Shown piece after piece: positions 1 to 37,721 of a DNA stretch of 37,721 bases; position 1 is the stretch's first letter, and each line of letters opens with the position of its first letter. Below the pieces are notes generated by a model, which saw only the letters and a program-made list of their open reading frames with translations, did not search any database and was not told where the DNA came from. Made by a program: the position numbers and the translations under genes. This DNA is from an uncultured Pelagibacteraceae bacterium (lineage in GTDB: Bacteria > Pseudomonadota > Alphaproteobacteria > Pelagibacterales > Pelagibacteraceae). The stretch is from the NCBI GenBank assembly GCA_902546795.1, contig CACCLK010000008.1, forward strand, positions 1 through 37,721, in the 5' to 3' direction.

Positions 1-132
1 AAATCTAGATATTTCATCTATTACAGTTTTTGGTTTCTGAGCGGAATTAGCGCTGTCAAGATAAACCAAAGGCTTACCATTAATTTTTTGTTTAAAAATA
101 GGAAATTTCGATTTAATATTATTAAATTCCAT
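1..132 (-). CDS. sufS: SufS cysteine desulfurase, N-terminal fragment (runs off left edge)
   Basis: On the minus strand an ATG at 132-130 opens a 44-codon frame that is still open at base 1. The translation begins MEFNNIKSKFPIFKQ and contains LVYLDSANSAQKP, which matches the N-terminus of SufS-type PLP-dependent cysteine desulfurases (E. coli has LAYLDSAASAQKP at the same place). SufS removes sulfur from L-cysteine as a persulfide for Fe-S cluster assembly. The start overlaps the end of the sufD fragment by 11 nt, the usual tight sufD-sufS order. The catalytic part is not here. The matching C-terminal part lies on the opposite strand at 623-1333, so this is one half of a gene split by the junction near 620. 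Family identity is clear; whether an intact sufS exists outside the window cannot be told. Confidence 0.85.
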   Translation of the reverse strand, partial: MEFNNIKSKFPIFKQKINGKPLVYLDSANSAQKPKTVIDEISRF

Positions 133-625
133 TTATTTGATCCTCGACTATTTTTTTTAGAAACACTTTTAAATCTTGTTCTGGAATGTTTTCAAAAATT
201 TCATTTAAAAAACCATTAATTAAAAGTTTTCTTGCTTTGGATCTCTCAATACCTCTTGTCATTAAATAGTGAATAGCATCCTCATCTATGCTGCCGGATG
301 AAGAACCATGTGAACACTTAACATCATCAGCGTATATCTCTAATTCGGGCTTAGCATTAAATTCTGCCATATCGTTCAAAATAAGTGCCTTACTTAATTG
401 ATAAGCGTCTGTTTTTTGAGCAATGTCTTTTACAAATATTTTTCCTTGGTAAACACCGACGCTATTGTTTTCTAAAACATTCTTAATTTTTTGAAAACTT
501 TTACAATTAGGTGCCAAATGATTTATTTTTGTCTTAATTTCTTGGTGCTCTTCTTTATCCAAACATAGAGCTGAAAGGATAAAGCAGTTACTATTTTCTT
601 TTTCCAGTAATTTGCATTCACTCAT
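122..625 (-). CDS. sufD: SufD, C-terminal fragment (5' end lost at an inverted junction)
   Basis: This is the C-terminal portion of SufD, the scaffold subunit that pairs with SufB and SufC in the SufBC2D Fe-S assembly complex. The diagnostic stretch is KPELEIYADDVKCSHGSSSG followed by the helical tail with YLMTRGIERSKARKLL, the conserved SufB/SufD C-terminal signature. The fragment is 167 codons, whereas full SufD is about 400-450 residues. The ATG at 625-623 is not a real start: it falls inside the conserved beta-helix region, and the frame is closed just upstream by a stop at 631-629. The N-terminal half is therefore missing because the sequence switches to plus-strand sufS at this point. 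The stop codon at 124-122 overlaps the sufS start. Confidence 0.85.
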   Translation of the reverse strand: MSECKLLEKENSNCFILSALCLDKEEHQEIKTKINHLAPNCKSFQKIKNVLENNSVGVYQGKIFVKDIAQKTDAYQLSKALILNDMAEFNAKPELEIYADDVKCSHGSSSGSIDEDAIHYLMTRGIERSKARKLLINGFLNEIFENIPEQDLKVFLKKIVEDQINGI

Positions 626-631
626 ATTTCA
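611..631. other. Inverted junction between sufD and sufS sequence
   Basis: Minus-strand sufD homology ends and plus-strand sufS homology begins within this short interval. The plus-strand sufS frame is recognisable from the THISN codons at 620-634 and is closed upstream by TAA at 608-610. The minus-strand sufD frame is recognisable up to about 623 and is closed by a stop at 631-629. Normally sufD and sufS are colinear, so two points about 1.0 kb apart in the ancestral order have been joined head to head. No insertion sequence or obvious inverted repeat is visible. It could be a true inversion, or a chimera from whole-genome amplification or assembly. Confidence 0.8.
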
Positions 632-1333
632 AACGTAACTGGAACCGTATTACCAGTAAAAAAAATTATCGATTTAGCTAAATCAAAAAATATTCCAGTC
701 TTAATTGACGGTACTCAAGGTGTTCAACACATGGGTTTAGATGTTCAAGATTTAGACTGTGATTTCTACGCTATTTCTTGTCACAAAATGTATGGTCCAA
801 ATGGTCTTGGTATTCTTTATGCTAAAAAAAAATGGCTTGATGTACTACCTCCATATCAGGGCGGCGGGGGAATGATAAGTGAAGTAAAAAAAGATGACAT
901 ATCTTACGCAGACTCCCCGACAAAATATGAGGCCGGAACAATGCAAACAGCAGAAGTAGTAGCTTTTGCGAAATCAATCAAATTTATTGAAGAATTAGGA
1001 ATAAAGAATATCGAGAAACATGAGAAACAAGTTCTTGAATACGGTTTAGAGCAATTAAGAAAAAATAATTCTGTTAATATTATTGGAAATCCAAAAAATA
1101 GAGCTTCAATAATGTCTTTTACTATAAAAGGTATTCATCCGCATGACATAGCAACAATTTTAGATGATGATGGAGTAGCTATTAGAGCTGGCCACCATTG
1201 TTGTCAAATATTACATGACAAACTAGGGATCCCTGCATCCGCAAGAGCATCTATTGGAGTTTATAATGATAAAGAAGATATTGATGTATTATGTGAGTCA
1301 ATCAATAAATGTAAGAAGGTGTTTCAGATTTAA
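623..1333 (+). CDS. sufS: SufS cysteine desulfurase, C-terminal fragment
   Basis: This is the catalytic C-terminal part of SufS. The first recognisable residues, HISNVTGT, align with E. coli SufS from about His172. The PLP-binding lysine lies in SCHKMYG (Lys codon 785-787) and the persulfide-forming cysteine in RAGHHCCQ (first Cys codon 1199-1201). The frame runs upstream of the ATG at 731 without a stop to about 611, so 731 is only an internal methionine. The fragment ends at the normal family C-terminus, and its stop directly precedes sufU (ATG at 1334), giving the colinear order sufS-sufU-sufT-sufA. The N-terminal 170 or so residues are missing here; the first 44 of such a protein appear on the minus strand at 1-132. 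As drawn, the fragment lacks its own start signals and cannot make a full enzyme. Confidence 0.9.
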   Translation, partial: HISNVTGTVLPVKKIIDLAKSKNIPVLIDGTQGVQHMGLDVQDLDCDFYAISCHKMYGPNGLGILYAKKKWLDVLPPYQGGGGMISEVKKDDISYADSPTKYEAGTMQTAEVVAFAKSIKFIEELGIKNIEKHEKQVLEYGLEQLRKNNSVNIIGNPKNRASIMSFTIKGIHPHDIATILDDDGVAIRAGHHCCQILHDKLGIPASARASIGVYNDKEDIDVLCESINKCKKVFQI

Positions 1334-1780
1334 ATGGAATTAAAAGAATTATATCAAGAAATAATTTTGGATCATGCAAAAAATCCTAGGAATAAAGGAA
1401 AATGCGATGGATTTAACCATGATGCAAAAGCACACAATCCCCTTTGTGGTGACAAAGTTCATATTTATTTAAAGTTAGAAAAAGATAAAAATATTTCAGG
1501 CATAAGCTTCGAGGGTGAGGGATGTGCAATATCACTAGCGTCTGCATCAATTCTCACAGACACCCTAAAAGGCAAAGATTTAAATTTTTCTAGAAAAGTA
1601 ACTAATGATTTTCTCAATATGTTGAAAAATAAAACAAAAATAACTTTGAACAGTTTGTCTGAAGATCAAATAACTACGATTTCCTCATTATCCGGTGTTC
1701 AAGAGTTTCCAATGAGAATAAAATGTGCAACAATGGCCTGGCATACACTATTATCAGCATTAGAAAATAAAAATAAATAA
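1334..1780 (+). CDS. sufU: SufU-type Fe-S assembly / sulfurtransferase protein
   Basis: A 148-residue IscU/NifU-fold protein. Three conserved cysteines are visible: Cys38 in NPLCGD (with Asp40), Cys64 in GEGCAIS and Cys131 in RIKCATMAW. The spacing of about 67 residues between the second and third cysteine is longer than in IscU (about 43). It matches SufU, which carries an insertion there, and the LPPVK motif recognised by HscA is absent. In the SufU family these residues bind zinc and accept persulfide sulfur from SufS, passing it to SufBCD. The position immediately after sufS, with no gap, fits that role. The start abuts the sufS stop and the stop overlaps the sufT start (TAATG). An IscU-like scaffold role is the less likely alternative. 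Confidence 0.88.
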   Translation: MELKELYQEIILDHAKNPRNKGKCDGFNHDAKAHNPLCGDKVHIYLKLEKDKNISGISFEGEGCAISLASASILTDTLKGKDLNFSRKVTNDFLNMLKNKTKITLNSLSEDQITTISSLSGVQEFPMRIKCATMAWHTLLSALENKNK

Positions 1781-2082
1781 TGAATAATTTAAAAGATAGA
1801 ATTATTGGAGAAATTAAGAAGATTTATGATCCGGAGATTCCAGTCAATATTTATGAACTAGGTTTAATCTACAAAATAGAGATTAATGATGATAATAAGG
1901 TATTTATTGAAATGACTTTAACATCACCTAATTGCCCGGTAGCTGAAAGTTTGCCAAATTCAGTTAAAGAGAATATATTGAAAATTGATGGTATTAAGGA
2001 TGTAGATCTTAAACTTGTATGGGATCCTCCGTGGACTAAAGATAAAATGTCAGAAGCTGCTAAGTTGGAGTTAAATTTATGA
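1780..2082 (+). CDS. sufT: SufT / MIP18-family (DUF59) Fe-S maturation protein
   Basis: A 100-residue single-domain protein of the DUF59/MIP18 family. Diagnostic features are the DPEIPVNIYELGLIY motif at residues 17-31 and the conserved cysteine Cys52 in TSPNCPVAE, followed by the C-terminal VWDPPWTKDKMSE motif. Family members in SUF operons (SufT) help mature Fe-S proteins; the biochemical step is not fully settled. The ATG at 1780 shares its A with the sufU stop codon, and the gene's stop overlaps the sufA start by 4 nt, so the genes are translationally coupled. The full length is normal for the family. Homology to PaaD (phenylacetate pathway) exists, but the suf context argues for SufT. 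Confidence 0.85.
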   Translation: MNNLKDRIIGEIKKIYDPEIPVNIYELGLIYKIEINDDNKVFIEMTLTSPNCPVAESLPNSVKENILKIDGIKDVDLKLVWDPPWTKDKMSEAAKLELNL

Positions 2083-2414
2083 GCAATCAAATTCTTAAGT
2101 TAAGCGAAAATGCTGTTCAGCGCATTAAAGAGATAATGACGTTAAATAAAACCAAGGCCGTTGGAGTAAGGATTGGTGTTAAATCAGGTGGCTGTGCAGG
2201 CATGAGCTATGTTATGGAATATGCGGAAGATGTGAAACCGAACGAGGAAGTAATAGAGGAAAAGGGGATAAAAGTTTTTATTGACCCCAAAGCAATTATG
2301 TATCTTTTGGGAACTGAGATGGATTACAAAAAAGATAAATTTTCATCACAATTTATTTTTAAAAATCCTAACGAGACAGAGCGATGTGGTTGTGGTGAGT
2401 CTTTTAAAGTTTAA
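2079..2414 (+). CDS. sufA: SufA, A-type Fe-S carrier
   Basis: A 111-residue HesB/IscA/SufA-type Fe-S carrier that would receive clusters from the SufBCD scaffold and deliver them to apo-proteins. The three cluster-binding cysteines are present: Cys39 in KSGGCAGMSY, and Cys103 and Cys105 in ERCGCGESF. The length is normal. The ATG overlaps the sufT stop by 4 nt (ATGA). The TAA stop at 2412-2414 directly touches the stop of the convergent glnA gene (2415-2417 on the other strand), leaving no room for a separate intergenic terminator. The SufA name rests on the operon context; by sequence alone IscA or ErpA would be alternatives. Confidence 0.9.
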   Translation: MSNQILKLSENAVQRIKEIMTLNKTKAVGVRIGVKSGGCAGMSYVMEYAEDVKPNEEVIEEKGIKVFIDPKAIMYLLGTEMDYKKDKFSSQFIFKNPNETERCGCGESFKV

Positions 2415-3821
2415 TTATTGACTATAATACATTTCAAACTCGATTGGATGAGGAGTGTGTTCGAACTTATAAATTTCTTGAAATTTTAAATCAATGTAAG
2501 CATCAATTTGGTCGTCAGAAAATACACCACCCTGAGTTAAAAACTTTCTATCTTTATCTAAACTTTCCATTGCCTCTCTTAGAGAGCCACAAACTGTAGG
2601 AAGTTTTTTCACTTCACTTTCACTTAGAGTATATAAATCTTTATCGAAAGCTTTGCCCGGATCAATTTTATTCTTAATTCCATCTAACCCGGCCATAAGC
2701 ATTGAAGCGAAAGTTAAATAAGGGTTTCCCGCGGCATCCGGAAATCTTATTTCCATTCTTGCGGCTTTAGGGCTCATTGTTACAGGAATTCTGCAAGATG
2801 CTGATCTATTTCTCGCAGAGTACGCTAGAATAACAGGGGCTTCAAAGCCAGGAATTAGTCTCTTGTAGCTGTTTGTTGTCGCGTTCGAAAAAGCGTTTAT
2901 TGCTTTCGCGTGCTTAAGAATTCCTCCAATATAATGTAAAGCTGTTTTTGACAATCCTGCATATTCTTTTCCCATGAAAAGTGGAGTATTGCCTTTCCAT
3001 ATAGATTGGTGACAATGCATTCCCGATCCATTATCTCCCTTTACAGGCTTTGGCATGAATGTTGCAGACTTTCCAAAAGAGTGAGAAACCATTTGAACTG
3101 CATACTTATAAAGTTGAACGTTATCTGCTTGATCTGTCAGTGTTCCAAAATACATTCCAAGTTCGTGCTGAGATGGAGCAACCTCGTGATGGTGCTTCTC
3201 TACTTTTACTCCCATGTCCTTCAAAGCTTTTAAATATTCACTTCTCATATCTTGAGCGCTATCAACGGGCGGAACGGGAAAATAACCTCCCTTAACACCT
3301 GGTCTATGTCCCAAGTTCCCATTTTCATATTTTTTTCCAGTGTTATAAGGACCTTCGGAGCTGTCGATAGAAAAACTCGTTTCGTTCATATCGTTTTTAA
3401 ATCTCACATCATCGAAAACAAAAAATTCTGGCTCTGGCCCAAAATAAGCTTTGTCACCTATTCCAGTCTTTTTTAAATATTCTTCGGCTTTTTTAGCTGT
3501 TCCTCTTGGATCTCTCTCGTAAGGATCTTTTTTAACCGCATCAAGGACATCACAAAATATATTTAAGGTTGAATGAGAATTAAAAGGATCAATTATTGGT
3601 CTTGATAAATCAGGTTTCAAGATCATGTCTGACTCGTTAATAGCTTTCCAACCTTGAATGGATGATCCATCAAAAAAAACTCCATCTTGCAGCATATCTT
3701 CGTCGACTACAGTGCTATCCATTGTAAGATGTTGTAATTTACCTTTTGGATCAGTAAACCTGAGGTCTACGTACTCAATTTCTTTATCAGTTATCAATTT
3801 TTTAATCTTGCTTGCGCTCAT
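2415..3821 (-). CDS. glnA: Type I glutamine synthetase
   Basis: A 468-residue GlnA that condenses ammonia with glutamate using ATP; this is the main route of ammonia assimilation. The length equals the dodecameric GSI-beta class. Visible landmarks are the FFDGSS loop (Asp51), the metal-binding GPEPEFF (Glu130, Glu132), the [11 protein letters not shown] region around residue 210, and the glutamate flap PGFEAP with Glu327. The adenylylation site is FDKDLYTL with Tyr397, the same number as in E. coli, so control by adenylylation is possible if the adenylyltransferase is encoded elsewhere. There is no strong Shine-Dalgarno before the ATG at 3821-3819. It is transcribed alone, divergently from the transporter cassette and convergently with sufA. 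A candidate promoter with two inverted repeats lies upstream. Confidence 0.97.
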
Positions 3822-3854
3822 TTCGAGGATCTATAACAGAATTAACTTCTAGAA

Positions 3855-3894
3855 TATCATCTAATAAAATGATATCAGCTATGCGTTTATAGCA
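3855..3894. repeat. Two adjacent inverted repeats in the glnA-transporter intergenic region
   Basis: ATATCAT (3855-3861) pairs with ATGATAT (3870-3876) across an 8-nt spacer. GCTAT (3879-3883) pairs with ATAGC (3890-3894) across 6 nt. The first repeat covers the putative glnA -10 and the start of its transcript; the second fills the spacer between -35 and -10. This arrangement would suit operator sites for a dimeric regulator of glnA, or a small hairpin at the 5' end of its transcript. No known consensus was recognised. Confidence 0.45.
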
Positions 3895-3899
3895 TCAAT
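3870..3899 (-). promoter_or_regulatory. Candidate glnA promoter
   Basis: Read on the minus strand, TTGATG (3899-3894) and TATCAT (3875-3870) are separated by 18 bp. A TG one base before the -10 gives an extended -10. This would start transcription near 3863 and give a leader of about 40 nt to glnA. The motif matches are good but not proof of activity. Confidence 0.5.
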
Positions 3900-3918
3900 A
3901 CAATTTTAAATTGCATAT

Positions 3919-4800
3919 ATGAGGGAACCAAAATCTTTTGATATCTTTTTACTTGTTTTACTTGCTTTAATATGGGGTTCTTCTTTCTTCAATATCAAAA
4001 TTGCTACTTATAGCTACGAGCCATTTACACTCGCATTAATTAGAGTTTTATTTGCCCTAATCCCACTTTTATTAATTTGTTATTTCAAAAAAATTAAAGT
4101 CAGAGCATTCCAAAATGATTGGAAAGCTTACGCTTTAATTGGTTTATGTAACATTTCAATTCCATTTACACTGATTGCTATAGGTACAGCAAAAATAAAC
4201 AGTTATCTTGCTGCAATGCTTATGAGCACAACACCTCTCAGCGGTTCAATTCTTGCCCATTTTTACACAAAAAATGAAAAAATTTCTTTTTTAAAATCGA
4301 TAGGGATTATTTTAGGATTTATTGGAGTAATTTTTTTATTTGCAGATGATCTTATTATCAACGAGGACAATTATGTTTTTGCTATTATAACTATTGTTGG
4401 CTCAACCTTTTATGCAATTGGCGGTCTTCTTACATTAAAAATAAAAAGCAAAGGTAATGAAAATGTGACAACTTCCACTACTATCTGGTCAATAATTTTC
4501 TTAATTCCTTTCTCAATTTTTTTTGAGACCCCATGGAATTCTTCACCAACATTTGAGTCTACTATTTCTTTACTATATTTAGGCATTGTAGCCACTGGAT
4601 TTGCTTGGTTAATAAGATTTCGGATTTTAACAACTAATGGCTTAGTTTTTCAAACACAAGTAGCATATTTAATTCCTATTTTTGGAGTATTTTTTGGTTA
4701 TTTTTTAATGAACGAAATTATAACTTGGAGAGTAATAGTCTCATTGATTATAATCCTATTAGGGATTTATATAGTAAAAAAAAATACCAAGATTAAATAA
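3919..4800 (+). CDS. EamA/DMT-family inner-membrane transporter
   Basis: A 293-residue protein of the drug/metabolite transporter superfamily with two EamA repeats. About ten hydrophobic segments are visible, starting with FLLVLLALIWGSSFFNIKIA at residues 10-29, whose WGSSF motif is typical of the first EamA helix. The second repeat starts near residue 150. The C-terminus is short and basic (KKNTKIK). The substrate cannot be read from sequence; family members move amino acids, metabolites or sugar-lipid intermediates. The stop overlaps the next gene's ATG by one base (TAATG). That gene is a polyprenyl-phosphate sugar-phosphate transferase, so a role in moving a lipid-linked or nucleotide-linked glycan precursor is possible but only inferred from context. 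Confidence 0.85.
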   Translation: MREPKSFDIFLLVLLALIWGSSFFNIKIATYSYEPFTLALIRVLFALIPLLLICYFKKIKVRAFQNDWKAYALIGLCNISIPFTLIAIGTAKINSYLAAMLMSTTPLSGSILAHFYTKNEKISFLKSIGIILGFIGVIFLFADDLIINEDNYVFAIITIVGSTFYAIGGLLTLKIKSKGNENVTTSTTIWSIIFLIPFSIFFETPWNSSPTFESTISLLYLGIVATGFAWLIRFRILTTNGLVFQTQVAYLIPIFGVFFGYFLMNEIITWRVIVSLIIILLGIYIVKKNTKIK

Positions 4801-5867
4801 TGACTAATAATATTGAAAACAGTTTTATTACCTTGATAACTTTGACGAGTTTTATTGTTTTTTTTATAGTTTTTAAATTTTCAAATTCGTCGAGATTAAA
4901 TCTTTTTTTAGACGTGGACTTTAATAAACCCCAATCTTTTCACTCATCACCTATCCCAAGAGTTGGGGGACTTGCATCTATCATAAGTTTAATTATTTTT
5001 TTTGCAGCTTTTAATCTATTTTTTAAAGCTGAACTTGGAGGCTATATTTATTTTTCTTTGTCTTTTTTTTTGTTAGGTTTTCTTGAAGACATTAAAATTG
5101 AGCTTAATCCATCTTTAAGATTATTATTAATGGCTTTAATTCTCTTACTAGGTTTCATTTTTTTTGAAATTAGAATTACAAAAACCGGTTTTTATTTTTT
5201 AAATGAATGGCTTCAAAATAGCTTATTTCAATATTTTTTTCTGTTACTCTGTTTTCTTTTTATAATAAACGGTTGTAATCTAGTTGATGGCTTCAACGGT
5301 TTATTAGCAATACATTTAATAATCATAAATTTGATTTTACTTATTTTTCACATTGATTATTCAAATTCAATTAATATTTTTTTAACTCTTGGACAAATTT
5401 TTATTTTATTCATTTTTCTTTTGTTCAACTTTCCTTATGCAAAGATTTTCTTTGGTGATAGCGGGGCATATTTGTTTGGATCAATCACTGCTTTAAACGT
5501 AATAAATACATCAATATTATACGAAAACATAAGTCCATTTTTTTTTGCGGTATTATTATTCTACCTTTTCTTTGAAGTTTTCTTTTCTTTTTGTAGAAAA
5601 ATTAAGATGAGAAAATCTCCTTTAAAACCTGATAGCTTACATCTGCATATGTTAATATTTTATTTTTTAAGTAAGAGAAATTTAAAAAGCTCAAATTATT
5701 TAGTTGCGATAATAATTAACTTAACTTTTTTATTATTTATAACTCCGGCAATCTTTCTAAAAGAAGAAGCTTTATTTTGCAGGTACTGGTTTTTTTTCTT
5801 AATTATTATTTATTCATACATTTATAATTATTTACTCAAAAAAAAATTAAATGACGAAAATTATTGA
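4800..5867 (+). CDS. WecA/MraY-like polyprenyl-phosphate sugar-1-phosphate transferase
   Basis: A 355-residue, very hydrophobic protein of the MraY/WecA superfamily. These enzymes transfer a sugar-1-phosphate from a UDP-sugar to undecaprenyl phosphate in the inner membrane. Ordered motifs are HSSPIPRVGG (residues 48-57), FLEDIKIELNPSLR (94-107, with Glu96-Asp97 where many members have Asp-Asp), NGCNLVDGFNG (157-167, Asp163), FFGDSGAYLFG (217-227) and HLHM (His281, His283). The order matches WecA/WbpL-type initiating transferases of surface glycans. Peptidoglycan MraY is unlikely because the gene is not in a cell-wall cluster and the cytoplasmic loops differ. It overlaps the GT17 gene by 17 nt, suggesting a shared glycan pathway. 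Runs of up to 9 T occur in the coding strand. Confidence 0.85.
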   Translation: MTNNIENSFITLITLTSFIVFFIVFKFSNSSRLNLFLDVDFNKPQSFHSSPIPRVGGLASIISLIIFFAAFNLFFKAELGGYIYFSLSFFLLGFLEDIKIELNPSLRLLLMALILLLGFIFFEIRITKTGFYFLNEWLQNSLFQYFFLLLCFLFIINGCNLVDGFNGLLAIHLIIINLILLIFHIDYSNSINIFLTLGQIFILFIFLLFNFPYAKIFFGDSGAYLFGSITALNVINTSILYENISPFFFAVLLFYLFFEVFFSFCRKIKMRKSPLKPDSLHLHMLIFYFLSKRNLKSSNYLVAIIINLTFLLFITPAIFLKEEALFCRYWFFFLIIIYSYIYNYLLKKKLNDENY

Positions 5868-6750
5868 TTGTATTACATATTTTAATGAGCCATTACTTTT
5901 TGAATTAAGATTAAATATTCTTAATGAATTTGTGGATGAATTCATTGTTTGTGAAGCTACCTATACACATAAAGGACTAAAAAAAGAGATTAATTTTGAC
6001 AAAAAAATTTTTAATAATTTTAAAGACAAGATCAAGCATGTAATTGTAGAAACTTATCCATCTGACTTAGAAAAAATAGATGAAAAAAATAAAAACAACA
6101 ATATCATTTATAGAATGAATGCTGCAAAAAGAATAAGGCATCAGAGAAACGAAATTGTAAAAGTTTTAAGTGGTAATGATCCAAATGATTGGATTATTTA
6201 CAGTGATAGTGACGAAATTCCAAACTTAAAAAATTTTGATCTAAAAAAATGTAAGAATAAAATAGTTTTATTTAATCAACTATTAACTTATTATAAATTC
6301 AACTTATCATTAAGTGGCTATGAATGGTTTGGCTCAAAAGCATGTAGGTTAAAAAACCTATCTTCAATTGATACCCTAAGGAACATTAAAACAAAAAAAT
6401 ATCCCTGGTGGAGAATTGATACAGTTTTTAAAAAAGATAAGTTTATCGACATGAAAATCGTCGATAAAGGGGGTTGGCATTTTACTGAAATCAAATCTCC
6501 AAAAGAGATTTACTTAAAACATAAAAATGATGAACATCATGATGAGTTTGATTTAACTGGCATAACTGAGAATGATATCGAAGATATGGTTAAAAATAAT
6601 TATATTCCTTATGATCACAAAGCTGATAAAAGAGATTTAGCCAATAAATGGAATAAAAATATAAGGGTACAGTTAACAAAAATAAGTGATGACAACTTGC
6701 CGAAATATTTGATAGAGAATAAAAATAAATATTCAAAATGGTTTGAATAA
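5851..6750 (+). CDS. Family 17-like glycosyltransferase
   Basis: A 299-residue soluble protein resembling glycosyltransferase family 17, the family of animal beta-1,4-mannosyl-glycoprotein GlcNAc-transferase that also has bacterial members. The N-terminus IIDCITYFNEPLLFELRLNI followed by EFIVCEATYTHKG is the usual GT17 opening. YSDSDEIP near residues 117-124 is the acidic motif expected to bind the metal and nucleotide sugar. GGWHFTEIKSP near residue 206 is also typical. No signal peptide or membrane helix is seen, so it acts on the cytoplasmic side. The 17-nt overlap with the WecA-like gene suggests it adds a sugar, perhaps HexNAc, to the lipid-linked acceptor made by that enzyme; this is inferred. 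The stop is 9 nt before tRNA-Leu. Confidence 0.78.
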   Translation: MTKIIDCITYFNEPLLFELRLNILNEFVDEFIVCEATYTHKGLKKEINFDKKIFNNFKDKIKHVIVETYPSDLEKIDEKNKNNNIIYRMNAAKRIRHQRNEIVKVLSGNDPNDWIIYSDSDEIPNLKNFDLKKCKNKIVLFNQLLTYYKFNLSLSGYEWFGSKACRLKNLSSIDTLRNIKTKKYPWWRIDTVFKKDKFIDMKIVDKGGWHFTEIKSPKEIYLKHKNDEHHDEFDLTGITENDIEDMVKNNYIPYDHKADKRDLANKWNKNIRVQLTKISDDNLPKYLIENKNKYSKWFE

Positions 6751-6759
6751 TTAGTAGTT

Positions 6760-6844
6760 GGGCAAGTGGCGGAATTGGTATACGCGCCAGTCTTAGGAAC
6801 TGGTGCCGCAAGGCTTAAGAGTTCGAGTCTCTTCTTGCCCACCA
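6760..6844 (+). tRNA. tRNA-Leu (anticodon TAG)
   Basis: The acceptor strands GGGCAAG (6760-6766) and CTTGCCC (6834-6840) pair fully, followed by A and an encoded CCA (6842-6844). The anticodon arm is CCAGT / ACTGG around a loop with TAG, reading CUN leucine codons. A class II variable arm and the TTCGAGTC T-loop are present. The gene lies 9 nt after a glycosyltransferase stop and 6 nt before the tig start, so it probably shares a transcript with both. Confidence 0.96.
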
Positions 6845-6850
6845 AAAAAT

Positions 6851-8224
6851 ATGAAAATAGATATTCAATCAAAAAAAGGTCTTACAACTGTTTTATCAAT
6901 TAGCGTTGATAAAAAATCCATTCAAAAGAAAATGGAAGAGAGGTTAAGTAAAGTAAAAGATCAGGTAAGTTTAAAAGGCTTTCGACCAGGAAAAGTTCCT
7001 TCATCTGTTATCAAAAGTCAATTTGGTAAAGCAATATACGGAGAGGTTATTGATCAATTATTAAAAGAGAGCACAACTAAAGCAATAGAAGAAAAAAAGT
7101 TGAAAGTTGCAGGCCAACCTAAAATTGATTTAAAAAGTTTTGGTGAGGGAAAAGATTTAAATTTCGAACTTAAATTAGATATCTTACCAGATGTAAAGCT
7201 TAAACCTTTAGAAAAAATTTCAATTAAAGAATATGAAATAGATGTTGAAAATAAAATTGTTAAAGAAAAGATCAAAGAACTCTTACAACAAAATAAAGAC
7301 TATAAAGAAGTTGGAGATGAAATTAAATCTGAAAAAGACAACCAAATTACCTTTGACTATTCAGCGACTATTAACGGAGATAAATTTGAAGGAAGCGAGG
7401 GAAAAGGAGTTCAAATTATTTTAGGTAAGGACTTGTTTTTAAAAAATTTTGATAAAGAACTAATTGGTCTTAAAAAAGGTCAAGAAAAAATAATAAATTC
7501 AAAACTTCCACCAAATCATCCAAAAAAAGAATTAGCAGATAAACTTGCATTGTTTAAGTGTAAAGTTATTAAAATACAAAAAGCCATACCATCAAAACTG
7601 GATGATGAATTTGCCAAAAAAATGGGGGCAAAAAATTTAATAGATTTAGAAAATCTAGTAAAAAGTCAAATTTCTTTACAATACAAACAAACACTTGAGT
7701 CGATTACTAAAAAGAAAATTTTAGATGAGTTAGAAAAAATTCACAACTTTGATATACCCGGCAACCTTCTCGAAAATGAAATAAACCTAATATCTCAATC
7801 ACAAAAAGAAGAAGATAAAAAAAAATTTAAGAAGCAAAATGAGCAGGCAGCTAGTTCAAGAATTAAAATAGGCTTAGTTTTAAATGAAATTGGTGAAAAA
7901 AATAAATTAAAAGTTAATGATGAGGAAATAAAAAAAGAAATTCAAAAACAAGTACAAAGTATGCCTGGTCAAGAAAAACTCATATTAGACTACTATCAAA
8001 AAAATCCTTCTGCATCTCAAAATATTAAAGGGCAAATTTACGAAGATAAAATTATCAAATTTATTAAGACAAAAGTTGATTTGAAGAAAATTAAAGTAAA
8101 TCTTACGGAAGCACAAAAAATAATTGATGAATTTACCAAAGCCTCTTCCCAGAAAATTTCACAAAAAGAATCTGATTCTCAGAGAACAAAGCGAGAAAAA
8201 TCAAAAAAAATTAGTAAAAAGTAA
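6851..8224 (+). CDS. tig: Trigger factor
   Basis: A 457-residue ribosome-associated chaperone and prolyl isomerase. The ribosome-docking signature GFRPGKVP occupies residues 43-50, the same positions as in E. coli. The FKBP-like isomerase domain follows at about 150-240, then the helical substrate-cradling C-terminal region. The tail is a Ser/Lys-rich stretch after about residue 430. The start chosen is the ATG at 6851. An upstream in-frame ATG at 6803 lies inside the tRNA, and the next internal Met would remove the first strand of the ribosome-binding domain. Only six bases (AAAAAT) separate the tRNA CCA from this ATG, so there is no room for a Shine-Dalgarno outside the tRNA. It is followed by clpP, clpX and lon, a common bacterial arrangement. 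Confidence 0.96.
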   Translation: MKIDIQSKKGLTTVLSISVDKKSIQKKMEERLSKVKDQVSLKGFRPGKVPSSVIKSQFGKAIYGEVIDQLLKESTTKAIEEKKLKVAGQPKIDLKSFGEGKDLNFELKLDILPDVKLKPLEKISIKEYEIDVENKIVKEKIKELLQQNKDYKEVGDEIKSEKDNQITFDYSATINGDKFEGSEGKGVQIILGKDLFLKNFDKELIGLKKGQEKIINSKLPPNHPKKELADKLALFKCKVIKIQKAIPSKLDDEFAKKMGAKNLIDLENLVKSQISLQYKQTLESITKKKILDELEKIHNFDIPGNLLENEINLISQSQKEEDKKKFKKQNEQAASSRIKIGLVLNEIGEKNKLKVNDEEIKKEIQKQVQSMPGQEKLILDYYQKNPSASQNIKGQIYEDKIIKFIKTKVDLKKIKVNLTEAQKIIDEFTKASSQKISQKESDSQRTKREKSKKISKK

Positions 8225-8248
8225 TTAATAGTTGTATAAAAATTTACT

Positions 8249-8860
8249 ATGATTCGTAAAACAGATGAGCAAATGAACAATCTCATACCCATGGTTGTTG
8301 AGCAAACGGGTAAAGGCGAGAGAGCTTATGACATTTATTCAAGACTTCTTAAAGAGAGAATTGTTTTTCTGGTTGGTCCAGTGAATGAAACTGTTGCATC
8401 TCTGGTAACCGCTCAACTTTTATTTTTAGAGTCAGAGAATCCAAATAAAGAAATTAGTTTCTACATAAATAGTCCAGGCGGTTTAGTAACTGCTGGCCTA
8501 GGTATCTACGATACCATGCAATATATTAATTCACCGGTTTCAACTCTATGTATTGGTCAGGCCTCATCCATGGGATCTTTTTTGCTTGCCGCAGGTGAGA
8601 AAGGTAAAAGATATTCTTTACCCAATTCAAGAATAATGGTTCATCAACCATCTGCTGGTTTTCAAGGTCAAGCTACAGACATACAAATTCATGCGAAAGA
8701 AATTCAATCATTAAAAGACAGATTAAATAAAATATACTCAAAACACACAGGTAAATCCGTGGATGAAATTTCTAAAGCTTTGGAAAGAGATTATTTTATG
8801 ACCGCTGAAGAGGCAAAAAAATTTGGCTTAATTGACTCTGTAGTAGAAAAAAGAAAATAA
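8249..8860 (+). CDS. clpP: ClpP protease subunit
   Basis: A 203-residue serine peptidase that forms the double heptamer chamber used by ClpX (and ClpA if present). The catalytic triad is Ser107 in GQASSMGS, His132 in MVHQPSAG and Asp181 in ERDYFMT. All are offset by exactly 10 from mature E. coli ClpP, so the length and spacing are canonical. A short propeptide may be removed. An alternative start at Met9 (8273), giving [11 protein letters not shown], is possible. No Shine-Dalgarno is visible in the 24-nt gap after tig. clpX follows after 78 nt, which contain a separate candidate promoter. Confidence 0.97.
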
Positions 8861-8892
8861 TCACAACATATAGTTATTATTACAACTTCAAC

Positions 8893-8921
8893 TTGATAAG
8901 AATTAAATTCAGTTTTATTAT
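8893..8921 (+). promoter_or_regulatory. Candidate sigma-70 promoter for clpX
   Basis: TTGATA (8893-8898) and TATTAT (8916-8921) are 17 bp apart; each matches the sigma-70 consensus at five of six positions. The predicted start near 8928 leaves about 11 nt before the clpX ATG at 8939. This suggests clpX can be transcribed separately from clpP. Confidence 0.5.
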
Positions 8922-8938
8922 AACCATATTGATTCGTT

Positions 8939-10189
8939 ATGTCTGAAAAAAATAAAAATATTTTATATTGTTCCTTTTGCGGCAAAAGCCAACACGAAGT
9001 TAGAAAATTAATTGCAGGTCCTACAGTGTTTATTTGCGATGAATGCGTTGAACTTTGCATGGATATTATTAAAGAAGAAAACAAAAGTTCTTTGGTTAAA
9101 CATCAAGACGGTGTACCTACTCCAAAAGAAATTTGTGAAGTTTTAGATGATTATGTAATTGGTCAAAAAACAGCAAAACAAATTTTATCTGTTGCTGTTC
9201 ACAATCACTACAAAAGATTAAATCACGAAACAAAAAATAACAAAGACATAGAGCTTTCAAAATCGAATATTCTTTTAGTTGGTCCTACTGGATGTGGTAA
9301 AACTTTATTAGCACAAACTTTAGCAAGAATTTTAGATGTTCCATTCACTATGGCCGACGCCACAACATTAACCGAAGCCGGTTATGTTGGAGAAGATGTG
9401 GAAAATATAATTCTTAAACTATTGCAGTCAGCTGACTACAACGTAGAAAAAGCGCAAAGAGGAATCGTTTATATTGATGAAGTTGATAAGATTAGTAGAA
9501 AATCTGAAAATCCATCTATTACAAGAGATGTGTCAGGTGAAGGTGTGCAGCAAGCTTTACTTAAAATAATGGAAGGCACGATTGCTAGCGTCCCACCTCA
9601 AGGAGGAAGAAAACATCCTCAGCAAGAGTTTTTACAAGTTGACACAACTAATATTTTATTTATTTGTGGTGGTGCTTTTGCAGGGCTAGATAAAGTTGTT
9701 GAGAGAAGAGGCAAAGGTAGTGCAATCGGATTTGGAGCAAAAGTTAAATCTTTAAAAGAGAATACATTTTCTCAACTAATGAAATCATTAGAGCCAGAAG
9801 ATTTAATTAAATACGGATTAATACCTGAGTTTATCGGCAGAATGCCAATAGTTGCAACACTTGACGAACTAGACGAGAAATCTTTAGTTAAAATTTTGAA
9901 AGAACCAAAAAACTCTTTAATCAAACAATATAAAAGATTATTCGAATTTGAAAATGTTGAATTAGAATTCAAGGATGAGGCTATAGTTGAGATTGCCAGA
10001 AAAGCAATCAGTAAAAAAACAGGAGCAAGAGGTTTAAGATCTATTCTTGAAAATATTCTATTGAGAACAATGTTCGAACTTCCTGATATGGAAGATGTTT
10101 TAAAGGTCACTGTTGATAAAGGCTCTGTACACGGTGAGACAGAACCTATTGTCACATACGGGAAAAAACAATCAACATCAGTAGCTTAA
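8939..10189 (+). CDS. clpX: ClpX ATPase, specificity subunit of ClpXP
   Basis: A 416-residue AAA+ unfoldase that recognises and threads substrates into ClpP. The N-terminal C4 zinc-binding domain has Cys11, Cys14, Cys33 and Cys36. Walker A is GPTGCGKT (115-122), Walker B is [10 protein letters not shown] (about 175-184), and the pore loop GYVGED lies at 148-153. The ClpP-docking loop IGFGAKV is present within [11 protein letters not shown]. Sensor and C-terminal small-domain motifs such as KKTGARGLR are intact. Length is normal. It sits between clpP and lon, each with its own short upstream region. ClpX acts in the cytoplasm in regulated proteolysis. Confidence 0.98.
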
Positions 10190-10203
10190 ATTAAAATTTG
10201 TTT

Positions 10204-10234
10204 CTTGATATTCAAGTACTAATTACCATATAAA
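10204..10234 (+). promoter_or_regulatory. Candidate lon promoter, heat-shock-like
   Basis: CTTGATA (10204-10210) is followed after 13 bp by TACCATATA (10224-10232), resembling the enterobacterial sigma-32 pattern CTTGAAA...CCCCATNTA. The same bases can be read as sigma-70 TTGATA-18 bp-TATAAA (10229-10234). The -35 lies in an inverted repeat, CTTGA-TAT-TCAAG (10204-10216). Transcription would begin almost at the ATG (10241), giving little or no leader. Confidence 0.45.
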
Positions 10235-10240
10235 TACATA

Positions 10241-12631
10241 ATGAGTGTTACTTATACAAAACCACTTTTACCATTAAGAGATATAATCATATTTCCATCC
10301 ATGGTAGTTCCTCTTTTTGTTGGAAGAGACAAGTCAATAAAAGCTCTTCAGGAAGTTATGAAAAGCGATAAATCCGTTGTTTTGGTCGCGCAAAAAAGTT
10401 CTGAGACAGACGATCCAGTTGAAAAAGATTTATTTGGATATGGTTGTTTGAGTAAAGTTTTACAGCTTCTAAAACTACCTGACGGGACAGTTAAAGTTTT
10501 AGTTGAAGGTCAAAAAAGAGTTAAAATTCTAAGCGTTTCAGTAAATGAAAAAGATAACTTTTTAACTAGTAAAGTTGAAATAGCTGAGGACACGAACTAC
10601 TCTAAAGATTTAGAAATGTTAGCGAGTGGATTAGCAAAGAAATTTGAAAAACTTTTAATACTTAATAAAAAAGATTTGAACGACAATAATCTTAATCTAA
10701 AAGAGGTTAAAGATCCTGGAACTATCGCTAACAATATCGCTGCAAATTTAAATCTCAGTTTATTTGAAAAACAAGAAATTTTAGAAATCAAAGATTTAAG
10801 AAAAAGGTTGGAAAAATTGAATCACTTAGTTGAGAAAGAAACAAGCGTTATTTCAGTTGAGAAAAGAATAAGAGGAAGAGTAAAAAATCAGATGGAAAAA
10901 ACCCAAAGAGAGTATTATTTAAATGAACAACTTAAAGCAATTCAAAAAGAGCTTGGTGAGATTGAGGATGGAAAAGACGAGGCAGGTAATTTAGCTAAAG
11001 CAATAACGAAAGCAAAGATGCCCAAGTCTGCCCAAGAAAAGTGTTTTGCTGAGCTTAAAAAACTTAAGTCCATGAGTCCTATGTCTGCGGAAGCTACTGT
11101 TGTTAGAAATTATCTAGACTGGATGACAGAAATCCCATGGTCTAACAAAACAAAAATTAATACTGACTTAAAAAATGCCCAAAAAATTTTAGATGAAGAT
11201 CATTATGGTCTAGAAAAAGTTAAAGAAAGAATTATTGAATTTTTAGCAGTCCAAAAAAGAATACAAAAAATGAAAGGACCCATACTATGTTTAGTTGGAC
11301 CGCCAGGTGTTGGAAAAACTTCTTTAGGAAAGTCTATAGCTAAAGCTACCAATAGAAAATTTATAAGATTTTCTTTGGGAGGGATAAGAGATGAAGCAGA
11401 GATAAGGGGTCACAGAAGAACTTATATAGGTTCTCTTCCTGGCAAAATTATTCAAATGATGAAAAAAGCTGGTTCTAAAAACCCACTTTTTTTATTAGAT
11501 GAAATAGATAAAGTAGGAAACGACTATAGAGGAGATCCTTCTTCTGCCTTACTTGAAGCTTTAGATCCAGAACAAAACAAAGAATTTAATGACCATTACT
11601 TAGAGGTAGATTACGATCTTTCTGATGTAATGTTCGTCACAACTGCAAACACTTTAAATATCTTGCCTCCATTACTCGATAGAATGGAAGTAATAAGAAT
11701 TTCTGGATACACTGAAGATGAAAAAGTAAATATTTCTAAAAAATACTTAATTCCCAAACAAGGGGAAAATAATGGTTTAAAAAAAGAGGAATGGGATATT
11801 GATGAAAACGTAAATAGGAAAATTATAAGACATTACACAAGAGAGTCAGGAGTGAGGAACCTTGAGAGAGAAATAGCAAAGATAGCGAGAAAATTAGTAA
11901 AGAAAATTGATGCCAAAGAGAGTGTAAGCAACCCATTGAAAGAAAAAGATCTTGATGATTACTTGGGTGTTCAGAAATTTAAGTATGGAGAAATTGAAGA
12001 GGAAAATAGAATAGGAGTAGTAACTGGTTTAGCATGGACCGAAGTAGGAGGAGAAATACTTAAAATTGAGTCAGCGATAATGCCGGGAAAAGGCAAAATG
12101 CAAATTACTGGAAAACTTGGTGATGTGATGCAGGAGTCGGTGAAAGCTGCAAAATCTTATATAAGATCTAAAAGCCTCGACTATGGAATAATTCCACCGA
12201 TTTTCGATAAAAAAGATTTTCATATTCATGTCCCTGAGGGAGCTACACCCAAAGACGGCCCCTCTGCAGGTATTGCAATGGTCACTTCTATTATATCTGC
12301 AGCAACAGAAATACCCGTAAATAAAAATGTAGCTATGACTGGTGAAATTACTTTAAGAGGTCTTGTTTTACCTATAGGCGGTTTAAAAGAGAAACTTCTA
12401 GCTGCTCACAGAGCTGGTATTAAAAAAGTATTAATTCCGATTGATAACAAGAAAGACTTAAGAGAAGTTCCAAAATCAATACAAGAAAGCATGGAAATAA
12501 TCCCAGTTAAAAATGTTGATGAAGTTTTAAAAGTTGCACTAACTAAGCCTTTAAAGAGAGTAGAGTGGGTTGAAGTTAATCAACTATCTGACAAACAAAA
12601 GTCAAAATCTGGAGCTACAAGCAGACATTAA
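10241..12631 (+). CDS. lon: Lon ATP-dependent protease
   Basis: A 796-residue LonA protease: N-terminal substrate-binding domain (about 1-200), coiled-coil region (200-300), AAA+ ATPase and C-terminal peptidase. The Walker A motif is GPPGVGKT (353-360) and Walker B is [11 protein letters not shown] (414-424). The catalytic dyad is Ser675 in PKDGPSAG and Lys718 in GGLKEKLL; the 43-residue spacing equals that of E. coli Ser679-Lys722. Lon degrades misfolded and regulatory proteins in the cytoplasm and is usually heat-induced, which fits the heat-shock-like promoter motif just upstream. Length and domains are complete. It closes the tig-clpP-clpX-lon cluster. Confidence 0.98.
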
Positions 12632-12650
12632 ATTCTTGAGTAAGATTGTA

Positions 12651-12672
12651 TTGTTTTATTTAATTAAAACAA
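12651..12672 (+). other. AT-only hairpin downstream of lon
   Basis: TTGTTTTA (12651-12658) and TAAAACAA (12665-12672) form an 8-bp inverted repeat with a 6-nt loop. It starts 19 nt after the lon stop. There is no following T run and only one G-C pair, so a role as lon terminator is weak. It may instead be part of the promoter region of the next gene. Confidence 0.3.
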
Positions 12673-12705
12673 ATATCATTAGACTTAATTTTTTGTAGTA
12701 TTTTG

Positions 12706-15264
12706 ATGAAAAAAAAAATTATCATCACCGGGGGGTTGGGTTACATAGGTACTGAGCTATGTAAATTATATTCCGGGATTAGTTGGAACAACGAAATTAT
12801 TGTAGTTGATAATAGATTTATATCCGAAAGAGTTAGTCAATTACGCAACTGGAATATAGAATTTATTCATGGCGATATTCTAGATAAAAAATTAATCCAT
12901 AAAGTTTGTAAAAATGCAGACGTGGTCCACCATTTAGCAGGTGTGACTGATGTTCCTAGAGTCAAAAGTGAGATTGATAACATTAAAGATGAAAAGATAC
13001 TGCAAGTAGCTAAAGACGGAACACAAAATATTTTAGAAAGTATCCAAGATAAGTGTAAAATTATACTACCATCAACACATGTCGTTTTTGAGGGAATAGA
13101 TAAAGTAAAAAGTGACATTGACGAAGAGGAAAAAACGTTTCCAGTGCTTTCATATGCAAGATCAAAAGCAATTAATGAAAATCAATTAAAAAACTCAGGT
13201 AAAAACTTTGTTATATTAAGGCTTGGTTCCGTTTATGGTTATTCATCAGACACAACCAGAATAAACATAATGCCAAATTTATTTTCAAAAATTACATCAC
13301 AAAATGGTGAACTAAAACTTTTTGCCGGTGGAAGACAATTAAAAAGTTTGGTTCCCGTAATAGATGTTGCACGATGTTTTAAATTTATGGAAGAAAGAGA
13401 CGATATCAATTCAGAGATTTTTAACTTAAGCAAAGAGGCAGTGACTGTTAAAGAAGTGGCAAGTATTTGTAAAAAAATTAATCCCAAGGTCTCAATAATG
13501 GAGACCAATGACGAAGTTCCTAACCTAGGATTCTCACTTTCAAATAAAAAGATCTTGAACCGAGGTTTCAAATTTCTTTACAATTTAGAGAGATGTATTG
13601 AGGAAATGATTTTAAGATGGTCCAAACAAAATTTAATTAAAGAAATTGAGTTTATAAAGCATGGAGAAAACGAATTTAAAGATAAACGAGGTACGATAAG
13701 TAATCACGAATTAACCGAGCCTATTAATTTGATTGGTTTAATTAAATCAAAAAAAGGAACGATGAGAGCTAATCATTATCATCCTATTCAAGAACAAAAA
13801 TGTTTATTTACTAAAGGACAAATTATTGAAATTTATAAAGATTTATTAAATCCACATTCTCCAAAAATTACCCAAGTAGTAAACGAAGGTGAATTATCAA
13901 TTATAAAACCCAATGTTGCTCATACTATGGTTTTCACAAAGGACACAGTGTTCCTTAATCTAGTGAGAGGTGAAAGAGAACATAAAAATTATGGCGTCAC
14001 TCATACAATTAAAAAAGATATTATTGATGAAAAAGAAAAAAATTTTTTACTTAATAATTATAAATTTAACTGCAGATCATGTGATAACAGCAATTTAAAA
14101 AGAGTTGTCTCTTTAGGTTTTCAACCTTTGGCAAATAATTTACTTAAATCAAAAAAAGAGAAATACGATCTATACCCACTTGAAATGAATTATTGTCCAA
14201 ACTGTCACAACTGCCAATTATCAGTCGCGGTTGATCCAAAAAAAATGTTTTCAAATTATTTATACACCTCGTCAACGACAAATTCTTTTAAATTACACTT
14301 TAAAAAAGCTGCAGAAAATTATATCAAGCAGTTTAAATTAAGCTCAAAAAAATCTTTTATTATTGATATAGGAAGCAACGACGGGGTTGCTTTAAAACCT
14401 TTTAAAGATTTAAATTTTAAAAATATTTTGGGAATAGAACCGGCTAAAAATTTGGCCAAAATTGCCAACAAAAATAAAATTAAAACAATAAACAGTTTTC
14501 TAAACTTTAAAATCTTAAGAAGAATTAAAAAAAAAGCAGATTTAATTTTAGCCTCAAATGTTTTTGCTCACTCAGACGATTTAAATCAGATGGCAGATTG
14601 TATGCTTAAACTTTTAAGCAAAAAAGGAATTTTGATCATCGAAGTACAATATTTGCTTAGAACATTACAAGATGTAACTTTTGATAATATTTATCACGAA
14701 CATTATAATTATTGGTCCCTTACTTCATTAACAAATTTTTTTAAAAAATTTGACGCCTCTATATTCAAAGCTGAAGAGATAAATACACATGGGGGTTCCT
14801 TAAGAATATATATAAGTAAAAGAAATTCAAAAAAAATTGATAAAAGTGTAAGTCAATTATTAAAAAAAGAAGAAAATGAAGGTTTAAAAAAATTCGCAAC
14901 ATATAAAACTTTTGGTGAGGAAATTTACAACATTAGACGTTCGACGAAAATAAATTTAAAAAAAATTAAAAATAAATATAAAGATATTATTGCTTATGGT
15001 GCTCCAGCAAAAGCCACAACACTATTAAATTTTTTTGGTATATCTGAAGAAATTAACTACGTGATTGAGGATAATCAACTTAAACATAATAAGTTTATAC
15101 CAGGTACAGATTTACAAATTAAAGACAAAAATATTCTGAATAAATATAACGAATCTGCAGTTTTGGTTCTAGCATGGAACTTTTATAAAGAAATTAAAAA
15201 AAACAATCCGAATATAAAAAATGAATTTATAAATATTAAAGATTTAGAGAAACCTAATAGTTAG
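12706..15264 (+). CDS. Three-module sugar enzyme: NAD epimerase/dehydratase, cupin, C-methyltransferase
   Basis: An 852-residue protein with three catalytic-looking modules (numbers from the ATG at 12706). Residues 1-310 are an extended SDR sugar epimerase/dehydratase: GGLGYIG near the N-terminus binds NAD, and Tyr150-Lys154 in SYARSKA is the YxxxK pair. Residues about 315-445 are a cupin like those of sugar 3,5-epimerases or ketoisomerases, with HYHPIQEQ (His357, His359, Glu363) and His406. Residues about 450-852 are a TylCIII/NovU-like C-methyltransferase: zinc cysteines 456, 459, 497 and 500, SAM motif DIGSNDG (554-560), YHEHYNY (663-669) and the C-terminal YGAPAKA domain. Together these could build a branched deoxysugar for a surface glycan; the product is unknown. 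The in-frame TTG at 12703 is less likely as start. An A10 tract directly follows the ATG. Confidence 0.85.
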   Translation: MKKKIIITGGLGYIGTELCKLYSGISWNNEIIVVDNRFISERVSQLRNWNIEFIHGDILDKKLIHKVCKNADVVHHLAGVTDVPRVKSEIDNIKDEKILQVAKDGTQNILESIQDKCKIILPSTHVVFEGIDKVKSDIDEEEKTFPVLSYARSKAINENQLKNSGKNFVILRLGSVYGYSSDTTRINIMPNLFSKITSQNGELKLFAGGRQLKSLVPVIDVARCFKFMEERDDINSEIFNLSKEAVTVKEVASICKKINPKVSIMETNDEVPNLGFSLSNKKILNRGFKFLYNLERCIEEMILRWSKQNLIKEIEFIKHGENEFKDKRGTISNHELTEPINLIGLIKSKKGTMRANHYHPIQEQKCLFTKGQIIEIYKDLLNPHSPKITQVVNEGELSIIKPNVAHTMVFTKDTVFLNLVRGEREHKNYGVTHTIKKDIIDEKEKNFLLNNYKFNCRSCDNSNLKRVVSLGFQPLANNLLKSKKEKYDLYPLEMNYCPNCHNCQLSVAVDPKKMFSNYLYTSSTTNSFKLHFKKAAENYIKQFKLSSKKSFIIDIGSNDGVALKPFKDLNFKNILGIEPAKNLAKIANKNKIKTINSFLNFKILRRIKKKADLILASNVFAHSDDLNQMADCMLKLLSKKGILIIEVQYLLRTLQDVTFDNIYHEHYNYWSLTSLTNFFKKFDASIFKAEEINTHGGSLRIYISKRNSKKIDKSVSQLLKKEENEGLKKFATYKTFGEEIYNIRRSTKINLKKIKNKYKDIIAYGAPAKATTLLNFFGISEEINYVIEDNQLKHNKFIPGTDLQIKDKNILNKYNESAVLVLAWNFYKEIKKNNPNIKNEFINIKDLEKPNS

Positions 15265-15769
15265 AAAAAAAATCATTAAATATTTCCTTTAAATTGTTAA
15301 GAGTCTCAAATAGATATGTTAAATAGCTCTCGAAAAAAGGAAAATAAAAAATGATAATATCCTGCGTTAAATTAAGAATACCCAAAATTCCTATAACAAA
15401 AATTACTAAAATTATTAACCAACCATAAAAGCCAATGCCAATGTTTACATTTTCTCTTTGAGCCTTTTTATATTTTTTACTAGAGGTTTTTTCCGAGGAT
15501 TGAATTTTAATTCCATGTTTTTTTTCTAAGTACTCGCTAGAGTAAATTGTTGGTCCCTCGTTTTTTTTAATTTTTTTCTTAGGCTTTGGCCTCTTGTCAC
15601 CTAATTTTACCAGAACGGGTTTTGTTGGCGGTTTTTTTATTTTCTGTTTTACAGGAAACTGTGTCCATTTTAAACCGCAGTATCCACACTGAACCAATCT
15701 GCCAGACGGTGGAATAGTGTTATCAGGAAGTTTAAATTTCTTTTCACCACAATTACAAGTTATAATCAT
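15254..15769 (-). CDS. Zinc-ribbon membrane-anchored protein of unknown function
   Basis: A 171-residue protein. The N-terminus has an MJ0042-type zinc ribbon with Cys5, Cys7, Cys28 and Cys31 (CNC and CGYCGLKW). A Lys/Pro-rich linker (about 41-105) leads to one strong hydrophobic segment at about 111-133 and a short aromatic C-terminus. The zinc ribbon would face the cytoplasm. Similar zinc-ribbon-plus-one-helix proteins are common in alphaproteobacteria and have no settled role. Its stop overlaps the convergent three-module sugar enzyme by 11 nt. It is divergent from the tRNA-Val gene, and a 12-bp palindrome lies between them. The function is not assigned. Confidence 0.75.
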   Translation of the reverse strand: MIITCNCGEKKFKLPDNTIPPSGRLVQCGYCGLKWTQFPVKQKIKKPPTKPVLVKLGDKRPKPKKKIKKNEGPTIYSSEYLEKKHGIKIQSSEKTSSKKYKKAQRENVNIGIGFYGWLIILVIFVIGILGILNLTQDIIIFYFPFFESYLTYLFETLNNLKEIFNDFFSNY

Positions 15770-15823
15770 AATATTACAATAATACTGGTATTTATATAAA
15801 TTACACTAAAAATTAAATACTTT

Positions 15824-15852
15824 TTTACTTTATAAAGTTTTTATTGTATATC
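15824..15852 (+). promoter_or_regulatory. Weak candidate promoter for the tRNA-Val/tRNA-Asp pair, with palindrome
   Basis: TTTACT (15824-15829) and TATATC (15847-15852) are 17 bp apart and about 22 bp before the tRNA. A perfect 12-bp palindrome, ACTTTATAAAGT (15827-15838), overlaps the -35. The rest of 15770-15873 is AT-rich with no other feature I can name. Confidence 0.35.
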
Positions 15853-15873
15853 TCGATTTTATTTAAGTGAGGA

Positions 15874-15949
15874 GGGCGGTTAGCTCAGTTGGTAGAGCAT
15901 CTCGTTTACACCGAGAGGGTCATAGGTTCGAGTCCTTTACCGCCCACCA
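15874..15949 (+). tRNA. tRNA-Val (anticodon TAC)
   Basis: A 76-nt cloverleaf including encoded CCA. The acceptor GGGCGGT (15874-15880) pairs with ACCGCCC (15939-15945). The anticodon stem TCTCG / CGAGA encloses a loop with TAC, and GGTTCGAGTCC forms the T-arm. It is followed 12 nt later by tRNA-Asp, so the two are probably processed from one precursor. Confidence 0.97.
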
Positions 15950-15961
15950 GTAAAACTTTAT

Positions 15962-16039
15962 GGGGGTGTAGCTCAGTTTGGTTAGAGCGCCTGCCTGTCA
16001 CGCAGGAGGTCGCGGGTTCGAGTCCCGTCACTCCCGCCA
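15962..16039 (+). tRNA. tRNA-Asp (anticodon GTC)
   Basis: A 78-nt cloverleaf including encoded CCA. The acceptor GGGGGTG (15962-15968) pairs with CACTCCC (16029-16035) with one G-T pair. The anticodon stem CCTGC / GCAGG encloses a loop with GTC. A candidate promoter for the nuo genes starts 5 nt after the CCA. Confidence 0.97.
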
Positions 16040-16043
16040 CTAG

Positions 16044-16072
16044 TTGATAATGATTTTCATCTAGATTAAAAT
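16044..16072 (+). promoter_or_regulatory. Candidate sigma-70 promoter for the nuo gene run
   Basis: TTGATA (16044-16049) and TAAAAT (16067-16072) are 17 bp apart, each five of six to consensus. The predicted start near 16079 would leave a leader of about 118 nt before nuoA. It is the best promoter match before a 21.5-kb run with no other intergenic space. Confidence 0.5.
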
Positions 16073-16078
16073 TAGCTG

Positions 16079-16196
16079 TGGGTGTACTTAAAACTGCTAC
16101 GTCTTGTACTGTACACTTCTTTTAAAAATGTTATAAAAGAAACTAGTTAATACAAGAATCCTTAAGCAATTGTATTAAGGTAGGTGTTAACAAAAT
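16079..16196 (+). promoter_or_regulatory. Structured 5' leader of nuoA
   Basis: Three consecutive hairpins can be drawn: GTGTAC/GTACAC (16082-16116), TTCTTTTA/TAAAAGAA (16117-16141) and TTAATACAA/TTGTATTAA (16147-16178). The third has an alternative, mutually exclusive pairing CCTTAA/TTAAGG (16160-16180). Both forms of the third involve the AAGG just upstream of the likely ribosome-binding region, so they could affect nuoA translation. The pairings were found by eye and not energy-folded. No known riboswitch class was recognised. Confidence 0.4.
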
Positions 16197-16565
16197 ATGA
16201 TTTACAGTTTTTTATCTGACTATTTGTCAATTATCATTTTTTTAGCTTTAGCACTGATGCTTAGCGTCGGTTTTATTGTCGTAAATTATTTGTCAGCACC
16301 GAATAACCCCGACCCCGAAAAGCTTTCAGCCTATGAATGTGGTTTTGAAGCTTTTGACGATTCAAGAATGGAATTCGATGTTAGATTTTATCTAGTAGCA
16401 ATATTATTCATAATATTTGATTTGGAAATCGCATTTCTTTTTCCATGGGCAATTTCATTAGGAAATATAGGCGCACTAGGCTTTTGGTCAATGATGATCT
16501 TCCTAGGAATTTTAACTATTGGATTTATTTATGAGTGGAAAAAAGGAGCTTTAGAATGGGAATAA
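16197..16565 (+). CDS. nuoA: NADH-quinone oxidoreductase subunit A
   Basis: A 122-residue small membrane subunit of complex I with three helices (about 10-31, 64-84 and 92-112). The conserved loop [16 protein letters not shown] (about residues 42-57) contains the cysteine typical of NuoA/ND3. It sits near the quinone cavity between the peripheral and membrane arms. It is the first gene of the complex I run, preceded by a roughly 118-nt leader, and overlaps nuoB by 10 nt. Confidence 0.96.
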
Positions 16566-17092
16566 ATTTTAAAGATATGAACGAGAGAGAGAAACAAATT
16601 CCAGAAGAATTTAAAAAGTTAGCTAAAGATTTTAGTGAAAAGGGATTTATTACCACATCCACACACAATTTGATAAATTGGGCAAGAACCGGCTCATTAC
16701 ACTGGATGACTTTTGGACTAGCATGCTGTGCTGTTGAGATGATGCAGACTTCAATGCCAAGGTACGATCTAGAAAGATTTGGTGCAGCTCCAAGAGCTTC
16801 ACCAAGACAATCTGATGTAATGATAGTTGCTGGGACATTAACAAATAAAATGGCACCAGCATTAAGGAAAGTTTATGATCAGATGCCAGAACCAAGGTAT
16901 GTTATATCTATGGGAAGCTGTGCCAATGGAGGTGGATATTATCACTACTCTTATTCTGTTGTAAGAGGCTGTGATAAAATTGTCCCCGTTGATGTTTATG
17001 TTCCAGGCTGCCCGCCTTCAGCTGAAGCCCTGTTATATGGTGTTATGCAATTACAAAAGAAAATAAGACGAGAAGGCAATCAAAACAGATAG
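16556..17092 (+). CDS. nuoB: NADH-quinone oxidoreductase subunit B
   Basis: A 178-residue peripheral-arm subunit that carries cluster N2, the last Fe-S cluster before quinone. Ligand cysteines are Cys57-Cys58 in GLACCAVEM, Cys122 in GSCANGG and Cys152 in [10 protein letters not shown] chose the ATG at 16556 because AAAGGAG lies 7 nt upstream and the N-terminus (MGINFKDM) is of normal length; an in-frame GTG at 16535 lacks that spacing. The start lies within the end of nuoA, suggesting coupled translation. Confidence 0.96.
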
Positions 17093-17096
17093 AAAA

Positions 17097-17711
17097 ATGG
17101 AATTAAAAAATTTAATAAATCTAGAAAAACTAATCAACTCAGAACTAGCTAATAAAATAGTAAATTCAAAAATAGAGAACGAAGAACTATTAATTACAAC
17201 TACGAAAGAAAATTTGGAAGGTGTAATAAAATTTCTTAAAAATAATGAAAAATCTAAATTTAGACAACTAATAGATATAGCAGGGGTGGATTACCCTGAG
17301 GAAGAAAAAAGATTTAACCTAATTTACCTCATGCTGTCGCACGAAAATAATATGAGGGTAAAAATTTTAATTAGTTTCGAGATAGAAAATAAAATACCAT
17401 CTATCACAAAAATTTTTCCTTCAGCAAACTGGATGGAGAGAGAAGTGTTTGATATGTATGGAGTAAAGTTCATTGGTCATCCCGATTTAAGAAGAATTTT
17501 AACAGACTATAATTTCAAGGGCCATCCATTGAGAAAAGATTTTCCTCTCACTGGCTTTAACGAAGTTAGATATAGCGAAAAAGAAAAAAAAGTTATCTAT
17601 GAAGAAGTAAAATTAGAACAAAACTACAGAAATTTTGATTTTTCAAGCCCATGGGAAGGAACAAAGTATATGAAAGAAATAAACGATAAAAAACATGACA
17701 AAAAAAACTAA
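17097..17711 (+). CDS. nuoC: NADH-quinone oxidoreductase subunit C
   Basis: A 204-residue 30-kDa-type subunit of the peripheral arm. The family signature is the stretch around [23 protein letters not shown], with [18 protein letters not shown] following (residues about 108-150). It is separate from nuoD, as in alphaproteobacteria and mitochondria, not fused as in E. coli. It starts 4 nt after nuoB, the largest gap in the whole run, and overlaps nuoD by 17 nt. Confidence 0.95.
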
Positions 17712-18870
17712 AACTCTTAATCTAAATTTTGGTCCCCAGCATCCTGCCGCGCACGGCGTGTTACGACTTATTCTAGAACTTGATGGAGAAGTTGTTGAAA
17801 AAGCTGATCCACATATAGGACTTTTACACCGAGGTACGGAAAAATTAATCGAGCATAAAACATATACACAGGCCTTACCATATTTTGACAGATTAGATTA
17901 TGTAGCTCCAATGAACCAAGAGCACGCATTTGCACTTGCAACTGAAAAACTTCTAAAAATTGACGTCCCTATTAGAGCTAAATATATCAGAGTAATATTT
18001 TGTGAAATCGGACGTATTTTAAGTCACCTTTTAAATGTTACTACTCAAGCCTTAGATGTTGGAGCTTTAACTCCATCGCTGTGGGGCTTTGAAGAGAGAG
18101 AAACTCTAATGACTTTTTACGAGAGAGCATCAGGCTCAAGACTTCACGCAAATTATTTTAGAACTGGCGGTGTACATCAAGATTTACCAACTAAATTAAT
18201 AAGTGATATTTCAAATTTTTGTAAAAAGTTCCCGAGAGTTATCGATGATCTAGAGGATTTGTTAACAGATAATAGAATTTTTAAGCAACGCAATGTTGAT
18301 ATTGGTCTTGTAACAAAACAAGAGGCTTTAGATCACAGTTTTTCAGGCGTTATGTTAAGAGGCTCGGGTGTGTCATGGGATCTGAGAAAATCACAGCCTT
18401 ATGAATGTTACACTGATTTAGATTTTAAAATTCCAATCGGGAAAAATGGAGATTGTTATGACAGATATCTTTGCAGAATGGAAGAAATGCGGGAAAGCGT
18501 TAAAATAATAAATCAATGTATTGAGAAACTTCCTAAAGGGCCAGTAAAATCAATTGACGGTAAAATTTCGCCACCTAAAAGGGATGAAATAAAGCAGTCA
18601 ATGGAAGCGCTTATACATCATTTTAAATTGTTTACCGAGGGATATAGAGTGCCAGCCGGGAATGTATATACCGCTGTAGAAGCACCTAAAGGTGAATTTG
18701 GAGTTTATTTAATATCGGATGGGAGCAACAGACCTTATAGATGTAAGATCAGAGCTCCAGGTTTTTCTCACTTACAGGCAATGGATTATTTAATAAAAGG
18801 ACATATGTTAGCAGATGTGCCTGCAGTTTTAGGATCTTTAGATATTGTTTTTGGAGAGGTAGACAGATGA
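17695..18870 (+). CDS. nuoD: NADH-quinone oxidoreductase subunit D
   Basis: A 391-residue 49-kDa-type subunit that forms the quinone-binding pocket with NuoB. The N-terminal [14 protein letters not shown] motif (12-25) includes the conserved His pair of the quinone site. [12 protein letters not shown] and the C-terminal DIVFGEVDR end are typical. Length is normal. Its stop overlaps the nuoE start by 4 nt (ATGA). Confidence 0.97.
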
Positions 18871-19472
18871 GTTTAAAAAAAGTTTATGAAAACCAGCCAA
18901 AAGATTTTGTATTTACAGAAACAAATTTAAAATTAGCTGAAGAAATTTTGAAAAAATATCCCAATAAAAATAAAAAAAGCGCGGTAATGCCTTTTCTCTA
19001 TTTGGCACAAAAACAAAACAATAATTGGATACCACTAGCTGCGATAAAGTATATCGGTAAATATTTGTCAATGCCATACATTAGGGTTTATGAAATTGCT
19101 ACTTTTTACTCAATGTATAATCTGGCACCAGTTGGAAAAAATTTCTTTCAAGTTTGCACCACAAGCCCTTGTTTATTGAGAGGTGCAGCGAAGATAGTTG
19201 AGGTTTGCAAAAACAAGATTTCTAAAAAAGAAAATGAAGTTTCTAAAGACGGTTTATTTTCATGGATGGAAGTAGAGTGCCTTGGTGCTTGCGTAAATGC
19301 ACCAGTAATTCAAATTAATGATGACTATTTTGAAGATTTAGATGAGAAAAGCACTACAAAAATTATTGAATCATTGCAAAATAACAAACCACTCAAACCT
19401 GGATCATTTAGGGGTAGAAAAAATACCGCTCCAGAAAAAAGTTATAAAATAAGTGGAGATCAAAATGCTTAA
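18867..19472 (+). CDS. nuoE: NADH-quinone oxidoreductase subunit E
   Basis: A 201-residue 24-kDa-type subunit carrying the [2Fe-2S] cluster N1a. The ligands are Cys97 and Cys102 in [10 protein letters not shown], and Cys138 and Cys142 in [10 protein letters not shown]. The thioredoxin-like fold follows a helical N-terminus. A Lys-rich C-terminal extension (from about residue 165) is typical of alphaproteobacteria. Its end overlaps the nuoF start by 8 nt. Confidence 0.96.
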
Positions 19473-20796
19473 AGAAGAAAATAGAATTTTTAAAAATTTA
19501 TATAATGAATTTGGATGGGAAATTGAAAATGCAATTAAAAGAAATGATTGGAAAAATACCAATGAAATTATTAAAAAAGGGAGAGACTGGATAATAAATG
19601 AAATAAAAAATTCTGAGCTAAGAGGAAGAGGAGGCGCTGGTTTTTCTACAGGACTAAAATGGTCATTCGCACCAAAAAAAGTTGGATCCAGACCACATTA
19701 TCTTGTCATAAACGCTGATGAGTCAGAACCCGGTACTTGCAAAGACAGGGATATATTAAGATTTGAACCGCAAAAATTAATAGAGGGATGTTTAATAGCA
19801 GGTTACGCAGTGAACGCTCATGTTTGTTATATTTATATTCGTGGTGAATATTTAAAAGAAGGTCAAAGATTACAGGAGGCAATTAATCAAGCGTACGAAA
19901 AAAAATTTTTAGGAAAAAATGCTGCTAATTCTGGATGGGATTTTGATATTCATATTCATTATGGCGCAGGAGCATATATATGCGGAGAAGAAACTGCTTT
20001 ACTAGAAAGTCTTGAAGGAAATAAAGGGCAACCAAGATTAAAGCCTCCGTTTCCCGCTTTAGTAGGTTTATACGGCAGCCCAACAATCGTAAACAATGTT
20101 GAAACAATAGCTGTAGTGCCAACAATATTAAAAAAGGGATCTGATTGGTTTAAATCAATAGGTAAGCCAAAAAATACAGGAACAAAAATTTTTTGTATCT
20201 CAGGAAACGTAAACAAACCTTGCAATGTGGAAGAGGAAATGGGTATTCCATTAAAAGAACTCATAGAGAGTTATGCCGGGGGTGTTCAAGGAGGTTGGGA
20301 CAATTTACAAGCTGTGATACCAGGTGGCTCATCAATGCCATTACTTCCAAAAAAAATTTGCGATACTATCACCATGGATTTTGACTCTCTAATTGAAAAC
20401 AAAAGTGGATTAGGAACCGCTGGAATAGTTGTCATAAATAAAGATCAAGATATTTTAGCTTGTATGGCAAGAATAGCTAGATTTTATAAACATGAAAGTT
20501 GTGGCCAATGCACTCCTTGTAGAGAAGGATCAGGTTGGATGTGGAGAATTTTAGAAAGAGCAAGAAAAGGTGATGCAACACACAGTGATATTAATTTATT
20601 AGATGATGTCACTAAACAAATAGAGGGCCATACGATTTGTGCATTTGGAGAGGGTTCTGCTTGGCCAGTTCAGGGCTTACTCAGACATTTTAGAAAAGAA
20701 ATCGATAAGAGATGCAGTAATGATCCTTTAATTAAAAAGAAAAAAGACGTGCCGTATTTAATCGACCAGCACTTACTGGAGAAAAAAAATGCCTAA
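19465..20796 (+). CDS. nuoF: NADH-quinone oxidoreductase subunit F
   Basis: A 443-residue 51-kDa-type subunit that oxidises NADH through FMN and cluster N3. The FMN/NADH motif GRGGAGF is at 54-60, and [15 protein letters not shown] lies at 171-185. The cluster ligands are Cys346, Cys349, Cys352 ([12 protein letters not shown]) and Cys392. The ATG at 19465 has GGAG 7 nt upstream within nuoE; an in-frame GTG at 19453 overlaps that Shine-Dalgarno and is rejected. It overlaps nuoG by 8 nt. Confidence 0.97.
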
Positions 20797-22843
20797 AATT
20801 GTAATTAACGGTAAAGAAATTGAATTTGAAAACGGGATGACTGTTTTACAGGCCTGTGAATTAGCTAATGTAGAAATTCCAAGATTTTGTTACCATGAAA
20901 AACTATCCATAGCTGGAAATTGCAGAATGTGTTTAGTAGAGATGGAAAAATCTGCAAAACCAATAGCATCATGCGCAATGCCTGCTGCTGAAGGAATGAA
21001 TATTAAGACAAACACTGAAATGGTAGAGAAAGCTAGAAAAGGTGTAATGGAGTTTTTATTAGCCAATCATCCATTGGACTGCCCGGTTTGTGATCAAGGC
21101 GGTGAGTGTGATCTACAGGATCAATCACTTTACTACGGCTTTGATAAATCAAGATTTTCAGAAAATAAAAGAGCAGTTCAAGATAAATATATGGGTCCAC
21201 TTATCAAAACTCAAATGACTAGATGTATTCACTGCACAAGATGTGTAAGATTTGTAGAAGAGGTAGCAGGCGTGGAAGAAATAGGCGCTATTGGAAGAGG
21301 TGAAAACATGGAAATTACAACTTATTTAGAAAAATCAATGGACTCAGAATTATCCGCTAATGTAATCGATTTATGTCCAGTCGGTGCTCTGACATCAAAA
21401 CCCTATGCTTTTGAAGCTAGACCGTGGGAATTAAAAAAGACAGAAAGCATTGATGTCACTGACGCGGTTGGATCTAATATTAGAGTTGATACATATGGCT
21501 GGGAAGTAAAAAGAATTTTACCTAGGGTAAACGAAGATATCAACGAAGAATGGATATCAGACAAAACTAGATACTCATGTGATGGATTATTAAAACAAAG
21601 ATTAGACACCCCTTATATAAAAAGATCTGGTAAATTTATAAAAACCAGTTGGGACGAAGCTATCTCTGTATTATCTGAAAAAATCAATAATCTTAAGCCA
21701 TCAGAGATTGCCGGTCATCTAGGCGATATGATTAGTATCGAAAATACTTTTGCTTTTAAAAAATTTCTTGAGAGTATAAAAGTTTCAAATTTTGATTTTA
21801 GAGAAAAAAAATTTTTTATTAATCCTGGCAACAAGCAAAATTATATCTTTAACTCATCTATACAGGGTATAGAAAATGCTGATCTAATTTTACTTGTCGG
21901 ATGCAATCCTAGACATGAAGCAACTATGGTAAATGCAAGGATCCGGAAGTCTTTTTTACACAATAAAACAAAAATATATTCAATAGGAGATCCAGGAGAT
22001 TTGACCTATGATTATACAATAATAGGAAATAACACTAAAATTATAAAAGATATTATTGAGGGCAAAGATAATTTCACTGATAAAATTAAATCAGCAAAAA
22101 ACCCCATGATTATTATTGGAGAGTCTGCTTTAGAACTTTCTAGCGGTCAATTTATTCTTAGCGGGTTCAAAAATTTTCTTATTTCAAACAATCTGGTCAA
22201 AAAAGATTGGAATCCTCTTAATATATTAATTCAGAATGCCTCAACTGTGGGTGCACTGGACTTAGGGTTTTATAGTATTTCAAACGGAGAGAATTTTACT
22301 TTTTTTGAAAAATTAAAGAACAAAGAATTTAAATTAATTTATTTGCTAGGCTCAGATAACTTTGATTTTAAAAAAAATGATGAATTTATTGTATATCAAG
22401 GAAGTCACGGTGATAGAGGTGCGGAGATTGCTGATTTAATTTTACCTAGTCCCGCGTTTACTGAACAAAATGGTCTTTTTTTAAATTTAGAAGGAAGACT
22501 TCAAGAGTGTAGAAAAGCGTCTTACCCTATTAATGACGTAAAAGAGGATTGGAAAATCTTTGAGATGATAATATTAAAAAATGAGCAAAAAAAGCAATTT
22601 AAAAATTTTAATGATTTAAGAGACCAAGCAATACAAAATCTGAAGAATACCTCCAACATCGGAGAATTACCAAATTTTACAGAGTTTACAAAAGACAATA
22701 CCAATTCAACATTTTTAGATGAACATGTAAAAATAAGAGACATTGATTACTATTTTTCAAATTCTATTTCAAGATCTTCAAAGACCATGAGCCAATGCAG
22801 AGATGTAAGAGTTAAAAATTTAAAAGAGGGGACAAATAATTAA
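20789..22843 (+). CDS. nuoG: NADH-quinone oxidoreductase subunit G
   Basis: A 684-residue 75-kDa-type subunit. The N-terminal ferredoxin domain binds [2Fe-2S] with Cys34, Cys45, Cys48 and Cys62. His94, Cys98, Cys101 and Cys107 ([14 protein letters not shown]) bind the His-ligated [4Fe-4S], and Cys146, Cys149, Cys152 and Cys196 the next. The rest is a molybdopterin-oxidoreductase-like domain without the active cofactor, shortened as in mitochondria and alphaproteobacteria compared with E. coli (about 900). It ends 1 nt before nuoH. Confidence 0.97.
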
Positions 22844-22844
22844 C

Positions 22845-23849
22845 ATGAACACAATGATTTTTATTTTCGAGGAGATTTATAAAATTCTGTTTTTATTAAT
22901 ACCCATATTAGTTTCAGTAGCTATGATTGTATGGTTAGATCGAAGGGTATGGGGTTTAGTCCAGAAAAGAAAAGGCCCTAATGTTGTTGGACCTTTTGGC
23001 CTGTTACAAACTCTTGCAGACGCTTTGAAATACATCTTCAAAGAGATTGTAATTCCTGCAAGTGCAAACAAGGTACTTTTTATTTTAGCTCCTATAATTA
23101 CAATGACTCTAGCTTTAATTGCATGGGCAGTGATACCCATGAGCGCTGACTTTGTTTTGGCAGATATAAATGTGGGAATTTTATATTTATTTGCTGTTTC
23201 ATCTTTGGGTGTTTATGGAATATTATTAGGTGGATGGGCCTCCAATTCAAAGTATCCATTTCTAGGTGCTATAAGATCAGCTGCACAAATGGTTTCTTAC
23301 GAGGTTTCTATAGGTATAATTATTATCAATGTTTTACTTTGTGTGGGTTCCTTGAATTTAAAAGATATTGTTATGGCTCAAAAAGATCTCTGGTTTGTAA
23401 TTCCACTATTTCCAATGTTCGTTGTTTTTTTCATCTCTGCATTGGCCGAGACTAATAGACCCCCATTTGATTTACCCGAAGCAGAGTCCGAACTTGTTGC
23501 AGGTTATCAAACAGAATATTCAGGAATGATGTATGCAATGTTTTGGTTAGGGGAATATGCAAACATTTTATTAATGTGCGCAATGGGTTCAATTCTATTT
23601 TTAGGAGGTTGGTTGCCCCCTATTGATATTTTTCCAATGAATATTATTCCAGCACCTATGTGGATGATATTAAAAATTTTAATGTTATTTTTCTTGTTTG
23701 CAGTAATTAAGGCAGTAGTACCAAGATACAGATACGATCAATTAATGAGGCTGGGCTGGAAAATTTTCCTCCCATTTTCTCTTATATACGTTATCTTAAC
23801 TGCAAGTTTTTTATATTATTTTGATAAATTACCAAAGGCTGGAGTTTAA
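22845..23849 (+). CDS. nuoH: NADH-quinone oxidoreductase subunit H
   Basis: A 334-residue membrane subunit with about eight helices that links the quinone site to the proton-pumping arm. The hallmark loop [20 protein letters not shown] (about 203-222) is intact, as is the early [14 protein letters not shown] motif (37-50). GAGGGG lies upstream of the ATG inside the end of nuoG. Its stop abuts nuoI directly. Confidence 0.97.
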
Positions 23850-24335
23850 ATGAAAATTAACAGAATTTTTAAAACAATTTTTTTGTACGAATTTATCTTA
23901 GCAATAGTTAAAGCAATCAAAGAAATTTTTAAAACAAAGAAAACTATTAACTATCCATTTGAAAAAGGTTCAATTAGTCCAAGATTTAGAGGCGAGCATG
24001 CATTAAGAAGGTACCCAAATGGAGAAGAGAGGTGTATCGCGTGTAAATTATGTGAAGCGGTTTGCCCAGCACAAGCTATTACAATCGAGTCTGAGGAAAG
24101 AAAAGACGGGAGTAGAAAAACTACTAGATATGATATTGATATGCTCAAGTGTATTTATTGTGGTTTGTGTCAAGAATCTTGCCCTGTAGATGCTATTGTG
24201 CAAGGCCCAAATTTTGAATTTGCAACGGAGACCAAAGAAGAGCTTTACTATAATAAAAAGAAACTTTTGGACAATGGTGATAAATGGGAGTCAGTTTTAG
24301 CTAAAAACATTAAACTAGATAAAATTTATAGGTAA
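23850..24335 (+). CDS. nuoI: NADH-quinone oxidoreductase subunit I
   Basis: A 161-residue 23-kDa-type subunit with two [4Fe-4S] clusters (N6a and N6b). The ligand sets are Cys62, Cys65, Cys68 with Cys72 ([12 protein letters not shown]), and Cys101, Cys104, Cys107 with Cys111 ([12 protein letters not shown]). An amphipathic N-terminal helix would sit on the membrane. It begins on the base after the nuoH stop and ends on the base before nuoJ. Confidence 0.97.
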
Positions 24336-24965
24336 ATGATAGCTCACGCTTTCTTTTTTTATTTTTTTTCAATAATGGCGATTTTTTCTGCATTGATGGT
24401 GATCGCTTCTAGAAATACGGTGAACTCAGTATTTTTTCTTATTCTGGATTTTATTTCTGTAGGATGTTTATTTATAATGGTTGGGGCAGAATTTATTGGT
24501 ATGATTTTGTTAATTGTTTACGTTGGCGCTGTTGCAGTCTTGTTTTTATTTGTTGTAATGATGTTGAACGTTGCACAACAGAAGCAGTCTTGGTTTATAG
24601 GAAAAAAAGCTACACATATCCCCTCAGGGTTGTTAGTAGGTCTATTAATTTTTTTAGAGCTACTAGTTGTCGTGGGAGGATGGCAATACAAAGACAATTT
24701 GATGTCAAGTTCAACTTTAATAATTAATGAGCAGATTTCAAACACACACCAACTTGGAAATGTACTATACACTGAATACTTCTTATATTTTCAACTTTCA
24801 GGAATAATTTTATTATTAGCGATGATAGGCGCGATTATTTTGACTTTTAGAAAAAGAGATAATGTTAAAACACAAAGTTACTTAAAACAAATAAGTAGAG
24901 ACAGGTCTTCCTCTGTTATTTTAGAAGAGGTCAAGTTTAATAAAGGAGTAAAAGTTGATGATTGA
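24336..24965 (+). CDS. nuoJ: NADH-quinone oxidoreductase subunit J
   Basis: A 209-residue membrane subunit with five predicted helices. The conserved third helix region [21 protein letters not shown] (about 51-71) contains the pi-bulge segment that couples redox to proton transfer. A soluble basic C-terminal tail follows the last helix. It overlaps nuoK by 8 nt, and AAGGAG near its 3' end would serve nuoK. Confidence 0.95.
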
Positions 24966-25269
24966 AATAGGATTAGGACATTATCTTACTTTAGGAGCAA
25001 TCATTTTTTTTCTTGGGGTTTTAGGAATTTTTTTGAATAGAAAAAATGTAATTGTAATTTTAATGTCAATAGAGCTAATCTTATTAGCAGTAAATATTAA
25101 TTTAATTTCTTTTTCTATTTTTTCTGGTGACATTCTAGGTCAGGTTTTCACAATGCTAACTCTCACAGTCGCTGCGGCCGAGGCCGCTATAGGTCTTGCG
25201 ATAATTGTAATGTTCTACAGAAACAAAGGATCAATTAGAGTTGAAGACATTCATGAAATGAAAGGATAA
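24958..25269 (+). CDS. nuoK: NADH-quinone oxidoreductase subunit K
   Basis: A 103-residue membrane subunit with three helices, the MrpC/ND4L homologue. Conserved membrane glutamates lie in [11 protein letters not shown] and [12 protein letters not shown] and form part of the proton path. I use the ATG at 24958; a TTG one codon earlier (24955) is possible. It is immediately followed by nuoL with no gap. Confidence 0.95.
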
Positions 25270-27177
25270 ATGGAATACGCGACAATTTTTTTACCCTTGA
25301 TCGGTGCAATAGTCTGCTATTTTGGAAGATTTTTAGGGAATTTGTTTTCTCAAATAACATCTTGCTTATTAGTTTCTATTTCGGCAGTTTTTTCAGTAAT
25401 TATTTTCTACGAAGGTCTCAATAATAATGATTATGGTAATTACCTTGTGTTTGAATGGATTACATCTGGTAATTTTTCAGCTAATTGGTCAATAAATATC
25501 GATCCATTAAGCTCTGTAATGTTGGTTGTTGTAACTTTAGTTTCTGCATTAGTGCACGTTTATTCTTTGGGTTACATGAGTCATGATCCACATAAGCCCA
25601 GGTTTATGTCTTATTTATCCTTATTTACATTCTCAATGCTTTGTCTAGTCGTTTCTGATAATTTTTTACAACTCTTTTTTGGCTGGGAGGGTGTTGGATT
25701 GTGTTCTTATCTTTTAATTGGTTTTTGGTTTAAAAGAGAAACAGCTAATAATGCAGCAATTAAAGCATTTATTGTAAATAGGATAGGTGATTTTGGTTTA
25801 GCAATCGGAATTTTTCTTATATTTTATTTTTTTGGATCAATTAATTTTAACGAAGTTTTTTCGTCTGTAGAGGATTTAGCAGATAAGAAAATCAATTTTA
25901 TCGTCGGCGAATTCAATCTGATAACACTTATTTGCATTTTTTTATTTATTGGCGCTATGGGAAAATCCGCTCAATTTTTCCTACACACTTGGCTTCCAGA
26001 CGCCATGGAGGGGCCAACACCTGTTTCAGCTCTGATACATGCTGCAACTATGGTGACTGCAGGAGTTTTTTTAGTGGTACGTTGCTCTCCATTATATGAA
26101 TTTTCAGAAACAGCTTTATCTATAATAACGGTAATTGGAATGGTCACAGCCATTTTCGCAGCTTCAGTTGCGCTAGTTCAGAATGATATAAAAAAAATTA
26201 TTGCTTATTCAACCTGCAGTCAATTAGGCTACATGTTTTTTGCTGCTGGTGTTGGAGCGTATCATGTCGCAATTTTTCATTTGTTTACGCACGCATTTTT
26301 TAAAGCACTATTATTTCTTGGTGCTGGTTCGGTTATACATGCTCTTAATGATGAGCAAGATATTACTAAAATGGGAGGAATATGGAAAAAAATACCTTGG
26401 ACAATGTCTTTAATGCTCATAGGAACATTAGCTTTAACGGGTTTTCCTTTTCTTTCAGGTTTTTATTCAAAAGAAGCGATTATAGAGTTTGCATTTTTTA
26501 AAAATACTTTACTAGGAAATTATGCAGTTTCAATTGGCATTTTAACTGCCTTTTTAACCTCGATTTATTCTTGGAGATTATTCTTTATAACTTTTTTTGG
26601 AAATTATAATAATAAAGATATTGATATTAATAAGACTCACGAGTCTCCAGTTATTATGTTAATTCCTCTTATTATACTATCTTTAGGCGCAATTTTTTCT
26701 GGTTTTTATTTTAAAGATATTTTTATAGGAAACTCGAGTATTAATTTTTGGCAAGAGTCGATATTTTTTTTAGAATATGAAAGCCATGACCATATACCAC
26801 TATGGCTTTTAATTATTACCCCTGTAATTATCATTGTATCAATTCCAATTACATATCGTTTATATATTAAAGATACAAATTTTTTGACCGGATTTAAAAA
26901 AACTAATTTACCACTTTATAATTTCTTGTATAACAAATGGTACATCGATGAACTCTACGATCTAATTTTTGTAAACCCAATTAAAAAATTAGGCCTTTTT
27001 TTATGGAAAAAGGGAGACGAAAATACAATCGATAAATTTGGTCCAAATGGAATCTCAAATTTAGTAAAAAACTTAACAAATAAAGCTGTAAAATTTCAGA
27101 GCGGATATATATATGATTACGCATTTGTAATGCTCATCGGTCTTTCTGCTTTAATAACATATTTAATTTTGAATTAA
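25270..27177 (+). CDS. nuoL: NADH-quinone oxidoreductase subunit L
   Basis: A 635-residue antiporter-like proton-pumping subunit at the distal end of the membrane arm. FGWEGVGLCSYLLIG (about 137-151) carries the TM5 glutamate, and HTWLPDAMEGPTPVSALIHA (about 239-258) is the TM7-TM8 signature. The long C-terminal lateral helix and final membrane anchor are present (from about 530). Its stop shares one base with the nuoM ATG. Confidence 0.97.
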   Translation: MEYATIFLPLIGAIVCYFGRFLGNLFSQITSCLLVSISAVFSVIIFYEGLNNNDYGNYLVFEWITSGNFSANWSINIDPLSSVMLVVVTLVSALVHVYSLGYMSHDPHKPRFMSYLSLFTFSMLCLVVSDNFLQLFFGWEGVGLCSYLLIGFWFKRETANNAAIKAFIVNRIGDFGLAIGIFLIFYFFGSINFNEVFSSVEDLADKKINFIVGEFNLITLICIFLFIGAMGKSAQFFLHTWLPDAMEGPTPVSALIHAATMVTAGVFLVVRCSPLYEFSETALSIITVIGMVTAIFAASVALVQNDIKKIIAYSTCSQLGYMFFAAGVGAYHVAIFHLFTHAFFKALLFLGAGSVIHALNDEQDITKMGGIWKKIPWTMSLMLIGTLALTGFPFLSGFYSKEAIIEFAFFKNTLLGNYAVSIGILTAFLTSIYSWRLFFITFFGNYNNKDIDINKTHESPVIMLIPLIILSLGAIFSGFYFKDIFIGNSSINFWQESIFFLEYESHDHIPLWLLIITPVIIIVSIPITYRLYIKDTNFLTGFKKTNLPLYNFLYNKWYIDELYDLIFVNPIKKLGLFLWKKGDENTIDKFGPNGISNLVKNLTNKAVKFQSGYIYDYAFVMLIGLSALITYLILN

Positions 27178-28667
27178 TGAACTATCCAATTTTATCATCA
27201 ATTATTTTAATTCCTCTGCTTGGGGCTTTATTTATTATTGTTTCTCGGTCCAAAAATGTTAATAGCACAATTAGCATCGCTCTTTTCACAAGCCTAGTAA
27301 ATTTTCTTCTCTGTTTATTCTTGTGGTATCTATTCGATGAAACTACTACTGAATTTCAATTTTTAGAGGAAAAAAATTGGATAAATGGATTTATAAAGTT
27401 CAAATTAGGAATTGATGGTATTTCAATACTCTTCATAGTGCTTACCGCTTTTATAACTCCAATCTGTATAATCTCATGCATCAGAAGCATTAAAACAAGA
27501 CTTAAAGAGTTTTTAATTTCAATATTAATACTTGAGACTTTTATGATCGGGGTTTTTTGCTCCCTCGATCTTGTAATATTTTATCTATTCTTTGAGGCAG
27601 GTTTAATACCTATGTTTTTAATTATTGGAGTATGGGGTGGGTCTAGACGTGTTTATTCTGCATTTAAATTTTTTTTATATACGTTACTTGGTTCTGTTTT
27701 AATGCTTGTCGCAATAATTGCCATTTATTGGATAACTGGAACCACTGATGTAACACAAATCTATGAAATTAAAATTCCAAAAGAATATCAAAATTTATTA
27801 TGGTTAGCTTTCTTTAGCTCATTTGCTGTGAAAATGCCTATGTGGCCTGTGCATACTTGGTTACCTGATGCTCATGTTGAAGCACCAACGGCTGGATCAG
27901 TAATTTTAGCTGCGATCTTATTAAAAATGGCAGGATATGGATTTATAAGATTTTCGATTGGAATGTTTCCTTATGGATCAGATTATTTTACTCCTTTAAT
28001 TTTTATTTTAAGCATAATTGCGATTATTTACACTTCTCTCGTAGCTTTAATGCAAGACGATATGAAAAAACTAATCGCTTACTCATCTGTGGGACACATG
28101 GGGTTTGTAACTTTAGGGATTTTTACTTTCACTCAACAAGGAATTGAAGGAAGCATGTTTCAAATGTTAAGTCACGGCTTGGTTTCAGCTGCTCTCTTTT
28201 TGTGTGTAGGCGTTCTTTACGATAGAATGCACTCAAGAAAAATTAGCGATTATGGTGGTGTTGTAAATTATTTACCAAAGTTTTCTTTCTTATTTATAGT
28301 TTTTGCACTTTCTGCTTTAGGTCTCCCGGGAACAAGTGGTTTTATTGGTGAATTTTTAGTGTTAGTTGGAGCTTTCAAAAAAAGTTTTATTCTAGCAGTC
28401 TTAGCAAGCATTGGAGTAATTTTAGCTGCAGCATATATGTTATGGCTATCTAAAAGAGTTATCTTTGGAGAGACTAAAAATTCAAATATTAAGTCATTGA
28501 GAGATATAAATATATCTGAAGGGGTTGTTTTATCAATATTAGTATTTATGACGATATTTTTTGGTTTTTATCCTGAGCCCCTTATAAATACCTTTAGTCT
28601 TTCAGTGAACAATTTGATTGAGAACTACAACAACGAATTAAATTTGAAATCTTTGGCACAAAATTAA
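27177..28667 (+). CDS. nuoM: NADH-quinone oxidoreductase subunit M
   Basis: A 496-residue antiporter-like proton-pumping subunit. Glu140 in LFFEAGLIP and Lys219 in FAVKMPMWPVHTWLPDAH are the expected charged residues of the proton channel (E. coli Glu144 and Lys234). About 14 helices are visible. The length is normal. nuoN follows without a gap. Confidence 0.97.
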   Translation: MNYPILSSIILIPLLGALFIIVSRSKNVNSTISIALFTSLVNFLLCLFLWYLFDETTTEFQFLEEKNWINGFIKFKLGIDGISILFIVLTAFITPICIISCIRSIKTRLKEFLISILILETFMIGVFCSLDLVIFYLFFEAGLIPMFLIIGVWGGSRRVYSAFKFFLYTLLGSVLMLVAIIAIYWITGTTDVTQIYEIKIPKEYQNLLWLAFFSSFAVKMPMWPVHTWLPDAHVEAPTAGSVILAAILLKMAGYGFIRFSIGMFPYGSDYFTPLIFILSIIAIIYTSLVALMQDDMKKLIAYSSVGHMGFVTLGIFTFTQQGIEGSMFQMLSHGLVSAALFLCVGVLYDRMHSRKISDYGGVVNYLPKFSFLFIVFALSALGLPGTSGFIGEFLVLVGAFKKSFILAVLASIGVILAAAYMLWLSKRVIFGETKNSNIKSLRDINISEGVVLSILVFMTIFFGFYPEPLINTFSLSVNNLIENYNNELNLKSLAQN

Positions 28668-30074
28668 ATGATTAATTTAAATATAATAGCTCCTGAAATA
28701 TTTTTATTTTTATCGATCGCAACCTTATTAATGATAGGTGTATTTAAACAAAATAGTTATTCTCTTATATTAAATCTATCATTTTTAAGCTTAATTGGGA
28801 CCGGCTTTTTAATTTTTCTTAATTTTGGTGTAAATGAAATATTATTAGAAAGTTTTATAAGTGACCCACTATCCAGTTTCTCAAAAATATTAATTTCACT
28901 ATCATGTTTATTTGTTTTATTTTCATCTCAAAGATTTGTTAAAGATAAAAATATTTCAAAATTTGAATACCCAATAATTATTTTACTCTCAGTTTTAGGT
29001 ATGTTTTTTATGGTTAGCTCAAATGACTTAATTCTTTTTTATTTAGGTTTAGAATTGCAATCTTTATCCTTATATATTTTAGCTTCTTTTGATAGAAAAA
29101 ATATTAAATCAGCAGAGTCGGGTATAAAATATTTTGTGTTGAGCGCACTATCTTCTGGTCTTCTTCTTTATGGTTGTTCACTATTATATGGTTTCACTGG
29201 ATCTACAAATTTTGAATTGATAAAAAACTCCCTAAATTCAGGAAATATTGGAGCGGTTTTTGCAATGGTCTTTATACTTGTTGGCCTTGCGTTCAAAATT
29301 TCCGCAGTCCCATTTCACATGTGGACTCCTGATGTATACGAGGGAGCACCAACCTCAATAACAAGTTTTTTTGCAATAGTGCCTAAGGTTGCCGGACTTG
29401 TAGCTTTAATTAGATTTATGGACTCACCATTTAAAAATATTCTTGAAGAGTGGCAAATAATTATTATTTTTATTTCTGTAGCCTCAATGATACTTGGGGC
29501 TGTGGCAGCAATTGGTCAAAAGAATATAAAGCGACTTATGGCTTATAGCTCTATCGGTCATATCGGATATATTTTGGCAGGTGTCGCAACTGGTACTAAT
29601 TCTGGTTACTCAAGTTCTCTTATATATATGTCGATATATGCTGTCATGAATTTGGGTGCTTTTTCTTGTATTTATTTGATGAAAAAAAATGGGGAATACG
29701 TTGAGGAAATTTCTAATTTATCAGGGATTTCAAAAGATCGTCCAGTTTTAGCTATTTCATTTTTGATAATTTTCTTTTCTTTAGCAGGAATCCCACCTTT
29801 AGGAGGATTTTTCGCAAAATTTTATGTATTTATGTCTGTGATAGAAAGCAAGATGTATGTTTTGGCGACGATCGGTTTGCTTACAACGGTGATATCAGCA
29901 TTCTACTATTTAAAAATTATTAAAACAATCTATTTTGATGGTAATAAATTTAAATTAGATGATAGTAAAAGCCTTAGTGTGAACGGAACATTATTTATGA
30001 GTTGTTTTATTCTTATAACATTCTTTCTATATCCATCTATTCTAAATAGCTTAATTTATAATTTATTTGGATAA
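28668..30074 (+). CDS. nuoN: NADH-quinone oxidoreductase subunit N
   Basis: A 468-residue antiporter-like subunit next to NuoK and NuoJ. YLGLELQSLSLYILASF carries the TM5 glutamate, and FHMWTPDVYEGAPTSITSFF is the TM7-TM8 signature. It completes the 14-gene nuoA-N set with no inserted ORF. Its stop overlaps the birA start by one base, so transcription very likely continues. Confidence 0.97.
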   Translation: MINLNIIAPEIFLFLSIATLLMIGVFKQNSYSLILNLSFLSLIGTGFLIFLNFGVNEILLESFISDPLSSFSKILISLSCLFVLFSSQRFVKDKNISKFEYPIIILLSVLGMFFMVSSNDLILFYLGLELQSLSLYILASFDRKNIKSAESGIKYFVLSALSSGLLLYGCSLLYGFTGSTNFELIKNSLNSGNIGAVFAMVFILVGLAFKISAVPFHMWTPDVYEGAPTSITSFFAIVPKVAGLVALIRFMDSPFKNILEEWQIIIIFISVASMILGAVAAIGQKNIKRLMAYSSIGHIGYILAGVATGTNSGYSSSLIYMSIYAVMNLGAFSCIYLMKKNGEYVEEISNLSGISKDRPVLAISFLIIFFSLAGIPPLGGFFAKFYVFMSVIESKMYVLATIGLLTTVISAFYYLKIIKTIYFDGNKFKLDDSKSLSVNGTLFMSCFILITFFLYPSILNSLIYNLFG

Positions 30075-30586
30075 TGAAATTTAAAATTTTAAGATTTAAA
30101 AGTGTTAACAGTACTAATGATGTTGCGATTAATTTAATCAAAAAAAATATGATTTATCCATCAATAATAATATCTGATATGCAAACCAATGGAAGAGGTC
30201 AAAGAGGTAAAAGATGGATATCCATAAAAGGAAACATTTTTATGAGCCTATTTTTTAAGATAAATAAGAAAACGCAAATTTTAGAATTTACCAAAAAAAA
30301 CTGTCTTATAGTAAAAAAAATTTTGATGAAAACCTTAAACAAAAAAGTTTCTGTAAAACTTCCTAATGACCTGGTAGTTTGTAAGAAAAAAATATGTGGT
30401 ATTTTACAAGAAACAGTTCAGCATAACAACCAAAGCTATCTTATAATTGGTCTTGGTATAAATTTAGTCAATAGTCCAAAAATAATTAATTATTCCACGG
30501 GCTATATTGAGCAGTTTACAAAAAAAAAAATTGATAAAAATAATATTTTAGAGAATATAAAAAAAGAATTTGAAATAAACTACTAA
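30074..30586 (+). CDS. birA: Minimal biotin-protein ligase (BirA catalytic core)
   Basis: A 170-residue biotin-[acetyl-CoA-carboxylase] ligase that would activate biotin with ATP and attach it to the carboxylase carrier lysine. Motifs are STNDVA (about 13-18), GRGQRGKRWIS (the biotinyl-AMP loop, about 40-50), KLPNDLVVCKKKICGILQE (about 94-112, the catalytic KxPND region) and GLGINL. There is no N-terminal helix-turn-helix, so it cannot repress biotin genes as E. coli BirA does. The C-terminal SH3-like domain is also missing: the protein stops one helix after the core. An A11 tract (30520-30530) lies near the 3' end, but the frame after it still fits the family, so I see no frameshift. The nuoN-birA-coaX order is typical of alphaproteobacteria. 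Confidence 0.88.
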   Translation: MKFKILRFKSVNSTNDVAINLIKKNMIYPSIIISDMQTNGRGQRGKRWISIKGNIFMSLFFKINKKTQILEFTKKNCLIVKKILMKTLNKKVSVKLPNDLVVCKKKICGILQETVQHNNQSYLIIGLGINLVNSPKIINYSTGYIEQFTKKKIDKNNILENIKKEFEINY

Positions 30587-30587
30587 T

Positions 30588-31328
30588 ATGTACTTGTTGG
30601 GTGATATAGGAAATACAGAAACTAAAATTTGTCTTGTGGACTTAAATTTTCAAATTATTAAAAAAATAGTATATAGCACAAAAGATATTCAAAGTAAAAA
30701 TTTTTTTAAAAAAAATAGTTTTGCTTATATTAATAAAAAATTAAACAGAGCTTTATTTTGTAGTGTAGTGCCAAAAGCATTTAAAAAAATAAGATTAATC
30801 CTATCAAAAAAAAAAATAAAAGTTTACGAACTTAAAAATAAGAATTTAAAATCAAATCTAAAGATAAAAGTAAATAAGATTCAAATAGGCTCAGATAGAT
30901 TAGCTAATGCAATGGGAGCGATGGATAACAAAAAAAATTGTATCGTAATAGATTTTGGGACTGCTACTACTTTCGATGTTATTGTTAAAAAAAATTATTT
31001 AGGTGGTGTTATAGCGCCTGGTGTTAATCTTTCTTTAAACACACTCTCTTTAAAAGCTTCTCTGATACCACATATGAAATTAAATAAAGTTTCCAAAGTT
31101 ATAGGAAAAAATACAAAAAATGCCGTAAAGTCAGGATTTTATTGGGGGTATATTGGTTTGATAAAAAATATTGTAAGAATGATAAAAAATCAAACAGGAA
31201 AAAATTTTAAGATAATTCTTACCGGAGGGTTGTCGTATTTATTTAAAGACTCAATTGATATGAAAAATTCTGTTGATAAAGATTTAACCATCAAGGGATT
31301 AATGAATTTATTGAAATTAAACGTATGA
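30588..31328 (+). CDS. coaX: Type III pantothenate kinase
   Basis: A 246-residue CoaX that phosphorylates pantothenate, the first step of coenzyme A synthesis. The ASKHA-fold motifs are in order: DIGNTETK (Asp6, phosphate 1), IGSDRLANAMGA (about 100-111, pantothenate-binding) and IDFGTATTFDV (121-131, with catalytic Asp122). GGVIAPGVNLS follows. The protein is Lys/Asn-rich, and an A11 run (30806-30816) encodes part of SKKKIK. One base separates it from birA, and its stop overlaps rnj by 4 nt. Confidence 0.93.
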   Translation: MYLLGDIGNTETKICLVDLNFQIIKKIVYSTKDIQSKNFFKKNSFAYINKKLNRALFCSVVPKAFKKIRLILSKKKIKVYELKNKNLKSNLKIKVNKIQIGSDRLANAMGAMDNKKNCIVIDFGTATTFDVIVKKNYLGGVIAPGVNLSLNTLSLKASLIPHMKLNKVSKVIGKNTKNAVKSGFYWGYIGLIKNIVRMIKNQTGKNFKIILTGGLSYLFKDSIDMKNSVDKDLTIKGLMNLLKLNV

Positions 31329-32980
31329 AAGATGAACTGCTTTTTTGTCCACTAGGTGGATCTGGGGAAATAGGCATGAATATGAATTTATATGCCTATG
31401 GGTCAGAGGAGAATAGAAAATGGATTATTGTGGACATGGGAGTTACTTTCGCAGATGATTCAATACCTGGTATAGATTTAATTTATCCTGATCCAGGTTT
31501 TATAGTTGATAAAAAGGATGATCTTTTAGGAATAGTTCTTACTCATGCGCATGAAGATCATATAGGTTCAATCGCATTAATTTGGCCTAAATTAAAATGC
31601 AAGATTTTTGCAACACCATTTACTGGGACTTTAATAAAAGAAAAATTTAAAGAAAAAAAAATTGATATTACTAATTTTATTCAGATAATTCCTCTTAATG
31701 GCAAAATTAATCTAGGGCCATTTGAAATAGATTTTATAACACTCACACATTCAATCTTAGAGCCAAACGGATTAAGCATTAACACTCCATCTGGTTTAAT
31801 TCTTCACACAGGAGATTGGAAAGTAGACCCAAACCCATTAATAGGAAATGAAATTGACTCAAATAAACTTAAAGAATTAGGAAATAAGGGAGTAAATACA
31901 ATGATCTGTGACTCCACTAATGTTTTTAGTCCTGGAAGAGCAGGTTCAGAATTAGACGTGAGAACGAGTTTACTTAACATAATAGAAGAAAAGAAAAATA
32001 GAGTTCTAGTCACGTCATTTGCATCTAATGTAGCTCGTATGGAAACAATCTTCTTTTGCGCAGAAAAATCAAAAAGAGCAATTTCATTAGTAGGTAGATC
32101 AATGCATAGAATATATAAAGCTGCTAGACAATGCGGATATTTAAAAAATGTCATAGAACCACTCGAGCCAAAAGATGCAAAAAAGGTGCCAAAGGATAAA
32201 ATTATTTATCTTTGTACCGGAAGCCAAGGAGAGCCAATGGGCGCATTAAATAGAATTGTAAATGAAACTCATCCAGATGTTTTTCTTGAGTCTGGTGATA
32301 CGGTAATATTTTCCTCAAAAATGATACCAGGTAATGAAAAAAAACTTTATTACCTTCAAAATCAAATTGTAAAAAAAAATATAGAAAATATTACGGAAGA
32401 AAATGCTTTTGTGCACGTATCAGGGCATCCTAATAGGGAAGATTTAAAAGATATGTATAACTGGGTAAAACCTAAATCTGTTATACCAGTCCACGGAGAA
32501 CATAGGCATATGAAAGAACATGTATTATTTGCAAAAGAAATGAAAATAGCGTCAACACTTCTTGTTGAGAATGGAGATATTATAAAATTATTACCAGGCG
32601 AGAAGCCGATCATAATAGATAAAGCACCTTGTGGAAAAATGTATTTAGATGGAGACGTGGGTGTTGGAAAAGACTCTAGTTCTATAAAGGAAAGAAAAAA
32701 TATTTCAATTAATGGTTACCTAGAAATTAATATTATAATTAACAGCAATAAATTAAAAAAAACTTTAATTTCATTAACTGGAATACCAAGAGAAAATAAT
32801 GAAGAAAATTTATTCTTTGAGATAGAAGACGAAGTAAATAAAATTTGCAAAACATTTTCTCTACAAAGTAGAAACCAAGAAAAAAATTTAATTGAAACTA
32901 TTAAACAAAATTGCAGGAAAGTAATTAGAGAGAAAACTGGTAAAAAACCTTTCACAAAAGTGAATGTTACAAAAATATAA
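31325..32980 (+). CDS. rnj: Ribonuclease J
   Basis: A 551-residue metallo-beta-lactamase/beta-CASP nuclease with endo- and 5'-exoribonuclease activity in its family. The N-terminal PLGGSGEIGMN is diagnostic. The zinc motif THAHEDHIG (His74, His76, Asp78, His79), LTHSILEPN and HTGDWKVD follow, then the beta-CASP segment (TSFASNVARME, about 237-247) and VHGEHRH. A short C-terminal domain ends in GKKPFTKVNV. It probably processes or degrades RNA in the cytoplasm. The order coaX-rnj-DUF1467-proS is an alphaproteobacterial pattern. Confidence 0.95.
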   Translation: MKDELLFCPLGGSGEIGMNMNLYAYGSEENRKWIIVDMGVTFADDSIPGIDLIYPDPGFIVDKKDDLLGIVLTHAHEDHIGSIALIWPKLKCKIFATPFTGTLIKEKFKEKKIDITNFIQIIPLNGKINLGPFEIDFITLTHSILEPNGLSINTPSGLILHTGDWKVDPNPLIGNEIDSNKLKELGNKGVNTMICDSTNVFSPGRAGSELDVRTSLLNIIEEKKNRVLVTSFASNVARMETIFFCAEKSKRAISLVGRSMHRIYKAARQCGYLKNVIEPLEPKDAKKVPKDKIIYLCTGSQGEPMGALNRIVNETHPDVFLESGDTVIFSSKMIPGNEKKLYYLQNQIVKKNIENITEENAFVHVSGHPNREDLKDMYNWVKPKSVIPVHGEHRHMKEHVLFAKEMKIASTLLVENGDIIKLLPGEKPIIIDKAPCGKMYLDGDVGVGKDSSSIKERKNISINGYLEINIIINSNKLKKTLISLTGIPRENNEENLFFEIEDEVNKICKTFSLQSRNQEKNLIETIKQNCRKVIREKTGKKPFTKVNVTKI

Positions 32981-33234
32981 TGGGATTAACTGGGTCAATA
33001 ATTGTTTATGTTATAATTTGGTGGATTGTTTTTTTTTCATTACTACCAGTTGGTATAAGGCCTAATAATGCAAAATTTAATGATAAGATTGCTGGAGAGG
33101 ACCCTGGGGCACCAAAAAATCCCAATATTGGAAAAAAGTTTATTTATACGACTATAATTACTTCAATTATTTTTGTAGGTATATATTATATGGTCATAAA
33201 TGATTTTTTAAATTTAAGGGAGCACTTAATTTAA
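32980..33234 (+). CDS. DUF1467 family small membrane protein
   Basis: An 84-residue protein with two hydrophobic segments (about 4-25 and 53-73). The intervening loop has the family marks LLPVGIR and DPGAPKNPNIGKK. This matches DUF1467, a family I know mainly from alphaproteobacteria and usually found next to proS. No function is known. It overlaps rnj by one base upstream and proS by one base downstream, so it is co-translated with housekeeping genes. An inner-membrane location is likely. Confidence 0.85.
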   Translation: MGLTGSIIVYVIIWWIVFFSLLPVGIRPNNAKFNDKIAGEDPGAPKNPNIGKKFIYTTIITSIIFVGIYYMVINDFLNLREHLI

Positions 33235-34547
33235 TGTATATTTCACAACTCTTTATTCCAATAACTAAAAATTTACCCTCAGAGGCTAAGATAAAGTCAC
33301 ACCAATTAATGCTAAGAGCTGGAATGATTAAACAGTCTGCTGCCGGTATTTACTCCTGGTTACCACTAGGATTTAAGGTTATGAAAAAAATTGAACAAAT
33401 TGTAAGAGAGGAACAGAATAATATTGGTGCGCAAGAAATGTTAATGCCTACAATACAATCAGCAGATATATGGAAGGAGAGTGGTAGGTACGAGGACTAC
33501 GGTCAAGAAATGCTCAGAATTAAAGATCGCCAAGGGAGAGAAATGTTATACGGTCCCACTAATGAAGAATTAATTACCGAAATTTTTAGATCAAGTGTAA
33601 AATCATATAAATCATTACCACAATTATTATATCATATTCAGTGGAAATTTAGAGATGAGATTAGACCGCGTTTTGGTGTAATGAGATGTAGAGAATTTTT
33701 TATGAAAGATGCTTATTCATTTGATCAAGACGAGCAATCTGCAAAAAAATCCTACAATAAAATGTTTTTTTCTTATCTTAAAACCTTCAAAAGAATGGGC
33801 TTAAATGCAATTCCTATGGCGGCTGATACTGGCCCAATAGGAGGAGATTTATCTCATGAATTTATCATTATCGCTGAAACTGGTGAGAGCAAAATTTTTT
33901 TGGATAAAAGAATTTTTGAAATTAATTTAGAAAAATATAATTTTTCAGAAGAGTCTCTAGAAAGAATGAGAAATGAGTTCTCATCTTATTACGCAGTTAC
34001 AGATGAAAAGTTTAATCAGAAAGAATTTAATCAAAAAGTTGAAAAAAAAAATCAATTCACAACAAATGGAATTGAAGTTGGACACATATTTTACTTTGGT
34101 GACAAATATTCAAAACCACTTAATTGCTCTTTCGATAATCAAGATGGAAAAAAAAGCACTGTGAAAATGGGGTCATACGGTATTGGTGTTTCAAGATTAG
34201 TTGGAGCCTTAATAGAAGCATTTTACATTGATGGTAGGATGAAATGGCCAAGGTCAGTTTCTCCATTTGACGTAGTAATAATCCCGAGCATTAATAAAAA
34301 CAATAAAGAAAACCTTGAAAAATCAAAAAGAATTTATGATGAACTAAAAAAACAAAATATTGACGTATTGTTAGATGACACTGATGAAAATTTATCAAGT
34401 AAATTTATGAAACATGATTTAATAGGAATTCCTTTTCAAATAATTGTTGGCTCTAAATCAGCCGAGGAAAAATTTGAATTTAAAGAGGTAAATATGAAGA
34501 GCGAGATCATAGATTTGAAACGAATAAAACAAAAACTACAAAAATAA
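33234..34547 (+). CDS. proS: Prolyl-tRNA synthetase, short form
   Basis: A 437-residue class II synthetase that charges tRNA-Pro. Motif 2 is FRDEIRPRFGVMRCREF (about 139-155) and motif 3 is GSYGIGVSRLVGA (313-325). GPTNEEL (108-114) is also typical. It lacks the roughly 180-residue INS editing domain found in E. coli ProRS (572 residues), leaving only a short loop between motifs 2 and 3. This form is usual in alphaproteobacteria, and clearing of Ala-tRNA-Pro would need a separate deacylase. The C-terminal anticodon-binding domain is present (from about 335). It ends one base before lolC. Confidence 0.95.
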   Translation: MYISQLFIPITKNLPSEAKIKSHQLMLRAGMIKQSAAGIYSWLPLGFKVMKKIEQIVREEQNNIGAQEMLMPTIQSADIWKESGRYEDYGQEMLRIKDRQGREMLYGPTNEELITEIFRSSVKSYKSLPQLLYHIQWKFRDEIRPRFGVMRCREFFMKDAYSFDQDEQSAKKSYNKMFFSYLKTFKRMGLNAIPMAADTGPIGGDLSHEFIIIAETGESKIFLDKRIFEINLEKYNFSEESLERMRNEFSSYYAVTDEKFNQKEFNQKVEKKNQFTTNGIEVGHIFYFGDKYSKPLNCSFDNQDGKKSTVKMGSYGIGVSRLVGALIEAFYIDGRMKWPRSVSPFDVVIIPSINKNNKENLEKSKRIYDELKKQNIDVLLDDTDENLSSKFMKHDLIGIPFQIIVGSKSAEEKFEFKEVNMKSEIIDLKRIKQKLQK

Positions 34548-34548
34548 A

Positions 34549-35778
34549 TTGTTTAGTAAAGCCGAAAGAATTATCTCAATAAGAAATTTAAAACCCAAAA
34601 GAAAAGAAGGTTTTCTCAAAGTTATTTCTATATTTTCATTTATTGGAATAATGCTAGGTGTTGCAACACTAATTATCGTAATGTCTGTTATGAATGGTTT
34701 TAGAACAGACTTAACTAAAAAAATTCTTGGGTTAAATCCGCATGTAACTGTGGAACCAAATTTTTCTAAAATCTCAGATAATTTAAAAAAAAATATTAAA
34801 GAAGAGTACGAGCAGATTACTTTTGAAAATTCAATAAACGGTGAGGGAATTATTATTACAGATCAAAAAACTAAAGGGTTGATGATAAAAGGGGTGGGAC
34901 TTCCGTATTTATCAAATTTTATATCCAAAAATAAATTAGTTAATGGAAAAGTGAAAAATTTTAAAAAAGGCTCAATATCGATAGGTGCAGAATTAGCTTT
35001 TGATTTAGATCTAAAAGTTGGTGATAAAATTGACATCATGTCTTCAGCAATAATTGAAACTCCTTTTGGTGGACTCCCAAAACAAGAAAGTTATGAGGTT
35101 GCTTTAATTTTTAGCAGTGGTTTTTTTGAATTTGATAAAAACCTAGCTTTTTTAAATTTGGAAGATGCATACTCACTTTTAAATAAATCAAAAAAAGATA
35201 TTAACCTTGAAATATATCTTGAAGAAGAAATGTTAGCAGATAATTTAAAAAAATATATACAAAAATTAAATAAAGATGTTTTCGTATTTACCTGGACAGA
35301 TCTTAACAAATCTCTTTTTAGCGCTTTAAAAGTTGAGAGAAATGTAATGTTTATAATCTTAACTTTAATAATAATTGTTGCGGCATTCAATATAATCTCA
35401 GGTCTAACAATTTTAATAAAAAATAAAACAAAAGAAATAGCAATTTTGAAATCATTAGGATTAAGCGATAGATCAATTCAAAAATCTTTTTTTTTAACCG
35501 GTTTCATAATAGGTTTTATTGCTACGTTAGCAGGACTTATTTTTGGCTTAATTTTTTCATTTTATATTGAGGAAATAAGAATATTTTTATCTTCAGTTTT
35601 TAAACTAAATATATTTCCAGAAGATGTTTATATTTTAGATAAAATGCCAAGTGAAATAAATCCTTTTTCAGTAGGTTTAATATTTATTTTTTCTTTAATA
35701 ATAACTTCATTTGCGTCATTTTTTCCAGCACTTATAATTTCTAAAATGAAACCTTCAGAGGCTTTAAAATATGACTAA
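34549..35778 (+). CDS. lolC: Lipoprotein-releasing ABC transporter permease (LolC/LolE family)
   Basis: A 409-residue inner-membrane protein that, with LolD, extracts lipoproteins destined for the outer membrane. Its start is the TTG at 34549, giving MFSKAERIISIRNL, which fits the family opening; the next Met lies inside the first helix. TM1 (about 24-47) includes GVATLIIVMSVMNGFR. A periplasmic domain spans about 50-260, and three more helices follow near 263-290, 312-345 and 374-400, ending PSEALKYD. LolC and LolE cannot be separated by sequence alone; alphaproteobacteria often have one permease gene. It overlaps lolD by 8 nt. Confidence 0.93.
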   Translation: MFSKAERIISIRNLKPKRKEGFLKVISIFSFIGIMLGVATLIIVMSVMNGFRTDLTKKILGLNPHVTVEPNFSKISDNLKKNIKEEYEQITFENSINGEGIIITDQKTKGLMIKGVGLPYLSNFISKNKLVNGKVKNFKKGSISIGAELAFDLDLKVGDKIDIMSSAIIETPFGGLPKQESYEVALIFSSGFFEFDKNLAFLNLEDAYSLLNKSKKDINLEIYLEEEMLADNLKKYIQKLNKDVFVFTWTDLNKSLFSALKVERNVMFIILTLIIIVAAFNIISGLTILIKNKTKEIAILKSLGLSDRSIQKSFFLTGFIIGFIATLAGLIFGLIFSFYIEEIRIFLSSVFKLNIFPEDVYILDKMPSEINPFSVGLIFIFSLIITSFASFFPALIISKMKPSEALKYD

Positions 35779-36448
35779 AAATTTTATAGAAATTAAAAAA
35801 ATTAAAAAAATCTTTAATCACGGAAGAGATAAAATTGAAATATTTAAAAATATAAATATTAATATCAAAAAAGGGGATATGGTGGCCTTGGTTGGACCGT
35901 CAGGCTCAGGCAAATCGTCCTTTTTACATTTAGTTGCAATGTTAGATGAGCCAACTAATGGTACAATATATCTTGATGGAAAAAATATATTTTCACTATC
36001 TAAAGATGAAAAAGACTATTTAAAGCAAAGAAAAATCTCCATTATTTTTCAAAACAATAATTTATTAAATGATTTTTCTGCTTTAGAGAATGTTTTAATG
36101 CCGCTGATAATAAGAGGTGAAAAACCTTATAACTCTAGCGAAAAAGCAAAAAAAATTTTGAAAAGTTTCAATTTATTAGAGCGAATAGATCATTTTCCAA
36201 AACAACTTTCAGGAGGCGAACAGCAGAGAGTTGCAATAGCTAGGTCTTTAGTAGCCCAAACAGATTTAATTTTAGCGGATGAACCTACAGGAAATTTAGA
36301 TCATAAATCATCAAAGGACGTATTTTCCTATTTTTTAAAATTAAAAAAATTAAAAAAAACAATTATTTTTGCAACTCACAATAGAGAACTTGCTAACAAG
36401 GCAGATTACAAGTTGAGTATTAATAAAGGGGATATTAAAAAGGTGTAA
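35771..36448 (+). CDS. lolD: LolD ATPase of the lipoprotein-releasing transporter
   Basis: A 225-residue ABC ATPase. Walker A is GPSGSGKSS (about 42-50), the signature [12 protein letters not shown] (about 145-156) and Walker [13 protein letters not shown] (about 168-179), followed by FATHNRELA. It would power LolC/E release of lipoproteins from the inner membrane to LolA. The start overlaps the lolC stop by 8 nt, and its stop shares one base with the dnaE ATG. FtsE or MacB-like ATPases are similar, but the gene partner settles the call. Confidence 0.95.
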
Positions 36449-37721
36449 TGCCTTCGCAAGATAAACAATTTACAAATTTTAAAATTCATACTCAATACTC
36501 AATTTGTGAAGGCGCAGTAAAAATAGACGAATTAGCAGAGCATTGTAAGGAAAATAAAACAAAAGCTGTAGGCATATGCGATAGTTACAATTTATGTGGC
36601 GCTCTCGAATTTTCAGAAAAAATTAGCAATAAGGGAACCCAACCTATAATTGGTTCTCAAATTAATTTTAGTTTCGAAAATGTTCTATCGAAACTTCCAA
36701 TTTTCGCTAAATCCGAGCTGGGATTTAAAAATTTATCAAAGATATCCTCAAAAAGTTATCTATCAATTGAGAGCACTTCAGAGCCTCACTGTAAATTGTT
36801 AGATCTTTACGAAAACTCAGAGGAGTTATTAGTTTTATCTGGAGGACAAAACGACTTCTTTGGAAATCTATTTAAACTTAACAAAATTAGTGAATTGGAG
36901 AAAATAATTTTAAAATTAAATGATATTTTGAAAGATAGATTTTATTTAGAAATACAAAGACATGGTGATAAAGATGAGAAGAATTTTGAAAATTATCTTA
37001 TTGAAGTTTCACGTAAATATAAATTACCTATAATTGCTTCACAAGAGGTGTTCTATCTAAAAGAGGATATGTTCGAAGCGCATGACGCACTTATGTGCAT
37101 TGGCAGAAAACAATTTATTGATGATAAAAATAGGCCAAAATTGTCAAGTCAACATTTTTTAAAGTCAAGCAAAGAAATAAATAAAATTTTTTTTGATCTG
37201 CCAGAAGCTCTAGAGAATAATTACAATTTTCCTTTGCGTTTTAATTTTAAGCCAAAAAAAAGTGAGCCGATACTTCCTAATTTAAAATCTAATGAAAATT
37301 TTTCACCGGAAAAAGAACTTTTACATCAAGCAAAAAACGGCCTCTCAAATAGATTAGAAAAATTTATTTTACCAAAAAATAGCAATACTTCAAAAATTGA
37401 ATTAGAGAAATTATATAAGGATAGACTTGCTCATGAGATTAACATCATTAATTCTATGAATTACTCTAGTTACTTTCTTATTGTTTCAGACTATATAAAA
37501 TGGGCAAAGAGAAATTTCATTCCAGTTGGTCCAGGACGAGGTTCAGGCGCAGGTTCTCTGGTGGCTTACTGTTTGGACATTACCGATCTGGATCCTATTG
37601 AATTTGATCTAATCTTTGAAAGATTTCTTAATCCAGATAGAATTTCCATGCCAGATTTTGATATAGATTTTTGCGAGGCAAAAAGAGATAAAGTTTTCGA
37701 GTATTTAAAATCAAAATATAA
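36448..37721 (+). CDS. dnaE: DNA polymerase III alpha subunit, N-terminal part (runs off right edge)
   Basis: The first 424 codons of the replicative polymerase catalytic subunit; the frame is open at the window end (full DnaE is about 1,150 residues). The N-terminal PHP domain begins [13 protein letters not shown] (residues 11-23). Where active PHP domains have His-x-His, Lys12 replaces the first His, so the PHP metal site is probably inactive and proofreading would come from DnaQ. The polymerase fingerprint [14 protein letters not shown] is followed by PDFDIDF, with catalytic Asp405 and Asp407. It follows lolD by a one-base overlap, the usual alphaproteobacterial neighbour. Confidence 0.96.

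Follow-up and report, generated by a model that had tools for sequence, protein, structure and literature searches.

Branched sugars usually need several separate enzymes for their synthesis, and the known sugar 3-C-methyltransferases are stand-alone proteins from antibiotic clusters. TylC3 is presumably to be counted with MtmC, TcaB9 and KijD1 as a sugar 3-C-methyltransferase, and MtmC is bifunctional, with an additional ketoreductase activity. A whole nucleotide-sugar pathway in a single chain is represented by the trifunctional plant UDP-rhamnose synthase RHM, whose modules differ from those of the fusion protein described here and which carries out no methylation. In the excerpts of two publications, MtmC is described just as a C-methyltransferase (PMC7247220, PMC8341913). 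CapF (Cap5F) of Staphylococcus aureus (PDB 2zkl, 3st7) likewise has an SDR followed by a cupin in one chain, but consists of two domains and lacks a methyltransferase; according to the excerpted text of PMC5393024, its cupin is a Zn epimerase, while its SDR performs a reduction and uses NADPH. Cj1427 of Campylobacter jejuni (PDB 6vo6), a GDP-heptose C4-dehydrogenase, is a stand-alone protein, which in the available part of PMC10680097 is reported to oxidise GDP-manno-heptose at C4, to hold NADH tightly bound and to work alongside separate epimerases and reductases.

The window analysed here, a stretch of 37,721 nucleotides from an uncultured Pelagibacteraceae bacterium, encodes an SDR, a cupin and a C-methyltransferase in one protein. 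The relevant features are as follows.

3919..4800, + strand: EamA-family membrane transporter; homologues lie upstream of lon in relatives
4800..5867, + strand: Glycos_transf_4 family gene (GT4), which we take to be of the polyprenyl-phosphate sugar-phosphate transferase type; homologues lie upstream of lon in relatives
5851..6750, + strand: GT17-family glycosyltransferase; other GT17s adjoin the fusion elsewhere
12706..15264, + strand: single-chain SDR-cupin-C-methyltransferase, 852 aa plus stop, single frame
12706..13641, + strand: SDR module (residues 1-312), NAD-type extended SDR with conserved D35, T/S124, Y150 and K154, and H125-V126
13642..14061, + strand: cupin module (residues 313-452), NDP-4-keto-sugar isomerase/epimerase fold with invariant H357, H359, Q362, Q364 and H406
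14062..15261, + strand: C-methyltransferase module (residues 453-852) with a four-Cys zinc domain, a SAM domain and a C-terminal domain

The single forward-strand ORF spans positions 12703-15264 with a TTG start, and the codon after it, at 12706, is ATG. The uninterrupted three-module frame described by the first-pass annotation was thus recovered from ATG 12706 to the stop at 15264, with an extended SDR followed by a cupin and a TylC3/TcaB9-type C-methyltransferase. All four Pfam matches of the chain exceed the gathering cut-off. The whole-chain structure model reached a pLDDT of 85.9 and a pTM of 0.62, and the modelled packing of the modules relative to each other is uncertain. The modules are of known kinds and the three-module architecture is new; a literature search covering titles and the beginnings of abstracts yielded no published description of such an enzyme.

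The N-terminal module carries the GxxGxxG and YxxxK motifs of extended SDRs and matches Pfam Epimerase PF01370 over residues 6-242 (82.7 bits versus a cut-off of 20.9). The expected YxxxK is found as Y150xxxK154, and D35, H125, Y150 and K154 are present in 88/88 rows of an alignment composed of the window, 78 genome loci and nine viral sequences. G9, G12 and G15 are kept in 87 rows (one gap), V126 in 87, and residue 124 is Thr in 78 and Ser in 10. The Asp-Glu (or Ser-Glu) pair that follows the catalytic Thr/Ser of 4,6-dehydratases is absent from the window SDR, which has H125-V126 there: its motif S-T-H-V-V-F-E-G aligns with S-T-D-E-V-Y-G of RmlB of the same genome, S-S-S-E-M-F-G of a GMD-like SDR and S-S-D-E-V-Y-G of the SDR from an unfused operon. 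The closest solved relative over the full SDR length is Cj1427 (∼25% identity), which is the top PDB profile match (E 7.6e-30; the next SDR is at 7.4e-16) and also leads the SDRs in the fold comparison. The SDR of CapF, on the other hand, gave no match to the window SDR at E 1e-6 or 1e-3.

The middle stretch was not matched by any Pfam cupin model at E 0.01 or, when searched alone, by any NCBIfam model, and the RmlC (PF00908) and FdtA/WxcM sequence models gave no Pfam match on the whole protein at E 0.01. The AlphaFold2 model of residues 313-452 is nevertheless a cupin (pLDDT 89.8), the top structural matches of which are NDP-sugar 3,4-ketoisomerases, RmlC-type epimerases or proteins designed on this fold (Foldseek best E 5e-8; VIA Z 11-13, the highest Z belonging to a 3,4-ketoisomerase cupin). 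Judged by the modelled beta-barrel and its active-site histidines, the module is a putative NDP-4-keto-sugar isomerase/epimerase of the FdtA/QdtA and RmlC kind. The HxH...E pattern noticed in the first reading corresponds to H357xH359xxxE363 followed by H406; H357, H359, Q362, Q364 and H406 occur in 88/88 rows, and position 363 is Glu in 81, Gln in four and Thr in three. The sequence profile of this cupin matches that of CapF only faintly (E 0.11, not significant), so that, with the SDR unmatched as well, membership in the CapF family was rejected despite the common domain order.

The C-terminal module matches the zinc domain Methyltransf_13 (residues 457-516, 59.7 bits), Methyltransf_23 (535-684, 54.5 bits) and Methyltransf_14 (695-839, 135.1 bits), in agreement with the zinc-binding, SAM-dependent C-methyltransferase with a TylCIII/NovU-type C-terminal domain proposed earlier. 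Its best solved relatives are the sugar 3-C-methyltransferases MtmC (E 1.3e-59), KijD1 and TcaB9, and fold comparison agrees; MtmC, TylC3, TcaB9 and KijD1 (PDB 4rv9, 3ndi, 5t64) share the zinc, SAM and C-terminal domains with it at ∼25-30% identity, but here the methyltransferase is the last of three modules and is found in SAR11 and phages. By alignment and TcaB9 numbering, Y518, H622, Y663, E665 and H666 are identical to the TcaB9 active-site residues Y76, H181, Y222, E224 and H225; by their titles, crystal entries of TcaB9 carry mutations at these positions. H622, Y663, E665, H666 and the four zinc cysteines are present in 88/88 rows, while Y518 is invariant in a separate 38-row alignment. 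On its domains, zinc cysteines and these five residues, the module may be assigned to the TylC3/TcaB9 sugar 3-C-methyltransferase family. The residues critical to the middle and last modules, on which the first interpretation depended, are thus in place, as are the key catalytic residues of the SDR, and those of the SDR and cupin are as constant as those of the methyltransferase. The same holds for 36 viral rows, in which the catalytic residues of the modules, including the five TcaB9-type residues, are kept in 36/36, and the SDR glycines and D35 in 35 (one gap).

A match was found in 31 of the 37 genomes of the genus (the source genome included), 25 near full length, among them G014 with one stop counted inside, and six partial. 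At the level of the order, a cupin match was obtained in 74 of 297 genomes, 49 of which, again including the source genome, have the cupin in an open frame of 845-868 aa. In the class, 105 of 385 genomes match at E 1e-20, and a span covering all modules was seen in none but the source genome among these 385 sampled genomes (two candidates scored per genome). The cupin search of 398 class and phylum genomes returned cupin matches in ten, the source genome included, and no fusion outside it, and plasmids searched with the cupin gave no match. The host range is a lower bound, since the named-genome scan comprises the best 80 of 543 relatives. Seventy-six of these 80 carriers are titled Pelagibacteraceae, Pelagibacter or Pelagibacterales; the others are two Actinomarina single cells and, by the titles of the MAG records, one Nanoarchaeota (L156) and one Flammeovirgaceae (L206), the latter clustering with Actinomarina in the tree. 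In that tree of 55 rows, SAR11 is set apart by a branch with an SH-aLRT of 100, and the viral rows require two label changes.

Besides Pelagibacteraceae, dozens of predicted phages carry the fusion. A 642-kb uncultured phage record encodes it with 54.5% identity over 95%, and 42 of 61 viral loci from an IMG/VR scan encode the three modules in a single frame, corresponding to 36 distinct longest proteins; two of the 42 frames are cut by the contig end, and L267, with a split SDR, is excluded from the count. The viral status of these contigs is that predicted by IMG/VR, and phage-type genes were seen by PHROG beside L113, L114, L122 and L112 only. Nothing was seen in favour of separate genes having been joined by an assembly or sequencing error, a possibility so slight as to be negligible: at least 800 of the 852 query residues lie in one frame in 78 of the 80 genome loci (best 80 of 543 relatives), the two exceptions being L208, which leaves the contig end, and L212, which breaks at codon 724, 20 codons short of it. 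Such an artefact is ruled out by the open frames in many independent genome records and the 42 viral ones.

The gene had been described as standing beside lon, away from other glycan genes, but the latter does not hold. The EamA, GT4 and GT17 genes lie at 3919-6750, and among the best 80 of 543 relatives a glycosyltransferase is found at ±1 gene in 53 loci (GT17 in 45, GT2 in eight). Three genera (g1, g9, g10) have loci with the fusion between lon and nuoA, and a fourth (g6) has it at another site; outside the lon/nuo site, the neighbour is GT17 in eight and GT2 in eight of 27 loci. These 80 loci share kinship and are hence not independent, although the sites form several contexts, and in six of them the fusion is at a contig edge. 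SAR11 genomes hold just 0-4 GT17 genes each (38 of 50 have one, compared with 0 of 14 controls), and therefore chance adjacency of fusion and GT17 is estimated at well under 1% per locus. Since the adjacent GT17s of 20 chosen loci are spread over several subfamilies, one ancestral GT17 cassette is unsupported and the pairing arose repeatedly. An orthologue of the GT2 partner (at least 52% identity) is present in seven of 30 fusion genomes, including that of the query, and in none of 20 non-fusion genomes (best 44%); it is linked to the fusion, but is no universal partner. L206 and L207 have one and the same GT2 beside the fusion. In viruses, GT17 is at -1 in five of 42 fusion loci and within the flank in 11 of 42, and it is also at -1 in the huge phage L112, while the phage islands also carry NeuB, GT29-family, cytidylyltransferase, GMD-like, GT11 and GT6 genes, or tail fibres. 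Five viral contigs share an identical copy of the fusion, with RNR-like and DnaB-like genes beside it (Pfam on L255 only). The O-chain cluster of Pelagibacterales has been described as a replacement island in a paper whose main text contains neither "methyltransferase" nor "epimerase" (PMC11898729); because of its lon/nuo site, the fusion would lie outside that cluster.

Unfused forms were surveyed in 22 loci around stand-alone cupin matches, in 19 of which the family profile recovered the cupin gene. A methyltransferase directly follows the cupin gene in 15 of these 19, and SDR, cupin and methyltransferase are colinear as separate genes in three loci (L103, L111, L092), which argues that the modules are steps of one pathway. 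In the operons of L103 and L111, a dehydratase-motif SDR is the first gene and a Gfo/Idh/MocA oxidoreductase the last, and hence the fused SDR may replace a terminal reductase; a GT17 lies upstream of the L103 operon on the opposite strand. L064, with flanks common to L103, encodes a cupin-methyltransferase protein without an SDR. Viral variants include splits into SDR plus cupin-methyltransferase (L279, L292) or SDR-cupin plus methyltransferase (L281), SDR plus methyltransferase without a cupin (L283 and others), a single SDR-methyltransferase chain with no recognisable cupin (L297, L298) and a chain of 1124 aa with an extra FkbM methyltransferase (L275).

Taken together, it is fairly probable that one chain synthesises a C-methyl-branched, nucleotide-activated sugar, a donor for a glycosyltransferase; from the modules and their context we infer which reactions take place and in which order, that C3 receives the methyl group, and which glycan is the target. 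The SDR would oxidise and/or reduce C4 with NAD(H), the cupin would epimerise or isomerise the 4-keto sugar next to the ketone, and the methyltransferase would remove the C3 proton and add the methyl group of SAM, the C4 ketone being reduced in the presumed last step. A cupin of the 3,4-ketoisomerase type would instead place the ketone at C3 and the methyl group elsewhere. The product would be passed to a glycosyltransferase, in SAR11 mostly the adjacent GT17 and less often GT2, and may end up on an envelope glycan distinct from the variable O-chain, or, in phages, on a glycan of the virion or the host surface. Our best guess for the substrate is a GDP-type sugar. We lean slightly towards an SDR that keeps its NAD and both opens and closes the cycle, in which case an ordinary NDP-hexose would be enough. 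The full account, in which this SDR oxidises C4 of the NDP-hexose, the cupin resets it, C3 is methylated and the hydride is given back by the SDR that took it, making the enzyme redox-neutral, is a tentative one. In its favour, the NAD-type Asp35 is found in 88/88 rows, dehydratases are irregularly present (of 30 fusion genomes, 20 have RmlB over the cut-off and 11 have GMD), and the L255 group has the fusion next to RNR-like and DnaB-like genes, all of which would suit a self-sufficient SDR. Against the one-chain synthesis as a whole count the irregular occurrence of GT17 in viruses, the SDR-less and cupin-less variants and the pTM of 0.62, as well as the dehydratases that are available. If the SDR both produces the 4-keto sugar itself and reduces it again, which is possible, the "complete pathway" once suggested for this protein would be an apt description, but not otherwise.

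It is also conceivable, if rather doubtful, that the SDR is a terminal 4-ketoreductase only, a separate 4,6-dehydratase (GMD, RmlB or CDP-glucose type) supplying an NDP-4-keto-6-deoxyhexose on which the fusion performs epimerisation, C-methylation and reduction, a series that late mycarose synthesis resembles. The SDR lacks dehydratase residues, as such a role would have it, and the gene order of L103 and L111 points the same way; CapF, moreover, is an SDR-cupin fusion of the late-step kind, as far as the excerpt of PMC5393024 goes. RmlB or GMD scores over the cut-off in 25 of 30 fusion genomes, leaving five with neither, one of which (G205) has a sub-cut-off GMD-like match, and a dehydratase-motif SDR lies within about 5 kb of 11 of 42 viral fusion loci, not counting a GMD-like gene about 3 kb downstream in L122, outside the motif-search count. 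No constant dehydratase partner, however, was found among the 30 fusion genomes or the 42 viral loci. Incompleteness alone would hardly produce ten RmlB absences (p about 1e-4), and is compatible with 3-4 genomes lacking both RmlB and GMD (p 0.51-0.27). Three of the genomes, 91-92% complete (G169, G171, G203), have no GMD match at 1e-30; G169 has no TIGR01181 match at 1e-30 either, and the matches read in G171 and G203 are without the dehydratase motif. G106 has one SDR with S-T-S-E and one with T-S-D-K, the latter presumably CDP-glucose dehydratase-like, and a mixed dehydratase supply is possible. The NAD-type Asp35 and the closeness to Cj1427 also speak against a mere terminal reductase. That the SDR is itself a 4,6-dehydratase starting a complete deoxysugar pathway, as the first-pass annotation had it, is very unlikely, although it is an extended SDR and TIGR01181 is the top NCBIfam match of the chain, yet at 63.6 bits versus a cut-off of 365.1. 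Because the Asp-Glu pair reads His (88/88)-Val (87/88), whereas an RmlB encoded in the source genome and the SDRs of the unfused operons retain Asp-Glu, this activity is ruled out on residues and may be taken as refuted unless His125 eliminates by another route. What stands of that interpretation are the three catalytic modules in one chain with their critical residues; the dehydratase and the isolated gene do not. Scarcely more credible is a protein that amounts to a methyltransferase carrying passengers, one module being a structural or regulatory remnant. The zinc cysteines are only partly conserved among the 36 viral rows (C456 31, C459 29, C497 34, C500 29), and variants without SDR or cupin occur, but the invariance of the SDR and cupin residues in genomes and viruses alike does not suit a remnant.

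If one protein suffices, the genes for a branched sugar can move with ease, and the fusion appears to have been acquired widely by phages. Should the redox-neutral reading be true, any cell with this gene would need just one glycosyltransferase more to obtain a branched sugar. The spread of the fusion in SAR11, in Actinomarina and across dozens of phage contigs would then be explained, also where glycan neighbours are lacking (L255 group). The GT17 glycosyltransferases of SAR11 are thereby tied to a possible donor sugar, and the fusion offers a compact enzyme for the production of C-methyl sugars. For very abundant marine bacteria, the fusion would predict branched sugars at the cell surface, and for phages on their particles or their hosts.

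At residue 125 of the SDR module (window 13078-13080), where 4,6-dehydratases carry the Asp of their Asp-Glu pair, the SDR-cupin-C-methyltransferase fusion has an invariant His, and Glu129 of the same module is conserved in all 88 aligned rows (the window, 78 genome loci and 9 viral fusions). For an SDR, this is an unusual active-site motif. At its 3' end, the gene for the fusion overlaps one on the opposite strand:

15254-15769, minus strand, zinc-ribbon protein gene, 11-base overlap with the fusion gene

Variant architectures were also encountered. The viral contig L275 encodes (4992-8366) a chain of 1124 aa, in which an FkbM methyltransferase domain follows the three modules at the C-terminus. 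The SAR11 locus L064 (7937-9604) encodes a cupin-methyltransferase protein without the SDR, which is positioned within the SAR11 clade. The copy in L120 (7998-10574) is broken, with the SDR in pieces; comparison with L113 showed that several genes around it are likewise split.

Five viral contigs (L255, L270, L276, L294 and L296) have an identical fusion in common, sited after RNR-like and DnaB-like genes; within this group, Pfam annotation covered L255 only.

GT17 glycosyltransferase genes are common among SAR11 (38 of 50 genomes, 0-4 per genome), and none was found in the 14 control genomes.

In the phage island of L116 (6549-15511), a GT29 sialyltransferase-family gene, NeuB and a cytidylyltransferase lie near the fusion. 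In L113, the fusion is immediately preceded, on its upstream side, by a PLOD-type glycosyltransferase gene (7243-7947), and downstream of it lie tail-fibre genes (12732-17364), whose PHROG matches include collagen-like ones; these neighbours hint at tail-fibre glycosylation.
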